NCBI RefSeq assembly: GCF_000091305.1
Contig: NC_013929.1
Coordinates: 5,394,001 to 5,458,000 of the forward strand
Source: Streptomyces scabiei 87.22
GTDB taxonomy: Bacteria; Actinomycetota; Actinomycetes; Streptomycetales; Streptomycetaceae
DNA: 64,000 nt
Direction of reading: 5' to 3'
The notes below the pieces were generated by a model, which saw only the letters and a list, made by a program, of their open reading frames with translations, ran no database searches and was not told the DNA's origin. The position numbers and the translations under genes were made by a program. Shown piece after piece: positions 1 to 64,000 of the stretch (its first letter is position 1; the number at the start of each line of letters is the position of its first letter).

Positions 1-1903
1 GGGCACCGGCCGCGGCCTGTGCCTTCGGGCTGTTCAAGTCGAGGCGGCCGTTGACCATGTCGAGAGCGCCGGCGTTCTCCTTGGCCGCCTTCGCCGCCGC
101 GTCGATGCTCGCCTCGAACCCGATCATCCCGCCGAGGCCCTGGCGCTGCACATCGTTGAGCGCCTGCAGCGACTGCCGCAACCCGTCCGCCGACGCCTTC
201 TGCGCGGCCAGCGCGGCCTGCGTCTTCTGCGCCTGCGCACCGAACAGGCCCTGGCTCGCGGCGGCCAGCTCCTGCTCGAACGCAGCGTCCTTCAGCGCAG
301 TCTTGTACTCCTTCAGGTTCTTGGTGAACCCGCTGGTGTCCCGGCCGCCCTTGCCGTACGCCTTGGTCAGCTTCTGCAGCGCGGCCGCCGCCAGGTCGGC
401 GTTGCCGTCCCGCACCATGCCGGCCAGGGACTTGTCGACCGCGCCGAGTTCCTCCTTGGCTTCCTTCACGGGTGTGGAGTCCCAGCCGGTCCAGCCGACG
501 AGGAACTGCTGGACCTTGTCGGCGGTGCCCGGGTCGGTGAGCGCCTTCACGTGGCCGTACAGCGCACCCAGGTCGCTGCCGAACAGCTTCGCCGCCTCGC
601 CGGTCACCTTGCCGGTGGAACCCAGCTCACGCAGTGACGTGGTGAGCCGGTCGACGTCCGGCGGCGCGCTCCCGCTGCGCTCGGCCAGCTCGGAGATCGC
701 GAGGATCGCGAGGCCGAGCCCGGTGCCCGCCATGGCGATCTTCGTGGTGCGGCTGAGCGCCAGCACGCTCGCCCGCACCGCAGCCAGGCGGCCGGGCGTG
801 GCGGCCGCCGCCGCGTTCATCGCGACGAGCCCCCCGCCGAATGCGGCGAGGGCGGAGCGGGCGGCGACCAGGCCGAGCGCCGCCGCTTTCGTCAGCTTCA
901 GCGCGATCGCCAGCTGAAGGAAGATCGCGATCGCGCCGGGCGGCACCGCAGATACCAGCCGGGAGATGACGTCGATGGTCTGCAGCAGTCCGACCCCGAC
1001 GTCGCTGCCACCCTCCAGCACGTTCATCACGGCCGTGCCCACGTTCGTCAGCACGCTCGCCACGGTCGGGCCCTGGGCCCGGGCGAAGTCCATGAAGCGG
1101 CGCGCGTTCTGGCCGACCTCGCCGGAGCCCGACGTCCGCATCAGGCCGACCAGCTCGCTGTTGATGTTGCGCAACGTCCGGTTCGAGAAGTTCGTGAACT
1201 TGTCGTTCAGGGCGTCGAACCCCGGCGAGGCCACCTGCCCGCCGATGATCGTCATGAAACGGTCGGTCTCGGCCGACGTTCCCTTGACCAGTTCTTTCGT
1301 CTTGGGCAGCAGGGCGTTGGCCAGGCCGACGCCCTTGACGAACGGGGCCATCGTGTCGCCTGCCAGCGAGTCCGACCAGGCGCGGGTCTCGTCCTTCAGC
1401 ACGGACACCGCGGCCGCCGCCTGCCGGGTCTCCGGCGGCATCTTCGCGATCAGCCGCTGGTACTCCAGCTGCGCCGTGACAGCTTCCTGCGAGGAGGCTC
1501 CCGACTTGTCGACCGCCTCGCGGTACGCCTTGTGGGCCTCGGAGGCTTCGCTGATCTGCGAGACCTGCGCGATCATCGCCGCGCCCATCACACCGACCGC
1601 GACCGCGACGGTCCCGGCCCCGGCGGCGATCGGTGCCAGCGACGCGGCCGCCGGGATCGCGGCCGGCGCCAGCAGCAACGTCGCCTTCTTCAGCTGGTCC
1701 ATCGCCTTGCCGCCGGCGTCAGTGTCGCGGCGCAGGGCGGCCAGGTCGCGGGAGGCGTTGCGTGAGATCCGGCGCACTGCCCGGTCGCCCTCGATCGACA
1801 TGACCGTCATGCGGCGGCCGAGCCGCCTGGCCGCATCCCCGATGTCGTCGAAGACGTCGCTCAGTTCGTCGCGGCCGGTCAGCAGGAACGTCATTGAGGG
1901 CAT
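1..1903 (-). CDS. Tail tape measure protein (3' end cut by window edge)
   Basis: This is an open frame on the minus strand from an ATG at 1903 to the window edge, at least 634 residues. It starts MPSMTFLLTGRDELSDVFDD and is rich in Ala, Leu and Lys. Hydrophobic stretches lie near residues 60-100 and again after residue 300, separated by coiled-coil-like helical parts, as in siphophage tape measure proteins that set tail length. Its ATG overlaps the TGA of the frameshifted tail chaperone immediately upstream. The position directly after the G/GT chaperones is the classic place for this gene. The N-terminal part is visible; the end is outside. Confidence 0.88.
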   Translation of the reverse strand, partial: MPSMTFLLTGRDELSDVFDDIGDAARRLGRRMTVMSIEGDRAVRRISRNASRDLAALRRDTDAGGKAMDQLKKATLLLAPAAIPAAASLAPIAAGAGTVAVAVGVMGAAMIAQVSQISEASEAHKAYREAVDKSGASSQEAVTAQLEYQRLIAKMPPETRQAAAAVSVLKDETRAWSDSLAGDTMAPFVKGVGLANALLPKTKELVKGTSAETDRFMTIIGGQVASPGFDALNDKFTNFSNRTLRNINSELVGLMRTSGSGEVGQNARRFMDFARAQGPTVASVLTNVGTAVMNVLEGGSDVGVGLLQTIDVISRLVSAVPPGAIAIFLQLAIALKLTKAAALGLVAARSALAAFGGGLVAMNAAAAATPGRLAAVRASVLALSRTTKIAMAGTGLGLAILAISELAERSGSAPPDVDRLTTSLRELGSTGKVTGEAAKLFGSDLGALYGHVKALTDPGTADKVQQFLVGWTGWDSTPVKEAKEELGAVDKSLAGMVRDGNADLAAAALQKLTKAYGKGGRDTSGFTKNLKEYKTALKDAAFEQELAAASQGLFGAQAQKTQAALAAQKASADGLRQSLQALNDVQRQGLGGMIGFEASIDAAAKAAKENAGALDMVNGRLDLNSPKAQAAAGA

Positions 1904-2121
1904 CACTCACCGCCTTCCTGCTGGGCCTGGTTGTGGAGGTCGATCCAGGCGGTGAGGTTGTAGAAGTCGCTGACGGTCAGGCCGTCGACGACGTCTGGGG
2001 GGTAGTTGAGGAGGTGTCCGAAGAGGGGGAGGTAGGAGTCTCGGGCGCGCTCGATGTCGGGGTCGGGCTCGACGACTCGCCGTTCTCCTCCGCCTCGCCG
2101 GGCTCCGGGTCGGGCTGGTCT
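1903..2121 (-). CDS. Tail assembly chaperone, -1 frame extension (T-like part of GT)
   Basis: After a -1 slip this frame adds about 72 residues to the 0-frame N-terminus, for a GT fusion of about 211 residues. The last 50 residues read as a normal folded protein (FGHLLNYPPDVVDGLTVSDF and onward), unlike the Ser/Thr-rich 0-frame tail. The TGA at 1903-1905 overlaps the tape measure ATG. The frame has no plausible start or ribosome site of its own, so it is best explained as reached only by frameshifting. Confidence 0.78.
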   Translation of the reverse strand, partial: RPARPGARRGGGERRVVEPDPDIERARDSYLPLFGHLLNYPPDVVDGLTVSDFYNLTAWIDLHNQAQQEGGE

Positions 2122-2537
2122 TTTGGGTCCTTGGCCAGCCGCGCGATCAGCGCTCGCGCGTGCTCCGGGGTCGCGGCCGCGCTGTCGGGGAGTTCGGAGA
2201 GGATCTCCGCGACTCGCTCCCTGGTGAGGTCCGGGTCGGTGCCGACCATCGAGAACGCGTTCTCCACGTAGTCGGCGACCTCGCGCTCGGACATGCGGGT
2301 GACCATCTCGCTGACCCGGGGGTCGAAGTCGCCGAAGCGCAGCTCTGGCGTCTGCCGCTTCTTGATGACCCACACGATGCCGCGCATCGCGTCCAGATCC
2401 TCGCCCTCCAGGCCCTTCTGGATCTCGTCCCACTTCATGTCGACGGTGCGCTGCACGATCGAAGCCTCGGACACGCGGAGGTCCCGCGCGTCGTAGTGCT
2501 CCGGCTCGCCGCCGGCCGGGGTGTAGATGACGATCAA
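1977..2537 (-). CDS. Tail assembly chaperone, 0-frame product (G-like)
   Basis: The 186-residue protein begins MIVIYTPAGGEPEHYDARDL and ends in a low-complexity Ser/Thr/Pro tail, which is typical when the 0-frame end is only a by-product of a frameshift system. Between the tail tube and tape measure genes, phages encode two chaperones (G and GT) that share an N-terminus. Here a slippery heptamer C CCA AAA at 2127-2121 in this frame would move ribosomes into the -1 frame. Family assignment rests on position and on the frameshift arrangement, not on a strong motif. Confidence 0.8.
   Translation of the reverse strand: MIVIYTPAGGEPEHYDARDLRVSEASIVQRTVDMKWDEIQKGLEGEDLDAMRGIVWVIKKRQTPELRFGDFDPRVSEMVTRMSEREVADYVENAFSMVGTDPDLTRERVAEILSELPDSAAATPEHARALIARLAKDPKDQPDPEPGEAEENGESSSPTPTSSAPETPTSPSSDTSSTTPQTSSTA
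2121..2127 (-). promoter_or_regulatory. Programmed -1 frameshift slippery heptamer
   Basis: Read on the minus strand the heptamer is CCCAAAA, phased C CCA AAA in the 0 frame. That fits the X XXY YYZ rule for tandem -1 slippage. It lies within the chaperone gene, before the two frames diverge in quality. Confidence 0.75.
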
Positions 2538-2547
2538 GGGGTTGCTC

Positions 2548-3063
2548 CTATTCGAGTCGGCGGCGCACGTCGTCCGTGACGCGCTCCACCTCGCGCGTGA
2601 TGCGGCCCTGGTGCGCGCGGATGGTCTTCTCCCAGAACCCGCGCTCCGCGGTCTGCGTAGACCAGCGCTTCTTGTTGCCGAAGACCGGGTGCCGCAGGCG
2701 CCCCAGGTCGTTCATCTGATTCACCGCACCGACTGGGATGTCCGGCGGCAGAAGGCCCTTGTCGAGCCAGACCCGGGCGCCGGGGTTCCCGGCGGTCCGC
2801 ACGCTGAGCCGGATGGCCTGAGCGATGCTCTCCCGGAAGGGCCGCGTGGTGGGCGACGGCCCGCCCCGCTTCCCGGCGCCCCGCCCGCCGGACTGCAGGG
2901 GCTGGCGCCGGACCGCGTCCTGCAGATCGCTGCGCAGGGGCTCGGCCGCCCGCCGGATCCGGCGGATGTAGCTGGCCCGGATGTTCTCGTGGCCGGCGGC
3001 CCGCAGCTTGCGGGCCAGCTCCAGGAGCTGGCCGGTGCCGGTGATGCGGACGTTCTGCACCAT
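2548..3063 (-). CDS. HK97 gp10-like head-tail/tail morphogenesis protein
   Basis: The 171-residue basic protein begins MVQNVRITGTGQLLELARKL. A helical Arg-rich N-terminal part is followed by a Gly/Arg-rich linker and a C-terminal helix (TREVERVTDDVRRRLE). Small proteins of this look (HK97 gp10 family, tail completion or head-tail joining) sit in the connector-to-tail region of siphophages. Here it lies between the tail tube and the tail chaperone. The family call is inferred from size, composition and position. Confidence 0.6.
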   Translation of the reverse strand: MVQNVRITGTGQLLELARKLRAAGHENIRASYIRRIRRAAEPLRSDLQDAVRRQPLQSGGRGAGKRGGPSPTTRPFRESIAQAIRLSVRTAGNPGARVWLDKGLLPPDIPVGAVNQMNDLGRLRHPVFGNKKRWSTQTAERGFWEKTIRAHQGRITREVERVTDDVRRRLE

Positions 3064-3075
3064 GGGGCGCTCACC

Positions 3076-4062
3076 TCACAGCGTGACGTCCGTCGAGATG
3101 ATCTCGATCTTCGGCTGGTTGGTGCCGTCGTAGAGGCTGACGAAGTTGAAGCTGGGCTTGACCACGCCGAAGCCGTCGACGACCGGGGGACCCTCGTCGA
3201 GACGGATCGCGGGAAGCGTCAGCCGCCACGTCTCGTAGAACGTCGAGGCGATCAGGGGGCCGACGAACTCCCACACCATGCTGGTCGCGCCGTCGGAGGT
3301 GTGGAGGTCGTCGAGGGCGGTCGAGACGTAGTCCGTCTCCAGCGTGCCCGAGATCTTCACCAGGTCGTTCTCGATGGGCTCCTTCTTCAGCCCGGCCTGC
3401 CCGGCGTAGAAGCGCTCCACGTCCTGCGGGCGCTCGATCTTGCACGACACCTTGCGGATGCCGTCGAGCGCCGTTTCCGTACCGAAGGTGCCGGTCTTCA
3501 GGGACATCTGCCCGAAGTGGAACGGCGTCATGGACGGGTAGCTGGCGGTGGCCAGGGTCTGGCTCTCGTCGGAGTTCTTTCCGTCGAACTCCATGGAGCA
3601 CGTAAGCATCTCGCCGACCGCGCACGCGAACTCCGCGCTGGTGACCTTGCAGCCCACGAAGGACTTGTCGGTCACGGTGCCGCTGGTCAGCGGCACCCCT
3701 TTCTGGATCGTCAGGCTCTTGCCCGCGACCGAGGCGAGGGTGTGGGTCTGCAGGTAGGCGGTCGTCACGCCCTGCTGCACCGGCGTCACGGTCGTGCCCA
3801 TGAGCGCCTGGTGCGGGATGCCCATGCCCTTGTTCGTGACCTCGAAGTCGACGTTGCCCTGCACCTCCTGGCGGGTCAGGACCCGGCGGGCCGACAGTCC
3901 CAGCAGCCGCCCCGCAGCGATACCGGAGCTGAGAGCCGTCGTCTTCTTGAGCGCGAGTGACTCCTTCGAGAACTCGATGAACTTCGTCGGCGCGACGAAC
4001 GTGCCGTACGTGGTCTCGGCCGCGATGCCGAGCTGGGCGCCGAGACCGGATCCGATCGCCAT
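3076..4062 (-). CDS. Major tail (tube) protein
   Basis: This 328-residue protein begins MAIGSGLGAQLGIAAETTYG, the usual opening of actinophage tail tube proteins ('tolerates environment-facing N-terminus, then GTFVAPTKFIEF'). It is beta-rich throughout and has the usual length. It lies downstream of connector genes and upstream of the tail chaperones. The product should polymerise into the non-contractile tail tube. The ATG at 4062 is preceded by an AGGAGG-like site. Confidence 0.85.
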   Translation of the reverse strand: MAIGSGLGAQLGIAAETTYGTFVAPTKFIEFSKESLALKKTTALSSGIAAGRLLGLSARRVLTRQEVQGNVDFEVTNKGMGIPHQALMGTTVTPVQQGVTTAYLQTHTLASVAGKSLTIQKGVPLTSGTVTDKSFVGCKVTSAEFACAVGEMLTCSMEFDGKNSDESQTLATASYPSMTPFHFGQMSLKTGTFGTETALDGIRKVSCKIERPQDVERFYAGQAGLKKEPIENDLVKISGTLETDYVSTALDDLHTSDGATSMVWEFVGPLIASTFYETWRLTLPAIRLDEGPPVVDGFGVVKPSFNFVSLYDGTNQPKIEIISTDVTL

Positions 4063-4065
4063 GGA

Positions 4066-4272
4066 TCAGCCCTCCTGGTTCTGCGGCGTCTTGGCCGCGG
4101 TGGTCTTCTTCTTCGTGGCGCCGGGCTCCTCGACGACCTCCCAGTTCGAGGGCTGACACGCGTAGCCCTCGAACCTGGCGTCGGGGACCTCGACGATCTC
4201 GTCGGGCTCGACGGTCCGGCCCAGCTCGGGCACGGTGACCTGCTCGGGCCCCAGGTAGCGCACTCGCGCCAT
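4066..4272 (-). CDS. Small phage protein with Lys-rich tail
   Basis: A 68-residue protein begins MARVRYLGPEQVTVPELGRT, with a short beta-type body and a C-terminal run rich in Lys, Thr and Ala. Its stop is three bases from the tail tube start, and an AGGAGG-type site precedes its ATG at 4272. Such short proteins between the connector and tube genes are common in Streptomyces phages. No specific role can be assigned. Confidence 0.6.
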   Translation of the reverse strand: MARVRYLGPEQVTVPELGRTVEPDEIVEVPDARFEGYACQPSNWEVVEEPGATKKKTTAAKTPQNQEG

Positions 4273-4286
4273 GACTGGACTCCTCC

Positions 4287-4754
4287 TCAGATGCGGGCGT
4301 GGCAGGACACCGTGAAGCCCAGGGCTGCCCGAGAGCCCCGGTCGGTGAAGTACTGGCGCAGCGACGCGCGCGTCAGATGCGCCCACAGGACGGTCCCGTT
4401 CAAGGTCGGTGCCTCGGGGCTTGCGCCGGTCGCCCGCAGCGCGGTCTCCACGGCACCGAAGATCTCGAAGACGCGGTTCCGTACCGTCGCGAAGCCGTCG
4501 TCGCCGGACCAGGCGTCGGCGACGCAAACGATGCTGAAGTCCTCGTCGCGGGTCCGGGCCCCGGCAGCGTTGAAGTTCTGCGCGATCTCGGCGGTGGGGT
4601 CTTCACCGCCGGACCAGCCGACGGCGAGGAAGTCGCACGTGGCGATGTCACCGGTCGGCTCCCCGTCGGTGACCAGCACATCCGCCAGCGAACCGGCGGC
4701 CTGGAGGATGGTGACCAGTGCGGTGAGGGCTGCGGGCAGGGCCGAGGTCGCCAT
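4287..4754 (-). CDS. Tail terminator / neck protein candidate
   Basis: The 155-residue protein begins MATSALPAALTALVTILQAA. Its alpha/beta pattern, with an N-terminal helix followed by strands, and its place right after the head-tail connector and before the tail tube match a tail terminator or minor neck protein. The gene start abuts the connector stop (4754/4755). No diagnostic motif was seen, so the call is positional. Confidence 0.5.
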   Translation of the reverse strand: MATSALPAALTALVTILQAAGSLADVLVTDGEPTGDIATCDFLAVGWSGGEDPTAEIAQNFNAAGARTRDEDFSIVCVADAWSGDDGFATVRNRVFEIFGAVETALRATGASPEAPTLNGTVLWAHLTRASLRQYFTDRGSRAALGFTVSCHARI

Positions 4755-5570
4755 TCACCCCACCGCCGGCGGGAGTCGGTCGGGTTCGAGCAGCTGCACG
4801 GCCCGGTTGGGGATCGCGAAGCCCAGGCCGGGCAGAGGCTCGGTGACGTCGAAGTCCTCGGTGCCGCGCTGCGGCCGCCCCGGGCCCTGCCGGGTGCGCC
4901 ACAGATGCTGGAGGATGATCCGCGCGGCCGACGTGATGTTGTCGCCCACGACCAGCCGCCCGACCCGGTACGTGAAGTCCAGCGGCCCCGACAGCAGGCC
5001 CCCGGCCACGGCTTCGACCACACCCGTCTCCAGGTCCAGATCCAGGTCATCGACTTCGTAGGAGACCCCGCCCGGCCGTGGCGACGTCGCCGACACCAGC
5101 TCCAGGCAGGGAGTGAGCGCGAGCGCCACGGAGCGGGCGCTGGTGAACCGCGCCCGTTCCGTGACGGTCCGGGGGACGACCGGGCCCACGAACATCTCCA
5201 CGGCCCGGGTGCACGCCCCGATCCACGACCGGATCTCCTCGTCGTCGGCCGTGTCGGTCTTCTTCAGGTGCCGGCGGCCGTCGGCCAGCGACATGATCGC
5301 GGGCGGGGCCGCCTCGCGGACGTCGAACATGTCCGTGTAGGCGTGGGCCGGGCCGGTGAACACCCACCGGACGGTGTGCCGTCCGGCCTGCACCGTGACG
5401 TAGTCGGCCTGGTACCGGCCGTCGGTGGCGGTCTCCGCTGCTGCTGGGCTGGCGGTGGTGCCGTCGGGCAGCGTCACGGTCACCGCCGCGGTGGTGGCCG
5501 TGACGCGCGTGCCGGCCGGGTCGAGGCAGTCGGCGGTCAGGCGCACTGTGGCGCCGAGGTCGAACGGCAC
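4755..5570 (-). CDS. gp6-like head-tail connector with extra N-terminal beta domain
   Basis: The 271-residue protein has two parts. Residues 1-85 look like a small Ig-like beta domain (repeated Thr/Val strands, PDGTTASPAA). Residues 95-230 look like the mostly helical gp6-type connector (SLADGRRHLKKTDTADDEEI and following helices). Connector proteins seal the portal ring and hold the tail. The added N-terminal domain could decorate the neck; this is inference. Confidence 0.6.
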   Translation of the reverse strand: MPFDLGATVRLTADCLDPAGTRVTATTAAVTVTLPDGTTASPAAAETATDGRYQADYVTVQAGRHTVRWVFTGPAHAYTDMFDVREAAPPAIMSLADGRRHLKKTDTADDEEIRSWIGACTRAVEMFVGPVVPRTVTERARFTSARSVALALTPCLELVSATSPRPGGVSYEVDDLDLDLETGVVEAVAGGLLSGPLDFTYRVGRLVVGDNITSAARIILQHLWRTRQGPGRPQRGTEDFDVTEPLPGLGFAIPNRAVQLLEPDRLPPAVG

Positions 5571-5579
5571 GCGGACCTC

Positions 5580-5978
5580 CTACGCGGTGGTGGCGTCGCC
5601 GAGGATGCCCTTGCGCTTCTGCCCTGCGGCCTCGGCGGCCAGGACGCGAGCGCGCTCCTCCTCGTCGGCGTCCCTCAGATAGGCGAGCACCTCGGGCGCC
5701 TTGTGCTCGCCCGGGTCGAACGGCTTCGGGCCGTCCTCGGCCTGGCGGGCCGTCTGCTCGGGCGGGGTGAGGGTCCGCTTCTCGCCGGGCTCGCTGGTGG
5801 CCTGCTCGGCTGGCCGGAGTGCTGCGGCCGTCGCTTGCCCGGTGCTGGCCGTCGGCTCGGCGAACAGGTGCTTGTGGGTCTTGAGGATCGGGTGCTTGTC
5901 GTCGACCAGCTGGCCGACGGCGAACGCCACGGGGGCGCCGTCGCGCCAGATGGTGAACGACTCGGTGCAGCGCTTCAC
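5580..5978 (-). CDS. Hypothetical phage head-region protein
   Basis: The 132-residue protein starts at GTG 5978, preceded at 6 bases by GAGGAG, which favours this start over an upstream ATG. It begins VKRCTESFTIWRDGAPVAFA. It then has a Pro/Glu/Thr-rich middle and a charged helical end. It lies between the capsid and connector genes and probably belongs to the head module. No family recognised. Confidence 0.6.
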   Translation of the reverse strand: MKRCTESFTIWRDGAPVAFAVGQLVDDKHPILKTHKHLFAEPTASTGQATAAALRPAEQATSEPGEKRTLTPPEQTARQAEDGPKPFDPGEHKAPEVLAYLRDADEEERARVLAAEAAGQKRKGILGDATTA

Positions 5979-5988
5979 GTGTGGCTCC

Positions 5989-6399
5989 TCAGCTGTGCGC
6001 GATCGGGGCGCGGCGCGGGAACGCGCGCACGATGACGGCACCGAACGTGCCGCCCGTGGTGGCGCCGGACGTGGTCACCGAGGCGCGCAGGTAGCGCTTC
6101 GAGCCCTTGTAGCCCAGCTCGAACAGGGTGTCGTCGTCGGCCGCGACGACGGTCGGCGCGGAGCCCTGCAGGTCTGCGGCGGCGACGGTGCCCCACGCGG
6201 AGTTGTCGTCGGACTCCTGCAGGATGATCGCGTGCGAGCCGTCGGTGATCGTGCCCGTCTGCACGACGAGCATCGCCGAGCGGGACGCGTCCTTGTTCTC
6301 GTGCAGGTCCACGGTGGTGCCGTTGACCGTGCCGTTCGTGCGCAGCGCGATGGCCAGCGTCGCCTTGGCCCGCGCCACGTTGTAGAGGCTCTGCCTCAT
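5989..6399 (-). CDS. Capsid decoration / head fibre-like protein candidate
   Basis: The 136-residue protein begins MRQSLYNVARAKATLAIALR. It is rich in Thr, Ser, Gly and beta strands, directly downstream of the major capsid gene. The size, composition and location match small capsid-associated (decoration) proteins, but no catalytic or binding motif is seen. The ATG at 6399 has GAGAGGAAGT just upstream. Confidence 0.5.
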   Translation of the reverse strand: MRQSLYNVARAKATLAIALRTNGTVNGTTVDLHENKDASRSAMLVVQTGTITDGSHAIILQESDDNSAWGTVAAADLQGSAPTVVAADDDTLFELGYKGSKRYLRASVTTSGATTGGTFGAVIVRAFPRRAPIAHS

Positions 6400-6470
6400 G
6401 GTGACTTCCTCTCGGGGAACGCCGACGGCCGGGAAACCGTGGTGGCTTCCCGGCCGTCGAGCGGGCTGGG

Positions 6471-7952
6471 TCAGGTGACGTTGAGCATCCGGAACGCGCC
6501 GTCGTTCACCGAGTCGGCGCCGACCCGGTACCAGGCGTACCAGCCGCGCTGACCGGTCGGCCGGCGGTTGGCGCCCACCAGGTGCGGCAGGAACTCGATG
6601 CTCATGCCGATGCGGTCGGCGATGACGTAGTTGTCGAAGTCGCCGTACACCATGACGTAGTTCTCCGCCGCAGCGGTGACCACGCCGTCCATGTCCTCCG
6701 ACTCCAGGGCCTTGCGGCCCAGGAGCATCGGCGGGACGTCGGCGCCGATCCTCTCCCACAGGTTCGTGCCACCCGAGGAGTCGAACTGGCGGACCGCGTT
6801 GTAGATACCGCGGTTCGCCAGCCACGCCGCGTTCGGCCGGTACCGGCCCGGCAGCGCGGTGTCCACCTTGTACACGTCGCCGGAGGCGAAGGTGTCCGTG
6901 GTCGTCGAGGTGACGATCGACGAGGTGCCGGTGAGCGCGGTGACGATGCCCGTCGGCTGGCCGGAGCCGGAGCCGGTGGCGAGCGCCGCGGCCTCCAGGG
7001 TGTCCTTGCCGAAGGCGAGCAGCCGCCCGACCTCGGTGGTGACGTTCTCGGCGTCGTCCATCGCCTCGATGGAGATGGGCACGAAGCCGTCCGCCTTGTA
7101 GACGGGCACCGTCGGCTGCGCGAGGGTCGGCGCGTTGTCGCTCGCCTCCGAAGCCTCGGCCGCCCACCGCCAGGACACGGACCCGGAGCTGACGCCGTTC
7201 CAGATGTCACCGGTGGCCACAACCTGCCGAGCCACCTGACGGATCTGGTTGATCGACCCGTTCGCCGTGATGATGATCGTCGGGTCGAGCTGGAAGGGCA
7301 CCAGGTAGCCGCCCGCGCTGTCCGTGAGGGACATCGCGCGCTCCAGGGCCTGCTGCTCCTCCGGGGTCACCATGTGACCCTTGCCGCGGGCCAGCTTGGA
7401 CCAGGCGCGCATGTACTCCGGCGAGGACGTCGCCAGGCACATCCGGGAGATGGTGCCCCGCTTGTCGTCCCACGCCTCGATGATGTCCGTGGCCGCGGAC
7501 CTGATGCGGTCGTTGGCGCCGGCCATCTTCTCCACCGCGCACAGCGCGCGGGCCCTCAGCTCCTGCCCGAGGTCTTCGGGGGAGCGGTTGAAGGTCCGCA
7601 TCTCGCCGAGGTCCCACGGGTTGCGGAACCGTCGATCCTCGACGCTGTCGGGGTTCAGGACCGGGTCGAGGTCGTAGGACCCGCCCCGCCCGGTCGGCGT
7701 GCCGCGCTCGATGCCCAGGGCGGGCGGGGTCCGGTCGGTGGCCTGCGTCGCGGCACGGACGCGCTCCAGGGCGCTGCGGCGCTCCAGCTGGCGACGGTGG
7801 TCGTCGACCTCGGCGAACTCCGTGGTCAGCTCGTCGAAGTCGCGCTCGTCCTCGGCGGTCAGGTTGTCGCGCTGTTCCAGCTCTTCGAGCCGGGCGCGGA
7901 TCTCTCGCAGGCGGATGACCGCCTGGCCGTGGGAAAGCTGAAGCTGAGGCAT
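6471..7952 (-). CDS. Major capsid protein, HK97 family
   Basis: The 493-residue protein has a charged coiled-coil N-terminus (residues about 10-65, e.g. IRLREIRARLEELEQRD), the delta/scaffold domain that the prohead protease removes. An HK97-fold body follows (SLTDSAGGYLVPFQLDPTII, then GKDTLEAAALATGSGSGQPT). It forms the icosahedral shell. Its ATG overlaps the stop of the protease gene, the usual portal-protease-capsid order. The long N-terminus (about 170 residues before the fold) is usual for this family. Confidence 0.93.
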   Translation of the reverse strand: MPQLQLSHGQAVIRLREIRARLEELEQRDNLTAEDERDFDELTTEFAEVDDHRRQLERRSALERVRAATQATDRTPPALGIERGTPTGRGGSYDLDPVLNPDSVEDRRFRNPWDLGEMRTFNRSPEDLGQELRARALCAVEKMAGANDRIRSAATDIIEAWDDKRGTISRMCLATSSPEYMRAWSKLARGKGHMVTPEEQQALERAMSLTDSAGGYLVPFQLDPTIIITANGSINQIRQVARQVVATGDIWNGVSSGSVSWRWAAEASEASDNAPTLAQPTVPVYKADGFVPISIEAMDDAENVTTEVGRLLAFGKDTLEAAALATGSGSGQPTGIVTALTGTSSIVTSTTTDTFASGDVYKVDTALPGRYRPNAAWLANRGIYNAVRQFDSSGGTNLWERIGADVPPMLLGRKALESEDMDGVVTAAAENYVMVYGDFDNYVIADRIGMSIEFLPHLVGANRRPTGQRGWYAWYRVGADSVNDGAFRMLNVT

Positions 7953-8944
7953 CAGCCGGTCTCCTTCTGGGTGTCGATGGACGCCAGGACGTCATCCATC
8001 AGGCCGCCGATCTCGGCGAGCTGGGGACGCATGCGTGCTGTGCGCTCGGATGGCGACGGGTGCCCATCGGCGGGCGGCGCGTCAGTCGTACTAGGGGTCG
8101 GCGGGTGCCCGGGAGTGGGCGGCGCGCCAGCGGATCGTTCAGGGGCCGGGTGCCCGGGGGCGGACGGCGCGGCTGGCTGGGTCGGGCGCTGGCCGGACGG
8201 CAGGACCGGGAGGCCCGGCCGTTGGTAGAGCAGCGCGGTGGCGACCTCGCGGCGAAGCTCCGGGTCGTCCGGGACGGACGGCGCGGCAGCGTCGCGGGCG
8301 AGGGAGTGGCGGATGCGGCGGGTCATCTCGTCGTCGAGCGCCAGGCCGTCGGCGACGGTCCGGGCCCGCACCGACACGCTGGTGCCCGCGTAGGCCGGGA
8401 AGACCACGGGCCCGAGTTCGCGGCACTTCAGCTCGATCAGCTCGCGCTGCAGGGGCCCTCGGTCGCCCGGCATCCACAGCAGGTCGTAGACCTCCTCTGG
8501 CTTGACGAGCTTGCCATTGACGTCACGCCACTCCTCGCGGACGACGTCGAAGCGGAAGCTCATGCCGTTCACCGACTTCTCGGCGATCGCGTCGCGGACC
8601 GGCTGCATCAGCCAGTTGTCGGTGATGCGGCCCTCGACGTAGAGGCCCTGGTCGTCCTCGCGCAGGTCCGCGATGGACCCGATCGGGATCGACCCGATCA
8701 GCGGGTGCCGGCCGTGGTCAAACTGCATGACCGGGGTCTGCTCGCGGATCGTCTTCTTGAAGGCACCCTTGCGGATGGTCTCGGTGAACGTGCCTTCCCA
8801 CGAGTTGATCTCGGTGGGCTGGCCGAAGAGAGCCGCGTACCCGGTCAGGGTCCGCCCGTCGCCCTCCTCGTCACCGTCGGCGCGCACCAGCTGGAACGGC
8901 GCCGACCTCTCCAGATCACGCGTCACGGCGGACAGGACGGGCAT
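7952..8944 (-). CDS. HK97-family prohead protease
   Basis: The 330-residue protein has the prohead protease domain in residues 15-205. The motif FDHGRHPLIGS carries the catalytic His, and SVNGMSFRFD carries the catalytic Ser. The remaining C-terminus is Pro-rich and disordered (residues about 235-300), then a short helix. It cleaves the capsid N-terminal domain during head maturation. The ATG at 8944 overlaps the portal stop, and its own stop overlaps the capsid ATG. Confidence 0.9.
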   Translation of the reverse strand: MPVLSAVTRDLERSAPFQLVRADGDEEGDGRTLTGYAALFGQPTEINSWEGTFTETIRKGAFKKTIREQTPVMQFDHGRHPLIGSIPIGSIADLREDDQGLYVEGRITDNWLMQPVRDAIAEKSVNGMSFRFDVVREEWRDVNGKLVKPEEVYDLLWMPGDRGPLQRELIELKCRELGPVVFPAYAGTSVSVRARTVADGLALDDEMTRRIRHSLARDAAAPSVPDDPELRREVATALLYQRPGLPVLPSGQRPTQPAAPSAPGHPAPERSAGAPPTPGHPPTPSTTDAPPADGHPSPSERTARMRPQLAEIGGLMDDVLASIDTQKETG

Positions 8945-10299
8945 CACGGGCCCCCTTCGGTCGGAGCGGGCGGTTCGGGTGCATCGAGCGAGCCGGGCTT
9001 CTGCAGCTGCACGGAGAACAGCCCGGTGTGGACCAGCAGCGACCAGTCCGAGGACCGCACGGCGGCCACCGCCGACTCCGGCGTGTACCCGGAGTCGACG
9101 AGCGTGCGGATCGTGCGGGATTCCAGGCCCTGGATCTCGGCGGCGTCCCGGGCGTCCTCCCGCAGGAACGGCACGCCGCGGGCGTCGTACCAGAGGCGGA
9201 CCCGGCCGGAAGTGCTTCCGCCGGGCGGGGTGACGAGCGGGGCGAAGGAGCCGGCGGCGTTCTGCCACAGCGGGTGGATCGTGCCGTCGGCGAACCGGCG
9301 GCGGGCCTGCCCGTAGTTCGAATAGGTGGCGGCCTTCAGCCCTTCGGACAGGCCCACGATGATCGGCGGCACCCCGCCCGCCGACGCGATGCGGGTCTCG
9401 CCGGCGCCCTGGACGCTGCTGAAGTCCATCTGCTGGAAGTCGGAGCCGACCACGGTCACGTCGGCACCGCCGCCCAGGTACAGCGTCTTGTAGGCGTTCT
9501 CCACGCCGCGGTGGCCGGACTCCATCTTGGCCTTGAACTTGGCGAACGCCTCCGGGGTGACCTCGCGCGCGAGCCTCACCACCAGGTTCGGGGTGGCCGC
9601 GTTCTCGAAGTACTGCCTCTTGTGGCGGGCCATCAGGTTGTCGTTCTGCACCTCGCGGATCACCGGGGTCAGCCACGACATGCCGCGGAAAGTGGCCAGC
9701 GGGTCCGGGGTGGGCGCGAAGTGCGCCACCTCCTCCGGCCACAGGAACACCGGCTCACAGCCGGGCTCCTGGTACCAGTAGCCGTACCGCCGCCACCCCA
9801 GATCACCGCCGTGAGGGTGCCGGCGCCGCTCCAGGACGATCTGCACCCAGTCGGGGCGCATCCGCACGGCCTCGTCGCCCTGCCGCGTCCAGTAGCTGTT
9901 ACCCGCCAGGTCCGCATCCTGCAGCACCCGGTTCAGCAGATCCTGCGTCGTCCCGCCCGGCCAGGGCGTCTCCAGCAGCCGCAGCTCGGACGTGCCGAAC
10001 ATCTCCGACGGCGTCCCGTTGTTCATCCGCTGCCAGGTGAACCGCGGCGCCGAGAACACCGACATGCGGGCCACCATGCACGCCCAGATCACCGGGTTCG
10101 TCGCGAACAGCTGCGCGTAGCCCGGAAGGTCAGTCGGCGCCCGCTCGGCGGCCTGCCCGGGCTGCGTCTGCGTGATCCCCAGCGCGGAGAATCCGCCGTA
10201 GCCCAGCGACTGCTGCAGGGCGGCCGCGTAGTCCTCGATGCTCGTGATGTCCCGGGACGCCGACCGGGAGCGCCGGGAGCGCTGCCACAGACTCGTCAC
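8944..10299 (-). CDS. Phage portal protein
   Basis: The 451-residue protein starts at GTG 10299 (MTSLWQRSRRSRSASRD when read with Met). It contains typical portal sequence, such as NPVIWACMVARMSVFSAPRF near residue 80 and the central GLSEGLKAATYSNYGQARRR motif near 320. It forms the dodecameric ring at one capsid vertex through which DNA is pumped. It lies between terminase and protease, and its start overlaps the stop of a tiny membrane protein. Confidence 0.93.
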   Translation of the reverse strand: MTSLWQRSRRSRSASRDITSIEDYAAALQQSLGYGGFSALGITQTQPGQAAERAPTDLPGYAQLFATNPVIWACMVARMSVFSAPRFTWQRMNNGTPSEMFGTSELRLLETPWPGGTTQDLLNRVLQDADLAGNSYWTRQGDEAVRMRPDWVQIVLERRRHPHGGDLGWRRYGYWYQEPGCEPVFLWPEEVAHFAPTPDPLATFRGMSWLTPVIREVQNDNLMARHKRQYFENAATPNLVVRLAREVTPEAFAKFKAKMESGHRGVENAYKTLYLGGGADVTVVGSDFQQMDFSSVQGAGETRIASAGGVPPIIVGLSEGLKAATYSNYGQARRRFADGTIHPLWQNAAGSFAPLVTPPGGSTSGRVRLWYDARGVPFLREDARDAAEIQGLESRTIRTLVDSGYTPESAVAAVRSSDWSLLVHTGLFSVQLQKPGSLDAPEPPAPTEGGP

Positions 10300-10412
10300 G
10301 GGCCGCCCCCGCCCGTATCAGCCAGGAGCAGGCAGTACGTCACCAGCAGCACACCGCCCACCACCAGGCCCACCGCCAGGCCCAGCCCCAGACCCGCGCC
10401 GGAGGCCGCCAT
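10296..10412 (-). CDS. Tiny membrane protein between terminase and portal
   Basis: A 38-residue frame (MAASGAGLGLGLAVGLVVGG, then LLVTYCLLLA) is almost entirely one transmembrane segment. It ends in TGA overlapping the portal GTG, so it is translationally coupled. An upstream GTG is possible. Short hydrophobic proteins at this place occur in other actinophages; function unknown. Confidence 0.5.
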   Translation of the reverse strand: MAASGAGLGLGLAVGLVVGGVLLVTYCLLLADTGGGGP

Positions 10413-10456
10413 GGCGCCGCCCGTCAGCACACCCGCCCGCGCGCGAGCCGCGCGCG

Positions 10457-12037
10457 TCAGCCGAACTCGGCCCACGGTTCCACCTCCTCCTCCGGCTCCT
10501 CGATCTCCACGAACAGGCCCCAGCGGGCCTCCGTGACGCCGACCAGCGGCGTGATGTCCACGCCCACGCCCTTGCGAGCCCACGCCCACGCCTCGCCCAA
10601 CTCCCGCTTCCGGGCGCCCGCCAGAGCCGTCGCCAGCGGCGCCTGGTCGAGGTGCGAGATACGGGCGGCCGCCACCGCGTCGTAGAACTGGCCGGTGGCC
10701 TGCACGACGTCCCGCGTCTTCATCTGCACGACCGGCACGAGCAGCTGCGGCTCCTCGTCCTCGGCGACCTCCGCATCCGGGTCGACCTTCAGCGCCTCGG
10801 TCACCTCGGCGATGAGCGAGCCGGCCGGACTGCCCGGGTCGATGACCACGCACCGCGGACCGTGCCGCTCAGCCAGCTCCCGCAGCCGCTCGGCCACCCA
10901 CCCGGTGCCCGGCCGGTTGTCGACGACCTCCACATGCACCCCGCCGCCGCACCGGCCGGCCACGCAGATCGACGCGTGCGACCGCTCCGGAGTCACGTCG
11001 ACCGCGAAGGCCACCGGATCGTCCGGCTGGCTCTCCTCGTCCGCCAGCGCCTCCCACACGTCCCTGCCGATGACCTGCCAGGCGTCCTCTTCATCCGACG
11101 GGTACTCGCCCACACCGAGCCGCTCCCGTGCGTAGCCGTCCGCGCTGAGGGTGGCCCGCTCGTTGGCCACCTTCGCCAGCGACAGCCGGTAGCCGACCGC
11201 CGGGTTGGACTTGAGCACCGCCGCATCGGAGCCCGCGTCGTCATGCGCCGTGCAGTCCTTCGGGCACTCCTTCACGTGCAGGTCCGCCGACCACTCCATG
11301 TACGCCAGCGACGGGTCCGGAACACCGCCCTCGATCGCCTTCAGCGCCCGCCGGCGCAGACGGGCCAGCTGGACGGAGGGCGCGCCGATGCCCGCGCTGC
11401 CGAGGTACCAGATCTGCGGGTCGTCGATGGCGGCCATCGTGGGCAGCAGCGCGTCCATCTCGTTGTCCCCGAGGATCATGTCCTCGTCGAGCATGTTGCT
11501 GTGGCCGCTGAACCCCCGCCCGGACCCCTTGGAGCGGGCGATGAAGCGGAGCATCGCGCCGTCGTGCAGCTCGATCCATTCCTCACCCACGGTCTGCCGG
11601 TACTGCTTCACGCGTTTATGCAGGTCAGGGCATCCCCTGATGAGACGCTCGATCCGGCGGAACGCGTTCTTCGCGGTCTTGAACTCGTGCGCGGAGTGGA
11701 GGATCAGCTCCTCACCGCCGATGAACAGGCCCCACAGCTCCCGGGCCTCGATGATCCCGCCCTTGCCGTTCTGGCGAGGGACGTTGACCGCGACCTCGAA
11801 CGCCGCCCACGACCCGTCGGCCTTCTCCGCCATCCCGACCCGCAGCACATGCTGCTGCCACGGGTCCAGCTTCAGCCCGGCCTTCCGCGCCAGGTCGATC
11901 GCCTCCTGACCGGCCGTCGACACCGACGGCGGCGCGATCTGGATCGGCGGCTCCTGCCAGCCGAGAATCACCCCGTCAGCCGCTGGCCTGCTCACGGGCG
12001 GCTGCCCGGCGCTTCGCTCGCTGCTCAGCAATGTCAT
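10457..12037 (-). CDS. terL: Terminase large subunit
   Basis: The 526-residue protein has the ATPase domain with Walker A NVPRQNGKG (about residue 85) and Walker B MLDED (about 185). A C-terminal RNase H-like nuclease domain follows, with acidic residues in AVDVTPERS and CVVIDPGSPAG. It packages phage DNA through the portal. The listed ATG overlaps the small subunit by 62 bases. A GTG at 11971 in the same frame, just after the small subunit stop, is an alternative start that keeps all motifs. Confidence 0.93.
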   Translation of the reverse strand: MTLLSSERSAGQPPVSRPAADGVILGWQEPPIQIAPPSVSTAGQEAIDLARKAGLKLDPWQQHVLRVGMAEKADGSWAAFEVAVNVPRQNGKGGIIEARELWGLFIGGEELILHSAHEFKTAKNAFRRIERLIRGCPDLHKRVKQYRQTVGEEWIELHDGAMLRFIARSKGSGRGFSGHSNMLDEDMILGDNEMDALLPTMAAIDDPQIWYLGSAGIGAPSVQLARLRRRALKAIEGGVPDPSLAYMEWSADLHVKECPKDCTAHDDAGSDAAVLKSNPAVGYRLSLAKVANERATLSADGYARERLGVGEYPSDEEDAWQVIGRDVWEALADEESQPDDPVAFAVDVTPERSHASICVAGRCGGGVHVEVVDNRPGTGWVAERLRELAERHGPRCVVIDPGSPAGSLIAEVTEALKVDPDAEVAEDEEPQLLVPVVQMKTRDVVQATGQFYDAVAAARISHLDQAPLATALAGARKRELGEAWAWARKGVGVDITPLVGVTEARWGLFVEIEEPEEEVEPWAEFG

Positions 12038-12254
12038 CGACCGCGTCCCCCTTCGACTGCACGGGCGCGAGCTTGCGCAGGTCGGACATCACGGCCCGTA
12101 GCTCACGCGCCGCGACCGCCTTCGCAGTCGGGGCATCGGACTCGTCGACCGACTGAGCGAGGCTGGAGGCGAGTTCGGCCAAGCCTGGCGACACCGGCTC
12201 GACGCCAAGCTGTTCGATCTCCGCATTGACCGCGTCACTCACCGCACCCATCAC
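11976..12254 (-). CDS. Terminase small subunit candidate
   Basis: The 92-residue helical, charged protein (MMGAVSDAVNAEIEQLGVEP) lies directly before terL. Its place between an HNH nuclease gene and terL, its size and its helical nature match small terminases that recognise the packaging site. No HTH is obvious in the sequence, so the call is mainly positional. Confidence 0.6.
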   Translation of the reverse strand: MMGAVSDAVNAEIEQLGVEPVSPGLAELASSLAQSVDESDAPTAKAVAARELRAVMSDLRKLAPVQSKGDAVDDIAEQRAKRRAAAREQASG

Positions 12255-12261
12255 CGCCCCC

Positions 12262-12750
12262 TCAGCCGATCAAGGCGAGCTGCTGCGAACCCCGGTTGCA
12301 CTTCGCGCTGTTACAGCCCCAGTGCGCCAGCTGCACGTTCGCCCGCGAGTCATCCCCGCCCTCGGACACCGGCATGAGGTGATCGATCGTCGGCGACTTC
12401 GGATGCGGCGCCTTCCACTTCATCGACACCCGCCGACCGCACAGCCCACACCGGCCGCCGTCGCGCGCAGCTATCTCCGCCAGCGTGTACGGCTCTGACA
12501 CCCCACCACGCTTCGCAGCCCTCCGGCGGCGATTCTTCGCCTGCCAGTACAGGCGCTGCCGCTCGCGCGCCTCAGGCGAGAGCCCGCCACGCGGACCGGA
12601 ACCCGGCTTGTGGGAGGCCGCGCAGAGCCGCGAGCACCACCGCTGCGTCGGCCGCAGCTGCCGGTACGGGCTACCGCATGCGTCGCAGGCTGCGAGCGGA
12701 CGCCGAGCCTTACGCTCGGCGTAGGTGCGGGTGTCTGGCTTCCTGGCCAT
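12262..12750 (-). CDS. HNH endonuclease next to terminase
   Basis: The 162-residue protein starts at ATG 12750. It has an N-terminal zinc-ribbon-like part (CDACG, then CSRLC). A C-terminal HNH motif follows: CGLCG, then IDHLMPVSEGGDD, then NVQLAHWGCNSAKCN, with metal-binding His and Asn. HNH proteins adjacent to terminase assist DNA packaging and cos cleavage in many HK97-like phages. The same role is likely here. Confidence 0.85.
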   Translation of the reverse strand: MARKPDTRTYAERKARRPLAACDACGSPYRQLRPTQRWCSRLCAASHKPGSGPRGGLSPEARERQRLYWQAKNRRRRAAKRGGVSEPYTLAEIAARDGGRCGLCGRRVSMKWKAPHPKSPTIDHLMPVSEGGDDSRANVQLAHWGCNSAKCNRGSQQLALIG

Positions 12751-12768
12751 GGCGTCTCCCGGGAATGC

Positions 12769-12800
12769 GGAAGGCCCGAGCCGGGAGACTCGGGCCTTCC
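12769..12800 (-). terminator. Perfect 12-bp hairpin upstream of the HNH gene
   Basis: Arms GGAAGGCCCGAG (12769-12780) and CTCGGGCCTTCC (12789-12800) enclose an 8-base loop. On the minus strand it lies between the P-loop gene and the HNH gene, so it could end the early transcript or process the late one. Confidence 0.55.
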
Positions 12801-13177
12801 TTCCCACCGTGATCAAGCGGCGGGCGCTAATTGGGCTGAACCGCGAAGCGACGAATTAGCCGCGATCACACACGGTGACGTTACTCAGGGTGATGATTGC
12901 TAAGTCGGTCGAACTGAGTTCGCGTGAATAGATCTTGAAAAAAGGCCGCGCAAAAAACAGAGCGAGAAGGGCGTTTGGGTCGCCCGGACCTGCGGATTTC
13001 ACGATGGACTCGGGCCCCCCTCCCTCCAGGTCCGAGCGCCCGCCGAGCGCCCTGTCACCTGCCCGGACGTAGGCCCATCACCCTGTGCAATGTCGTCCGT
13101 CGGCTGCTCCGCGCCCCTTCGGTGAGGGACTCGCCGGGCGTCCGGGGTGCAGTCGGCCGCCGCCATCGGGTGTCAGG
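12801..13177. other. Non-coding gap of about 380 bases before the packaging genes; cos/pac candidate
   Basis: There is no convincing gene. The right part is very G/C-rich (runs of C near 13015-13030), and 12935-12960 holds two A-runs separated by GGCCGCGC. The place just upstream of HNH-terS-terL is where the packaging site usually lies and where a late promoter would be expected. No specific cos ends can be named from sequence alone. Confidence 0.35.
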
Positions 13178-13621
13178 TCACCAGGTGCGTGACGCCTGTT
13201 TCGTGACTTTGTGTTGGCTGCGCTGCTTGGCCCGCTGTGCGTACCAGCGCGTCGCCACAGCCTGTAGTCCTGGCGCGCGCATGTCCTTGACCCGCTGCAT
13301 CACCACGTCCTTGCCCGGGTCCACGGCGACCACCTCGGCCCCGTGCCGCCGGTAGCGGGCCAGCCACTTGGGGCTGGGCATGGTGTGGATCAGGTAGACG
13401 TCGACGTCGTCGAGGTGCTTGACGGCCTCGTCGATGGCGGCGTAGCGGGCGCGGTGGGCGACCTTCATGGCGATGGGGTGCTGGGACCAGGCGGGTGCTC
13501 CGGGGCCCATGAGGGCTTGGGTGATGCGGTCGAGGTCGATGACGATGTCGCTGGGCCGGGCGCGCGCTTCGATCCACGAGGACTTGCCTGCGGCTGGCGG
13601 GCCGGTCACGACGTAGAGCAT
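13178..13621 (-). CDS. P-loop kinase/ATPase
   Basis: The 147-residue protein begins MLYVVTGPPAAGKSSWIEAR, with a Walker A GPPAAGKSS at the very N-terminus. The Asp in VIDLDRITQAL and a lid-like Arg region follow. This resembles small zeta-toxin/polynucleotide-kinase-like P-loop proteins of phages. ATG 13621 has GGTGGA 8 bases upstream; a GTG at 13633 would add four residues. It overlaps the stop of the gene before it. Substrate unknown. Confidence 0.75.
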   Translation of the reverse strand: MLYVVTGPPAAGKSSWIEARARPSDIVIDLDRITQALMGPGAPAWSQHPIAMKVAHRARYAAIDEAVKHLDDVDVYLIHTMPSPKWLARYRRHGAEVVAVDPGKDVVMQRVKDMRAPGLQAVATRWYAQRAKQRSQHKVTKQASRTW

Positions 13622-13824
13622 GGCTTGATCCACCCTGAGTCATCGAGGATGCGGCCGTGCTTGTCGCGGGGCTCAGGCCATCCGGGAGCGACAGGGCCAG
13701 CCAGGTTCGCTGCGAGCCGTCGGGTCCGTCGGGCACCGCATCTGCACTCGTAGTAGGCGTAGATGCCGTGCGTCCGCCAGCGTGAGTCTCGGTGGATCCA
13801 GTGCGGCAGACGCATGGTCACCAT
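13606..13824 (-). CDS. Small hypothetical phage protein
   Basis: A 72-residue basic protein includes CRCGARRTRRLAANL, a possible half zinc site. It overlaps the HNH gene upstream and the P-loop gene downstream, so it is part of the same coupled transcript. Such Arg/Cys small proteins are common in Streptomyces phage early regions. Function unknown. Confidence 0.55.
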   Translation of the reverse strand: MVTMRLPHWIHRDSRWRTHGIYAYYECRCGARRTRRLAANLAGPVAPGWPEPRDKHGRILDDSGWIKPCSTS

Positions 13825-14108
13825 CTCCGTGATGCGCGGACGGGCTGCCGCTTGTGGTCGGTGCGGTTGCCGCGTGCCGAGTTGCAGCGGCGGTGTGCGC
13901 TGCGGGCGTTGGCGGGATCGAGGAGGTCACCGCCGCGGCTGAGGGGGACGGCGTGGTCGAGGGTGAAGGCGTCTCGGTGGCGGCCTGCGAGGGGGCCGGT
14001 GATGTCGTAGCGGATGGGCTTGCCGCACCACCAGCAGGGCAGGCCGAGGGCTCGCTGTGCGGCGCAGAGGCGGCGGTAGGGGCGCCCGTTGCGGGGGTTG
14101 CCGGCCAC
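13818..14108 (-). CDS. Second HNH endonuclease
   Basis: The 96-residue protein starts at GTG 14108 with AGGAGG 8 bases upstream. The motif order is CWWCGKPI, TLDHAVPLSRGGDLLDPAN, then HRRCNSARGNR, a compact HNH nuclease with CxxC zinc ligands and the catalytic His in LDH. It differs from the terminase-adjacent HNH protein and may cut host or competing phage DNA, or act as a homing nuclease. Its target is not visible. Confidence 0.82.
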   Translation of the reverse strand: MAGNPRNGRPYRRLCAAQRALGLPCWWCGKPIRYDITGPLAGRHRDAFTLDHAVPLSRGGDLLDPANARSAHRRCNSARGNRTDHKRQPVRASRRW

Positions 14109-14120
14109 GGGCGCCACCTC

Positions 14121-14375
14121 CTACGCGTCGTCGCCGAGGACTTCGCGGCGGGCGGCGAGGGCCTTGCGGTTGAGGGCGCCGGTCATCCGGAAGAGGGCGA
14201 TGGTGAGGGCGAGGAAGCCGGCGCCGAGCAGGATCAGGGTGATGGTGCTGACGATGTCGATGTCTTGGGTGGCGGTGGCGATCATCAGGAGGATGAAGTT
14301 GCCGCAGGCCCAGGCGAACCAGATGCGGAGCTTCTCGACGCGGACGGCGCTCTGGATGTCTCTGTAGTTGCTCAT
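14121..14375 (-). CDS. Small two-pass membrane protein
   Basis: The 84-residue protein starts at ATG 14375 with a GGGGAGAGC site. Two hydrophobic segments (FAWACGNFILLMIATATQDI and ITLILLGAGFLALTIALF) are joined by a short loop, with charged ends. It sits in the early minus-strand run. A role in superinfection exclusion or lysis control is possible but not shown. Confidence 0.6.
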   Translation of the reverse strand: MSNYRDIQSAVRVEKLRIWFAWACGNFILLMIATATQDIDIVSTITLILLGAGFLALTIALFRMTGALNRKALAARREVLGDDA

Positions 14376-14438
14376 GCTCTCCCCAAGGACGTATGCCGAG
14401 GAGGGCATGATGCCGTCCGGCGGCGACCGCCGTGGGCG

Positions 14439-14666
14439 TTATATCCGTCCTGTGACACCGCGTTGACGCTCCTCGGCGGCGAGGAGGATCCGTGTGAGGC
14501 GGGCCCGCTCGCGGACGGTGTCGGGGAGGTCGAGCGGGGGCGTCGCGCACGTCCCTTTCAGGCAGGTGCCGTGCCCGTCGGAGACGAGGTGGACGTGGCG
14601 GCCTTGCCGGGCGAGTTGGTGGGCGGCTTCGGCGGCGCTGCGGGGCGCCTCAGACCGAGTGGGCAT
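14439..14666 (-). CDS. Small hypothetical protein
   Basis: The 75-residue protein begins MPTRSEAPRSAAEAAHQLAR. Its body ends in an Arg/Glu-rich helix. It is separated from its neighbours by 18 and 63 bases and keeps the same direction. No family recognised. Confidence 0.5.
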   Translation of the reverse strand: MPTRSEAPRSAAEAAHQLARQGRHVHLVSDGHGTCLKGTCATPPLDLPDTVRERARLTRILLAAEERQRGVTGRI

Positions 14667-14684
14667 CGCGGAGGCTCCTGCCTG

Positions 14685-14978
14685 TCAGCGGGCGCGGCGT
14701 ATCGGTGTGCGGCCCTTGCCTTTCCTGAACACCCACAGGGCCAGTCGTGCACGTGACCGCACCGTTCGGAAGCGTCGTTCCGTGAGCCCGAAGACGCCGA
14801 AGACGTAGACGGCGATGTCTGCGTAGTCCATTTCGTGATGATGCTCGGCCAGCGCGTCCACGAAGGATGTGACGTCCCGGCCTGCCTTGCTGCGCCCTTC
14901 CAGCCGTGCCTGCGCTTCGGCTTCGGCGCCAGCCGTCCACCATCTGTACTCCGGGCTGCCGCGCTTCGGGATCTCCAT
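14685..14978 (-). CDS. Small hypothetical phage protein
   Basis: The 97-residue protein starts at ATG 14978 (MEIPKRGSPEYRWWTAGAEA). It has a helical middle (VTSFVDALAEHHHEMDYADI) and a strongly basic tail. It is a soluble protein of unknown function in the early region. Confidence 0.5.
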   Translation of the reverse strand: MEIPKRGSPEYRWWTAGAEAEAQARLEGRSKAGRDVTSFVDALAEHHHEMDYADIAVYVFGVFGLTERRFRTVRSRARLALWVFRKGKGRTPIRRAR

Positions 14979-15058
14979 GGCGCCTCCGTTGGGTGGGCGG
15001 CGACGCGGTCGGGCTGCCCCTCGCCCGGGCCCTTCCGCGCCGCCGCCGGGCACGACGA

Positions 15059-15088
15059 AGCCCCCAGGGTTCAGGTCACCTGGGGGCT
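15059..15088 (-). terminator. Hairpin after the HTH gene
   Basis: Arms AGCCCCCAGG (15059-15068) and CCTGGGGGCT (15079-15088) form a perfect 10-bp stem about 75 bases past the stop of the 15163-15375 gene on the minus strand. It is a likely terminator. Confidence 0.6.
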
Positions 15089-15162
15089 CGTCGTGTGTCT
15101 GTGTGGGGCCCGTGTGCGGGCATGGCTGTACGCGGAAAGCGTGACAGGCGGCTGACCTGCGG

Positions 15163-15375
15163 TCAAGCGGACTTGATCAGAGGCTGTTTGGCGCGGCGTT
15201 CGAGGACGAGGGCGGTGACGTCGTCGACGGCGTACCAGGGTTGTCCGACGGTGCCGCCGGACCGCTTCAGTCGGCCTCGGCGGACGAGCTGGCGGACGCC
15301 GCCGAGGGTGATGCCGAGCTGTCGGGCGGTCTGGTGGGCGGTGAGGTGGCCGGGCCGGATGATCTGCGACTCCAT
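15163..15375 (-). CDS. Helix-turn-helix DNA-binding protein (excisionase-like fold)
   Basis: The 70-residue protein has a winged HTH of the MerR/excisionase type: LTAHQTARQLGITLGGVRQL (residues 11-30) then a wing with Arg/Lys (RRGRLKRSGG). It lacks an effector domain. It could be an excisionase or a late-gene regulator of element 1. The other HTH gene at 28068 is an equal candidate for excisionase. Confidence 0.68.
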   Translation of the reverse strand: MESQIIRPGHLTAHQTARQLGITLGGVRQLVRRGRLKRSGGTVGQPWYAVDDVTALVLERRAKQPLIKSA

Positions 15376-15390
15376 GCATCCAGTGTCCCG

Positions 15391-15756
15391 TTACGGCCGC
15401 CACTCCTCGCGGTATCCAGGCCGGTCCGCGTACGGCAGGGCGAGCAGGCGCAGCACGGACTCGGGCACGTCCAGCTCGGGCGCCTCGCGGTCGTAGTTCT
15501 CGTAGGCGGCGATGATGCGGCGCTTCGCGTCAATCTCGCACAGGACACGCGCCGGATCATGCGCCGCGATGAAGTCGGCGTCGGCGCGGCCCTGGTCGCT
15601 GTCCTCGACTTCGACCCCGGCGCCGGGCCGACTGAAGCTGACGGCCCACCCGTACTCGCCGATACCGGACTGCTCCCACGGGCCTGGCGTCGCTACCCGA
15701 GCGATCCGTTCGTCCTCGTCGAGCTGCTGCCCGAGCCACTGCACCATGTCGTCCAT
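15391..15756 (-). CDS. DUF6221-like phage protein
   Basis: The 121-residue acidic protein begins MDDMVQWLGQQLDEDERIAR. ADFIAAHDPARVLCEIDAKR follows near residue 85, the signature region of DUF6221 proteins of Streptomyces phages and integrative elements. Function unknown. The gene has a long leader region holding a CCGAAACC palindrome. Confidence 0.7.
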   Translation of the reverse strand: MDDMVQWLGQQLDEDERIARVATPGPWEQSGIGEYGWAVSFSRPGAGVEVEDSDQGRADADFIAAHDPARVLCEIDAKRRIIAAYENYDREAPELDVPESVLRLLALPYADRPGYREEWRP

Positions 15757-15881
15757 GGGGTCATCCTCTCGTAGCGATGTCGCGGGCGGCCCCTCTTCGG
15801 AAGACGGATTCGGGGCCGATTCGGCGGCCGGGCGGGAGGCCCCGAAACTCGAAACTTCGCAGGTGGGCGCCGATATCGGGG

Positions 15882-15933
15882 CCGAAACCGGTTTCGGACC
15901 AAGGTGAAACCGCAGCCTTGATCCGAAACCGGT
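15882..15933. promoter_or_regulatory. CCGAAACC/GGTTTCGG palindrome plus second copy
   Basis: A perfect 16-bp palindrome (15882-15897) is followed by an 11-base copy CCGAAACCGGT at 15923-15933. Both lie between the FtsK stop and the 15756 gene start. This looks like an operator for a dimeric repressor; the protein is not identified. Confidence 0.45.
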
Positions 15934-15943
15934 CTGAGGGCCT

Positions 15944-18037
15944 CTACTCGCCGTCCTCGGCAGCCGGGATGTCCTCCCTGCGGAGGCCCTTGGCGCCGCC
16001 GCAGCACTCCCGGATGGTGAGCTGACGGGTGGACACCTTGAACGGCTTCAGGGCCGCCGAGAGCGCGGTGGAGGCCCCGGCGGCGTCCATCTCCGTCCAC
16101 GGCCGGTAGAGGTCGGGCCGGTAGGCGGCGAGGGCTTCGACGAGCCGGTGGGAGTGCACTGACTCGACGCCGTCGGGCCAGATGGCGCGGACGTGGTCGA
16201 CGACCGTCTCGACGTCCAGCTCCTCGACGGTCGCGCCGACGGACTGCCCGGACAGGGTGCCGGCGGCCGTCCGCAGCGCCAGAGCCCGCTTCCCGATCTC
16301 CTCGGCCTCGGTCTGCTTGATGAACGCGGCCCGGACGGTGATCCCTTCGCGGCCTCGGGCGAGGATGCCGGTGCCCTGCTCGTCGACGGAGATGTCGGTG
16401 GCCCTGAGGCCGCGGTCGTAGGCGCCGGTGCCCAGCACGTTGTTGTTGGCGCGCCAGTCCATGACGGCGAGGCACAGGCGGGTGCCGACCGAGCTGGAGA
16501 CGGAAGACGGCAGCGACGGGGCGTCGGGGTTCTGGGTGAGGAGGATGAGGATGATGCCGTAGGCGCGGCCCTTCTTGATCAGGCGCGTGGCGAGGGCGGC
16601 GGCCTCCTCCTTGTACTCGGCGTGGGTGAACAGCTCCTGCACCTCGTCGATGACGATGACGCGCGGGCCGAGGTCCTGCTCGGGGTACTTCTCGGCGAGC
16701 GCGCGGGTGACCTTGCGGCCCTCGGGGACCTCCGATGCGGGCAGGCTCTTGATGAACTTCGCGCGACGCTGGTACTCGGCGATCCCCGACCGCATCCCGG
16801 CGAGACCGGCCTCCAGGTCCTCGTCTTCGTCGCCGGAGACGTACCGGTGGCAGATCGGCTTGACGGAGTCGAGGTCACCCGAGCCCTTCAGCTCGTAGAT
16901 CCACAGTTCGGCGGTGGGGTCGAGGGCGACGCCGAGGACGATGGCGAGGGCGCAGGAGGTCTTGCCGGAGCCGGGGATGCCTCCGACCAGCAGGTTCGAG
17001 TACATGAGAGTGATCTCGACGAGGTTGCCGCGCGGGTCGAAGCCGTAGGGCAGGGGCTGGTAGACGTCGGCCTGGCCCTCCTTCATGAGGGGCCACAGCT
17101 TCCGGCCGGCCTTCGCAGGGTCGCGCTGGGCGACCCACAGGACGAGGCGGCCGGGGTGGGCGGTGCGGTCCGCCTCGGGCCACACGGTGGAGATGGGCCG
17201 GCGCATGGCGGCGGCGAGGGCGGACCGCTTCTCCAGCACCGCGGTGGCCTCAACGCCCGGGGGCAGGTCGACTTCGGCGCGCCAGCCGGGGCCGTCGCGC
17301 ATGACCTCGGAGGCGAACTCGACGCCCTTGCGGCCCTTCTTGCCCTCGATGCCGATCGCGGCGAGCGCGTCGAAGACCTCGGTGGAGTCGAGGCGCCGCA
17401 TCACGTTGGTGGCGACGTAGCGGGTGATCAGGGGCCTGTCGCCTTTCTTCCCGGCAACGCCGACGAGCGCGGCCGCGGCGACGGCTGCGCTGATCGTCCA
17501 GCCGGGCACGAGGAAGGCGCTGACCAGGCTGGTGATGGATGTGGTGGTGGCGACGGCGAGGGAGGCGATGCGGCGCGGGCGGACGCGGCGGGAGTGCTCG
17601 CGCGAGAGGGCGAGCCACGCCTCGACGTCGGCGGCCGCGGCGGCCTTGGCCTCGACGGGGCGGGCTTCGGTGTCGGCGACCCAGCGGCCCCACCGGATGA
17701 CGAGGCGGCCGGCACCGCGGGGGGCGCGGAGCAGCAGGCGGGCTAGGTAGACGGGGGCGCGGAGGGTGTGGAAGGCGGCAACGTGCCCGTAGTAGCTGGC
17801 GGTCCAGCGGGCGGCGTTGGCGAACGCGTCCAGGCGGCGGAGGAAGGTGGGGACGACGGGCGGGGCCTCGGCGAGGTACGCCTGCCGTTCGGCGAGCCAC
17901 GTGCCCTCCGGGGCCTGCTCGGCGGGCGGGTCGACGGGGCGGGGTTCGGCGTCGTGGATGACGTCGATGATGGTCTCGGTGAGGGGGTCCGGGGTGTCGG
18001 CGGGTGCTTCCTTGTGGAGGCGGACGACGTTGCTCAT
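15944..18037 (-). CDS. FtsK/SpoIIIE-type DNA translocase (conjugative Tra-like)
   Basis: The 697-residue protein has a hydrophobic region at about residues 154-195 and Walker A GGIPGSGKTS at 352-361. Walker B VIVIDEVQEL is near 460, followed by LTQNPDAPSLPSS, the sensor region of FtsK translocases. A C-terminal basic wing may bind DNA. TraB/TraSA proteins of Streptomyces plasmids and AICEs share this layout and move double-stranded DNA between hyphae. Finding one in a prophage early region is unusual. It could instead serve phage DNA partition. Confidence 0.88.
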   Translation of the reverse strand: MSNVVRLHKEAPADTPDPLTETIIDVIHDAEPRPVDPPAEQAPEGTWLAERQAYLAEAPPVVPTFLRRLDAFANAARWTASYYGHVAAFHTLRAPVYLARLLLRAPRGAGRLVIRWGRWVADTEARPVEAKAAAAADVEAWLALSREHSRRVRPRRIASLAVATTTSITSLVSAFLVPGWTISAAVAAAALVGVAGKKGDRPLITRYVATNVMRRLDSTEVFDALAAIGIEGKKGRKGVEFASEVMRDGPGWRAEVDLPPGVEATAVLEKRSALAAAMRRPISTVWPEADRTAHPGRLVLWVAQRDPAKAGRKLWPLMKEGQADVYQPLPYGFDPRGNLVEITLMYSNLLVGGIPGSGKTSCALAIVLGVALDPTAELWIYELKGSGDLDSVKPICHRYVSGDEDEDLEAGLAGMRSGIAEYQRRAKFIKSLPASEVPEGRKVTRALAEKYPEQDLGPRVIVIDEVQELFTHAEYKEEAAALATRLIKKGRAYGIILILLTQNPDAPSLPSSVSSSVGTRLCLAVMDWRANNNVLGTGAYDRGLRATDISVDEQGTGILARGREGITVRAAFIKQTEAEEIGKRALALRTAAGTLSGQSVGATVEELDVETVVDHVRAIWPDGVESVHSHRLVEALAAYRPDLYRPWTEMDAAGASTALSAALKPFKVSTRQLTIRECCGGAKGLRREDIPAAEDGE

Positions 18038-18124
18038 GCTGGGGCTTCCTGCCTCTTACTGGGGTGGGAGGCCCGGGGGCGGCTCGCCGGCCTGGACAGT
18101 TGGACGGCCGTCCCCGGGGCGTGG

Positions 18125-18307
18125 CTACTTCTTGTTCTTGCGGCGGAGCGCCTGGCGCTCGATGCGCTCGACGCGGGCCTGCAGGTCGGAGATGTCGACG
18201 CCGTCCCCGCCCGCTCCGCGCTTGGCCATACGGGCGGTCAGGGCGATGACGCGGAGCTTCTCGCTGGTGGTGAAGTCCGCGAACCTGATGTCGGGGTTGT
18301 CGGCCAT
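18125..18307 (-). CDS. Small helical protein
   Basis: The 60-residue protein starts at ATG 18307 (MADNPDIRFADFTTSEKLRV) and ends in a charged helix, Lys-rich at the end. It stands directly before the FtsK gene in transcription order and may be a small transfer-accessory protein. No motif. Confidence 0.5.
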   Translation of the reverse strand: MADNPDIRFADFTTSEKLRVIALTARMAKRGAGGDGVDISDLQARVERIERQALRRKNKK

Positions 18308-18309
18308 GT

Positions 18310-18510
18310 TCAGGCCTCCGTCTCGGGCAGGGCGGCGGCGATGGCGGCGTGGGAGCGGGCGATGTCGGCCCACAGGGCGCCGACGGCGGCCAGGGGCGCG
18401 GCCTTGTTGTGGTTGTGGAAGTCGTGGGCGGCGTCCTCGGCTTCGCGGGCGAGTCCGGCCGCCCTGGTGGTGGCGGCGTCGGCCATGGCCAGTCGCTGTT
18501 CACGGTTCAC
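18310..18510 (-). CDS. Small Ala-rich helical protein
   Basis: The 66-residue protein (MNREQRLAMADAATTRAAGL) is predicted fully helical. It sits two bases from the next gene, which suggests coupled translation. Unknown function. Confidence 0.5.
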   Translation of the reverse strand: MNREQRLAMADAATTRAAGLAREAEDAAHDFHNHNKAAPLAAVGALWADIARSHAAIAAALPETEA

Positions 18511-18559
18511 GGTGTCCTCCTCGGACGGGCCGGGCTGTCCGGCCCCACCGCACCCCCGG

Positions 18560-18589
18560 GATCACTTTCGAGGCGCCGCGAAAGTGATC
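18560..18589. promoter_or_regulatory. 11-bp inverted repeat, operator or terminator
   Basis: GATCACTTTCG (18560-18570) and CGAAAGTGATC (18579-18589) form a perfect inverted repeat with an 8-base spacer between the 18611 and 18510 genes. The mixed A/T content is lower in GC than neighbours and more like a protein-binding site than a terminator. Confidence 0.45.
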
Positions 18590-18610
18590 ACCGGAGGACG
18601 GACGGGCAGG

Positions 18611-18910
18611 TCAGCGGGCCTTGTTGAAGTCGGCCCACATCGAGCGCAGGACGAGCGCAAGCAGCGCCACCGAGACGGCTCCGACCGCAACGGCGACGGC
18701 GAACAGCGAGGCGACCAGGCCGCCGGCGACGACCACCCCGCCGATCACGAGCCACTTCCTCGCGTCGAACTCCGGGCGCGCCTGGTGCTGGCACTGCTGC
18801 TGCGGCTGGTGGATCTGCTGGGCGGCGATGACGGCCGCGATCGCGCGCACCAGCTCGGTGTTGTCGGCGGCCTCCACCGCGTCCTGGGCGGCCTTCTCCA
18901 GGTCGCTCAT
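18611..18910 (-). CDS. Small membrane protein (Spd-like candidate)
   Basis: The 99-residue protein has a Gln/His-rich N-terminal half and a hydrophobic C-terminal half (residues about 54-92: VIGGVVVAGGLVASLFAVAV then VSVALLALVL), likely two membrane passes. Its start overlaps the preceding small gene. Streptomyces transfer operons carry small Spd membrane proteins for intramycelial spread, and the FtsK neighbour supports that reading. Confidence 0.58.
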   Translation of the reverse strand: MSDLEKAAQDAVEAADNTELVRAIAAVIAAQQIHQPQQQCQHQARPEFDARKWLVIGGVVVAGGLVASLFAVAVAVGAVSVALLALVLRSMWADFNKAR

Positions 18911-19083
18911 GCCGTCCACCCCCTGATGCGGCGGGTGATGCGCGGCCAGGCGATGACCCCGGCGGCGAACGCCAGGACGACCGGCTGAGACGCGACCGCG
19001 ACGGCCACGGCGAGGACGACGGAGGCGAGGGACGGGTAGGTGACGAGGAGCCCGAGGAGAGCGCCGAAGACGATGCGCATCAT
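18907..19083 (-). CDS. 58-residue membrane protein
   Basis: The frame starts at ATG 19083 (MMRIVFGALLGLLVTYPSLA) and is almost wholly hydrophobic, with a basic C-terminus (PRITRRIRGWTA). It overlaps its upstream neighbour (19080) and its downstream neighbour (18910) by 4 bases each, strong evidence that it is translated. It fits a small Spd-like transfer membrane protein. Confidence 0.62.
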   Translation of the reverse strand: MMRIVFGALLGLLVTYPSLASVVLAVAVAVASQPVVLAFAAGVIAWPRITRRIRGWTA

Positions 19084-20201
19084 GCGTATCCGCCCTCCAT
19101 CGGCTTGGCCGGGACTTCCGGCTGGGGCTTCTTCGCGGCCCGCGAGAGGGCGGTGCGGACGTAGGGCTCGGTGACGACGAGGCGCCGGTTGAGGGCGACG
19201 CGTTCGGCGATCTCGCGGGCGGATGCGTCCGGGCCCAGAGAGGATGCGGCCTCGACGACGGCCGCCTCCATAGTGACCGGCTCCAGGGCGGCGACAGGGT
19301 CACTGACCTGCTGATGCGCGGGCGTATCAGGCCGGTCCACTTCGTATTCGTCGGGCCGGTGGCCGAGGACGACGGCGACCTGCACGGCGTCGACGACGAC
19401 CCCGTAGGAGACGAGGAGGGAGGCCAGCTCGGGCGGGGGCGCATCAGGGTGCGCATCCGCTGCGATCCGGATCACCTCGGCGGGGTCCATCTCGGCGAAC
19501 TTCTCCCGCAGTACGGCCTGCGCCGACCGGGTCGGGGCGGGACTGGCCTCCTTCTGGGAGGGCTGTCCGCCGTACATGGTGGCGAGGGCCGCATCAGCTC
19601 CCTCGCGGACGCGGACGCGCTGGACGTCGACCAGGCCGGCGCCGAGTTCGGTGTCGCCGACGCCGACGTACTTCGCCAGCTGCCAGTACCGGCGGACGGC
19701 GAGCTTGCGCCGGAACTGGCCGGGGTGCCCGTCGGCGACGGCGCGCTGGAAGGCCAGTTGCCGGGCGGCGTCGGCGTTGCGGCGCATCACCTCGGCGTCG
19801 ACGCCGGTGCGGTAGACGACGATGCTGCGGGCAATGAACCCGAGGCCCTCGGCGGCGCCGGACATGGCGAGCGGGGTGACCGCGTACACGGCGGCTTCGC
19901 GGACGTCGGTGGCGATGGTGATGCCGATGCCGCTGGCGGACAGCGGGGCGAGCCACATCCCGCCGCGGACGACGGCAGGGGAGGGCTGGCCGAGCATGGT
20001 CCGGCCGAGCATCACCATCGCGAGGATGAGGGTGAGGCCTTCACCGGCGGCGACGACACCGGCCGCGGTGGCCTGGCGGTGGAATTCGGCGACGGCGTTG
20101 GAGTAGGTGCCCCAGGCGCCGAACGCGCCGACGACGACCATCAGGCCGGCGGCCGTGCCGAGCACTCCGGCCTGCCCCTTGGTGAGTTCGCGGGTGGTCA
20201 C
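19080..20201 (-). CDS. Multi-pass membrane protein with helical cytoplasmic tail (transfer-associated)
   Basis: The 373-residue protein has four hydrophobic segments within residues 8-135 (AGLMVVVGAFGAWGTYSN; GEGLTLILAMVMLG; MWLAPLSASGIGITIA; and VTPLAMSGAAEGLGFIA). The helical tail contains a probable HTH at the end (SAREIAERVALNRRLVVTEP). DUF2637/Spd-like membrane proteins with this layout accompany FtsK translocases in AICEs. It is coupled to the DUF6907-like gene upstream. Confidence 0.65.
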   Translation of the reverse strand: MTTRELTKGQAGVLGTAAGLMVVVGAFGAWGTYSNAVAEFHRQATAAGVVAAGEGLTLILAMVMLGRTMLGQPSPAVVRGGMWLAPLSASGIGITIATDVREAAVYAVTPLAMSGAAEGLGFIARSIVVYRTGVDAEVMRRNADAARQLAFQRAVADGHPGQFRRKLAVRRYWQLAKYVGVGDTELGAGLVDVQRVRVREGADAALATMYGGQPSQKEASPAPTRSAQAVLREKFAEMDPAEVIRIAADAHPDAPPPELASLLVSYGVVVDAVQVAVVLGHRPDEYEVDRPDTPAHQQVSDPVAALEPVTMEAAVVEAASSLGPDASAREIAERVALNRRLVVTEPYVRTALSRAAKKPQPEVPAKPMEGGYA

Positions 20202-20578
20202 CGGTCACCTCCGGCGAGGATCACCGTGAGCTGGTCGGCGAGATCGCGCAGCCGGTCGGCGTAGCCGTCGAGGGCTGCGGCGAGGCTGTACAGGCTGACG
20301 GGGTCCAGGGTCCGGCCGGGCGGGTACATCGAGACACCGACCGTCCGGCCGCCGAGGCCCGGGGTGACGAGCGTCGCGAACGGGGACTGTGCGAGGCCCG
20401 CGCTGATGACCTCCTCGCCGAGGAAGTCGAAGCGGACGTCCGGGCCCTTGTGGAGGATGTCGGCGCGGTGGGTGTCGGGCCGGTGGTCGTGGTGGCCGAC
20501 GCACCAGGCCGGGCAGGTCAGGGTGACCGGGCCGTGGTCGAGGGTGGGCAGCGTGATCAGACGGGGCGCGGTGCTCAC
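20198..20578 (-). CDS. DUF6907-like protein
   Basis: The 126-residue protein carries CPAWCVGHHDHRPDTHRADI, the Cys-x3-Cys/His-x2 pattern of DUF6907, which probably binds a metal. Such proteins occur almost only in Streptomyces integrative elements and phages. Function unknown. It overlaps genes on both sides by 4 bases. Confidence 0.7.
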   Translation of the reverse strand: MSTAPRLITLPTLDHGPVTLTCPAWCVGHHDHRPDTHRADILHKGPDVRFDFLGEEVISAGLAQSPFATLVTPGLGGRTVGVSMYPPGRTLDPVSLYSLAAALDGYADRLRDLADQLTVILAGGDR

Positions 20579-20943
20579 TGGCCTTCCTCCCGGGCGCGCT
20601 CGTCGGCGAGGAACGCGGCGACGGCGGGGAAGGCGCGGTCGACGGAGGCGCAGGCGGCCCTCTCGGCGGCCTCGGTCTCCTCGGCGCGGAGCCTGCCGCG
20701 GAGGAAGTCCGCGTTCCAGCCGATACCGTCCGGGTCCTCCTCCAAGGCGCCCTTGAGGGTGGCGCGGACCCAGTCGGCCCGGGTCTCCATCCGGCGGGCG
20801 TGCTCGGGGGTGTCGTGGGGGAGGGTGACGGCTTCGAGGACGGCTTCCAGCAGGTTGCGGAGGTCGCGGGCGTCGCCCGGGTTCTGCGTGGGGGTGGACG
20901 GGGAACTTGCGGGCGCGTCGGGGCGCACGGAAAGATCGGCCAT
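20575..20943 (-). CDS. Hypothetical protein, first gene of the transfer operon
   Basis: The 122-residue protein starts at ATG 20943, with AAGGAGT 6-7 bases upstream; a longer upstream start would run through the operator array. A disordered N-terminus is followed by helices (DARDLRNLLEAVLEAVTLPH). As first gene after the GGTGTCATGACACC operators it would be controlled by the small RHH protein. Confidence 0.6.
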   Translation of the reverse strand: MADLSVRPDAPASSPSTPTQNPGDARDLRNLLEAVLEAVTLPHDTPEHARRMETRADWVRATLKGALEEDPDGIGWNADFLRGRLRAEETEAAERAACASVDRAFPAVAAFLADERAREEGQ

Positions 20944-21046
20944 AGCCGACTCCTTGTCTTGAGCGTGGAGTTCGGTCAGGCCCTCGTTCGGTGTTCGTAG
21001 CACCGGCGGGGGCCGCTTCAGTTGTGGTGACAGGACCGCCGGGGCG

Positions 21047-21115
21047 GGTGTCATGACACCTACGTTAGACCCTGGTGTCATGACACCGCAAGGGCTAACC
21101 TCGGGGTGTCATGAC
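21047..21115. promoter_or_regulatory. Operator array: two perfect and one partial GGTGTCATGACACC
   Basis: Perfect 14-bp palindromes lie at 21047-21060 and 21074-21087, and an 11-base partial copy at 21105-21115, spaced 27 and 31 bases (about three turns). They fill the divergent promoter region between the 20943 gene (leftward) and the RHH gene at 21131 (rightward). TAACCT and TAACGT -10-like boxes lie between them. Confidence 0.75.
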
Positions 21116-21130
21116 GAGAGTGGAGAGCTG

Positions 21131-21304
21131 ATGCCGAACGTCGAGAAGACGCCCCGCCAGACGGTCCGCGTAGAGAAGGAACTGTGGGAGAAGGCGGGCC
21201 AGGCGGTCGGGCCCCGCAACCGCGGCGAGTCCATCCGCTCGTTTCTCCGCTGGCTCACGCATGAGACGGACGAGCTTCCCACACGCCCCGAGCCGCCGAA
21301 GTAG
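21131..21304 (+). CDS. Ribbon-helix-helix repressor candidate
   Basis: The 57-residue protein starts at ATG 21131 with GGAGAG upstream. The pattern TVRVEKELWEKAGQAVG, then RNRGESIRSFLRWL, is a beta strand plus two helices as in Arc/CopG-type RHH proteins. It is the only rightward gene in this stretch and faces three operator copies, so autorepression with control of the leftward transfer operon is the likely role. Its 3' end overlaps the convergent gene by 50 bases. Confidence 0.68.
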   Translation: MPNVEKTPRQTVRVEKELWEKAGQAVGPRNRGESIRSFLRWLTHETDELPTRPEPPK

Positions 21305-21920
21305 TCGCGCTCGGCTGGAGAGAATGCAGCTCCAACCAGGACTCGGGCGGGTACTCGCACCCGCACCACCGGCACTCCACCTTCGCCGTGCCCGCCGGCA
21401 CCCGCAGCACCGCACCACACACGACACCGTCCTCGTACACGGCCGGACAGTTCCCCAGCCGCAACGACCGCTCCGGCGGGTTGACGATGGAGATGCCGTC
21501 CCGCTCCAGGCCGCGGATCTCCTCCGCGAACGCGCCCGCCATCGGCCAGCTCGCCGCGATCCAGTCGAGGTTCATGGACAGGGCCCGGGCAGCGACGGCG
21601 ATCCGCCGCTCCACGGTGCCCTCGATGGCGGGCTCGCCCCAACCGCGGTCGGCCTGCATGGCCGAGCGCCAGTCCTCCAGGACGCCGACCATGCCGCCGG
21701 GGCCGCGGAGGTTGAACGCGGGCTCGGCGATCGGCAGGGGCGCCTCGGCGGGCCGGGACCGGCCGAACTCCGGGCGGCGGCCGGACGGCTGGAGGAACGC
21801 GGCGAGGGCCTCGTACAGGTGGGGCATTCGGTCGAGGCGTTCGGCGAGGGCGAGCGTGTCGCCGGGGCACAGGTAGCCGTGCTCCAGGTCGCGGTCGCAC
21901 AGTCCGCAGCTGGCCGTCAC
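21255..21920 (-). CDS. Cys-rich hypothetical protein
   Basis: The 221-residue protein starts at GTG 21920. An N-terminal CGLCDRDLEHGYLC and a C-terminal CRWCGCEYP suggest one or two zinc sites at the ends, with a helical middle. Proteins with this CGLC start are common in Streptomyces phages and integrative plasmids and are thought to bind nucleic acid. No enzyme motif is visible. Confidence 0.6.
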   Translation of the reverse strand: MTASCGLCDRDLEHGYLCPGDTLALAERLDRMPHLYEALAAFLQPSGRRPEFGRSRPAEAPLPIAEPAFNLRGPGGMVGVLEDWRSAMQADRGWGEPAIEGTVERRIAVAARALSMNLDWIAASWPMAGAFAEEIRGLERDGISIVNPPERSLRLGNCPAVYEDGVVCGAVLRVPAGTAKVECRWCGCEYPPESWLELHSLQPSATTSAARGVWEARPSHA

Positions 21921-22084
21921 GCGCGGACCTTCTCTCGTGTGGCTTCGAGCTGGGCCCAAGCGGCACGCGCGGCCTTACGGTCGCGGCGGTCGTCGCGGAA
22001 CCCGAAGGCGACCTGGACGAGCAGCATCAGGTCCATGCCCACGGCGATGCCGATGAACAACAGCTGGAGTTCGTGGTCGGTCAT
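21917..22084 (-). CDS. 55-residue single-pass membrane protein
   Basis: The frame begins MTDHELQLLFIGIAVGMDLM, one transmembrane segment followed by a strongly basic cytosolic tail. It overlaps the next gene by 4 bases (GTGA) and follows the SSB gene by 9 bases. It is real by coupling but of unknown function. Confidence 0.58.
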   Translation of the reverse strand: MTDHELQLLFIGIAVGMDLMLLVQVAFGFRDDRRDRKAARAAWAQLEATREKVRA

Positions 22085-22093
22085 GGTCGTCTC

Positions 22094-22618
22094 CTAGAAG
22101 GGGGGCTCGTCGGAGGGTCCGGCGCCCTGGGCCGCGGGCTGCTGCTGTTGCGCGCCACCCCATCCGCCACCCTGCTGGCCGCTGGAGGGCTGGGCTGTGG
22201 CCCACGGGTCGGGTGTTCCATTTGAAACACCTGCCTGCCGCTGGCCGCCGCCCGGCGGGTTCTTCTCGACCTTCGCCGTAGCGCGGGCGAGCGTCGGCCC
22301 GACCTCGTCGACGTCCAGCTCGTACACAGTCCGCTTCACGCCCTCGCGGTCCTCATACGACCGCTGCTTCAGCCGGCCCTGGACGATGGCCCGCGTGCCC
22401 TTGGCGAGAGACTCGGCGACGTTCTCGGCGGCCTGCCTCCACACCGAGCAGGTGAGGAACAGCGGGTCGCCGTCCTTCCACTCGTTGGTCTGCTTGTCGT
22501 AGACGCGCGGGGTGGAGGCGATGCGGAACTTGGCGACGGCGGCGCCGGCCGGGGTGAAGCGGAGTTCGGGGTCGTCGACCAGGTTGCCGACGACGGTGAT
22601 GACGGTCTCTCCGGACAT
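22094..22618 (-). CDS. ssb: Single-stranded DNA-binding protein
   Basis: The 174-residue protein has an OB-fold at residues 1-112 ([55 protein letters not shown]). A Gln/Gly-rich linker leads to the acidic tip DEPPF, the standard SSB interaction tail. It supports replication next to the primase/helicase and the presumed origin. The start overlaps the stop of the upstream small gene. Confidence 0.92.
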
Positions 22619-22863
22619 CAGTGGGTCTCCTTCGCGGGGTCGTGTGAGGGCCGGTACACGATGTGCCGGCCGTGCTGCTGGAAGGCGGCCTCGTCGAGGA
22701 CGATCGGCGGTACGCAGACGCCGCCGTTCACGACGGGCAGCAGGGTGTCCTCGCCGGCGGAGGTCGTGGCGGGCTTCCATGCGATGACGGGGTCGAGGTC
22801 GGTCTCTCCGTCGATGTGCTCGGACACGTACCAGCCGGGGGCGGCGGGGATGAAGTCGGGCAT
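22618..22863 (-). CDS. Small hypothetical protein before SSB
   Basis: The 81-residue protein starts at ATG 22863 ([20 protein letters not shown]) with GAGG upstream. It has a beta-type body. It is the first gene after the candidate origin and is coupled to ssb. Similar short proteins are frequent in Streptomyces phages. Function unknown. Confidence 0.6.
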
Positions 22864-22885
22864 TGCCTCTCCTCGGGATCGATCA

Positions 22886-23120
22886 GGGGGACAGGGGGGA
22901 CAGGGGGGACGCTGTTTGTCCCCCCCTCCCTCGCGCGCCATGCGAGTCAAGAAATAGTTGATCTTGATCTTTTATTAGTGCTGGTCAGAGGCTTGCTTGC
23001 GGCTGAGATAGTTGAGCAGCGGAACGAGTTTTTTGCTGTCCCCCGGGAGAGACGGGGGGACAGATCGTGTCCCCCCTCCCGGATGTCCCCCCCTCTGTCC
23101 CCCCTCACGACGGGGGGACA
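22886..23120. repeat. Ten G5-6ACA repeats around an AT-rich core: candidate origin of replication
   Basis: Copies of GGGGGGACA or its complement TGTCCCCCC begin at 22886, 22894, 22903, 22917, 23037, 23054, 23068, 23084, 23096 and 23112, in both orientations. Between the two clusters, 22945-23035 is much richer in A/T than the surroundings. The array lies between the primase/helicase gene, whose last codons enter it, and ssb. Iterons beside an AT-rich melting region are the standard layout of a plasmid-type origin. Confidence 0.55.
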
Positions 23121-25795
23121 GGACCGGGGACGAACCTCTTCTCCTCCTCGACCACCCACTCGCGCAGCACCGCGTAGGCGTAGGCGTCGGGCAGGTAGCG
23201 CTTGTCCCGCCCGGCGGTGCTGTCGCGGATCTCCCGGCGCGTCTGCGGTCCTTTGTCCCGCACCCGCACGGCCAGCCGGAGAGCGAGACGCTCGACGGCC
23301 CGGTCGGTCCGTGCGTCCTCCGCCAGTTGCTTCGCGTGGTCGACGCGCACTTCCTCCTCGATGCGGGCCGTGGTGCGCTTCTCCTGCTCCAGACGGCGCT
23401 GGGCCGCGCTGTAGGCGAGGATCGCGTCCCGCGTGGCGCACGACGCCTGCCAGAGCATCAGGGCCAACTGCCAGTCCTCGACGTTCACGTGCCGCCGCCC
23501 GGCGAGGATGGCCAGCAGCGAGGCGAGCTTCACCCGCATGACCGGGGCCTGTGAGTCGAACTGGTTCATCTCGGCCGGGTTCACCAGGCCGCGGACCTTG
23601 GCCAGGTCGGCGGCGCGCAGCTCGGCCTTGATGGACTCGTCGAAGGAGACGAGGACGAAACGGCTGGCCTCGTCACCGGACGGTGCGGCGGCCGCGTCCC
23701 GCCAGGCGTGCAACTCTCCAGGCCAGGCCGGCTGGACGTCGGGGATCGACGGGTCGATGACCTGCACCCAGACGAACCGCTGCGGCGTGCCCTCGGCGAC
23801 CTCCTCGAACAGCGGGGCCACGGTCTCCGGCTGGAAGCCGACCAGCAGGCCGAGGCTGTATGAGCCGCTGGGGATGTACCGGCTGGTGTCCTTGCTGGCG
23901 TTGGTCTGCCCGAGGGTCTGGCCGACGGCCGCGCTGCGCAGGGTCTCGCCGAGGGTGGAGCCGGAGCGCTCTTTCATCAGCCGGGTGATCGTGGCACCCT
24001 CGTCGACGTAGAAGAACGCGTTGTGCCGGACCTGCTTGCGGACGTTGACGGTGACGGGTGTCTCTGTTCCGCCACGCCCTCGGCGTACCTCGCCGGTCTC
24101 CTCCTCGACGATGCCCATGAAGACCTCGGCGAGGCCTTCGCCGGAGCCGAGCGGGAGGCCGTCGCGGAAGTCCAGGTTCGGGGGTGCGGGCATGAGGCGG
24201 TCGGCGACCTCGACGCCGGTGGACTTGCCGATGCCGGACGGGCCGATGATCCCGCCGAAGAGGTTCAGTGAGGCGTATCCGGCGATGCCGGTGTCCGCGC
24301 GGATGCGGTGCGACACCAGGGAGGAGAGCCGGGTGAGGACCGACAGCAGGGCGACGTCGCCGGATCGGCTACGGGAGTGCCCGGCCTGACGGATGTGCTG
24401 GAGCTCGGGGCGGGCCGCGTAGAACTCCTCCGGGATCAGCCCGGCGGGCGTAGCGGGCCCTTCAACCGCGTCATCCTCGGCGGGGTCCGGTTCGGGGTGC
24501 TCGTCGAAGTCGGCCCAGATGTCGTCGGTCGGCGGGGGAGGAGTGTCCCGGCGTTGCGCGGGCGGGTGGCCGTGCTGCCGGACGCGACCGAGCACGGCGG
24601 CGGACAGCGCCCGTGCGGGGGCCTGCGCGTCCTGGCCGAACGCGGCACGCAGTACGTCGAGGGCGGCCTCGCGCTCGTTGCCGCCGTAGTGGATGTGTGC
24701 CCACAGGGTGGGGACGGTGAGCTTCCGCCCGGCAGGCTGCTGGCCGACGGGGAGGTCCGAGCGTTCGGACCAGTTGACGGCGACGTGGTCGTCGCAGACG
24801 AGGCTGTAGTCGCTGTCGGCAGCTCCCTCGGCGCCGGCGGGCCGGAGCCACTTCTCCCGGCCGTCGGCGGCCGTGCCACGGTACGTCCAGCCTTCGGGCT
24901 CCAGGACGTCCCGGAACGTGAGTTCGGTGGCGAGGATGTCGAAGACGCTGGTGCCGCTGCCCGAGCGGGGGAAGGCGGAGCGGCGCGCGGACGGTGGTGG
25001 CACGGTGGCGCGGCCGGTTCGCGCGGCGTGCCGGTCCCGCTTCTCCGCTGCGGCCTTCTCCAGCAGGGCCCGCGCGTCGGGCTCCAGCCGCTGGACGGCT
25101 TCACGGATCACGGCCAAGTCGATGGGCTCGCCAGTGCCCGGAAGGCTCGCCGTCGCCCGGGGCTCAGCCTTGCGGTTGACGGTTCCGGGGATCCGCATGA
25201 GCCGGTCGAGGTTGCCGATCTGCGTGTCCCACGAGCAGCCGTGCGAGTACGCCGACCCTCCGAGGACAGCCTGTAGGCCCATGGTGAACTGCTCGACTGC
25301 GGCCCGGTCGTCGTCGCTGCTGATGATGTACGGCTCGGCCAGGACCCAGATGGGGTTGTAGCCGCCGCCGGACAGCCACCACCCGCTCGGCTCGGGCAGC
25401 CCGGACGCGGCCACGATCTCGCGGACGTGGTCGGCGTCGAGCGGGTGCGGCAGGTCGTCCAGGCCGGGCTTGTGGCCGACGTCGCCGAAGTCGCCGTCGG
25501 CCCAGAGGAACGTCAGGCCGTGGGCCAGCTCCTTGCCGCCACGTCCTTCGGCGGGCCGCTCGCGCAGGGTGGTCACCTGCGCATAGACGCCCTTCGCGGA
25601 CCGACTGTCCAGCTTCAGGGCGTACTGGGTGGCGGCCTCGATGCCGGCCTCGTCGGTGGTGAACCGGCGTCCGGCCCAGCCGTCCTTGTCTGAGCAGATG
25701 CTGAGCAGGCCGGGCACGTCCTGGAAGTGATAGGCCAGGGACGCGTGCACCAGCTGCTGGTCTGCGACGAGTTCGACGGGTGGAGCCTGGGTCAC
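23105..25795 (-). CDS. Primase/helicase-type replication protein
   Basis: The 896-residue protein starts at GTG 25795, overlapping the upstream stop. The N-terminal half carries FLWADGDFGDVGHK near residue 95 and GGGYNPIWVLAE near 145, which resemble the active-site region of AEP primase-polymerases (DxD and a downstream His/Trp segment). The C-terminal half has Walker A GIIGPSGIGKST near 525 and a DUF3987-like helicase body. This is the likely initiator and replisome protein acting on the adjacent repeat array. A catalytic check by alignment is needed for the primase half. Confidence 0.78.
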   Translation of the reverse strand: MTQAPPVELVADQQLVHASLAYHFQDVPGLLSICSDKDGWAGRRFTTDEAGIEAATQYALKLDSRSAKGVYAQVTTLRERPAEGRGGKELAHGLTFLWADGDFGDVGHKPGLDDLPHPLDADHVREIVAASGLPEPSGWWLSGGGYNPIWVLAEPYIISSDDDRAAVEQFTMGLQAVLGGSAYSHGCSWDTQIGNLDRLMRIPGTVNRKAEPRATASLPGTGEPIDLAVIREAVQRLEPDARALLEKAAAEKRDRHAARTGRATVPPPSARRSAFPRSGSGTSVFDILATELTFRDVLEPEGWTYRGTAADGREKWLRPAGAEGAADSDYSLVCDDHVAVNWSERSDLPVGQQPAGRKLTVPTLWAHIHYGGNEREAALDVLRAAFGQDAQAPARALSAAVLGRVRQHGHPPAQRRDTPPPPTDDIWADFDEHPEPDPAEDDAVEGPATPAGLIPEEFYAARPELQHIRQAGHSRSRSGDVALLSVLTRLSSLVSHRIRADTGIAGYASLNLFGGIIGPSGIGKSTGVEVADRLMPAPPNLDFRDGLPLGSGEGLAEVFMGIVEEETGEVRRGRGGTETPVTVNVRKQVRHNAFFYVDEGATITRLMKERSGSTLGETLRSAAVGQTLGQTNASKDTSRYIPSGSYSLGLLVGFQPETVAPLFEEVAEGTPQRFVWVQVIDPSIPDVQPAWPGELHAWRDAAAAPSGDEASRFVLVSFDESIKAELRAADLAKVRGLVNPAEMNQFDSQAPVMRVKLASLLAILAGRRHVNVEDWQLALMLWQASCATRDAILAYSAAQRRLEQEKRTTARIEEEVRVDHAKQLAEDARTDRAVERLALRLAVRVRDKGPQTRREIRDSTAGRDKRYLPDAYAYAVLREWVVEEEKRFVPGPVPPS

Positions 25796-26094
25796 TGCGT
25801 CACCGCCGGGAAGTAGTAGACGCCGGTCGAGCGGCCGACGCACCGCGACGTGCGAGGGCAGACACGCGGCGCCGAGGCGAGGCCGGCGGGATGGATGTGC
25901 TGGTGGTCGCAGAACGGGCAGTCGACGACGAGCAGGGCACGCTGTTCGCCGTCCTCGTACTGGGTGTCGCGGTAGGCGACGAGGCGGGCCGTGGCGGCGG
26001 CCATGCCCAGGAAAGACGGGGGCGGCTGGATCTCCGCCTCGTCCTTCTCGGTGTCCTCCCTGAACAACTGGAGGACGGCGGTGCTGGTGTTCAC
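25792..26094 (-). CDS. Small Cys/His protein
   Basis: The 100-residue protein starts at GTG 26094. The choice is supported because the preceding bases match the leader before the ATG at 28053. CPFCDHQHIHPAG near residue 63 and CPRTSRC near 82 form a probable zinc site. It is coupled to the primase gene by GTGA overlap. Function unknown. Confidence 0.62.
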   Translation of the reverse strand: MNTSTAVLQLFREDTEKDEAEIQPPPSFLGMAAATARLVAYRDTQYEDGEQRALLVVDCPFCDHQHIHPAGLASAPRVCPRTSRCVGRSTGVYYFPAVTQ

Positions 26095-26144
26095 GAACGT
26101 GCTCTCTTCTACGAGCGGGGCCAGTGAGGTTCGTGAGTGCGCGT

Positions 26145-26178
26145 GCAGCCCCGGGCCAAGGGGGTGGCCCGGGGCTGC
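26145..26178 (-). terminator. 14-bp perfect hairpin
   Basis: GCAGCCCCGGGCCA (26145-26158) and its complement (26165-26178) with a 6-base loop lie between the 26195 stop and the 26094 start. This is a strong intrinsic terminator or attenuator, with no U-run as usual in Streptomyces. Confidence 0.65.
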
Positions 26179-26194
26179 AGTGCGCGTCCCCGGG

Positions 26195-26437
26195 TCAGCT
26201 CGGGGGGCGCTGCTTGGTCTTGGCGACCTCGTCACCAAGGGCGGTGAGGTCACTGATCCAGTGCCGGACGGCGGCGGCGACCGCGCTCGGGGTGGGCTGC
26301 TCTTCGAGGTGCGCTCGGATCGATCCGAGGACGATCTCGTGACGGCCGCGTTCGGCCGCGCGCTTCAGGTACAGGTCCTCGGGGATGAGGCCGACGGGCT
26401 CGTCTGCCGGGCACTCGCCCGTGGAGTAGTCCGTCAT
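26195..26437 (-). CDS. Small hypothetical protein
   Basis: The 80-residue protein starts at ATG 26437 (MTDYSTGECPADEPVGLIPE). Helical second half. It overlaps the upstream gene by 4 bases. The GLIPEDLYLKRA segment resembles the GLIPEEFYAARP segment inside the primase/helicase, so the two may share a small docking motif. Confidence 0.55.
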   Translation of the reverse strand: MTDYSTGECPADEPVGLIPEDLYLKRAAERGRHEIVLGSIRAHLEEQPTPSAVAAAVRHWISDLTALGDEVAKTKQRPPS

Positions 26438-26751
26438 CGGGAACCTCCCACGAGCTTGGCGACGGACGCCACGATGTCGGTGGTGTGCCGGTCGCAGGCG
26501 GGGAAGTCGTAGCGGAGGTTGGGCCCGGTGAAGGTGCTGACGACGTTCTTCGCCGTGGTCGGGCAGCCGGGGCAGCGGTAGCCGCGCTGGTTGTGCGGCG
26601 AGCGGGGCCCGTCGGGGCAGTCGCACCAGGTGCACTGCTCGCCGTTGGCGGCGGTGATGGCGACCGGTACGAGGCTGGGGTCGGCGGCGGCATCGCGTGC
26701 GGTGGCGAGGGCCTGGTCGGACAAGAACGTGTCGAGCGGGGTGCGCGTCAT
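26434..26751 (-). CDS. Zinc-ribbon-like small protein
   Basis: The 105-residue protein has CTWCDCPDGPRSPHNQRGYR followed by CPGCP, a four-Cys zinc ribbon, and a C-terminal helix (TDIVASVAKLVGG). It is a probable nucleic-acid or protein adaptor in the replication region. Start ATG 26751. Confidence 0.6.
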   Translation of the reverse strand: MTRTPLDTFLSDQALATARDAAADPSLVPVAITAANGEQCTWCDCPDGPRSPHNQRGYRCPGCPTTAKNVVSTFTGPNLRYDFPACDRHTTDIVASVAKLVGGSR

Positions 26752-26788
26752 GCTGCCCTCCGTGCCTTGGGCTGGTTGAGGGCCGGAC

Positions 26789-26811
26789 GGCCGCAGGCTC
26801 CCCCTGCGGCC
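26789..26811 (-). terminator. 9-bp hairpin between two early genes
   Basis: GGCCGCAGG (26789-26797) pairs with CCTGCGGCC (26803-26811), loop of 5 bases, 23-45 bases past the stop of the 26834 gene. Probable terminator or processing site. Confidence 0.5.
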
Positions 26812-26833
26812 GACACAGCGTTCGTCGGGCTGA

Positions 26834-27484
26834 TCACGGGCGGCCCTCGGTGATCCGGCGGATGCGCGCGTCTTCGGCCTCGCGGTCGAGACGGGCGATC
26901 TCCGGGTCACCCTCGAAGTCACCCGCCGCCAGCTGCTCCGCGTGGTTGGCCAGCGCCTCCAGCCGCTCGGCGAACGCGCGGGCGTCGCGGGCCACCTGTC
27001 GGGTCTGGGCTGGGGAGAGCGCCCCGGTCTCGGGCCCGTAGTGCACCCACACCTCGGTCTTACGTCCGTACGCCTGCGGCTTGTCGTCGATCACGACGAT
27101 CTGAGCGCTGAGCCAGGGACCGTCGGCCGGGAGGTCGGAGCTGATGTCCTGGGACTCGGTCTCGATGGGGACGCTGGCGTGCCATCCGGGTTCGCCGTCC
27201 TTCCCGGCGTGGTCGAGGCCGCACTCGGGCATGGAGCACAGGTACTTGGCCTGCCAGGCGGGCCCGCGCTGCGCGGCGGTGGGTGCGGCGCCGGGCCGGT
27301 ATCCGGGGTATGCGCGGGCCAGCTTGTGCTCGACCTTGGCGCGGGTGATGGCCAGCGGGTTGAAGGCGGCGCGGATGCGGTTGCCGAACCGCTTGTGGAC
27401 CATGGGTACTTCGAGGTCGGCGGTTTCCTCGACATCGGCGACCAGGGCGGCGGTCTCGCTGGTGGCGTGGTCGGTGGCCGTCAT
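26834..27484 (-). CDS. Hypothetical phage/AICE protein with Cys pair
   Basis: The 216-residue protein starts at ATG 27484. It contains [20 protein letters not shown] near residue 110 and a beta segment [21 protein letters not shown] long helix follows ([20 protein letters not shown]). The Cys/His and helical parts are like DUF6907-region proteins of Streptomyces elements. It overlaps the upstream gene. Function unknown. Confidence 0.58.
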
Positions 27485-28053
27485 GCCTGTGCCTCCGCCT
27501 TCTCGATGCTCATCTGTTCGCGGAGAACCCGCAGGAGGTCGGCGAGCCCGTCGAGGCGGACGATGGCGTTGTCGAGAGCGGGGCCGTCGAGGAAGACGCC
27601 GTCTCCGCACGTCTCGTACAGGTGGACGACGGGGGTGGGTCCGTGGAAGCTGTCGTCCTGGGCGAGTTGGGCGATGAGTTCGAGGGTGCCGTTGCCGCCG
27701 TGGTCTTCGACCAGGCCGGTGGTGTAGCTGCTGCCGGCGTGTTCGGTCCAGGTGTGGTTGTCGGACCGGTGGGTGGTGCAGCCGTCGGGTCGGCACCACG
27801 GGTAGTGGCCGGGGGCTGCCTGGCGTCGTCCAATGACTGTGGCGATGGCCGTCGGCATGATCGCGGGGAGGGTCCTGATGATCCTGGCGATGGTGTTCTG
27901 GGGGTCGGCGGTCTTGGCGGCCTCGGCGATGATGCGCTGGGTGAAGTCGTCGAACGCCTGCTCGCCGTTGGGGTCCGTGCCGGGCGCAGTGGGGGATGCG
28001 CTGCTCGTCAGTTTCGGCGTCGCCATTGACGCCTCGGGGATTACGCTGGTCAT
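27481..28053 (-). CDS. DUF6907-like protein with N-terminal extension
   Basis: The 190-residue protein starts at ATG 28053, just after the leader GTAGAAGAGAGCACG also found before the 26094 gene. After an Ala/Thr-rich first part it has [20 protein letters not shown] near residue 90, the Cys/His cluster seen in DUF6907 proteins, then strands and a helix. Paralogue in type of the 20198 gene. Confidence 0.62.
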
Positions 28054-28067
28054 GAGCGTGCTCTCTT

Positions 28068-28406
28068 CTACTTGCTGGTGGACTGGGTGCTTCGCTCGAC
28101 AGGCGCCCCGGGCTCGACTCCCGGGGCGTCGTCGTTTTCCTCTGCGGACGCTGCCGACTCGACTTCGGCGGCGGCCTGGTCCTGGAGACCGAGGAAGTTC
28201 AGGAGGTCGCTGCGCCGCGCGCGGAGCTGCCTGCCGACCCGGATGCACGGGATCGGAAGGGCGTCCTCGCGGGCGAGCTGGTAGGTGGCGGTGCGGCCGA
28301 TGTCGAGTGCCTGACCGACTGTCGGCCAGACGTCGAACATCACCGGCAGGGCCAAGGCCTCCGCGACGGAGAGCGCCTTGCGGCGGACTGCGGTGCTTGT
28401 GCTCAT
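28068..28406 (-). CDS. Helix-turn-helix protein, excisionase/early regulator
   Basis: The 112-residue protein has an N-terminal HTH_17-type winged helix: [20 protein letters not shown] then [20 protein letters not shown]. Such proteins act as excisionases or as activators of Streptomyces integrative elements. It is the first leftward gene facing the repressor promoter, so it is the probable early switch target. The disordered acidic tail has no clear role. Confidence 0.72.
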
Positions 28407-28452
28407 AGGTTTCCCCATTGCTTGACCGGGTCCAGGTGGCCCGAGATGCGTA

Positions 28453-28490
28453 ACCTCACACAGACTCCCTTGCCGGAACCGGTGTGAGGT
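28453..28490. promoter_or_regulatory. Inverted repeat ACCTCACA/TGTGAGGT in the early switch region
   Basis: Arms at 28453-28460 and 28483-28490 flank 22 bases. The site lies between the leftward HTH gene (start 28406) and the rightward repressor, where an early operator is expected. Confidence 0.45.
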
Positions 28491-28531
28491 CACATCATGC
28501 ACACCGCCGAGTGCCGCCGCAAGCTCTCTGG

Positions 28532-28569
28532 GGTTGTTGAGTCGCAACCTCCAAGGGGTTGGGTCAACC
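28532..28569. promoter_or_regulatory. Two GGTTG/CAACC inverted repeats upstream of the repressor
   Basis: GGTTG-N8-CAACC at 28532-28549 and GGTTG-N3-CAACC at 28557-28569 lie directly upstream of the proposed -35 box of the repressor gene. They are candidate autoregulatory operators, analogous to the OR sites of lambdoid switches; the analogy is inference. Confidence 0.45.
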
Positions 28570-28593
28570 TGTGGCGGGTCGTGCCGCCTTGTG

Positions 28594-28622
28594 TTGCCTA
28601 ATGCTGAGAGCGCTTCTATCGT
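28594..28622 (+). promoter_or_regulatory. Repressor promoter (TTGCCT-N17-TATCGT), leaderless transcript
   Basis: -35 TTGCCT (28594-28599) and -10 TATCGT (28617-28622) are 17 bases apart. The ATG at 28631 lies 8 bases past the -10 box, the expected transcription start, and no ribosome site precedes it. A leaderless repressor message is therefore likely. Confidence 0.6.
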
Positions 28623-28630
28623 TCAACCTC

Positions 28631-29662
28631 ATGGAGATTCTCGACCCTCATCGGGCGCCCCCCACCGATGCCGAGCAGGTCATTGGCCGTGAGATGCGAA
28701 GGCTTCGCGAGCGACTCGGGATCACGCAACAGGACGTTGCTGCTCGGATGATCAAAGATGGCTTCCGCTTCCATCAGACTCAGATCGCGAAGATGGAGCG
28801 CGGGGAGCGCCCGATTCGCGTGAATGAATGGATCTCCATTGCGGCCGCACTGGGGACGACGCCACAGGAGATGTTGGCGTCGGCCATTGCCGCTGATGCG
28901 GAAGAATCGTTCCAGGATCCGCACACTCTTGCAGAATTGCAGGAGCAGAAGAAAGATATTGAGGGGCGCCTTGCGCTGGTCCGAGAAGAGCTTGAAGCTG
29001 CGCGTGATCGGGCCCTCCACGCCAAGGTTGCAATGGAAATGGCGCAAGTTGATGCACGTGATGCAGAAATGCGTGAGCGCGAGCTTCTAGTGCACTATGA
29101 GAATGCGAGGTCTGTCCTGGCTAACCTGGAGGAACATATCCGGAGGATCGCCGCTGCCGATGTGCACGCCAAGCGAAACTCGCAGTTGGATTCAATGCTT
29201 GATGAGGCTGAACCAGCGATTTCGGCACTCGATGGTGTTGTTGAGTTCTCGATCGGAAAGCGTCTGCAGGCCGCTCGCAAACAGGCCGGTATGAGTATCA
29301 AGGACGTAGCGGTCGCCGCCTCATTGGAACCGGCAGTCGTGCAGACTCTTGAGGACCCCGACTACGCCAGCATTGTTAAATCTGGTCTCGGGATTGGCTC
29401 CAAGCGGCGCCGCGAGAACGTTGAGCGTCGACACGCAGGGATGAAGATTTCCATCAGGCGGTTCGCCGAGGCGGTCGGACTCAGTCCCGAGCCACTCATT
29501 AGGCAATACGAAGGTGAGATGATGGGGCGTTCCTCGACTGAGGGGACTGCCTCGGACGAGCTGATCCTGCAGGCTCAGCGAGAAGTAGCAGAGGTGCTAG
29601 GTCGGTCGGCAGTGAAAGGAAACGCCGCGAATCAGCAAGCTGAGAACGACGGAGATGAATGA
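28631..29662 (+). CDS. Double-HTH phage repressor with coiled-coil middle
   Basis: The 343-residue protein has a XRE HTH at residues about 22-80 (LRERLGITQQDVAARMIKDG; FHQTQIAKMERGERP) and a long coiled coil at about 95-185. A second HTH-like domain sits at about 205-315 (LQAARKQAGMSIKDVAVAAS; KISIRRFAEAVGLSP). Codon use is clearly richer in A/T than in neighbouring genes, a sign of separate origin. It is probably the immunity repressor and is coupled to the integrase by a 4-base overlap. Two DNA-binding domains joined by a coiled coil could bridge operators. Confidence 0.72.
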   Translation: MEILDPHRAPPTDAEQVIGREMRRLRERLGITQQDVAARMIKDGFRFHQTQIAKMERGERPIRVNEWISIAAALGTTPQEMLASAIAADAEESFQDPHTLAELQEQKKDIEGRLALVREELEAARDRALHAKVAMEMAQVDARDAEMRERELLVHYENARSVLANLEEHIRRIAAADVHAKRNSQLDSMLDEAEPAISALDGVVEFSIGKRLQAARKQAGMSIKDVAVAASLEPAVVQTLEDPDYASIVKSGLGIGSKRRRENVERRHAGMKISIRRFAEAVGLSPEPLIRQYEGEMMGRSSTEGTASDELILQAQREVAEVLGRSAVKGNAANQQAENDGDE

Positions 29663-31341
29663 TGCCCACGTCTCGCCGCGCTGGCGGCATCAGCAAACGG
29701 TGTGAGTGCCGCGGCCCGGACGGCAAACGCCTCGGCTCGAAGTGTCCGCAGCTGTCGAAGCGGTCCCACGGTAAGCCTCGCGTCTCCCAGGAACTCCCCG
29801 AGGACGCGGACGGCGGGCGCCGGCGGTTCCAGCGCACCGGCTACGCCGACGTCAAGGAAGCGCAGAAGGACCTCGACCGCATCCGCGCCATCCTCGACCT
29901 CGCCGGGGACGACGAGGACGGCCTGCGCCGCGTCGGCGACCTGCTCGCCGACCTGCAGAAGACCCGCGGCCCGATTCCCGAGCCGACCGAGGTGTCGAGG
30001 AAGCTCGGCGTCGGCGTCCCCCTCGACGGGAAGATGCTCGTCGGCGACTGGCTCGACCACGTCATGGCCAACAAGAAGACCCGGACAACCACGAACCACG
30101 GCTACGCGTCCCACATCCGCGTGCACCTGAAGCCAGCCATCGGGCACCTGCGCCTGGACCGGCTCAGCGTCGGCCACTGCCAGGACATGTTCAACGCCAT
30201 CGACGACCGCAACGACGTCATCCGCGCAGAGAACGCCGCCCGCCGCGAGCAGGTCGCCCGCAGCAAGAGGGGCAAGCCGGGCGCTCCGAAGGCTGCCGAG
30301 AAGGCCCAGCTGGCCGCCGAGCGCGAGAAGCTCGCCGAGATGCCGCCGTTCCGCCGGGTCACCGGCCCGGCCACGAAGCAGGCCATCCGCCGTACCCTCC
30401 GCATGGCCCTGAACAAGGCGATCGCCGGACAGCTCATCACCTTCAACGCGGCCGCCCACGTCGAACTCGAACCGGCCGCCCGACCCAAGGGCCTGCTGTG
30501 GACGGCGGAGCGGGTCGCGCGCTGGCGGGAGACCGGAGTGAAGCCGGGCCCGGTCATGGTGTGGACCCCCGCCCAGCTCGGCGCGTTCCTGGACGAGGCC
30601 GAGGACGACCGGCTGTACGCGTTCTTCCACCTGATCGCCCACCACGGCCTGCGCCGCGGCGAGGGCGTCGGCCAGGGATGGGCCGACTTCTCGCCCGAGA
30701 GGAAGGAGATCCGGGTGTCCGCCGAGATCGTGGTGGACGGCTGGACGCCGATCGAGACGGCACCGAAGACCGACGGGTCCGTGGGCATCGTGAAGGTAGA
30801 CGCCGGCACGGTCGCCGTGCTGGAGGAGCACCGGGAGCGGCAGCGCACCGAGCGGGCCGAGTGGAACGCGCGGGCCGCCGTCGAGCGCGAGCTGGGCAAG
30901 GACACCGCGGACTGGACCGACACCGGGAAGATGTTCGTCCAGGAGGACGGCTCCTGGCTGCACCCGGACACCGTGAGCAAGACGTTCCGCCGGATCGTCG
31001 AGTCGGCGGGCCTGCCGCCCATCAACCTGCGCGACCTCCGTCACGGCGCGGCGGCCTTGGTGAAGGCCGGCGGGGGAGACCTGCACGACGCCAAGGTGAA
31101 GCTGCGGCACTCCACGGTCGTCCTGACCTCAGACACGTACATGGAGCTGTTCGAGGAGTACGAGGACGAGCTGACGGAGAAGGCGGCGGCGGCCGTGCCG
31201 AGGGCGAGGAAGCCGCGCGACGAGGCCCCCGCGCCGGTCGCTGTCCCGGAGCAGGGGCCCGATGCGTCGCAGCCAGCAGACGCGGTTGATGATCCGTCCA
31301 CGGTAGACGGGGCCACTGACAGCGCGGAGGAGGAGGCGTAG
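29659..31341 (+). CDS. int: Tyrosine integrase of element 1
   Basis: The 560-residue protein has an N-terminal arm-binding part with CECRGPDGKRLGSKCPQLSK, a SAM-like core-binding domain (about 125-270), and the catalytic domain. The catalytic Arg is in GLRRGE (near 330), the second box is RDLRHG (near 456, with Arg in place of the usual first His), and LRHSTVVLTSDTY ends in the nucleophilic Tyr near 493. It reads toward the tRNA-Lys fragment 220 bases downstream. It is clearly homologous to the element 2 integrase, which suggests both use the same site. Confidence 0.92.
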   Translation: MMPTSRRAGGISKRCECRGPDGKRLGSKCPQLSKRSHGKPRVSQELPEDADGGRRRFQRTGYADVKEAQKDLDRIRAILDLAGDDEDGLRRVGDLLADLQKTRGPIPEPTEVSRKLGVGVPLDGKMLVGDWLDHVMANKKTRTTTNHGYASHIRVHLKPAIGHLRLDRLSVGHCQDMFNAIDDRNDVIRAENAARREQVARSKRGKPGAPKAAEKAQLAAEREKLAEMPPFRRVTGPATKQAIRRTLRMALNKAIAGQLITFNAAAHVELEPAARPKGLLWTAERVARWRETGVKPGPVMVWTPAQLGAFLDEAEDDRLYAFFHLIAHHGLRRGEGVGQGWADFSPERKEIRVSAEIVVDGWTPIETAPKTDGSVGIVKVDAGTVAVLEEHRERQRTERAEWNARAAVERELGKDTADWTDTGKMFVQEDGSWLHPDTVSKTFRRIVESAGLPPINLRDLRHGAAALVKAGGGDLHDAKVKLRHSTVVLTSDTYMELFEEYEDELTEKAAAAVPRARKPRDEAPAPVAVPEQGPDASQPADAVDDPSTVDGATDSAEEEA

Positions 31342-31360
31342 AGTTGAGGGGAACGAACGA

Positions 31361-31392
31361 GGCTCCGTCACCGCAGGTGGCGGGGCCTTTCT
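31361..31392 (+). terminator. Terminator of the element 1 integrase
   Basis: A 12-bp stem (31361-31372 with 31376-31387, two G-T pairs) with a GCA loop is followed by TTTCT. It lies 20 bases past the integrase stop. Confidence 0.75.
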
Positions 31393-31561
31393 GCTCAGCC
31401 AGTGCTCAACCGAACGCCCCGGAAGTGGCCGACAGAAGACGGCATAGGACGGCACTTGAGACGCTGCCGGGGCTCACACAAAGGGCCGTTGACCAGCACG
31501 TAACGACCTAGCTCGGCACAGGCTGACATTCGCCGGAATGGTCCGGTCCAATGACGCCCCA

Positions 31562-31606
31562 GACTTTTAATCCATTGGTTGTGGGTTCGAGTCCCACAGG
31601 GCCTAC
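31562..31606 (+). repeat. attL of element 2 / att right of element 1 (tRNA-Lys 3' fragment)
   Basis: The stretch begins GACTTTTAATCC (anticodon TTT in its loop) and includes the T-arm GTGGGTTCGAGTCCCAC and the acceptor 3' strand. It is identical over 45 bases to 60392-60436. No D-arm lies upstream, so it is only the 3' half of a tRNA-Lys and is not expected to be functional. Confidence 0.92.
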
Positions 31607-31639
31607 CGGTGCGGGGGAGGGGAGACCCCCTCTGACCTG

Positions 31640-33277
31640 CTACGCAGCGCCTGAGTCGGCTTCGGTCGGGTCGGGCGCTGCTTCGTTTTGAAGCCACTGC
31701 GTGAGCGATGCGTGAGCGGATGCGCTCGTGGCCTGCGGAATGGTCGCTGCTTGGGCGGACGAATCAGCAGCTGCCGGACGCGATCGCGGGATCAGCTTCG
31801 CTGCCTTCTCGGCGATGTCGCGGTCCAGCTCAGGGAGCAGGCTCGTGTATGTGTCCGAGGTCAGCGTGATGGTGGAGTGGCGCAGGGTCTCCTTCACCGT
31901 GTGGATGTCGCCGCCGCCTCCGTGCGTGAGCGTCGCGGCGACGTGACGGAGGTCCCGCAGGGTGATGGGCGGCAGGTCGGTCGTGGCGAGGATGCGGCGG
32001 AACGTTTCCGAGACCGTCTCCGGGTGGAGCCAGGAGCCGTCCTCCTTGGTGAACACCTTGCCGGTGTTCTGCCAGGCGGTGCCCCATTCGGCGCGCTCCT
32101 TCTCCTGACGGGCCTTGTGGTCGCGTAGGGCGGCGATGTTCACGCTGTCGAGCGCGATCGTGTTCGCGCTGCCGTCCGTCTTCGGCTCGGACTCGTAGGG
32201 GTCCCAGCCGTCCACCACGATCTCCTTGGCGGGGGTGATGAGGCCAGCGTCGAGATCGATCTCGTGCCAGTCCTGGCCGACCGCCTCGCCACGCCGGAGG
32301 CCGCGCGTGCCCATGAGGGGGAAGATCGCGTACAGGCGGTCGCCGTCGGCGGCGTCGAGGAAGGCGCCGAACTGCTGCGGGGTCCACACCATGACCGGGC
32401 CAGGCATCTCGTCCGTCTCGCGCCACCGCCGGACCCGCTCGTCCGTCCACAAGAGGGGCTTCGGGCGCCTGCCGGACTCCAACTCGACGTGGGAGGCCGG
32501 GTTGAAGGTGATCAGCTGCTGGGCGATCGCGGAGTTGAGGGCCGCGCGGAGAGTACGGCGAATCGCCTGACGACTGGCCGGGCCGGTTGTCTTCCGGAAC
32601 GGCTTCATCTCCGCCAGCTTGGCCCGTTCGGTCGCGAGCAGCTTCCGCTCGGCTCCGACGGGGCGACCGGGCTTGCTCGGCTTGCAGCGGGCGATCTGCT
32701 CACGGCGGGCTTCGTTCTCGGCCGCGATCACCTCGTTTTCGTCGGCGATCGCGTCGAACATCTCCACCAGGTGGCCGACGTTGAGGCGGTCGAGGCGTAC
32801 GTGCCCGATGCGGGGCTTCAGATGGACGCGGATATGGGAGGCATAGCCGTTGAGCGTGGTCTTGCGGCGCTTCTTCGCGGCGAACCACTGGTCGAGCCAC
32901 TCGCCGACGGTGAGGCTGCCGCGGAGGGCCAGGCCGGCCCGCAGACGGCGTCGGGTCTCCTCGATGGCTGGCAGCGGGGCCTTCTCGACCGCGACCTCCT
33001 CCAGCATTGCGACGAGGCGCTGGAGGCTGTCCGGGTCGTCCTTGTCCGCCAGGGCGAGCAGGGAGCGGACGTGGTCGAGGTCCGCCTGGGCGGCCTTCAG
33101 GGAGTCGTAGCCGGCGCGGCTGAAGGAGCGGCGGGTGCCGTCCTCGTGGGGCGGGAGCTCCTGGCGTATGGAGTATGCGCCGTGCTTGCGGCTGGAGAGC
33201 TGGGAGCACTTCTTGCCGAGCGGTTTGCCGGTCTTGGGATCGCGGCAGTAGCAGCGGCGGTGGGTGGAGCCCTTCAA
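31640..33277 (-). CDS. int: Tyrosine integrase of element 2
   Basis: The 545-residue protein starts at TTG 33277, overlapping the XRE stop. It parallels the element 1 integrase throughout: CYCRDPKTGKPLGKKCSQLS at the N-terminus, GYASHIRVHLKP in the core-binding domain, GLRRGE catalytic Arg, RDLRHV second box, and LRHSTITLTSDTY with the Tyr. The stop is 33 bases from the att core. Its C-terminal codons contain a candidate arm site. Many stretches are identical between the two integrases, so a common att site is expected. Confidence 0.92.
   Translation of the reverse strand: MKGSTHRRCYCRDPKTGKPLGKKCSQLSSRKHGAYSIRQELPPHEDGTRRSFSRAGYDSLKAAQADLDHVRSLLALADKDDPDSLQRLVAMLEEVAVEKAPLPAIEETRRRLRAGLALRGSLTVGEWLDQWFAAKKRRKTTLNGYASHIRVHLKPRIGHVRLDRLNVGHLVEMFDAIADENEVIAAENEARREQIARCKPSKPGRPVGAERKLLATERAKLAEMKPFRKTTGPASRQAIRRTLRAALNSAIAQQLITFNPASHVELESGRRPKPLLWTDERVRRWRETDEMPGPVMVWTPQQFGAFLDAADGDRLYAIFPLMGTRGLRRGEAVGQDWHEIDLDAGLITPAKEIVVDGWDPYESEPKTDGSANTIALDSVNIAALRDHKARQEKERAEWGTAWQNTGKVFTKEDGSWLHPETVSETFRRILATTDLPPITLRDLRHVAATLTHGGGGDIHTVKETLRHSTITLTSDTYTSLLPELDRDIAEKAAKLIPRSRPAAADSSAQAATIPQATSASAHASLTQWLQNEAAPDPTEADSGAA
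31697..31720. promoter_or_regulatory. Left arm-type site candidate
   Basis: A tandem pair of TGCGTGAGCG units within a 24-base segment is identical to 60255-60278 and in the same orientation. It lies 90 bases inside the left att core, within the integrase 3' coding end. The circular form would place the two copies on either side of the core, as for integrase arm sites. Confidence 0.55.
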
Positions 33278-33939
33278 AGGCGTTCCTCCGGGGTGGTGTC
33301 GGGTTCTTCTTTGGGTGGGTCGACGTCGCCCAGCGCGGGGGGCAGACGGGGTGGGGTGGCGCCCTCCTCGCGGAGCTCGCGGCGGAGGTGGCGGAGGCTG
33401 TACTTGGCGGAGATGGCCTGGTCGGCGTACTTGGTCCGCTTGCGTTCGGCTTCTTCTTGCTGCGCGCGGCTGGTTGCCGTCTTGGCCGCGAACCGGGCCT
33501 GTTCTTCCTCTTCGAGGGCGGCGAGGGCGGTTTGTACGAGGCTGGCGTGGCGCTCGAAGTCGGGGACCAGGCCCGCGTCGTACATCGGCACCTCCTCTTC
33601 ACCGGTGAAGTGCCGTAGCGCGTCCCAGGTGGGGATGAGGTGCTGGAAGGGGAGTTCCTGGGTCTCCTCGACGTAACCGACCGGGAAGATCAGGCAGACC
33701 GGGTACGTCTCCAGGGCCGCTGCCAGGACCATGACGTCCACGAGCGGCAGATTGGCCCGACGGCCAGACTCCATGTTGGCGATCACGTTGCGCGGGATGG
33801 GATGCCCGAGTTGCTCGCACCGGTCCGCCAAGTCCTGTGCGCTCCATCCCATCTCCTTCCTTCTGCGCCGGACTTCGCCGGCCACGTTGGCCTTGATCCG
33901 ATCTGCCCACTCCGGGAAGTCGTCCTCATCAGCATCCAT
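33274..33939 (-). CDS. XRE-family regulator of element 2
   Basis: The 221-residue protein from ATG 33939 (MDADEDDFPEWADRIKANVA; an ATG at 33954 would add five residues) has an HTH at about residues 19-75 (EMGWSAQDLADRCEQLGHPI; RNVIANMESGRRANLPLVDV). A C-terminal helical part rich in Glu/Arg follows. It is coupled to the integrase and divergent from the excisionase-like gene, so it probably governs excision. A palindrome overlaps its start. Confidence 0.78.
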   Translation of the reverse strand: MDADEDDFPEWADRIKANVAGEVRRRRKEMGWSAQDLADRCEQLGHPIPRNVIANMESGRRANLPLVDVMVLAAALETYPVCLIFPVGYVEETQELPFQHLIPTWDALRHFTGEEEVPMYDAGLVPDFERHASLVQTALAALEEEEQARFAAKTATSRAQQEEAERKRTKYADQAISAKYSLRHLRRELREEGATPPRLPPALGDVDPPKEEPDTTPEERL

Positions 33940-33946
33940 ACGGCAT

Positions 33947-33963
33947 TGTGTCATGAAGACACA
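33947..33963. promoter_or_regulatory. TGTGTC/GACACA inverted repeat at the XRE start
   Basis: Arms TGTGTC (33947-33952) and GACACA (33958-33963) with a 5-base spacer sit over or just before the XRE gene start in the divergent region, a likely autoregulatory operator. Confidence 0.45.
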
Positions 33964-34050
33964 GTAGCTTGCGCATGATGGTTGGTACCCGCCTGGAGCC
34001 GGATGTGATGGGCATGTTCGCCGAGGGCTGTACCGAAAGGGGCGCACTGC

Positions 34051-34290
34051 ATGCGCGAAGACGCGACGGACGGACGGTCGAAGGGCTCGAAGGGGATGAG
34101 CCGGGAAGAGCTGCTCGCCCTGCCTGTGGCTGTTGACCTGGATACGAGTAACCGAGCACTGGGGCTAGGGCGGAGCAAGGGATATGAGCTGGCGAAGCGG
34201 GGCGAGTATCCGTGCAAGGTGCTGCGGCTCGGCAACGCCTACCGGGTAGTGACCGCAGACCTGCTGGAGCTGCTCGGGCTGGCGGCGTGA
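34051..34290 (+). CDS. xis: Excisionase-like winged HTH protein
   Basis: The 79-residue protein starts at ATG 34051 with AAAGGGG upstream. The C-terminal half, LDTSNRALGLGRSKGYELAK then CKVLRLGNAYRVVTADLLEL, is the helix-turn-helix plus wing of AlpA/Xis-type proteins from Streptomyces integrative elements. It probably binds the att arms to direct excision. Its place beside the integrase and XRE gene supports this. Confidence 0.75.
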   Translation: MREDATDGRSKGSKGMSREELLALPVAVDLDTSNRALGLGRSKGYELAKRGEYPCKVLRLGNAYRVVTADLLELLGLAA

Positions 34291-34373
34291 AAGCGGGGCA
34301 GCGTAGCAAACGGTTCTGCGCTGAGCTGACACAGAAACGCTGGACTGTCGACGGGCGTGGACGTACTGTCCGT

Positions 34374-34445
34374 GTTCCCTCGGGGAACAACGCGAGCGTC
34401 CCGTCTCGGGACAGAGCGAGTGTTCAGTCTCTGAACGCAGCGAGC
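34374..34445 (+). repeat. Three tandem 24-bp units, each an inverted repeat with compensating changes
   Basis: Units at 34374-34397, 34398-34421 and 34422-34445 each hold 5-bp arms, a 5-base loop and the spacer NNNGCGAG(C/T). The arms are GTTCC/GGAAC, GTCCC/GGGAC and GTTCA/TGAAC, so changes on one side are matched on the other. They lie between the excisionase-like gene and the DUF3631 gene. Confidence 0.7.
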
Positions 34446-34472
34446 CTCCGGCGCGGTAACGCCGGAGGCTCG
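34441..34472 (+). terminator. 13-bp perfect hairpin
   Basis: CGAGCCTCCGGCG (34441-34453) pairs with 34460-34472 across loop CGGTAA. It closes the tandem hairpin array 80 bases before the DUF3631 start and could end the excisionase transcript or form part of the repeat structure. Confidence 0.6.
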
Positions 34473-34554
34473 GGAAACCCCGCCGCCCGCATCCAACGAA
34501 CGATCCGCGCGCACCGGGCCTGCATGCCCGGCAGCGCAGAAGAGGAGCCGCCCT

Positions 34555-35817
34555 GTGCAACCTACGACACCCGAGCCCTATTCCGCGCCCGGTACCGCCG
34601 CCTGGCCGCTGGTCGCGGTGCCGGCCAACCCCGACCAGCGCGAACCCGAGGACACCGCGCCGGTCGAAGCCGCCGCGCCCTCGGACACACCCCTGGATCC
34701 GGAGCCGACACCGGGCTCGGCGCTGCTGGACGAACTGCGCGCGAAGATAGCCAGGTTCGTGATCCTGCCCTCGCCGGAGGCGCTGGACGCGGTCACGCTG
34801 TGGGTGGCGGCGACGCATCTGCAGCCCGCGTGGCAGCACGCACCGCGCCTGGCGGTGGTCGGGCCGGCGAAGCGGTGCGGCAAGTCGCGGCTGCTGGACG
34901 TGCTGACCGAGACGGTCCACGAGCCGATGCTCACCATCAACACCACGCCCGCGGCCATCTTCCGGTCCATCACCGAGGAGCCGCCCACCCTGCTGGTGGA
35001 CGAGGCGGACACAATCTTCGGCACGCCGAAGCAGGCGGAGAAGAATGAGGAGATGCGTGGTCTGCTCAACGCCGGCCACCAGCGCAACCGGTACGTCACC
35101 CGCGTCGTAGGCAACGACCACACCCCGCACCGGTTCGCCACCTTCGCCATGGCCGCGCTCGCGGGCATCGGCGACCTGCCCGACACGATCATGGACCGGT
35201 CGGTGGTGATTCGTATGCGCCGCCGGGCCGAGGGCGAGAGCGTCAAGCCCTTCCGCTCCCGCCGTGACACCCCAGCCCTGCACGACCTGCGCGACCGCCT
35301 CGCCGCCTGGGCCCGGCCGCTGCTGGACGAGGCCGCCGGCCTGGAACCGGCGATGCCGGTGGAGGACCGAGCCGCCGATACCTGGGAACCCCTGGTGATC
35401 GTCGCCGACCTCGCCGCCGGCCCTTGGCCACGCCTCGCCCGCGCGGCGTGCGAGGAGATGGTGGCAGCCGAAGTGGCGGCCGAGGAGGACCACCCCAGCT
35501 CAGCGCGGATCCTGGCCGACATCCGCCGGGTCTTCGTAGCCCAGCGGGAGGTCGACAGCCTCTCCACGGACGAACTCCTGCACCACCTGCGCCAGGACCT
35601 GGAAGGCCCGTGGGCGGAGTGGGGTCGCAAGGGGCTGGGCCCGCGTGAGCTCGGGTCGCTGCTGCGCGCCTTCGACATCAGGCCCGGCAACGTCCGCCTC
35701 GCCGACGGAACCCAGCGCAAGGGCTACACGCGCAACAAGTTCCTCGACGCGTGGCGGCGCTACTGCCCCACCGTTCACTCAGTGAACGCCGAACCCACCA
35801 CCCCAGCCTCGGGCTGA
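34555..35817 (+). CDS. DUF3631 replication ATPase
   Basis: The 420-residue protein starts at GTG 34555 with AGAGGAG upstream. After a Pro-rich start it has Walker A VVGPAKRCGKSRLLDV near residue 100 and Walker B PTLLVDEADTIFG near 143. The sensor region HRFATFAMAALAGIGDLPDT follows, and a C-terminal DUF3631 domain (ELLHHLRQDLEGPW; GSLLRAFDIRPGNVRLADGT). This family serves as a helicase/primase partner in Streptomyces mobile elements, so it is the likely replication protein of element 2. Flanked by repeat-rich non-coding DNA on both sides. Confidence 0.82.
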   Translation: MQPTTPEPYSAPGTAAWPLVAVPANPDQREPEDTAPVEAAAPSDTPLDPEPTPGSALLDELRAKIARFVILPSPEALDAVTLWVAATHLQPAWQHAPRLAVVGPAKRCGKSRLLDVLTETVHEPMLTINTTPAAIFRSITEEPPTLLVDEADTIFGTPKQAEKNEEMRGLLNAGHQRNRYVTRVVGNDHTPHRFATFAMAALAGIGDLPDTIMDRSVVIRMRRRAEGESVKPFRSRRDTPALHDLRDRLAAWARPLLDEAAGLEPAMPVEDRAADTWEPLVIVADLAAGPWPRLARAACEEMVAAEVAAEEDHPSSARILADIRRVFVAQREVDSLSTDELLHHLRQDLEGPWAEWGRKGLGPRELGSLLRAFDIRPGNVRLADGTQRKGYTRNKFLDAWRRYCPTVHSVNAEPTTPASG

Positions 35818-36210
35818 ACCCCGCCTCCCCCAGTGACCGTCCCTGCCGTCCCTGCCGTGATCCCGCAGGTCAAACGGCATGCGGCCGGGACGGAAACCAG
35901 GGGCAAGACGGCAACGCGATCATGAAGAGCGTGCTGCCACCAACCTGACGCTGCCCCGATCCGTCTTGTGCCGTCCCGGGCGTCCCCGCCGTATCACCGC
36001 AGGTCACGACGCTGTCGGCCGGGACGGCAAGACGGATCCGATCCGTCCACGGCCACCGAACCGCAGCACCCGCCGCCCGTGTGTGCCCCCAGGGCGCGTC
36101 GGCGCCGCCAGGACGGAACACCAGCCCTCCTGCCGTACCGGCCCTGACCTGCGCATGCAACGGCCAAGACGGCAAAGACGGACCACGCCACCACCTCAGG
36201 AGAACCCCGC
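35818..36210. repeat. 393-base non-coding region with large inverted and direct repeats (ori/oriT candidate)
   Basis: Two related blocks (35845-35893 and 35970-36034) share the pieces CCGCAGGTCA and CGGCCGGGACGG. Block 2 also forms an inverted repeat: 35958-35979 matches 36019-36038 with only a 2-base gap. A third degenerate copy with CAAGACGG lies near 36165. No gene fits. The location between the replication gene and the DUF2637-Mob genes suits an origin of replication or transfer. Confidence 0.55.
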
Positions 36211-37062
36211 TTGACCACCCTCTCCACACCCACCCACCGGGACCATCGTCCTGACGGAGGGCGGCCGATGACGACCAAGCAGGCGGCCGAGCGGTACGCG
36301 CTCATCGCGGCGGGAGTCGTCATCGTGGCGCTCACCGCCAGCGGGTTCTGGCTGTCCTACGCGCACCTCGCCGAGGTCGCCGGACAGCACGGCCTCAAGA
36401 GCTCCCCGGTCCGCCAGTGGGCCTGGCCGGCGACTCTGGACGCGTTCATCGTCGCGGGCGAACTGCTCATGCTCCGCGCGGGCCTGCGCCGGGTGACCGA
36501 CGGCTGGGCCATCGCCCTCACCGCCACCGGATCGGTCGGCTCCATCGCACTCAACGTGGCCGGGGTCAGCGGTACAGGCAAGGCCAGCGCCGTGCCCCTG
36601 CTCGACTATGTGGTCGCTGCGGTTCCTCCGACCGCCGCGTTGCTGGCCTTCGGTGTCCTGATGCGGCAGATCCACCAGCTCGTCGACCAACCGGCCGGCC
36701 ACCCGGACGCTGCTTCCGTCCAGGCGCCGGTACGACCGGTCACCGGGGCCGCCGAGCCATCGACTGAGCCCGTACGGCCTACTGAGCCTCCGGCCGCCGG
36801 TTCCGTCCAGCCGACGGAACCACCGCCCGAGGTTTCGGAGAGCAAGCCGCGCGGTGGCCGTCCGCCAAAGGCCACGCTCGCAGAGCTCGTGGCGATCGGC
36901 CGGATAGCCCTCGCTGAGCACGGCACACTCAGCCGGTCCCTACTCCGGAAGGCAGTTAAGGACAGGGACCTGACGATCAGCAGTCGGCGGCAGACCGAGG
37001 TGATGGAGACCCTCCGGCCCGACATCGAAGCCGCCGCCAAGACCGCTCCGAGCAGCGGCTGA
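36211..37062 (+). CDS. DUF2637 membrane protein
   Basis: The 283-residue protein starts at TTG 36211 with AGGAG upstream. It has four membrane segments in residues 27-155 (ALIAAGVVIVALTASGFWLS; ATLDAFIVAGELLMLRAGL; GWAIALTATGSVGSIALNVA; VVAAVPPTAALLAFGVLM). A disordered Pro/Thr-rich stretch and a C-terminal HTH-like region follow (LVAIGRIALAEHGTLSRSLL; RRQTEVMETLRPDI). DUF2637 proteins accompany transfer genes in Streptomyces plasmids and integrative elements. Confidence 0.82.
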   Translation: MTTLSTPTHRDHRPDGGRPMTTKQAAERYALIAAGVVIVALTASGFWLSYAHLAEVAGQHGLKSSPVRQWAWPATLDAFIVAGELLMLRAGLRRVTDGWAIALTATGSVGSIALNVAGVSGTGKASAVPLLDYVVAAVPPTAALLAFGVLMRQIHQLVDQPAGHPDAASVQAPVRPVTGAAEPSTEPVRPTEPPAAGSVQPTEPPPEVSESKPRGGRPPKATLAELVAIGRIALAEHGTLSRSLLRKAVKDRDLTISSRRQTEVMETLRPDIEAAAKTAPSSG

Positions 37063-37078
37063 CCGGAAACCCAGCGGG

Positions 37079-37102
37079 GTGACCGGAACCCCTTCCGGTC
37101 AC
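37079..37102. promoter_or_regulatory. Perfect 10-bp inverted repeat (oriT or terminator candidate)
   Basis: GTGACCGGAA (37079-37088) and TTCCGGTCAC (37093-37102) with a CCCC loop lie between DUF2637 and mobC, next to a further GACCGGAA copy at 37061. Inverted repeats just upstream of mob genes often mark the transfer origin; a terminator is the alternative. Confidence 0.5.
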
Positions 37103-37222
37103 CCCGGCCAGCCGCCTATCGGCACCGCTCGCTCATCCACAACTGTGGATGGCGCGCCGACCACCACCACTCCGCCAGCCCTTCCCCGCCGACCCGCAAC
37201 CGCCCTTTCCGGAGAACCGCCC

Positions 37223-37957
37223 GTGACGCACGACCCGCATCGCTCCGACCGCACTCCCGACGACCTGCTGCCGCTGGCGAAGTCCCCTACGCTGATGGGG
37301 CGTTTGCGCCGCGCGTTCGGACGGGCTGCCCCTGGCGGAGCCAGTAGTACCCCGAGTCCGACTCACGGCCGGACTTCGGGGATCTCCGCCCCGGGGGTGG
37401 CGGAGACGGCCCCGCGCCAGGGGGCGCCGGACCAGGGGGTCGGAGCCGAGGGCGGCTCCGACCTGGACACGCTGCACTCCGTCCAGCAAGCCGTCCTGCG
37501 CCCCGAAGACAGCGCAGCCATCGCCGCCGGCGAGCCTGCCGTGCAGAGCGTGCAGCCCACGATCCGCCGCTTCACCGGCACCAAGCGCAACGACCGTGTC
37601 GGCCCGCTGCGTTTCACCGGCGACCAGCGAGCCCATCTCCAGCAGGCCGCTGCCGAGCACGGCTATAAGGGCGACTCCGGCTTCGCCGCCGACATCGTCC
37701 TCGCCTTCATCACCGGCCGGTTCACCGCCAACCTGCCCCTGTCCGAGGACCGACGCCGCACCCACCACTTCCGTGTTCAGGTTCTGCGCCAGCTCAACCG
37801 GATCGGCGTCAACGTCAACCAGATCGCCCGCGCCCTCAACAGCGACCACATCCCACCCGACATACGCCAACGGCTGACCGAACTCCACCACCTGCTGGAG
37901 CTGATCGCCGAAGCCCTGCGCCAGCCCGTCGACCCGGAGACGGAGGCATCCGCGTGA
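37223..37957 (+). CDS. mobC: MobC-like relaxosome protein
   Basis: The 244-residue protein starts at GTG 37223 with GGAG upstream; the frame is open further but without a ribosome site. The C-terminal third has FRVQVLRQLNRIGVNVNQIA near residue 190, the MobC signature (LNRIGVNVNQIARALN). The N-terminal two thirds are Pro/Gly-rich and disordered. Such proteins help the relaxase open oriT. The stop overlaps the relaxase GTG. Confidence 0.82.
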   Translation: MTHDPHRSDRTPDDLLPLAKSPTLMGRLRRAFGRAAPGGASSTPSPTHGRTSGISAPGVAETAPRQGAPDQGVGAEGGSDLDTLHSVQQAVLRPEDSAAIAAGEPAVQSVQPTIRRFTGTKRNDRVGPLRFTGDQRAHLQQAAAEHGYKGDSGFAADIVLAFITGRFTANLPLSEDRRRTHHFRVQVLRQLNRIGVNVNQIARALNSDHIPPDIRQRLTELHHLLELIAEALRQPVDPETEASA

Positions 37958-39669
37958 TCGCCGCCATCAAGCCCGCCGGGGCCAATACCCGTGGCCTGCT
38001 TGCCTACCTCTACGGCCGCGGAACCCACGACGAGCACTTCGACCCGCACATCGTGGCCGGCTTCGCGATGCTCGGCATGCCCGACCCCGGCCGTGACGAG
38101 AACGCCACCCTCACCGAACTCGCCCGCTACCTCGACGAGCCCGTGCGGCTGCGCAACAGCGAGTTCGGCAAGCCTGTCACCGACCACGTCTGGCACTGCC
38201 CGGTGCGTACCGCGCCCGAGGACCGCTACCTCTCCGACGCCGAGTGGGGCGAGATCGCCCAGCGCATCGTCCAGGCCGCCGGCATCGCTCCGGCCGGTGA
38301 CGACCTGGCCTGCCGCTGGATCGCCGTACGCCACGCCGACGACCACATCCACATCCTCGCCACCACCGTCCGCGAAGACGGACGCCGCCCCAAACTCCAC
38401 GACAGCGGAATCCGCGTCGGCGACGCCTGCCGCGAGATCGAGAAGGACTACGGGCTGCGCCGCCTGAAGAAGGGGGACCGCACCGGCGCCCGCCGTCCCA
38501 CCCAGGCCGAGATGCACAAGGCCGAACGCCTCGGCTGGGACCAGACCAGCGCCGAGTGGCTCCAGGACCGCATCCGTGCCGCCATCCCCCACGTCACCGG
38601 TGCCGAGGAATTCATCGCCTACCTCGAAGCCAGCGGCATCGAGGTCCAGGTCCGGCGCGGCCCGTCAGGCGACCTCCTCGGCTACGCCGCCAGCCGCCCC
38701 GGCGACGTCAACGAGGCCGGCAAGCAGATCTACCACCCCGGAAGCAAGATCTCCCCCGACCTCTCCCTGCCCAAAATCAAGGCCCGCCTCGAATCCAGCC
38801 GACCCGAAGAACACCCCACCGCCCGCCGCAACCACCCCAACACCCCCTGGCACCAAGCCACCGACGCCCTCGACACCCTCCACACCGACCTCGCCGACGA
38901 CATCCACGCGCAGGCCCACATCACCGCCCTCGGTGAACTCCTCGAAGCCACCGCCCAGAAGACACCCACCCATATGCGCGCCGATCTCCGGGCCGCCTCC
39001 AAGGCGTTCGCCCGCGCCCAGCGTTCCCGGGTACGGGCGGAGGACCGTGCCGCCCACGCTCTGCGCATCGCGGCACGCGACATCGTGCATACCGCCACCG
39101 GCCCTGACGGCAGTGCCTTGGCCGCCCTGGTCACAGCCCTGGTCTGGGCCGTCATAGTCGCCGGGCGCTGGCACGAAGCGAAGCACCACGCCCACCAGGC
39201 CGACGCCGCCCGCCAGGCCGTCCAGCACCTCCAGACAGCCGCCGACCGCGCCCTCACCTCGACGCTCGCCGAACTCACAGCCCGGCCACCCAAGGAGGCA
39301 GCCCGCCGCGTTCTGGCCGGCGACGTACGAGCAGCCGTTCCCGACCACGCCGAGCGCATCCTCGCCGACCCGGCCTGGCCCGCGCTCGCCACCGTCCTCG
39401 CCGACGCCGAAGCCCGCGGCCACCAACCCCACCAACTCCTCAAGGAAGCCGCCGCCCAGCGCGAGCTGACCACAGCCCGCCAACCCGCCCGCGTCCTCAT
39501 CACCCGCATCCAACACACCGGCCGTAACTCAGCACCCAACCGCCGAGCCGAAGCCGCCCGCCTGCAGACGACCACGACAGGCTCGACCCCCACTCAGCAG
39601 ACCGGAAACGGTCGGCTCCCAGCGGCGACTCCATCGCCTACCGAACAGCAGCGCCGACAGCGCCGGTAG
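37954..39669 (+). CDS. Relaxase / mobilization nuclease
   Basis: The 571-residue protein starts at GTG 37954. The N-terminal relaxase domain has AGANTRGLLAYLYGRG near residue 10 with the candidate nucleophilic Tyr, and the metal-binding HADDHIHILA at 127-136. A long helical tail (residues 300-560) includes one hydrophobic stretch near 385-405. It would nick oriT and lead single-stranded transfer. No conjugation pore gene is present in element 2, so it must rely on host or partner functions. Confidence 0.88.
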   Translation: MIAAIKPAGANTRGLLAYLYGRGTHDEHFDPHIVAGFAMLGMPDPGRDENATLTELARYLDEPVRLRNSEFGKPVTDHVWHCPVRTAPEDRYLSDAEWGEIAQRIVQAAGIAPAGDDLACRWIAVRHADDHIHILATTVREDGRRPKLHDSGIRVGDACREIEKDYGLRRLKKGDRTGARRPTQAEMHKAERLGWDQTSAEWLQDRIRAAIPHVTGAEEFIAYLEASGIEVQVRRGPSGDLLGYAASRPGDVNEAGKQIYHPGSKISPDLSLPKIKARLESSRPEEHPTARRNHPNTPWHQATDALDTLHTDLADDIHAQAHITALGELLEATAQKTPTHMRADLRAASKAFARAQRSRVRAEDRAAHALRIAARDIVHTATGPDGSALAALVTALVWAVIVAGRWHEAKHHAHQADAARQAVQHLQTAADRALTSTLAELTARPPKEAARRVLAGDVRAAVPDHAERILADPAWPALATVLADAEARGHQPHQLLKEAAAQRELTTARQPARVLITRIQHTGRNSAPNRRAEAARLQTTTTGSTPTQQTGNGRLPAATPSPTEQQRRQRR

Positions 39670-39962
39670 GCACCCAGCGCAGTGTGCCTATCCGGCATGG
39701 CCAAAGCAGGCTTGGAAGCGGAAAGTGGCTCTGCCTGTTGTCTCGACACCACGGCACCAGGGCTCAGTCTGCACCGGCACCACGGTGTTCGCGAGGCGCT
39801 GGAGGATCGGGCCGAACCCCTCATTGACGTGGTGGACGTGGTACTTGGGCGGGCCGACGGCGGGTTTTGAGCCGGTACAAGCACTCCGACTGAGAGGCCA
39901 TGAACGGGCCCGGCTACTGATGGCCGGGCCCGTAGGCGTGACGGCGCACGGCGCAGTCCTGA
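39670..39962. other. Non-coding gap after relaxase with a terminator hairpin
   Basis: No gene is supported. A perfect 10-bp stem CGGGCCCGGC (39905-39914) with 39923-39932 and an 8-base loop lies between the convergent relaxase and flavoprotein genes and may serve both as a terminator. It marks the border between the mobility module and the cargo. Confidence 0.6.
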
Positions 39963-40508
39963 TCACGACCGCCCGGACAGCCTGGGGGCGAGCAGCTCCA
40001 GTACTTCCTCCCAGCGGTAGCGGTCGGCTCCGCCGCCGGCCTTGGGGCGGTGGGGTTCGTACGAGCCGATCAGGACGCCCATCTCACGCAGCTGCTCCAG
40101 GCTCCTGCGGTATGCGGGGTGGGCGGCCTGGGCGGAGTTGAGGTACGGCAGTACGGCGATGGGGACGTCCATGGCGGGTGCTTCGCACAGGATGCCGAGG
40201 GCGAGGTTGTCGGAGATTCCGGCGGCCCATTTGTTGACGGTGTTGAAGCTTGCCGGGGCGACGGCGATCGCGTCGGCGGGCCGGGTCGGGCGCGGTTCGC
40301 CCGCCGAGCGCCAGGCGGAGCGGATGGGGCGCCCGATCTGGTTCTCCACCGCCTCCACGTCGAGGAAGCCGAGCCCTTGTGGTGTGGCGACGACGCCGAC
40401 GTCCCACTGCCGCTCGTGCGCTGCGGTGATCAGCTTGCCGACGTCCCCGGCGACTCCGGCCGCGCAGACCACGATCTGCAGGAACGGCTTGTCGGGCTGG
40501 TCACTCAC
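39963..40508 (-). CDS. Flavoprotein, HFCD/PPC-decarboxylase-like
   Basis: The 181-residue protein starts at GTG 40508, overlapping the XRE stop. It has a Rossmann-like N-terminus (LQIVVCAAGVAGDVGKLITA) and VAPASFNTVNKWAAGISDNL near residue 110. The latter matches the FMN- and substrate-binding clamp of phosphopantothenoylcysteine decarboxylase and related Cys decarboxylases, though the usual Met in PxMNxxMW is replaced. It probably oxidises or decarboxylates a small substrate linked to the divergent operon. The substrate is not evident. Confidence 0.75.
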   Translation of the reverse strand: MSDQPDKPFLQIVVCAAGVAGDVGKLITAAHERQWDVGVVATPQGLGFLDVEAVENQIGRPIRSAWRSAGEPRPTRPADAIAVAPASFNTVNKWAAGISDNLALGILCEAPAMDVPIAVLPYLNSAQAAHPAYRRSLEQLREMGVLIGSYEPHRPKAGGGADRYRWEEVLELLAPRLSGRS

Positions 40509-41803
40509 GCAGGCACTCCCAGTTGGCGGCTGAAATGGTGCAGCTCGGGCAGGGCCCGGCGGCGGTCGCGGGCTGCCATGTCGGCGACCAGTTCGCGTAC
40601 GGCCGGGCGACGGATGTCCTGTGCCGCGCAGCTCTCGGCGATGCGCAGGGCCTGGTAGCCGTCGGCGAGTCTGCCCTGCTGACTGTAGGCGCGGGCGGTC
40701 TCCACCCAGAGGGCGGCTCGGCGCTCGGGGACGGGAATGTGCCGGCGCATGAGGGGGCGTGCGGTCTGCAGGGCTATGCCGGCGTCGCCGAAGGAGACGG
40801 CCGCGCTGACCTCGTGCAGGGCGACGTTGGTGGGGCTGAAGTTCGCCCAGGCGTCCGGTTGGTCGAAAGCGACGTAGCGGGCCACTTCCCTGGCCTCGGT
40901 GAGGAAGTCCCGGGTGGTGTCGCGGTCGCCGTTTCTGCTGGCGGCGGTCGCCCCGCGCAGCAGGAGCAGTCCGACCGCCGCCAGGTAGCGGGGGGAGCGC
41001 TGGTCGTAGGAGCCGGTGAGCTGGTCGGCGGTGTGGCGGACCATGTTCACGGCCTGGGCGGTGTGCTTGTCCCGTACGAGGACGTGGGCGTGCACGCGGA
41101 CGCTGGCGGCGAGGACGACCGGGTCTCCGGATCGTTCCGCCTCGGCCATGGCCCGACCGGCCGCGAGCCAGGCGTTGCCCTGGTCGGCTCGTTTCAGCAG
41201 CAGGCTCACCGATGTCTGGTAGGCGGTCGCGAGGAGCCCGGACGCCTCCGCCGAGCCGGAGGAACCACCGTCGGCGGCCAGGCGCAGGTCGGCGATCAGC
41301 CCCGGCAGGGCCTGCTCCAGTTCCGCGTAGTCGCACACGTAGAACATCCGGCGTACTGCCCGCAGCCGGTCCCGCAGCTCGTCGATGCCCAGGGCTTGTC
41401 CGGTGGTGGCGGGGCTTGGGCCCGGCATCAGAACCTGGATCAGGTCGTGATGCGCGGTGGTCGACGACGATGACGGCGACGGCGGGGCCGCGAGCGCGGC
41501 CACGCTCGCGGCGAGGAAGGTACGGCGGTGCATGTCCTCTGCTCCGGGCTCGGCGGCGGGGCCGGTGTCAGTAGCGGCTGCGAGGCCGAGACGGTGCGGC
41601 GGAATGTCCAGCACCTGCGCGACTTCGCGCAGCGTGCGCACGTCCTCCGTGCCCCTGCCGCTTTCCAGACGGCTCACCTTCGACTGGTGATACCCCAGTG
41701 CGGCGGCCACGTCCTTCTGCGAGCGCCGCTGTAAAGCACGTGCCTGACGGATCACTTCGCCGATCCGTCTCGCCTCGTTCTGTTCTTCGGCCATCTGCGC
41801 CAC
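40505..41803 (-). CDS. XRE regulator with TPR-like sensor domain
   Basis: The 432-residue protein, probably from GTG 41803 with AGGAGG four bases away, has an HTH at residues 14-70 (QARALQRRSQKDVAAALGYH; QSKVSRLESGRGTEDVRTLR). An Ala-rich linker and about 300 residues of helical repeats like TPRs follow (TAYQTSVSLLLKRADQGNAW). Such Streptomyces regulators are often paired with a neighbouring anti-sigma-type ATPase, as here on the other strand. It probably controls the divergent operon. Confidence 0.78.
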   Translation of the reverse strand: MAQMAEEQNEARRIGEVIRQARALQRRSQKDVAAALGYHQSKVSRLESGRGTEDVRTLREVAQVLDIPPHRLGLAAATDTGPAAEPGAEDMHRRTFLAASVAALAAPPSPSSSSTTAHHDLIQVLMPGPSPATTGQALGIDELRDRLRAVRRMFYVCDYAELEQALPGLIADLRLAADGGSSGSAEASGLLATAYQTSVSLLLKRADQGNAWLAAGRAMAEAERSGDPVVLAASVRVHAHVLVRDKHTAQAVNMVRHTADQLTGSYDQRSPRYLAAVGLLLLRGATAASRNGDRDTTRDFLTEAREVARYVAFDQPDAWANFSPTNVALHEVSAAVSFGDAGIALQTARPLMRRHIPVPERRAALWVETARAYSQQGRLADGYQALRIAESCAAQDIRRPAVRELVADMAARDRRRALPELHHFSRQLGVPA

Positions 41804-41836
41804 GGCCCCTCCTGCCGTCGCCGATCCTGCCTGCTC

Positions 41837-41896
41837 AACCGAGCGTAACCGAGCGGCGATTCACCGCGATGCAGCTCCTGCATAAGTGATGCAGCC
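41837..41896. promoter_or_regulatory. Divergent promoter region with operator-like repeats
   Basis: AACCGAGCG is repeated at 41837-41845 and 41847-41855. ATGCAG-CTC-CTGCAT is an inverted repeat at 41869-41883, and GATGCAGC occurs twice, 20 bases apart (41868 and 41888). All lie in the 167 bases between the XRE gene and the operon, where its regulator should bind. Confidence 0.5.
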
Positions 41897-41970
41897 CCAG
41901 CACACGGCGTAGTCCAGCTTGCCTCCGGAGCGGTTGCGTGGAGCAGCCGCACCGATCCAGGAGGCAGCTC

Positions 41971-42402
41971 ATGGAAGCGCACCAGATCCGATTCTCCGTT
42001 CACGGCACGGCTGCCGCCGCCCGCTCCGCGCGGCAGCAGCTCGCGAACGGGATACGACGCTGGGACGCCTCCCTCGACCAGGACCTGCTGAACACGGCAG
42101 AACTGGTCGCCGCCGAGCTGCTGACGAACGCGGTACGGCACGCGGGCCACGGCCCGATCTCGGCCGGCGCCCGCCTCGACGGCGAGCGTCTGCTGATCGA
42201 GGTGACCGATGCCAGCCACACGGTCCCGCGAGCCGGACTGCCGGACATGGAGGCAGAGGGCGGGCGCGGCCTGTTCCTCGTCGCCGCTCTGGCCGATCGC
42301 CACGGAGTCGACCCGCTGCCGTCCGGCAAACGCTGCTGGGCCGAGTTCAAGGTCGGCGGTCCTCTCCAGCCCTCACGACACGTTCCTCTGCAAAGGAGTT
42401 GA
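41971..42402 (+). CDS. ATP-binding anti-sigma (RsbW/SpoIIAB-like) protein
   Basis: The 143-residue protein starts at ATG 41971 with CAGGAGG upstream. A HATPase_c_2 domain is visible, with the N box TAELVAAELLTNAVRHAG near residue 45 and the G1 box GGRGLFLVAALADRHG near 105. Proteins like this inhibit alternative sigma factors or act as partners of XRE proteins in Streptomyces. It heads the block A operon, with 3 bases to the next gene, so it probably tunes expression of the pathway. Confidence 0.78.
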   Translation: MEAHQIRFSVHGTAAAARSARQQLANGIRRWDASLDQDLLNTAELVAAELLTNAVRHAGHGPISAGARLDGERLLIEVTDASHTVPRAGLPDMEAEGGRGLFLVAALADRHGVDPLPSGKRCWAEFKVGGPLQPSRHVPLQRS

Positions 42403-42405
42403 CGG

Positions 42406-43728
42406 TTGACAGCCGTACGGATCCCTCCAGTCGCCGCCGAAGTGGTGGCCATCCGACCCGGGAGCCCTCTCACCGGCTCCGTCACGGTCGACGGGTCCAA
42501 GAACGCAGCCCTGCCGCTCCTGGCCGCCGCGGCGGCGCTGCACCGCCCGGTGCACCTGGGCAACGTCCCCGCGAACGCAGACGTCGAGACGATGCTCGCC
42601 CTGCTCCAGCAGGCCGGCTGGCACACGACTCGACCCGTCAGCGACCCGCAGACCGCGGTGATCCTGCCGGGTCACAAGCCCGAGGCCGGGCCCGACCTCG
42701 ACATCGCCGCCCGCATCCGGGCCTCGTACTACCTCGTCCCCGCCCTACTCGGCACGTACGGGCGTGCCCGGCTCCCCTGGCCGGGCGGCTGCCGGATCGG
42801 GGAACGCGGCATGGAGCAGCACTTCAAGGTCTACGAACGCTTCGGCGACCGCACGACCGTCGACGACCACGGCTACGTCGTGGAAGCAGCCGGCACTCCC
42901 CGGGCCGGAACCGTTGCGATCACACTGCCCTTCCGCTCCCGAGGCGCGACCATCGCCGCTCTCCTGCGCGCGGTCGTGGCCGGACGGCCACTGCGGCTGG
43001 GGATGCCCAACCTCTCGCCGGAAGTGCTCGCTGTCGTGGAAGCGTTGCGGGCGGCTGGCTGGCAGTGCCGAGTGAGCGAGGCGCTTCTCGCCCTCGCGCC
43101 GTCCTTGTCCGTTCCTCCGGAGAGCATCGTCTGGCGGGTGCCCGGCGACAAGATCGAGGCCGGGACTCTGGCGTGCGCGGTCGCGGTCACAGGCGGCGAC
43201 GCGCGCATCTGCGGCGTACGCGCTGACGATGTCGTCCCCTTGGTCAGGGCCCTGCGATGGCTCGGGGTCCCCGCCGACATGGAGGACGACGTACTCACCG
43301 TCCGAGCGCGAGACAGCCGTCCCACCAGCCGGTCACTGCGAGCCGTCGCTTCCCTCGCCCCCAGTGGTCTGGACGCCGACTTCGAACCCTCCCTGATGGC
43401 CTTGGCCCTCACCCGCTCCGGCACCCACCTCTTCTCCGACACCATCAACCCCGGCCGCCACGGCAACCTGCTGCCGCAGCTGGCCCGTCTCGGTGCCGTG
43501 ATCCAGGAACTGTCCTCCACCAAGTGCCGTCTCACCGGTCCGCAGCAGTTGACCGGGGCCGGAGTCGAGGCCACCGACATCCGGACGGGCTCCGCCCTGC
43601 TCATCGCCGGCCTGACAGCGCACGGTGTCACCACCCTGGGCGGCCTCGACCAGCTCCGACGGGGCCACGCCGACCTCCCCATCAAGCTGTACGCCCTCGG
43701 CGCCGACATCTGCGAGGTCACGCCATGA
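42406..43728 (+). CDS. MurA/NikO-like enolpyruvyl transferase
   Basis: The 440-residue protein starts at TTG 42406 with AAAGGAG upstream. It has the EPSP/MurA double fold: DGSKNAALPL with the active Lys (residue 32), WPGGCRIGER with the reactive Cys (residue 129), an Asp/Glu stretch LDADFEP near 325, and ATDIRTGSALLIAG with Arg near 390. MurA forms enolpyruvyl-UDP-GlcNAc for cell wall. NikO/PolA relatives transfer enolpyruvate to UMP in nucleoside antibiotics. Because it sits in a mobile operon with nucleotide enzymes, the second kind of role is favoured; the acceptor is unknown. Confidence 0.83.
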   Translation: MTAVRIPPVAAEVVAIRPGSPLTGSVTVDGSKNAALPLLAAAAALHRPVHLGNVPANADVETMLALLQQAGWHTTRPVSDPQTAVILPGHKPEAGPDLDIAARIRASYYLVPALLGTYGRARLPWPGGCRIGERGMEQHFKVYERFGDRTTVDDHGYVVEAAGTPRAGTVAITLPFRSRGATIAALLRAVVAGRPLRLGMPNLSPEVLAVVEALRAAGWQCRVSEALLALAPSLSVPPESIVWRVPGDKIEAGTLACAVAVTGGDARICGVRADDVVPLVRALRWLGVPADMEDDVLTVRARDSRPTSRSLRAVASLAPSGLDADFEPSLMALALTRSGTHLFSDTINPGRHGNLLPQLARLGAVIQELSSTKCRLTGPQQLTGAGVEATDIRTGSALLIAGLTAHGVTTLGGLDQLRRGHADLPIKLYALGADICEVTP

Positions 43729-44960
43729 ACCGACAGTTACGGCAGGTCATCGCCACGACCGACGTCCACTCCGCCTTCGCTTCCCCCGCACCGATGGTCG
43801 CCCACCTCCACGCCGCCAGGGCCGCAAGCCTGATCGTGGACTGCGGCGACTTCTTCGAAGGCAGCGGCTTCTACCGCCTCGGCCAGGGCCAGATCGAGCA
43901 CGAGATCCTCACCAGCCTCTACGACTTGCTGGCCCCCGGCAATCACGGTTGGCGGCATCATTTCGAGCCGGGGCTGCGCGAGATGACCGTGTGCGCCAAC
44001 ACGACTGACGACGCTGGCAAGCCCCTCTTCGACCGCGTACGCATCGAGCAGATCGCCGGCCGACGCGTCGCCGTCACCGCAGTGATCGGAGCCCAGGCGT
44101 TCGACGCGATTCCCGCCGGCGATCGCATCGGGCACCACGTCACCGATCCTGCCCAGGCCCTGCGCGAGGTGATGCTCGAACACCACCACCGCGCCGACAC
44201 CTGGATCGTGCTGTCCCACTCCGGCTTCGACGAGGACCTGAAGCTGGCCGCCGCCTGCCCCTTCGCGGACGTCATCTTCGCTGGGCACTGCCACAGCGAC
44301 ACGTACGGTCCCGTAGCCGTCGGCGACACCCTCGTCGTCAAAGGACGCGAACTCGGCATCGGGTACGCCGTCGCAGAGCCCGTCGGGACCGGCTGGGCCG
44401 CCCGCAGGGGCACCTTCCCCAGCTCGCACGGGTGGCCCGAGGGCCTCGCCACGGTGCGAGACGAGATCGAACTCATCGACCGGAGGCTCGCGAGTCCGCT
44501 CGGGAACGTGAACGAGCCCTACCGCAATACCCCGTTGGACCGACACCAGTTGCTGACAGAGGTCGCCGGCCGACTGCACTCGGGCCTCGGCGCGGACGCG
44601 GTCGTCCTCAACGAGACCGCCCTGCGTTCCACGCCTCTCGGCGAAATGCTCACCCTCGGCGACCTGCTGACCATCGAGCCCTTCGACAACCAACTCGTCC
44701 ACGCCCACCTCTCCGACGACCACGCCCAGGACCACGAGAAGCTGCTCAGCGACCTCACCGCACGCGTCGGCCCCCTGGTCACCGCTCCCACTCCTCTGCC
44801 CCCGGCCACGAGCAGCGTGTTGACGACTGACTACCTCGCCAACAGCCACCTCGGCGGACGAACACATCAAGCCGGACTACGGCTCAGCCAAGCCGTACGA
44901 AGCGTCCTGGCCACACCCCTGGCAGGCACCGCCCCCACCGTCGCAGGAGGCGAGCGATGA
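43725..44960 (+). CDS. Intracellular 5'-nucleotidase-like metallophosphoesterase
   Basis: The 411-residue protein starts at ATG 43725, overlapping the upstream stop. The UshA-type metal motifs are in order: TTDVHSA, DCGDFFEGS, APGNHGW, VLSHSGF, and AGHCHSDTYG. A C-terminal domain with VVLNETALRSTPLGEMLTLG and EPFDNQLV fits the substrate-binding 5'-nucleotidase domain. Unlike UshA it has no signal peptide, so it should act in the cytoplasm on a nucleotide or nucleotide-sugar made by its neighbours. GNHGW in place of GNHE/D is a small departure. Confidence 0.82.
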   Translation: MNRQLRQVIATTDVHSAFASPAPMVAHLHAARAASLIVDCGDFFEGSGFYRLGQGQIEHEILTSLYDLLAPGNHGWRHHFEPGLREMTVCANTTDDAGKPLFDRVRIEQIAGRRVAVTAVIGAQAFDAIPAGDRIGHHVTDPAQALREVMLEHHHRADTWIVLSHSGFDEDLKLAAACPFADVIFAGHCHSDTYGPVAVGDTLVVKGRELGIGYAVAEPVGTGWAARRGTFPSSHGWPEGLATVRDEIELIDRRLASPLGNVNEPYRNTPLDRHQLLTEVAGRLHSGLGADAVVLNETALRSTPLGEMLTLGDLLTIEPFDNQLVHAHLSDDHAQDHEKLLSDLTARVGPLVTAPTPLPPATSSVLTTDYLANSHLGGRTHQAGLRLSQAVRSVLATPLAGTAPTVAGGER

Positions 44961-45496
44961 TCCTCACCGGGCCCGAGATCACCGCCGCTGCCCACGACGG
45001 ACGCCTGACCATCGCCCCCTTCGAACCGGAGCAGGTCAACCCCAACAGCTACAACGTCCGCCTCGGCCCCACCTTGCTGACCTACACCGACACCGTGATC
45101 GACGCCCACCGCCCCAACCCCACCCACGAGATCACGATCGGGAAGAGCGGATACGTACTCCGGCCCGGCGAGCTGTACCTCGGACACACCGTCGAACAGG
45201 TCGGCTCCAACACCTACGTACCGCTGCTCTTCGGCCGCTCCTCCGTCGGCAGGCTCGGGCTGTTCGTCGAGATCACCGCACCGATCGGCGACATCGGCTT
45301 CCACGGCCAGTGGACGCTGATGCTCTCCCCGATCCGCCCGCTACGGGTGTACGCGGGCATGCGCATCGGGCAGATCATGTTCTTCGTCTCCACCGGCTCC
45401 ATCGCCCCCTACCAGGGCAAATACCAGGACGCCGTCGGCCCGCAGCCCTCCGATTACTGGCGCGACACGGCCCCGCTCAAGGCGGTCGCCTCGTGA
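44957..45496 (+). CDS. dCTP-deaminase-like protein A (lacks catalytic Glu)
   Basis: The 179-residue protein has the deaminase/dUTPase jelly-roll fold. GRSSVGRLGL at residues 93-102 keeps the Ser and Arg used by dCTP deaminases to bind phosphates. But the position of the catalytic Glu reads TLML (Met122) and the His before it reads VEITA (Glu105). The next gene has the opposite pattern. Alone it is predicted inactive in deamination. It could be the phosphate-binding half of a mixed trimer, or bind nucleotides without reaction. Confidence 0.8.
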   Translation: MILTGPEITAAAHDGRLTIAPFEPEQVNPNSYNVRLGPTLLTYTDTVIDAHRPNPTHEITIGKSGYVLRPGELYLGHTVEQVGSNTYVPLLFGRSSVGRLGLFVEITAPIGDIGFHGQWTLMLSPIRPLRVYAGMRIGQIMFFVSTGSIAPYQGKYQDAVGPQPSDYWRDTAPLKAVAS

Positions 45497-46029
45497 TCCT
45501 CACCGGCCCCGCGATCAGCGCCGCCATCCAGGCAGGCGAGATCACGATCGACCCGTACGACCCTGCCCGCCTCTCCCCGAACGCCTACGACTGGCGACTC
45601 GGCGACACCATCCGTATTTGCGACGGAGACCTGGACGCAGCCGTCCCCACCGAGTGCGCCGAGCAGACGATCCCCGCCGCGGGCCTGGTTCTGAAGCCGG
45701 GTGTTCTCTACCTCGGCGTCACGCTGGAGAGGACGGGCTCCGAGTTGTACGCGCAGATGCTCAACGGCGATCGGACCATCGGTGCGCTCGGCATCTGGGT
45801 CCACGTCTCCGCCCCGCTGGGCCACCAAGGCCATGCCATCCGCTGGACCCTGGAGATCCGTGCCGCCCGGCCGGTTCGCATCTACGCGGGCATGACCTTC
45901 GGCAAGCTCGTCTTCCTCAGCGCCTTCGGCACGCCGGCCAGCTACCAGCTGCAGGGCGCCAAGTACGCGGCGACGGACGGCATCGACATCTCCCGCCTCT
46001 ACGAAGAGAACCCCGGAGGAGTCCGATGA
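45493..46029 (+). CDS. dCTP-deaminase-like protein B (keeps Glu, lacks GRSS site)
   Basis: The 178-residue protein starts at GTG 45493, overlapping protein A. The N-terminus MILTGPAISAAI is nearly the same as in A (MILTGPEITAAA), so the pair arose by duplication. It keeps WVHVSA and the catalytic Glu in WTLEI (Glu121), but the phosphate motif reads GDRTIGALGI (92-101), losing both Ser and the second Arg. Deaminase active sites are made by residues from adjacent subunits, so A and B may work only together. Confidence 0.8.
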   Translation: MILTGPAISAAIQAGEITIDPYDPARLSPNAYDWRLGDTIRICDGDLDAAVPTECAEQTIPAAGLVLKPGVLYLGVTLERTGSELYAQMLNGDRTIGALGIWVHVSAPLGHQGHAIRWTLEIRAARPVRIYAGMTFGKLVFLSAFGTPASYQLQGAKYAATDGIDISRLYEENPGGVR

Positions 46030-47141
46030 CCCCGCAACCGACCTCTGGGCCGCTGGCCGCCACCCTGCTGGATCTGCCCGTCGGAAGCCCGGGAGGCAGC
46101 GTCGAACTCTTCCTCGACCTCTACACGGGCGAGCAACCGCTCATCCCGGCGCGGGCGTTCATGCTCGCCCCCACCGGCCCCCGACCTCCCCTCCGGGCCG
46201 GCCTCGACCTCCTCCATGTCCCCGGGAAGTGCCTGGAGGGCCCAGCCTTCAGCCGATACGTAGCCGCCCTGCGCTCGGCACTGACGGCCGCGATCGACCC
46301 GACCCGGATCGACGTCCTGCACCTGCAGCACCTCACCTTCGGCGCCACCCCCGCCCTGATCCGCGCGCTCCCCGCACACCCCCGCATCGCGCTGGTCCAC
46401 GGCACCGACCTGCTGTATGCCGAGGCCCACCGCGACCAGCTCCAGGTACTGCACGAGACGACGAAGGCCGCCGACGCCATCGTTGTCCCCACCAACGCGA
46501 TGGCCGACCAACTCCGCAAACTGGTCCCGCTGGTCAACCGCCGCAAGATCACCCACATCCCTTGGGGCATCCCCGACCACCTGATCACCGACCCACCGGC
46601 CCGGCCTCCCCGCTCGCCGACGAGCCATCTGCGGCTGTTGTACGCGGGTCGACTCACGGCCGAGAAGGGCGTCGAGGCCCTGGTGAAGAGCCTGGCCTCG
46701 GTACCGGGAATCGAACTCAGCGTCGCCGCACCCCAAGCCCACTTCCACACCCTGACCCCGCTCCTGCAACGAGCCGGCGTACGAGCCCGCTACCTCGGCT
46801 GGCTCCGCCGCCCACAGCTGTGGAAAACCTTCACCGAGCACGACCTCCTGGTCATGCCCTCCACCACCCTGGAGGCCATGGGCCTGGTCGCACTGGAGGC
46901 CCAAGCCTGCGGCCTCCCCGTCCTCTACCAACCCGTACCCGGCCTCAGCGAAGCCCTCGCCGCCTCCGGCGTGGCAACCGACTTCACCAACCCCGCCGCC
47001 CTCGCCCGCGACCTGGACCGGCTACGCACGACACCTGGCCTGCTCCCGGCCCTCCGTCAGGCGGGCCACGGGAACGCCGCCCGCTACCCGCTCTCCGCCA
47101 CCGCCCAGGCCCTGGCCGACCTGAGCCGCCAGCTCACCTAG
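46026..47141 (+). CDS. GT4-family glycosyltransferase
   Basis: The 371-residue protein starts at ATG 46026, overlapping the upstream stop. The GT-B fold shows SPGGSVELFLDLY near residue 20, a C-terminal LRLLYAGRLTAEKGVEALVK with the nucleotide-sugar region near 205, and EAMGLVALEAQACGLPVLYQ, the E-x7-E motif with acidic catalytic residue near 300. No membrane segment, so cytosolic. It may attach a sugar to the product of the enolpyruvyl transferase pathway. Donor and acceptor unknown. Confidence 0.85.
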   Translation: MTPQPTSGPLAATLLDLPVGSPGGSVELFLDLYTGEQPLIPARAFMLAPTGPRPPLRAGLDLLHVPGKCLEGPAFSRYVAALRSALTAAIDPTRIDVLHLQHLTFGATPALIRALPAHPRIALVHGTDLLYAEAHRDQLQVLHETTKAADAIVVPTNAMADQLRKLVPLVNRRKITHIPWGIPDHLITDPPARPPRSPTSHLRLLYAGRLTAEKGVEALVKSLASVPGIELSVAAPQAHFHTLTPLLQRAGVRARYLGWLRRPQLWKTFTEHDLLVMPSTTLEAMGLVALEAQACGLPVLYQPVPGLSEALAASGVATDFTNPAALARDLDRLRTTPGLLPALRQAGHGNAARYPLSATAQALADLSRQLT

Positions 47142-47241
47142 AACGACCAGCGCCAACTGCCGTCCGACACGCCATTGCCCCGCCCCACCCACCCCCATCA
47201 CTACGCTGACCGGCGGGATGCCCACGGCGAACAGGGAGACC

Positions 47242-48285
47242 ATGACGTACTGCACCGACCACATCGAAACCCTGCTCGACGAAGGCGTCCGCGACAAGGT
47301 CTACCCCGGCGCCGTCTGGGCCGTCGGCGACGCCTCGGGCATCCGGGCCCAAGGCACCACAGGAGTTCTCGACCCCGACGAACCGAACGCTCCGATGCGG
47401 CCCGACACCGTCTTCGACGCCGCGAGCCTCACCAAGATCCTCGCCGTCTGGTCCTCCGTCGGAGCCCTGTGGGAGGAAGGCAAACTCGACCTCGACTCCC
47501 CACTGGGCGAGTTCTGGGCGGAGGTCGACGGCCACCCGCTCGCGCCTGTGACTGCTCGCCAACTCCTCACCCACACCGCTGGTGTCCCGCTACGGGCCCA
47601 ACTGAAGAACCTGTACGGCACCGACCCCCAGGACATCCGCGACGGCGTACTGCACGAAGCCCTGCACCGCCCGCCGGGCGAGGCCGTCGAGTACACCGAC
47701 CGAGCCGCCCTCATCCTCGGCTACCTCGCCGAACACCTCTCCGGTCAGCCCCTCGACCAGCTCGCCACGGAACGGACCTGGCAGCCCCTGGGCATGAACT
47801 CCACCCGCTTCGGCCCCCTACCCGCCGAGACGGCCGCCCGATGCGCGCCCACCGAACTCGACCCGGACACCAACACCCACCTCAAGGGCATCGCCCACGA
47901 CTTCTCGGCCCGCCTCCTCGGCGGCGTATGCGGCATCGCCGGCGCCTTCACGGTCCTCGACGACCTCGCCCGCTTCCTGCGTTACATGCTGGACCAGAAC
48001 AGCGTCCAGGAGCGGGCAGGATTTGGGTCCGCGTGGACGGCGGAGTCACTCACCACGCAGACAGGCTCCCTGACTCCCGCGCGCGGTCTCTTCTGGCACC
48101 CCGCACCCAGCGTCGATCCTTCCGACGGCATCTGGGTCCACTACGGCTTCACGGGGACCGGCATGTGGATCTCCCCCCGGCTCCAACGGTGGGCGGTCCT
48201 GCTGACCAATAAGCTCTACTACACCCGCGACCGACAACCCCTGACGGACATCCGCAACACCTTCCGCGCATCTGTCTTCAACTGA
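47242..48285 (+). CDS. Serine hydrolase, class C beta-lactamase/esterase-like
   Basis: The 347-residue protein starts at ATG 47242 with AGGGAG. The triad is visible: Ser-x-x-Lys in AASLTKIL near residue 65, Tyr in VEYTDRAALILG near 155, and HYGFTGTG near 302. There is no signal peptide. Members hydrolyse esters, amides or D-amino acid peptides. Separated from the GT4 gene by 100 bases, it may be in the same transcript and could tailor or inactivate the cluster product. Confidence 0.8.
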   Translation: MTYCTDHIETLLDEGVRDKVYPGAVWAVGDASGIRAQGTTGVLDPDEPNAPMRPDTVFDAASLTKILAVWSSVGALWEEGKLDLDSPLGEFWAEVDGHPLAPVTARQLLTHTAGVPLRAQLKNLYGTDPQDIRDGVLHEALHRPPGEAVEYTDRAALILGYLAEHLSGQPLDQLATERTWQPLGMNSTRFGPLPAETAARCAPTELDPDTNTHLKGIAHDFSARLLGGVCGIAGAFTVLDDLARFLRYMLDQNSVQERAGFGSAWTAESLTTQTGSLTPARGLFWHPAPSVDPSDGIWVHYGFTGTGMWISPRLQRWAVLLTNKLYYTRDRQPLTDIRNTFRASVFN

Positions 48286-48347
48286 GCCTGTTGGCTGGAT
48301 GGCACCTAACCTGTCCTGACCGGCATCCGCCCGTTGGCGTTGGGCCC

Positions 48348-49529
48348 TCAGCTTTCGGTGCTTGGCCGACGCCGGGGAAAAGCGTCCCCGATCGGCCAGT
48401 GCTCAGGCAGACTAAGAGACGTGTGGATGGGGCGAGTCGCTGGCTGGCGTTCGATGCGAATATCGACCAATTTTGCTGTTTCCCAGGTGGGGAGAACGGG
48501 GGCCGGGAGCGAGTCAGGTGCGGGGCTTTGCCAGAGGACTGGGACCTTCTTCGCCCATGTCCAAGGGGCCGGGTTATCGACGGTCAGTACGCCGCTGACC
48601 CGGCTATGGGCCTGATATTGCGCAGCAGTCCAGTAGCCGTCGGTATTGCGGCCGAAGGTCGATCCGGTGTGGTGGGCGTACTCAACCGAGGTCCCGTACA
48701 ACGCGCTCTCGGTGTCCTCATCCTCGGGAAAGACCGCCGAATTACCAACCGCCACGATGAATGGCAGCGCCAGGTCGCCGTACTTCCTTCCCTTCTTTCT
48801 CACGGCTTTGAGTACCCGATCTGAGTCATCGGCGACCCACACCGAGGGATGGAAGCCGATTGTCCTGCTCGTCGGCTCGCCTCGCCTGCCGGGGCTGCGG
48901 GGGATCGCCTCGAAGCTGAGGCGCCAACCTGCCTCCTGCCAGGTATGCCTGGGTAGCGGCACCTTCTGCTCATACTCGGCAGTGACCTGGTCGGGGTCCA
49001 AGCTTGCCAGCCATCGTGTCAGCTCGTTCTTCAACCGCCGTTGCTGCGGCGTGGTCGAGCCAACGCTGTCAACCTTGTACGCCACGTAGAAGTTTGGGCT
49101 CGGAACGCAGTCAATCGCGTCCACCACCTGAGGCGGGAGCGAGCTGCTCCCGGTTGCGCCCAGATTCTCGGCCGTCCAGATCGCCTCGACAACGAAGTGC
49201 TCGTCGCCACGGGTGACCAGGAAGTCTGGGTACTTTCCCCCTGTGCCTATTTGCTGCTCGATCTCCACGGTACAACCGGAGCCGAGCAGCATCTCGTGCA
49301 CGTACAGCTCCCACAACGCGGAGAAGACGTTCGCGTCGGAATTGCGATCGCGTAGCCGACTGCGCAGGCCGGGCTGAGCATCGGGGGGCAGGTGTGACCA
49401 CCACTCGTTGATCACATCTCGAACCTGGTCCCAGAACGGACCTGCGATCCGTTCGAAGAATTCGGCATCCGACTCAGATGCTCGCTTCGGTGTCGCATCT
49501 GTCCGATGTCGGCTTATGTACACGCCCAT
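48348..49529 (-). CDS. PD-(D/E)xK-like protein, possible nuclease with altered site
   Basis: The 393-residue protein begins MGVYISRHRTDATPKRASES. Residues 60-120 hold FSALWELYVHEMLLGSGCTV, then KYPDFLV and HFVVEAIW, the E...PD...ExK layout of restriction-type nucleases, but with Ala after Glu where Lys is usual. The rest matches no family I recognise. Base composition is lower in GC than neighbours and it runs against the flanking genes, both signs of separate acquisition. A defence role is possible; an inactive or divergent site must be considered. Confidence 0.6.
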   Translation of the reverse strand: MGVYISRHRTDATPKRASESDAEFFERIAGPFWDQVRDVINEWWSHLPPDAQPGLRSRLRDRNSDANVFSALWELYVHEMLLGSGCTVEIEQQIGTGGKYPDFLVTRGDEHFVVEAIWTAENLGATGSSSLPPQVVDAIDCVPSPNFYVAYKVDSVGSTTPQQRRLKNELTRWLASLDPDQVTAEYEQKVPLPRHTWQEAGWRLSFEAIPRSPGRRGEPTSRTIGFHPSVWVADDSDRVLKAVRKKGRKYGDLALPFIVAVGNSAVFPEDEDTESALYGTSVEYAHHTGSTFGRNTDGYWTAAQYQAHSRVSGVLTVDNPAPWTWAKKVPVLWQSPAPDSLPAPVLPTWETAKLVDIRIERQPATRPIHTSLSLPEHWPIGDAFPRRRPSTES

Positions 49530-49670
49530 GACGGTCGATCATAGATTGCTCCGTGCGCCGCTCTCACGGGTTTCTGCAGCGTCCCGGCGACGCTTGGGTT
49601 GAGCCCGAGTGTCGCCGTCATCCGCACGCCCTTGACTGCCCACCAACCGGCCGACGAAGGGACACCAGCC

Positions 49671-50177
49671 GTGGCTCAGCGGACAACCGACGACCAGCCC
49701 AAAGCCCTGCCGCCCGCTCTCGAATCCATGACCTTGCTGGTCGCCGCCGTCATCGTCCACGACAAGGCCACCAACCGCGTCGTCCTTCTCCAGCGCAGCC
49801 AGAACGCCAAGTTCGCCCAGGGCATGTGGGACCTTCCCGTCGGTAAGAGCGAGCAGGGCGAGCCTGTGACCGAGACTGCAGTACGCGAGCTGTATGAGGA
49901 GACCGGGCTGACCGTGAAACCAGAGTCCCTGAAGGTCGCGCACATCATCCACGGCGCCTGGGGCGTCGAAGCCCCCAACGGCTTCCTGACCGTCGTCTTC
50001 GCTGCCCATGAATGGATGGGGGATCCCGAGAACCGCGAGCCGCGCAAGCACGCTCAGGTCTGCTGGGTCGATACCGACGCCATCCCCGAAGAGTTCGTGG
50101 ACACGACTGCCAGCGCCCTCCGCCGTTATCTCGGCGACGGTCCACAGGTGTCACTTGACGGTTGGAAGCAGTCCTGA
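49671..50177 (+). CDS. Nudix hydrolase
   Basis: The 168-residue protein starts at GTG 49671 with AAGGGA upstream. The full Nudix box G-x5-E-x7-REUxEExGU is present as GKSEQGEPVTETAVRELYEE followed by TGLT. It hydrolyses a nucleoside diphosphate linked to another group. Next to nucleotide-modifying genes it might clean up or process a nucleotide intermediate, although it has its own leader region of about 140 bases. Confidence 0.88.
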   Translation: MAQRTTDDQPKALPPALESMTLLVAAVIVHDKATNRVVLLQRSQNAKFAQGMWDLPVGKSEQGEPVTETAVRELYEETGLTVKPESLKVAHIIHGAWGVEAPNGFLTVVFAAHEWMGDPENREPRKHAQVCWVDTDAIPEEFVDTTASALRRYLGDGPQVSLDGWKQS

Positions 50178-50243
50178 TCCCCAGGGTCTGTCCAGCCGAC
50201 GACCGTACAGACTCGATCCCCGGGGAGGGGGTTACTGCTGATG

Positions 50244-50262
50244 GGGGTAATGGCAGGGACCC
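50244..50262 (+). promoter_or_regulatory. 19-bp operator candidate upstream of XRE gene
   Basis: GGGGTAATGGCAGGGACCC lies 33 bases before the regulator ATG. The same 19 bases occur in reverse at 51268-51286, before the redox operon. The ends GGGT/ACCC are complementary. Confidence 0.7.
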
Positions 50263-50295
50263 TCAGCCAATGGCCGGCAAACCTACCCTGGCCTT

Positions 50296-51189
50296 ATGGA
50301 CAACCGCGCCGAAATCAGTGCCTTTCTGAAGTCTCGCCGTGACAAGATCACGCCCGAGCAGGCCGGTCTGCCCGTCTACGGCCACCGCCGGGTGGCTGGA
50401 CTGCGCAGGAACGAGGTCGCGACGCTCGCGGGCGTCAGCGTCGAGTACTACACCCGTCTGGAGCGGGGCAACCTCAGCGGTGTCTCCGACAGTGTCCTGG
50501 ACGCGCTGGCCCAGGCCCTACGCCTCGACGACACAGAGCGCACGCACCTGCACGACCTTGCCCGCGCGGCGAACGCAACGCCTGCGCGGGCCAGGCGTCG
50601 GCCCGCCCCTGCCCGGCCGGCTGTGCGGCCCAGCGTGCAGCGCATCGTGGACGGGATGCCGGGCATGCCGGCGTTCGTGAAGAACCACCGCTTCGACATT
50701 CTGATCGCCAACCCGCTCGGTCGCGCCCTGTTCTCGGAGATGTACGCCGATCCGGCCTGCGGGGCGAACACCGTACGGTTCGTGTTCCTCAGCCCTGCGG
50801 CCAGGCGTTTCTACGTCGACTGGGAGCGGATCGCCAAGGGTGCCGTGGGCGCGCTGCGGATCGAGGCGGGCAAGAATCCGTACGACCGGGAGCTGTCGAA
50901 CCTGATCGGTGAGCTGTCGACCCGCAGCGACGCCTTCCGCGTGATGTGGGGCGCCCACGACGTACACGTCTTCCATGACGGGACGAAACGCCTCCGGCAC
51001 CCGGTCGTCGGCGACCTGGAGCTCAACTTCGAATCGATGAACCTGCCGGACGGCTCGGGGCTGGTCGTGGCGTTGTACAACGCGGCCCCCGGCTCCGAGG
51101 CCGAGGACGGCCTGAAGCTGCTGGCGAGCTGGTCCGCCACGGCCGAGGACGCGGATGTTCAGGCTGCCGAGGCGGACTCCGAGAACTGA
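50296..51189 (+). CDS. XRE regulator with MmyB-like ligand domain
   Basis: The 297-residue protein has an HTH at residues 8-75 (GHRRVAGLRRNEVATLAGVS; VEYYTRLERGNLSGVSDSVL). The MmyB-type ligand-binding domain follows at about 105-290 (VKNHRFDILIANPLGRALF; YNAAPGSEAEDGLKLLASW). In Streptomyces these regulators sit next to, and control, a short-chain dehydrogenase or other redox gene. Here the shared operator links it to itself and to the 51461-58904 operon. Confidence 0.85.
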   Translation: MDNRAEISAFLKSRRDKITPEQAGLPVYGHRRVAGLRRNEVATLAGVSVEYYTRLERGNLSGVSDSVLDALAQALRLDDTERTHLHDLARAANATPARARRRPAPARPAVRPSVQRIVDGMPGMPAFVKNHRFDILIANPLGRALFSEMYADPACGANTVRFVFLSPAARRFYVDWERIAKGAVGALRIEAGKNPYDRELSNLIGELSTRSDAFRVMWGAHDVHVFHDGTKRLRHPVVGDLELNFESMNLPDGSGLVVALYNAAPGSEAEDGLKLLASWSATAEDADVQAAEADSEN

Positions 51190-51267
51190 ACCACCCTCCG
51201 TAGTCCTGCCCTCTCCGGCTGCCGCCGACAGCAAGGGTGGGGCCTTGGCCTGCGCATATACCGCTGG

Positions 51268-51286
51268 GGGTCCCTGCCATTACCCC
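51268..51286 (-). promoter_or_regulatory. 19-bp operator copy upstream of the redox operon
   Basis: This is the reverse complement of 50244-50262, exact over 19 bases. It lies 175 bases before the 51461 start, within a 270-base non-coding region that otherwise shows only two GATCAAAC repeats (51432 and 51450). Confidence 0.7.
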
Positions 51287-51460
51287 TCACAGCGGAGACT
51301 CCCTCATCGTGCCCGTTCCCGGTTGCATGGTCAGTGCCCCGCCTTGGGGCCGACCGGTCCCCATTCGGGACGCCGTGGCGAGCGGGTTTCCCCGTCGCCG
51401 CTCCCACCACAGCCGATCACTTTTCGTAACAGATCAAACACGCGCAAAGGATCAAACGTC

Positions 51461-51790
51461 ATGGCCGAGGAACAGACCGCCGCACAGAAGCTGCTCGGCG
51501 ACTTCGCCCCCGAACTGGTCCGGCTCACCGACGACGTCCTCTTCGGTGAGGTGTGGGCGGGTAAGGGCCTGTCCCAGCGGGACCGCAGCCTGATCACCAT
51601 CACCACCCTGGTCGCCCTCTACCGCGCCGACCAGCTCGCCTTCCACCTGCCCAAGGCCCTGGAGAACGGGGTGACGAAGGACGAGCTGGTCGAGGCCATC
51701 ACCCACATCGCGTTCTACGCCGGCTGGCCCAACGCGATGTCCGCGATCACCCAGCTGAAGAACATCGTCGAGGGCGCCGACGCGAGCTGA
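51461..51790 (+). CDS. Carboxymuconolactone decarboxylase-family protein
   Basis: The 109-residue helical protein starts at ATG 51461 with AAAGGA upstream. It has DRSLITITTLVALYRADQLA then ENGVTKDELVEAITHIAFYA, the CMD/gamma-CMD pattern. The AhpD-type Cys-x-x-Cys is absent, so a peroxidase role is unlikely. First gene of the block B operon. These small proteins often stand beside SDR genes as accessory decarboxylase/dehydrogenase-type enzymes. Confidence 0.85.
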   Translation: MAEEQTAAQKLLGDFAPELVRLTDDVLFGEVWAGKGLSQRDRSLITITTLVALYRADQLAFHLPKALENGVTKDELVEAITHIAFYAGWPNAMSAITQLKNIVEGADAS

Positions 51791-51821
51791 CCCCGCGCCG
51801 ACCCGTCTGGAGCAACACCCC

Positions 51822-53731
<1,910 letters not shown>

Positions 53732-53752
53732 GCCACCGGCCCCCATCGGCCC

Positions 53753-53800
53753 GTTCCTGACGAAGCGCCGGAGCCTCGTTCGAGGCGCTTCGTCAGGAAC
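53753..53800 (+). terminator. 17-bp perfect inverted repeat in the redox operon
   Basis: GTTCCTGACGAAGCGCC (53753-53769) and its complement (53784-53800) enclose 14 bases, which hold a CCTCG-TT-CGAGG sub-stem. It lies between the aldo/keto reductase and the next SDR, so it may attenuate or end transcription inside the island. Confidence 0.7.
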
Positions 53801-53825
53801 GCCCTGCCCAGCAGGAGAAGTTCAC

Positions 53826-54599
53826 ATGGAATCGCAGGCACTCAAGGGGCGGATCGCCCTGGTCACCGGTGGCACGACCGGACTCGGCTTCGGCGCCGCC
53901 AAGCGTCTGATCGAAGAGGGAGCCACTGTCTACATCACAGGCCGGCGCAAGGACGTGCTCGACGCCGCCGTGGAGAAGCTCGGCCCGTCCGCCACCGGGA
54001 TCCGGGCCGACGTCACGAGCAAGAGCGACATGCTGCGCGTCGCCGAAACGATCAAGGCGGCGCACGGCCACCTCGACATACTCTTCGCCAACGCGGGTGG
54101 CGGACACGCCACGCCCCTTGCCGAGCTGACCGAGGAGCAGATCGACAGCGAGCTCGGCATCAACATCAAGGGTGTCGTCCTCACGGTGCAGAGCATGCTG
54201 GACGTCCTGCGCGACGGAGCGTCCATCGTCCTCAACGCGTCGATCACCGCCGACATGGGGCTGCCCGGGTTCGCCGTCTACGCGTCGTCGAAGGCGGCCG
54301 TACGCTCCCTCGCCCGCAGCTGGACGACGGACCTCAAGGACCGTGGGATCCGGGTCAACTCGATCAGCCCCGGAGTGGTGCCCACCGAGGGCTACAGCCA
54401 CGAACAGAAGCTGAGCGATGACGACATCGCCGCCTATGTCGAGCGCGTCGCGAAGGAGATCCCGGCGGGACGCGTGGGGACGGCCGAGGACATCGGCGAC
54501 GCCCTCGTCTTCCTCGCCTCGGACACCAGCCGCTATATCACGGGCGTCGACCTCGTCGTGGACGGCGGCATGACCCGCGTCTACGCCGGCCAGAACTGA
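53826..54599 (+). CDS. Short-chain dehydrogenase/reductase
   Basis: The 257-residue protein starts at ATG 53826 with CAGGAGAAG. VTGGTTGLGFG near residue 12, FANAGGGH at the NAG position, Ser in LNASITADMG and Tyr/Lys in YASSKAAVRS, and the C-terminal LVVDGGMTRV show a classical SDR of the oxidoreductase type. Part of the same island; substrate unknown. Confidence 0.9.
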   Translation: MESQALKGRIALVTGGTTGLGFGAAKRLIEEGATVYITGRRKDVLDAAVEKLGPSATGIRADVTSKSDMLRVAETIKAAHGHLDILFANAGGGHATPLAELTEEQIDSELGINIKGVVLTVQSMLDVLRDGASIVLNASITADMGLPGFAVYASSKAAVRSLARSWTTDLKDRGIRVNSISPGVVPTEGYSHEQKLSDDDIAAYVERVAKEIPAGRVGTAEDIGDALVFLASDTSRYITGVDLVVDGGMTRVYAGQN

Positions 54600-54612
54600 C
54601 GAAGGAATCCAC

Positions 54613-54930
54613 ATGAGCACGGTCAAGTCGGCAGAGCGCCACATCATCTGCGAGGTACGCGGCCAGGCGGCCCACCGCGCCAGGGTCGAGGAGCTCCTGC
54701 TGGAGCTCGTGGGCCCCGCGCGGGCGGAGGCCGGATGCCTCTACTACGACCTCTACCAGCAGTCGGACGAGCCCGACACCTTCTACATCGTCGATGGCTG
54801 GGCTTCGGCCGAAGCCGTCGCGGAACACGCCGAGCACCCGAACGTGACGAAGGTCGTGGAGCGGTTGCTCCCGCTGCTCGAAGTACCCCTCAAGGTCACC
54901 ACCAGCAATCGGGTCAGCGACCCGGCCTAG
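54613..54930 (+). CDS. Antibiotic biosynthesis monooxygenase-family protein
   Basis: The 105-residue ferredoxin-fold protein (ICEVRGQAAHRARVEELLLE; ARAEAGCLYYDLYQQSDEPD; FYIVDGWASAEAVAEHAEHP) belongs to the ABM/YgiN family of cofactor-free quinone or small-molecule monooxygenases. It follows the SDR by 13 bases. Confidence 0.88.
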   Translation: MSTVKSAERHIICEVRGQAAHRARVEELLLELVGPARAEAGCLYYDLYQQSDEPDTFYIVDGWASAEAVAEHAEHPNVTKVVERLLPLLEVPLKVTTSNRVSDPA

Positions 54931-54966
54931 CGACTGGTCGGGGTCCGAACCCGTCAGGAAAGATCC

Positions 54967-55755
54967 ATGGCTCGCATCTTCATCACCGGTTCCACCGACG
55001 GCCTCGGCCTGATGGCCGCTCAGTTGCTTTTTCGGCAGGGCCACACGGTGGCGCTCCACGCTCGCAACGACACCCGGGCCCGTGACGCACACGCCGCGCT
55101 CCCGGACAACGCGGGCGTCGTCGTCGGTGACCTCTCCAGCATCGCCCAGACCCGTGATGTGGCGGCTCAGGTCAACGAGTTGGGCACCTTCGACGCGGTC
55201 ATCCACAACGCCGGCGTCGGCTACTACGGGCGAGGCAGGGTGGAGACCGAGGACGGCCTCTCGGATGTCTTCGCGGTCAACGTGTTGGCGCCCTACCTCC
55301 TCACGGCGCTGATCACCCCGCCCCGACGGCTCGTCTATCTCAGCTCCGGCATGCACCACAGCGGCGACCCCACCCTGCGGGACCCGCAGTGGGCGACGCG
55401 GCCGTGGCAGGGCTCCCAGGCGTACTCGGAGTCGAAGTTCCACGTCACCGCTCTCATGCTCGCCGTCGCGAGGAAATGGCCCGAGGTGCTCTCCAACGCC
55501 GTCGACCCGGGCTGGGTGCCGACAAAGATGGGCGGGAACAGCGCCACCGACGACCTGCGGCTGGCTCCGGTGACCCAGGCATGGCTGGCGGCCGGCGATG
55601 ACCCAGAGGCGCTGGTTACGGGCCGCTACTTCCACCACCAGCAGCCCCGCCGTCCACACCCGGCGACGCAGTCGCCCGAGGTGCAGGACCGCCTGCTGGC
55701 CTACTGCGCCGACCTCACCGAGGTCGAGCTGCCGACAGCGGTCTCTGCCGACTGA
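54967..55755 (+). CDS. Short-chain dehydrogenase/reductase (third)
   Basis: The 262-residue protein starts MARIFITGSTDGLGLMAAQL with the TGxxxGLG site. It has IHNAGVGYYG and LVYLSSGMHHSGD with Ser. Catalytic Tyr-x3-Lys is AYSESKFHV near 155. The fold is typical of retinol/light-dependent protochlorophyllide-type SDRs. A third SDR in 3.5 kb supports a dedicated redox pathway. Confidence 0.88.
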   Translation: MARIFITGSTDGLGLMAAQLLFRQGHTVALHARNDTRARDAHAALPDNAGVVVGDLSSIAQTRDVAAQVNELGTFDAVIHNAGVGYYGRGRVETEDGLSDVFAVNVLAPYLLTALITPPRRLVYLSSGMHHSGDPTLRDPQWATRPWQGSQAYSESKFHVTALMLAVARKWPEVLSNAVDPGWVPTKMGGNSATDDLRLAPVTQAWLAAGDDPEALVTGRYFHHQQPRRPHPATQSPEVQDRLLAYCADLTEVELPTAVSAD

Positions 55756-55800
55756 GCCCGCGCACCCCTCCACGTCCGCACACCCTGATTGGAGCGAACC

Positions 55801-56685
55801 ATGACCGGAACCAACCCACTCATCACCCTGAACAACGGCGTCCAGATTCCCGCCCTGGGACTCGGCGTCTACCAGAGCGCCCCCGAGGAGACCACCGACG
55901 CGGTCGTAACCGCGCTGCACGACGGCTACCGGCTGATCGACACCGCCGCCGCCTACTTCAACGAGCGGGAGGTCGGCGAGGGGATCGCCCGCTCCGACGT
56001 GGACCGTTCCGAGATCTTCGTGACGACCAAGGTGTGGATCAGCGACTACGGCTACGACTCCGCGCTGCGAGCCTTTGACGTGAGTCTGCGCAAGCTGGGC
56101 CTCGAACAGCTCGACCTGTGGCTGCTGCACCAGCCGTTGCCGTCCGACTTCGAGAAGACGATCTCGGCGTACAAAGCGGCGGAGAAACTGCTCGCGGAGG
56201 GGCGCGTTCGTGCGATCGGCGTGTCGAACCAGACGCCCAAGCAGCTCGACGAACTCATCTCCCGCACCGGCGTCGTCCCGGCCGTCAACCAGATTCAGGT
56301 GCACCCCTACTACACGCAGCCCGAGTGGCGGGCGGCGAACGAAAGCCACGGCATCCTGACCCAGTCGTGGTCGCCCATCGGCGGTTCCTACGTGTACCGA
56401 GGCGCCGAGACGAACCCTCTTGAGGACCCCGTCATCACGGCCCTGGCCGACAAGTACGCGAAGACGTCCGCGCAGATCGTGCTGCGCTGGCACCTCGACC
56501 ACGGCTTCTGCGCGATCCCGAAGTCCGTGAAGGCCCATCGCATCGCCGAGAACTTCGACGTCTTCGACTTCGCCCTGACATCCGACGAGGTGGTCGCGAT
56601 CGACGCCCTCGACACCGGCGTACGCGGCGGACCCGACCCGGACTCACTCGACCTGCAGAACGCCGGCTTCTCGATCCCGGACTAG
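55801..56685 (+). CDS. Aldo/keto reductase (AKR5-like)
   Basis: The 294-residue protein from ATG 55801 has the AKR motifs: GYRLIDTAAAYFNEREVGEG with Asp and Tyr, VTTKVWISDYG with Lys, and LWLLHQPLPSDF with the His. IPKSVKAHRIAENFDVF is the NADPH site. Length and motifs fit 2,5-diketo-gluconate reductase-type enzymes. Confidence 0.9.
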   Translation: MTGTNPLITLNNGVQIPALGLGVYQSAPEETTDAVVTALHDGYRLIDTAAAYFNEREVGEGIARSDVDRSEIFVTTKVWISDYGYDSALRAFDVSLRKLGLEQLDLWLLHQPLPSDFEKTISAYKAAEKLLAEGRVRAIGVSNQTPKQLDELISRTGVVPAVNQIQVHPYYTQPEWRAANESHGILTQSWSPIGGSYVYRGAETNPLEDPVITALADKYAKTSAQIVLRWHLDHGFCAIPKSVKAHRIAENFDVFDFALTSDEVVAIDALDTGVRGGPDPDSLDLQNAGFSIPD

Positions 56686-56739
56686 GGGCCCTGAAGTACC
56701 TCTCCGACAAGCCCACGAACGAAAGAACTCAAGAGCGCA

Positions 56740-57744
56740 ATGATCACGAAAGCCCTGCCCATGAAGAAGCGATTCACCTTCACGGTGATCTCCGCGACGG
56801 CCGCCGCCGTCGTCGTCTCGGCACCGTATGCGTCCGCCGCGACCGAGCACGCGGACGCGCAGCCCGCCGTCACCCACGTGAAGACCGTGGCCGCATTCGA
56901 CTTCGCCATCGGCGACGTGCCCGAGAACATCACCGTCGCCCCGGACAACTCACTGACCGTCTCGATGGTGGGCACGCCCGCGGGCGAACGGCCGGCCCTG
57001 GTGCGGATCGCACCGTCCGGGCACCGCACCGTGCTGGTCACCGGGCAGAAGGGCGACGGAATCACCGGCAACACCCGCGGCCACGACGGCACCGTCTACT
57101 ACAACGTGTGGTCCTCCGACGCCTCCCGCAACGGAGTGTGGAAGCTGCCGCCCGGCGGCACCCCCCACCGCATCGCGGCATTGCCCGTCGGCGGAGTCCC
57201 CAACGGTCTGGCCATCGATCCGGCCGGGCGCACCTTGTACGTCGCCGACAGCCAGATGGGCACCGTCTGGGCCGTCCCGGTCTCCGGCGGTCCCGCGACC
57301 GCGTGGCTGGTCGGCCCCGCCCTCGCGATCAAGGCGTCCGCGCCCGTGCCGTACGGCGCGAACGGACTCCGCTTCCACAACGGCGCCGTATGGGTCTCTA
57401 ACCTCAGCAAGGGCACCCTGCTGCGGATCCCCGTCACCGCCACCGGAGCCCCGGGCCGGATCCACACGGTCGCCGACGGCCTCACCGGCGTCGACGACTT
57501 CAACTTCCTCAGCGAGCGCTCCAACGTCGTGTTCGCCGCGCTGAACACGCAGAACAAGGTCGCGGTGGTCTTCCCGGACGGCACCACCAAGACCGTGCTG
57601 ACCGCCTCGGACGGCCTCGCCTCGCCCACCGCCACCGCGGTGCGCGGGAAGCGGCTGTACATCACCGACGGCGGACTGAACGAACCCCACGACGCGAAAC
57701 TGCAGATCGGGAAGATCAACCTCGCCGCGCTGCTCTCACATTGA
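56740..57744 (+). CDS. Secreted SMP-30/ScyD-type beta-propeller protein
   Basis: The 334-residue protein has a signal peptide (MKKRFTFTVISATAAAVVVS then a cleavage near ASAATEH), here after an 8-residue start; ATG 56761 is an equal start. Repeated propeller blades (PNGLAIDPAGRTLYVADSQM; GANGLRFHNGAVWVSNLSKG) resemble gluconolactonase-like or ScyD proteins. It is the only secreted member of the island. Confidence 0.8.
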   Translation: MITKALPMKKRFTFTVISATAAAVVVSAPYASAATEHADAQPAVTHVKTVAAFDFAIGDVPENITVAPDNSLTVSMVGTPAGERPALVRIAPSGHRTVLVTGQKGDGITGNTRGHDGTVYYNVWSSDASRNGVWKLPPGGTPHRIAALPVGGVPNGLAIDPAGRTLYVADSQMGTVWAVPVSGGPATAWLVGPALAIKASAPVPYGANGLRFHNGAVWVSNLSKGTLLRIPVTATGAPGRIHTVADGLTGVDDFNFLSERSNVVFAALNTQNKVAVVFPDGTTKTVLTASDGLASPTATAVRGKRLYITDGGLNEPHDAKLQIGKINLAALLSH

Positions 57745-57761
57745 ATGCGGAGAACACCAGC

Positions 57762-58904
57762 ATGACCACAGCAACGCGCGACATGAGCCGCTCCGGGAAC
57801 GGGCGCCAGGGCACCGCCGTCGTCGTCGGTGCTTCCCTCGCGGGTCTGATGACCGGACTGGCCCTCTCGCAGAATGGAATCGACGTGACGATGCTGGAGC
57901 GATCCGGGGCGGTCCCCCGGGCCCGCAGAGGGGCCGCTCTCGGCGGGGTGAGTGAGGGCCTGCTCAGCAGAATCACGGGATCCGATCTCTCGAAGAGCAG
58001 CCCGGCGCCGCTGAGTTCGGTGGCCTCCGGTGTGCAGAGCTGGACGGCGGTCCACGCCCGGCTCCGAGCGGCCGTCGATGCAGACCCCTGTATTGAGCTC
58101 CGCCCTCACACGACCGTACGAAGCGTCGGCCAGGACGCGGACTCGGCGTGGGTGATCACCTCGGACGGGCGGACGTTCCGGGGCGATGTCGTGATCGGAG
58201 CGGACGGCCACGGAAGCGTGGTGCGCGGCGGCGTCGCACCCGACAAGCCCGACGCGACGTTTGCCGGCTACCTGATCTGGCTCGGTCTGACCGGCGAGTC
58301 CGCGCTCATGACCTCGCGCCGCCTGCCGCGGGACGTCGACATCCTCACCGGTGGAGAGGACTACCTCCTCGGCTACCCGCTGCCCGGCCCCGACGGTTCC
58401 GTCGCCCCGGGCTCCCGCCAGGTGGGCTGGGCCTGGTACGACGCGAGCCGCAACGATCTGTTGCGCGAAACGGGTGCTGTCGTCGGCAACGTCGTACGCC
58501 GGTCGCTCACTTCGGCCGACATACCGGAGACGACCTTCCGCGAGCTCGCCGACAGGGCCGAGGACCTGTGGCCGTCGCCCTGGCGCGAGGCCGTCCTCGA
58601 CTGCATCGAGCGGCGTGCCGTCATCGGCACCCCGATCGCCGAGTACGTCCCCGACCAGCTCGTCAACGGCCGCCTCGCCCTTGTCGGAGACGCCGCCCAC
58701 GTACCCACCCCGATGACGGGCTCGGGCTTCAGCGCCTCGCTCCACGACGCCGAGGCCGTCGCCGCAGCCGTCGCCGCCGGCGTACGCGGACCGGCCATGC
58801 CGCAAGCTCTGCGCGGATACGAGGACGAGCGGCTCGGCAGCGTGCGGAGCATGGTCCAGTCGGGCCAGCAATTCAGCCGCTCCTTCGCAGGCGTGGCCGC
58901 CTGA
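57762..58904 (+). CDS. FAD-dependent monooxygenase
   Basis: The 380-residue protein starts at ATG 57762 with GGAG. AVVVGASLAGLMTGLALSQN is the GxGxxG FAD site, VVIGADGHGSVVRGGVAPDK has the DG motif, and LALVGDAAHVPTPMTGSGFS holds the GD motif of aromatic hydroxylases. It may hydroxylate an aromatic or polyketide-like substrate. Confidence 0.9.
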   Translation: MTTATRDMSRSGNGRQGTAVVVGASLAGLMTGLALSQNGIDVTMLERSGAVPRARRGAALGGVSEGLLSRITGSDLSKSSPAPLSSVASGVQSWTAVHARLRAAVDADPCIELRPHTTVRSVGQDADSAWVITSDGRTFRGDVVIGADGHGSVVRGGVAPDKPDATFAGYLIWLGLTGESALMTSRRLPRDVDILTGGEDYLLGYPLPGPDGSVAPGSRQVGWAWYDASRNDLLRETGAVVGNVVRRSLTSADIPETTFRELADRAEDLWPSPWREAVLDCIERRAVIGTPIAEYVPDQLVNGRLALVGDAAHVPTPMTGSGFSASLHDAEAVAAAVAAGVRGPAMPQALRGYEDERLGSVRSMVQSGQQFSRSFAGVAA

Positions 58905-58957
58905 GCCACCGCCGCGCCGAGATGCGAGGCGGCCGTGATCCGGAGAAAGTGCGGTCT

Positions 58958-60166
58958 GTGGTGGACAAGAGCGAAAGCGGGCAGGAAGGCGGACCACCGG
59001 GCACGGCTCACGCCGTACTCGCGGGCAGCCGGGTGACCACCTTCGAACTCTTCTTCGATCTGGTGTACGTGTTCACCCTCACCCAGGTCACCGCCTACAT
59101 GGCGCACGAACACAGTGGCAGCGGTGTCCTGCGCGGAGTGCTCCTGCTGGCCCTGGTCTGGATCTCCTGGTCCGCCTACGCCTGGCTCGGCAACCAGGCC
59201 CAGGCCGATCCGGGTGTCGTACGCGCGGGCATGACGCTGGCGATGGCCGGGGTGTTCGTCGTGGCCCTCACCGTCCCGGAGGCGTGGCACGACGCGCCGG
59301 GCGGCCTCAACGGGCCTGTGGTCCTGGCCTGCGCGTACCTCTTCGTCCGCTGTGTGCACCTCGTCCTCTACGGCGTGCTCGCGCGCGGTGACCACGGGCT
59401 GTTGCGGCAGATCACGGTCTCCTGGCCCGCCGTACTGGGCGGCTCCTGCCTCCTGATCGTCGGTGCGGTGATCGGAGGCCGGTGGCAGACGGCGCTCTTC
59501 GCGGCCGCGATCGCCACGGACTGGGGTGGCGTGTACGCCACCTCCTGCCGGGGCAACTGGCGCATCCGCAGCGCCTCCTACTTCGCCGAACGGCACGAAC
59601 TGTTCATGATCATCGCCATCGGGGAGTCGCTCCTCGCCATGGGCGCGGGAGCTGTCGACCGCCCGATCTCCACACCGCTGCTGGCCGCGGCGGTCCTGGG
59701 CGTCGCCGTCGCCCTGGGCCTGTGGTGGCTGTACTTCGACGTGGCCACGCTGGTGGGAGAGCACCAGCTGAGCAGGACGCAGGGACGTGACCGGGTCAGG
59801 CTTGCGGTCGACGCCTACGGTTACGCCCACTTCCCGATCATGGCCGGCATCGTGCTGACGGCCTTCGGCGTCGAGGGGGTCATGGCTCATGCGGGCGGCG
59901 GCGAAGCGCTGGGCAGCTTCTACGCCTGGGTTCTGTGCGGCGGAGCCGCCACGTATCTGGCCGGGCTGCTCCTGTTCGGCTGGACCGTGCTGCGCCAGTG
60001 GAGTCGGTTCCGACTGGGCGGCCTGTTCCTGCTGCTCGGGTGGAGTCCTGCGGCGGCCGTACTACCGCCGGTCGCGGCTCTTGCCGGCGCGGTCACCGTC
60101 CTGGCGGCGGTGGCTGCCGCGGAGACCTGGTGGTACGCGGAACTGCGCCGCCGCCTACGGCGCTGA
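58958..60166 (+). CDS. Low-temperature requirement A (LtrA)-family membrane protein
   Basis: The 402-residue protein starts at GTG 58958 with GGAGAAAG eight bases away. LtrA signature FELFFDLVYVFTLTQVTAYM is near residue 28, then about ten membrane segments, with AERHELFMIIAIGESLLAMG in the middle. Function of LtrA is poorly known. It is the last gene of the cargo before attR. Confidence 0.85.
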   Translation: MVDKSESGQEGGPPGTAHAVLAGSRVTTFELFFDLVYVFTLTQVTAYMAHEHSGSGVLRGVLLLALVWISWSAYAWLGNQAQADPGVVRAGMTLAMAGVFVVALTVPEAWHDAPGGLNGPVVLACAYLFVRCVHLVLYGVLARGDHGLLRQITVSWPAVLGGSCLLIVGAVIGGRWQTALFAAAIATDWGGVYATSCRGNWRIRSASYFAERHELFMIIAIGESLLAMGAGAVDRPISTPLLAAAVLGVAVALGLWWLYFDVATLVGEHQLSRTQGRDRVRLAVDAYGYAHFPIMAGIVLTAFGVEGVMAHAGGGEALGSFYAWVLCGGAATYLAGLLLFGWTVLRQWSRFRLGGLFLLLGWSPAAAVLPPVAALAGAVTVLAAVAAAETWWYAELRRRLRR

Positions 60167-60254
60167 AGCCCGCTCAACCTCCTCCGATCGGGCGAGACTG
60201 CTCGGAAAGCGAAACAGCGTCAGAAGGCGCGAACGTACTGGTCATCAGCCCCCT

Positions 60255-60278
60255 CTGCGTGAGCGATGCGTGAGCGGA
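60255..60278. promoter_or_regulatory. Right arm-type site candidate
   Basis: A 24-base segment with two TGCGTGAGCG units is identical to 31697-31720 and in the same orientation. It lies 113 bases inside attR in non-coding DNA, so its conservation cannot be due to coding. Confidence 0.55.
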
Positions 60279-60391
60279 CGGTGTGGCAGGAGCTGTCCCG
60301 GGGTGGACCGTCCCCTATAGCGAACCTGTCCTGACCAGGTCATTCCGGACACCGAGTCAGCGTCCGGAACGACCCAGCAAGCTTTGGCCAG

Positions 60392-60436
60392 GACTTTTAA
60401 TCCATTGGTTGTGGGTTCGAGTCCCACAGGGCCTAC
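60392..60436 (+). repeat. attR of element 2 (tRNA-Lys 3' fragment)
   Basis: It is identical to 31562-31606 over 45 bases: anticodon loop with TTT, T-arm and acceptor 3' end. No D-arm or 5' half precedes it, so it is the duplicated end, not a working tRNA. Confidence 0.92.
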
Positions 60437-60520
60437 GGTTCGCGGGCGGGGGATATCCCCTCCGACCTGCTGCGCGGCGCTCGATTCGGCTTCGGCCGGG
60501 TCGGGCGCCGCGGTGTTTGA
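60437..60520 (-). pseudogene. Relic of a third integrase C-terminus
   Basis: Read leftward, 60520-60437 reads NTAAPDPAEAESSAAQ, while the element 2 integrase ends NEAAPDPTEADSGAA. The DNA is about 80 percent alike over 80 bases, including the bases between stop codon and att core. Here the stop codon has changed to CAG and no upstream integrase remains. It is the scar of an earlier element at the same site. Confidence 0.72.
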
Positions 60521-60527
60521 GGGCCGG

Positions 60528-60800
60528 TCACCCGCCCGTGGAGGACTCGGGCATCGCGATGACATACGTCCCCTTCGCGGGCACCGTGTCGGCGACACCT
60601 CGCTCCCGCAGCTCCCGGATCGCACGCCGGAGGGTGTTGATACCGACGCCGTAGTGGGCGGCGAGATCGGGCTCCGAGGCCAGACGCGCACCTACCGGCA
60701 GACTTCCGGCGCGAATCTGGTCGGCGATGTGCTCGGCGATCTGCACGTACACGTAGATCCGGGACGCGGGATCGGGGCGCCACTCCTGGTCTTCAGCCAT
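60528..60800 (-). CDS. Short GntR-family regulator
   Basis: The 90-residue protein is essentially only the GntR winged HTH: IYVYVQIAEHIADQIRAGSL, ASEPDLAAHYGVGINTLRRA, and VPAKGTYVIAMPE. There is no effector-binding domain. Such minimal GntR proteins lie beside Streptomyces integrative elements and may have belonged to the lost element whose integrase tail lies alongside. Confidence 0.85.
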   Translation of the reverse strand: MAEDQEWRPDPASRIYVYVQIAEHIADQIRAGSLPVGARLASEPDLAAHYGVGINTLRRAIRELRERGVADTVPAKGTYVIAMPESSTGG

Positions 60801-60835
60801 GACGGCACGTTAGTCGCCAGGAACCAGGACTCTTC

Positions 60836-61093
60836 CTACCGAGTCGTGCCACGGCCCGACTCGTCCTCCGGCATCGCGATGACGTAGGTCCCCTTCGCGG
60901 GCAAGGTGGCGACGAGTCCTCGTTTCCGGAGCTCGACGACTGCCCGACGCACGGTGCCGATGCTGACGCGATACAGATCGGTCATCGCGCGCTCGCCCGG
61001 CAGCGCGGCCCCTTGCGGCAACTTGCCGGACGCGATGTCCGCCGCGATGGCATCGGCGAGTTTCACGTACTCGTAGCGCGGAAGCTCGGTCAT
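60836..61093 (-). CDS. Second short GntR-family regulator
   Basis: The 85-residue protein has the same layout as its neighbour: KLADAIAADIASGKLPQGAA, then ERAMTDLYRVSIGTVRRAV, and LPAKGTYVIAMPE. The last 13 residues are nearly the same in both, so it is a tandem duplicate. Divergent from the small + strand gene pair; it may regulate them. Confidence 0.85.
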   Translation of the reverse strand: MTELPRYEYVKLADAIAADIASGKLPQGAALPGERAMTDLYRVSIGTVRRAVVELRKRGLVATLPAKGTYVIAMPEDESGRGTTR

Positions 61094-61277
61094 CCCTCCA
61101 CAGTGCCGCAGCCTCCCGCGTACCGCAGGAGTGGAACGCGTCCTGCCGCAGCGGGGTGCGGAAAGAAGTAGAGGGGTGCAGGGGGACGCAGTTGCCGGTA
61201 TGGTCGAAATCAGCAGACCCCGGCGAGGTGGCTAGACCTCCCGGGGCATGGCCAACGCTTACCCAAGGAGCGTCGAC

Positions 61278-61637
61278 ATGACCGACCTTATCCCCCGCGC
61301 CCTCCAATGGCTGCGCCTCCTGTTCGCCCCAGGTACCGGCAAACGGCGACTGACCCGTCACCGTCCCTACCTATGCCTGCACATCACCGCCGTACGGCAG
61401 GACCCCCACACCGCCGCTCCCGCCCCCGTGTCCTCCGGGCTTCCCCGCCACCGTTCCCCCTACGGCCTGCACGCCCCGATCGACGGCTCCGCCTCCGCCC
61501 TGGTCCGCCCCTACCTCGTCGCGCATGACGAAGAGGACGCCCTCCGGCAGTACCGCCGCCTCGCGCTCGTCCTGGCCGCCGACTTCGGGGTCGACCTCGA
61601 TCAGCACCTGGTCGGCCCGCGGAAGGCGGCCGCCTGA
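61278..61637 (+). CDS. Hypothetical small protein (first of a coupled pair)
   Basis: The 119-residue protein starts at ATG 61278 with AAGGAG. Basic, Pro-rich first half and a helical end (EDALRQYRRLALVLAADFGV). It overlaps the next gene by TGATG. Pairs like this are common beside short GntR genes in Streptomyces. Function unknown. Confidence 0.62.
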   Translation: MTDLIPRALQWLRLLFAPGTGKRRLTRHRPYLCLHITAVRQDPHTAAPAPVSSGLPRHRSPYGLHAPIDGSASALVRPYLVAHDEEDALRQYRRLALVLAADFGVDLDQHLVGPRKAAA

Positions 61638-61975
61638 TGGAACTCCGGCTGCTGCCCTGGCCGTCGCCCGACGGCAAGCCCTGCTATCTGGTGACCGACC
61701 GTCACGGCGGCCACCTCTCCCGCCTCGCCGACGAACTGGAGGCCACCCAACTCGCCACCGGCACTGACGTACTCGACCTCGCCCGCGTGGTGCTGGAGGA
61801 CCCGGCCTCGCCGTACACCGAGGTCCGCTACGCGGGAATCCGTCTCGCCGAGTGCCTGGCGGATGCCTTGCGCGTCGCCGAGTCCAGAGGCTCGCGCCTG
61901 CCGGTGCCGGAGACCGACGCCACCGACGACGGCGAAGGGACCGAAGCGACCGAAGAGAGCGGACGCGGGATGTAG
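61637..61975 (+). CDS. Hypothetical small protein (second of a coupled pair)
   Basis: The 112-residue protein begins MELRLLPWPSPDGKPCYLVT, a beta-rich front with a helical middle (RLADELEATQLATGTDVLDL) and an acidic disordered tail. Translation is coupled to the upstream gene. No known motif. Confidence 0.62.
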   Translation: MELRLLPWPSPDGKPCYLVTDRHGGHLSRLADELEATQLATGTDVLDLARVVLEDPASPYTEVRYAGIRLAECLADALRVAESRGSRLPVPETDATDDGEGTEATEESGRGM

Positions 61976-62050
61976 GCGCAGTTCGCCTCCCGTCCGGTCG
62001 GCGCGGTATCCGCCGGCCGGAGGGGAGGCAAAGCGTCGGCGGCGAACCAC

Positions 62051-63424
62051 TCACACCTGCGGTCGCCCCGACCCCGGCCCCGGCTTTTGCCGATGCCCCG
62101 CCGCCGATCCGGGCTCCGGCGTCCACCTCGCCGTAGCCACGTACGAGACGACGACCGCGACGATCACCAGCGGCATGACGGTGACCCCCTCGAGCCCGAT
62201 CAGCAGCGTGGCCAGCAGGACGGAGACCAGGGGGAGGCGCAGCATCGCGGCGCTCATCGCGCCGATACCCATCGCGAACCCCGCGACCAGGCTCAGCCCC
62301 GGGAGGTGGGAGCAGAGGATGCCGCCCGCGGCTCCCACGAACATCGCGGGGAAGATCGGGCCTCCCCGGAAGGCGCTGAGCGACACGCAGTAGGCGAGGC
62401 CCTTGCACAGCACCAGCAGCGCCAGCGCGCCCACGGAGTACGTGGCACTGTGCGTGAGGAAGGGGTCCAGCGCCGTCTGTCCCGAATAGAGCACGTCCGT
62501 CGCCGGTTTGTCCGTGGCCTCCGCGTAGCCGATCGCCAGTCCCGCCACGACGAGGCCGATGACGACCGTGGCCGTCACTCGGCGCCGTTCGACGTGCGTC
62601 CTGAGCCGGACGGCGAGCCATCGGATGCCCGCGGCCACCAGCGCGGCCGACAGCCCGATGAGCAGGGCCCAGCCGAACTCCGCCGCCGTCGGGCGCACGG
62701 CCTCGGGTACGTCGCGCAGGACCAGGGAGTACGTGCCCAGCCCGGTCCAGGAGCCGAGCCCGACGAAGACGAGCGCACCGATGCCCGAGGCCAGCAGCCC
62801 GGGTACCAGCACCGTCGTCATCATCACCCCGCCCAGCCCCGACGCCTCCATCAGCAGAAACGCCCCCAGCAGAGGCGATCCCAGCAGGGAGCTGACGGCC
62901 GCGAAACTTCCCGTCGCGCCCAGCACCGCGCTCATCTGCTCCGGCGGATCACGTCTGACCAGCCGCACGGCACCGGCGGCGAGCCCGCTGCCGAGTGCCA
63001 GGAGGGGTGCCTCGGGGCCGAGGACGGCGGCGAAGCAGAGCGTCGCCAAGGCGGCGAGGAAGATACCGGGGAGCTCGACGGGCGCGGGCACACCGCCGGG
63101 CTGGAACCCGGCGCTCGGTTCATGACCGCCGTGCCCCGGCAGGTATCGGACCGTCAGACCCACCAGCATCCCCCCGACGGCGAGCAGCGGCAGCGGCCAC
63201 CAGGACGGAGTTCCGCCGAGACCCAGGGACTTGGGCAGATCCGAGTAGATCAGCGGCTGGACCTCCCCGACCAACGCGAGGAACCCGAAGGCCGCCGCGG
63301 ACACCGGTACGCCGATCAGCGCGGCCGTCAACAGGAGCACGAGGTAGGCGCGGCTCCGCAGAAGCGTCCTCGGGTCCGGAGACGGGGAGCCCCCGGACGC
63401 GTCCGTACCGACCGGCATGCGCAC
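62051..63424 (-). CDS. ClC-family chloride channel/transporter
   Basis: The 457-residue membrane protein has about ten or more hydrophobic helices. LGPEAPLLALGSGLAAG (near residue 140) matches the ClC G(K/R)EGP loop with a change, and AFRGGPIFPAMFVGAAGG (near 365) the G(x)FxP loop. The acidic gating residue and Tyr positions need alignment. Probably a Cl- channel or exchanger. Not linked to the elements. Confidence 0.85.
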   Translation of the reverse strand: MRMPVGTDASGGSPSPDPRTLLRSRAYLVLLLTAALIGVPVSAAAFGFLALVGEVQPLIYSDLPKSLGLGGTPSWWPLPLLAVGGMLVGLTVRYLPGHGGHEPSAGFQPGGVPAPVELPGIFLAALATLCFAAVLGPEAPLLALGSGLAAGAVRLVRRDPPEQMSAVLGATGSFAAVSSLLGSPLLGAFLLMEASGLGGVMMTTVLVPGLLASGIGALVFVGLGSWTGLGTYSLVLRDVPEAVRPTAAEFGWALLIGLSAALVAAGIRWLAVRLRTHVERRRVTATVVIGLVVAGLAIGYAEATDKPATDVLYSGQTALDPFLTHSATYSVGALALLVLCKGLAYCVSLSAFRGGPIFPAMFVGAAGGILCSHLPGLSLVAGFAMGIGAMSAAMLRLPLVSVLLATLLIGLEGVTVMPLVIVAVVVSYVATARWTPEPGSAAGHRQKPGPGSGRPQV

Positions 63425-63812
63425 AGCCTCCTCGCGGGTGCAGACGTCGTTCCGCGCGCTCCCGAGCCTGACACGCCGGGCAGGGGGCGGCTCGCCGGCC
63501 GGGGCTGTGCGTGTGACGGAGGAGAGGGACGGGGCGCTTGCACCGGACGGCCGCCGTCACGCTCAGGTGTGAACAATCCCGACTGGCGGATGGCTGAAAC
63601 CGGTCACTCGTCCTTCGGTCCGCGGACGACTGTGACCGGGGTGCCCGGCGCTGGATGGTTTCTTCTGGTTTGTTCCGAGGGTGAGCCAAGATGGCGGACG
63701 CATACATGCGTCGCTTTTCGGTCACTCTTCAGTATTTGCGCAACATATACAGTTCGTGGCCTGGTTGGGGCGACATGTCTGCATGTGCGTGCCATGAACG
63801 CGGGGAGGGCGG
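63425..63812. other. Non-coding region of about 390 bases
   Basis: It lies between the divergent ClC gene and the secreted protein gene. It holds a GACGCAT/ATGCGTC inverted repeat near 63698-63713, and 63720-63760 is A/T-richer, a likely promoter for the rightward gene. No RNA gene was recognised. Confidence 0.45.
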
Positions 63813-64000
63813 ATGAAGAGGATCCTGCTGACGTCGGGGCTCGTCGGGATGCTGGTGACGGGGTCCGCAGTGCCGACGGCGGCCATCTCGGACGCCGGGT
63901 CGACGCCCTTGCCCGGGACGGGCGCGAGGGTCGAGGTCAGCGCGTGGCAGTGCAACGCCTACGCCGACAAGTGCTCCTTCAAGACGTCGACGAAGACCAC
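63813..64000 (+). CDS. Secreted protein, N-terminal part only
   Basis: Frame starts at ATG 63813 after GGGAGGGC. The N-terminus MKRILLTSGLVGMLVTGSAV followed by PTAAISDA is a signal peptide, and the mature start has Cys residues (WQCNAYADKCSFKTST). Cut by the window edge; family unknown. Confidence 0.6.
   Translation, partial: MKRILLTSGLVGMLVTGSAVPTAAISDAGSTPLPGTGARVEVSAWQCNAYADKCSFKTSTKT

What the first reader, a model, noticed from the sequence alone, without database searches (positions are those of the whole stretch)
44957..46029. Two overlapping dCTP-deaminase-like genes with reciprocal active-site losses: possible obligate hetero-oligomer
Protein A keeps the phosphate-binding GRSSVGRLGL (93-102) but has Met122 where the catalytic Glu should be and Glu105 where His is usual. 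Protein B keeps His104 and Glu121 but its phosphate motif is GDRTIGALGI. Their N-termini are nearly the same and the genes overlap by 4 bases. In the dCTP deaminase/dUTPase superfamily the site is built from neighbouring subunits, so a mixed trimer could restore complete sites. I know of no description of this arrangement.
Basis: partly seen in the sequence, partly recalled or inferred. Interest (0 to 1): 0.82.

Follow-up and report, generated by a model that had tools for sequence, protein, structure and literature searches.

The report
Paired, complementary dCTP-deaminase-like genes
Two neighbouring genes encode related nucleotide enzymes that have each lost a different part of the active site, and the same pairing and the same split of residues recurs in many bacteria inside small biosynthetic-looking operons, so the two proteins probably work together as one enzyme, which remains to be tested at the bench.

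Summary
A (44957-45496) and B (45493-46029) are dCTP-deaminase-family paralogues, 44% identical. A has Met122 at the catalytic-Glu column (E. coli 138); B keeps Glu121 but its phosphate motif is GDRTIGALG. Among type I relatives A has Met in 87 of 88 and Gln in 1; B has Glu in 93 of 93. The partner gene is always adjacent unless the locus is a fragment or a contig end; in 3 loci one partner is frameshifted. Other pair types occur in other Streptomyces clusters, Nonomuraea, Nocardiopsis, Embleya and Rhizobium. In 35 pairs, and 4 found later, A has lost the Glu and kept the motif-III Asp; B has kept the Glu and lost that Asp and a lid Gln. Adjacent dcd genes are already listed in the phaseolotoxin cluster (phtJ/phtK), without this analysis in what I saw. 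Best reading: obligate partners, probably one hetero-oligomer acting on a pyrimidine nucleotide intermediate. Physical association is untested.

The parts
44957..45496 (+). Gene A: DCD-family protein, 179 aa, with phosphate motif and C-terminal lid kept and catalytic Glu replaced by Met
45493..46029 (+). Gene B: DCD-family protein, 178 aa (GTG start), catalytic Glu kept; phosphate motif, motif-III Asp, motif-IV Gln and lid Gln lost
   Evidence: AlphaFold2 model (mean pLDDT 72.5) matches M. tuberculosis DCD-DUT by Foldseek, E 8e-11
45233..45259 (+). A: phosphate motif GRSSVGRLG (residues 93-101)
   Evidence: R, S, S and R present in 88 of 88 type I A rows
45290..45292 (+). A: Asp112 = E. coli Asp128 column
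   Evidence: Asp in 35 of 35 A rows and 88 of 88 type I rows
45320..45322 (+). A: Met122 at the catalytic-Glu (E. coli 138) column
45766..45792 (+). B: degenerate phosphate motif GDRTIGALG (residues 92-100)
45823..45825 (+). B: His111 at the Asp128 column
   Evidence: His, Asn or Gln in 35 of 35 B rows
45853..45855 (+). B: Glu121, catalytic Glu kept
   Evidence: 93 of 93 type I B rows
42406..43728 (+). Enolpyruvyl-transferase (MurA/NikO-like) gene, first enzyme of the operon (42406 is the longest start, 42442 another)
   Evidence: in 51 of 61 type I loci
43725..44960 (+). Metallophosphoesterase, UshA/SoxB-like nucleotidase
   Evidence: 53 of 61 loci
46026..47141 (+). GT4 glycosyltransferase
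   Evidence: 58 of 61 loci
47218..48285 (+). Beta-lactamase-fold protein (serine hydrolase or transacylase, by recall)
   Evidence: 52 of 61 loci
41938..42402 (+). HATPase_c_2 protein (anti-sigma-kinase-like) upstream of the operon
   Evidence: 43 of 61 loci
40505..41803 (-). NsdA-like HTH regulator, divergent
   Evidence: 47.6 bits, under the family cut-off of 75; 34 of 61 loci

Best explanation
A and B are the two halves of an ancient duplicated DCD/DCD-DUT-type nucleotide enzyme. After duplication the catalytic residues were divided: A keeps the phosphate wall (GRSSxxR, motif-IV Gln), the motif-III Asp and the C-terminal lid but has lost the deaminase Glu; B keeps the Glu on a frozen nucleoside hairpin and has lost the Asp and the lid Gln, and in types I and III the phosphate wall as well. 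I infer that they assemble into one hetero-oligomer, most simply an A2B trimer. There the B hairpin on the A wall forms the one site with a deaminase Glu, the A/A interface forms a nucleotide-binding or hydrolysing site, and the third interface is dead. I infer that the complex converts a pyrimidine nucleotide intermediate of a small nucleoside-type pathway, which in the window also has an enolpyruvyl transferase, a nucleotidase, a GT4 glycosyltransferase and a beta-lactamase-fold enzyme. Shown here: the residue split, its conservation, the co-inheritance, the operon. Inferred: the assembly, its stoichiometry, the reaction and the product.
For: Residue split in 35 of 35 pairs and in 4 of 4 pairs found afterwards in another actinobacterial family. 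Type I conservation 87 Met + 1 Gln of 88 A and 93 of 93 Glu in B. Partner adjacent: 48 of 54 type I loci in the genus sample and 37 of 44 in genome contigs have both genes complete; the 13 exceptions are 3 frameshifts, 3 contig ends and 7 fragments (the two sets share some strains). B rows are one clade (99/92); A as one clade is not rejected (AU p 0.4) but appears in only 6% of bootstrap trees; single-copy Paenibacillaceae relatives with all residues intact are sister to all pairs, 100/92. Purifying selection on both; constraint relaxed on B's phosphate motif, not on its hairpin. Subunit-sharing of the site in trimeric dUTPases. Recurrent nucleotide/nucleoside neighbours: nucleotidase, NUDIX, TauD, cytidine-deaminase family, GT4.
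Against: No interaction, structure or activity data; the model of A failed (pLDDT 38) and no multimer could be run. Co-inheritance in an operon is also expected of two separate enzymes. Asp and Glu never meet on one hairpin, so the composite site would differ from any known DCD site. In types II, IV and V B keeps its phosphate motif and could act alone. A's hairpin is as frozen as B's although it lacks the Glu, which the composite site does not explain. Three loci keep one intact gene beside a frameshifted partner. The losses reflect few events on the tree (about one per residue set), so the many loci are not independent trials.
Confidence: 0.5

Rival explanations
1. Subfunctionalised pair acting separately: A is a homotrimeric nucleotide pyrophosphohydrolase (keeps the motif-III Asp, lost the deaminase Glu) and B a homotrimeric deaminase (keeps Glu, lost Asp), acting one after the other; no mixed complex.
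For: The split is exactly between the dUTPase-type Asp and the deaminase Glu. In dUTPase, Asp-to-Asn of the motif-III Asp brings activity close to zero without change of binding (PMC4827122, passages), and several B proteins have Asn there (6 of 35). B2, B4 and B5 keep GRSS, Arg115 and motif-IV Gln.
Against: In types I and III (19 of 19 B rows) B has lost Ser111, Arg115 and the motif-IV Gln, so a B homotrimer has no recognisable phosphate wall. The equation of Asp128 with the dUTPase catalytic Asp is recalled, not computed here.
Confidence: 0.22
2. Neither is a deaminase any more: the pair is a nucleotide-binding, regulatory or new-chemistry module that uses the DCD fold.
For: Neither protein of the window has a complete DCD site; the hairpin of A is as conserved as that of B although it lacks the Glu (entropy 0.03 and 0.05). 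Some operons carry a separate zinc cytidine-deaminase-family gene, which could make a second deaminase unnecessary. Staphylococcal phage dUTPases act as signalling molecules (PMC5593958, abstract start in the listing).
Against: The Glu is kept in every B examined (35 of 35 and 4 of 4), which a pure binding role does not explain.
Confidence: 0.2
3. A (or B) is a modulator that forms mixed trimers with the cell's ordinary Dcd rather than with each other.
For: The genome has an ordinary dcd elsewhere, at G000:C1:4812283.
Against: A and B are far from ordinary Dcd on the tree (100/99 branch) but stand beside each other.
Confidence: 0.04
4. Decaying duplicates or an annotation artefact.
For: Some loci are broken: L067 and L079 (A frameshift), L098 (B frameshift), and fragments L075-L078, L100, L117, L118.
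Against: dN/dS near 0.25-0.28 and invariant motifs in dozens of intact loci.
Confidence: 0.02

Closest known systems
phtJ and phtK of the phaseolotoxin (Pht) cluster, Pseudomonas syringae
   Same: Two adjacent genes both annotated deoxycytidine triphosphate deaminase, next to phtL (pyruvate phosphate dikinase-like), with a HAD hydrolase, an adenylylsulfate kinase and an amino acid ligase (PMC3927611, passages). Type III clusters here (L102) have an A3-dikinase fusion, HAD, a small P-loop protein, B3 and an ATP-grasp ligase.
   Different: The window's operon has no dikinase, HAD or ligase. The PhtJ/PhtK sequences were not seen, so their residues were not compared.
[quoted passage not shown] B. 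halodurans 4xjc, M. tuberculosis 2qxx/2qlp, M. jannaschii 1ogh/1pkh)
   Same: Fold and family: best PDB hit of A is 4xjc, E 3e-24; best Foldseek hit of the B model is 2qlp, E 8e-11.
   Different: DCDs are described as homotrimers (PMC10733785 and PMC4827122, passages), each chain with the full set of residues; here the set is divided between two genes.
Herpesvirus (EBV-type) monomeric dUTPase
   Same: Duplication followed by loss of motifs so that one composite site remains, with motif III from one domain and I, II and IV from the other (PMC12524310, passages).
   Different: Fused in one chain, a dUTPase rather than a DCD; presumably an independent duplication.
Two-domain DCD (NCBIfam PRK07559, Pfam DCD_N)
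   Same: Two DCD domains, of which the C-terminal one lacks the GRSS motif and keeps the LE motif (my reading of L142-L144). The Agrobacterium structure 2r9q (chains of about 330 residues) is probably of this kind, by recall.
   Different: One chain; the N-terminal domain keeps both motifs, so the loss is one-sided.

Membership tests
dCTP deaminase family (Pfam PF22769, fold) | Profile match over the curated cut-off | tested here: met
   A 146.6 and B 83.7 bits against cut-off 27; B model matches DCD structures
dCTP deaminase (NCBIfam equivalog TIGR02274) | Score over 92.8 bits | tested here: inconclusive
   A 104.8 (over) although it lacks the Glu; B 62.1 (under) although it has the Glu
dCTP deaminase (function) | Catalytic Glu (E. 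coli 138) in the same chain as GRSSxxR | tested here: not met
   A: Met; B: GDRTIGA
Bifunctional DCD-DUT | Motif-III Asp and Glu both present in one chain | tested here: not met
   A: Asp+Met; B: His+Glu
Bifunctional DCD-DUT | Deaminates (d)CTP and releases pyrophosphate | not testable with these tools
   needs enzyme assays
phtJ/phtK-type tandem DCD pair | Two adjacent DCD-family genes in a biosynthetic-type cluster | tested here: met
   literature side
phtJ/phtK-type tandem DCD pair | Same residue split as A/B | not tested
   PhtJ/PhtK sequences not fetched; a search aimed at that phylum was turned back for its argument
Two-domain DCD (PRK07559) | Both domains in one chain | tested here: not met
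   A and B are separate ORFs in different frames
Anti-phage system protein (PADLOC) | PADLOC profile match | tested here: not met
   0 families at E 0.001 for A, B and 5 neighbours

The most novel reading that the evidence does not exclude
A general, previously undescribed enzyme type: a heteromeric DCD-DUT (A2B or AB2) in which the deaminase Glu and the hydrolase Asp have been placed on different subunits. It is carried by mobile operons of Actinobacteria and Rhizobium and works on nucleotide-tethered intermediates of nucleoside-type natural products; the same enzyme type (PhtJ/PhtK) would be a missing step in phaseolotoxin synthesis beside the dikinase proposed for its N-P bond.
Probability: 0.25. 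Interest if true: 0.85.

Novelty: new variant of a known kind. Interest (0 to 1): 0.66.

Why it matters
DCDs and DCD-DUTs are described as homotrimers. A natural pair that has divided the catalytic residues would show how an obligate hetero-oligomer evolves from a homotrimer with sites at the subunit interfaces, with surviving intermediates: single complete enzyme, then pairs with only the Glu and Asp/lid divided, then pairs whose B lost the phosphate wall too. It would also suggest a testable role for two genes (phtJ, phtK) of a long-studied toxin pathway in which the function of most genes is said to be unknown (PMC5453526, passages), and it marks a set of unexplored nucleoside-type operons. 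It warns annotators as well: A passes the dCTP deaminase equivalog although it lacks the catalytic Glu.

Tried and rejected
Structure: AlphaFold2 of A with 38 rows of close relatives gave pLDDT 38 and was not used; B gave 72.5 and a DCD fold. No multimer could be modelled with the tools; both jobs are spent.

Defence system: no PADLOC match for 7 proteins. Phage origin: A matches 247 phage records, all under 60% identity; B matches 1, over 74% of its length; a viral-contig scan with the B alignment found 21 pattern matches and no confirmed relative. No phage pair was seen in these searches.

Known product: searches of the paper library for dCTP deaminase with biosynthetic gene cluster/nucleoside/Streptomyces (0 papers), with antibiotic biosynthesis/gene cluster/enolpyruvyl (10 papers, none holding 'dCTP deaminase'), with Streptomyces/gene cluster (4 papers, listing only, none visibly on this), with heterotrimer/paralog/hetero-oligomer/pseudoenzyme (15 of 3,380 listed, none with DCD), deoxycytidine triphosphate deaminase + gene cluster (14 listed, led to the phaseolotoxin review), DUF6001/DUF6031, phtJ/phtK (20 of 156 listed). 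Most subscription papers are not in that library.

Distribution: 44 of 392 own-genus genomes carry a complete type I pair (my count, window genome included); a B-profile search of 394 genomes of the class found pair-type matches (E under 1e-40) in 5, all of the own genus; 4 of 150 in the family of G555; 0 of 149 and 0 of 35 in two other families, where no positive control exists.

Considered and dropped: that the 4-nt overlap is special (it runs through most of the operon); that the His/Glu105 exchange is the key (this column varies: A is Glu, His or Asn and B is His or Gln by type).
Full report
What is there. The window lies in a 10.1-Mb single-contig genome; the relatives found by sequence in named genomes are nearly all Streptomyces, with a few Kitasatospora, Streptacidiphilus and others. 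At 44957-45496 and 45493-46029 are two + strand genes, A (179 aa) and B (178 aa, GTG start), that overlap by 4 nt. Both are dCTP-deaminase-family proteins by Pfam, 44% identical to each other, and the genome has an ordinary dcd elsewhere. A passes NCBI's dCTP deaminase equivalog (104.8 bits, cut-off 92.8) and B does not (62.1).

Residues. In the alignment to the E. coli chain 1xs4, titled an E138A mutant, Met122 of A stands at residue 138. A keeps GRSSVGRLG; B has GDRTIGALG and Glu121. In an alignment of all relatives and a count on type I rows of at least 150 residues (ten shorter rows dropped; one further row filed under B by the script is a frameshifted fragment of A; some rows are near-copies or come from partial loci; 80 distinct A and 85 distinct B sequences), A has R, S, S and R of the motif in 88 of 88, Asp at the Asp128 column in 88 of 88, Met/Gln at the Glu column in 87/1, and the lid Gln in 87 (Arg in 1). 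B has Glu in 93 of 93, His at the Asp128 column in 93 of 93 and Lys instead of the motif-IV Gln in 93 of 93. The names and roles of S111, R115, D128, motif IV and the lid are recalled from the E. coli literature; only the Glu is tied to E. coli by tool results (and the titles of 1xs4, 2v9x, 2j4q and, for M. jannaschii, 3gf0).

Co-occurrence. A search of 392 genomes of the genus with B, with hit regions fetched (30 more loci came) and checked, gave 54 type I loci: 48 with both genes complete. The other 6 are a frameshift in A (L079), a frameshift in B (L098), a partial pair at a contig end (L099) and three B fragments (L100, L117, L118; the 'A' that the script counts in L117 is the ordinary dcd). 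Complete here means coverage from residue 6 or earlier to 145 or later; the B of G038 carries one TGA in its match. Smaller B fragments (39-72 aa) in G004, G097, G169 and G070 were left out, one A hit near the end of contig G276:C1549 was not fetched and could not be paired, and the table ends at E 1.5e-13. In genome contigs 37 of 44 loci have both; the others are contig ends (L063, L064), one frameshift in A (L067) and fragments (L075-L078). The two sets share some strains. Thus, fragments and contig ends apart, no intact A or B lacked the partner gene, but in three loci the partner is frameshifted (by decay or sequencing error). Gene order and overlap are nearly fixed: among 40 loci scanned, 36 were measurable, with 4 nt in 33, 1 nt in 2, and one broken locus.

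Other pair types. The same genus search brought 7 loci of type III, in which an A-like domain is fused to a dikinase-like protein (PPDK_N and PEP-utiliser domains) with B some kilobases away, and 9 loci that I call type II, 8 tandem and one with about 3-4 kb between the genes; type II is a mixed label, since L113, L115 and L116 branch with other types. Plasmid records added Rhizobium etli and R. sullae (type IV), Nonomuraea, Nocardiopsis and Streptomyces pFRL6 (type V), Embleya, and single-copy relatives in Paenibacillaceae. On a tree of 83 rows the three single-copy proteins, which have every residue intact, are sister to all paired ones (100/92) and B rows are one clade (99/92). A rows fall in two parts in the best tree and are one clade in only 6% of bootstrap trees, but holding them together is not rejected (AU p 0.4). 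One duplication is the simplest history, not a proven one. Over 35 A and 35 B rows (35 pairs): Glu138 is Met/Gln in every A and Glu in every B; Asp128 is Asp in every A and His/Asn/Gln in every B; the lid Gln is kept in every A and lost in every B; S111, R115 and the motif-IV Gln are lost only in B of types I and III, 19 of 19. After this rule was seen, a search in another actinobacterial family brought 4 genomes of 150, each with two adjacent hits, and all 4 pairs obey it.

Selection. Median pairwise dN/dS is 0.28 for A and 0.25 for B (35 loci). Mean column entropy is 0.00 for A's phosphate motif, 0.03 for its hairpin, 0.34 for B's phosphate motif and 0.05 for its hairpin. This is what a site made of B's hairpin and A's wall predicts for B; the freeze of A's hairpin needs another reason, such as a second, binding or hydrolytic site at the A/A interface.

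Surroundings. The conserved core is enolpyruvyl transferase, nucleotidase, A, B, GT4 glycosyltransferase and beta-lactamase-fold protein, in 51, 53, 61, 58 and 52 of 61 loci (A and B counted together). An HATPase-type protein (43) and an NsdA-like regulator (34) stand upstream. Some missing genes may be due to contig ends. The transferase is MurA-like with NikO as a weaker PDB hit. Upstream in the window lie DUF3631, DUF2637, MobC-like and relaxase genes, and the operon also occurs on a plasmid, which suggests horizontal movement. Other types have TauD, PIG-L, WbqC, GT4 and a ProRS-like protein, or methyltransferase, NUDIX and metallophosphoesterase genes and a zinc cytidine-deaminase-family gene (the last scores 25.2, 21.3 and 28.5 bits against Pfam's cut-off of 25, so the Nonomuraea one is under it). 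I take this to point to pyrimidine-nucleotide-based small molecules; no product is known to me.

How it may work. [quoted passage not shown] The Glu follows the motif-III hairpin in sequence, so B's Glu would meet a neighbour's phosphate wall. In types I and III only A can give that wall. In an A2B trimer one site is B hairpin/A wall, one is A/A, one is dead. Because B lacks the Asp and A lacks the Glu, no site is the ancestral one; deamination and hydrolysis may have been divided, and the sugar pocket of B may fit an altered sugar. These are inferences. [quoted passage not shown] section 7 of PMC4827122 describes AP peptides and a conserved Pro there in prokaryotic dUTPases with a stiff channel, which suggests loss of dTTP feedback.

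What is known. Adjacent dcd-like genes are in print in the phaseolotoxin cluster, phtJ and phtK beside phtL (PMC3927611, passages). A 2024 review says that functions are assigned to only a few genes and that the dikinase PhtL is postulated to be related to N-P bond formation (PMC11278893, passages); a 2017 paper says that the function of most genes is unknown (PMC5453526, passages). EBV-type dUTPase is the closest precedent that I found for complementary loss after duplication. None of my paper searches, as far as their listings and the passages read show, gave a description of complementary loss in two DCD genes; the library lacks most subscription papers.

Verdict. The pair is best taken as obligate partners (strong) and probably as one hetero-oligomer (moderate); the idea that the mixed trimer restores a complete site is only half right.

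Noticed in passing
L102:3337-5844 (and L101, L103-L107): A Glu-lacking DCD domain fused to a PPDK_N/PEP-utiliser dikinase-like protein; the L102 cluster resembles the phaseolotoxin cluster in content (HAD, ATP-grasp ligase with a dapdiamide-synthase hit, small P-loop protein).
   Followed up: partly
L188:8534-9028, L181:9534-9995, L178:10576-11511: A zinc cytidine/deoxycytidylate-deaminase-family gene stands in the same run as the DCD pair in a Streptomyces, a Nonomuraea (score under the Pfam cut-off) and a Rhizobium plasmid.
   Followed up: partly
L108:4649-6310 and L185:12102-13772: A prolyl-tRNA-synthetase-like protein (L108; annotated aminoacyl-tRNA ligase-related in L185) follows the type II operon; it could be a self-resistance copy or a biosynthetic aminoacyl transferase.
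   Followed up: no
window 34618-39669: DUF3631, DUF2637, MobC-like and relaxase genes just upstream: probably part of an integrative or mobilisable element that carries the operon; homologues of the relaxase-like gene stand near it in 18 of 61 loci.
   Followed up: partly
L180:9001-9522, L186:8001-8519, L187:8001-8522: Single-copy DCD genes on Paenibacillaceae plasmids with the catalytic residues intact; nearest unpaired relatives of the pairs on the tree.
   Followed up: yes
L142, L143, L144: Two-domain DCD proteins whose C-terminal domain lost the GRSS motif but keeps the LE motif: another asymmetric DCD duplication.
   Followed up: partly
L067, L079, L098: Natural loci in which A or B is interrupted by a frameshift while its partner is still open; they may be sequencing errors or decay.
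   Followed up: no
L183 record (W03:C1:5133036-5133485): Embleya sp. NBC_00888 carries a third DCD-like match about 11-13 kb from its pair.
   Followed up: no
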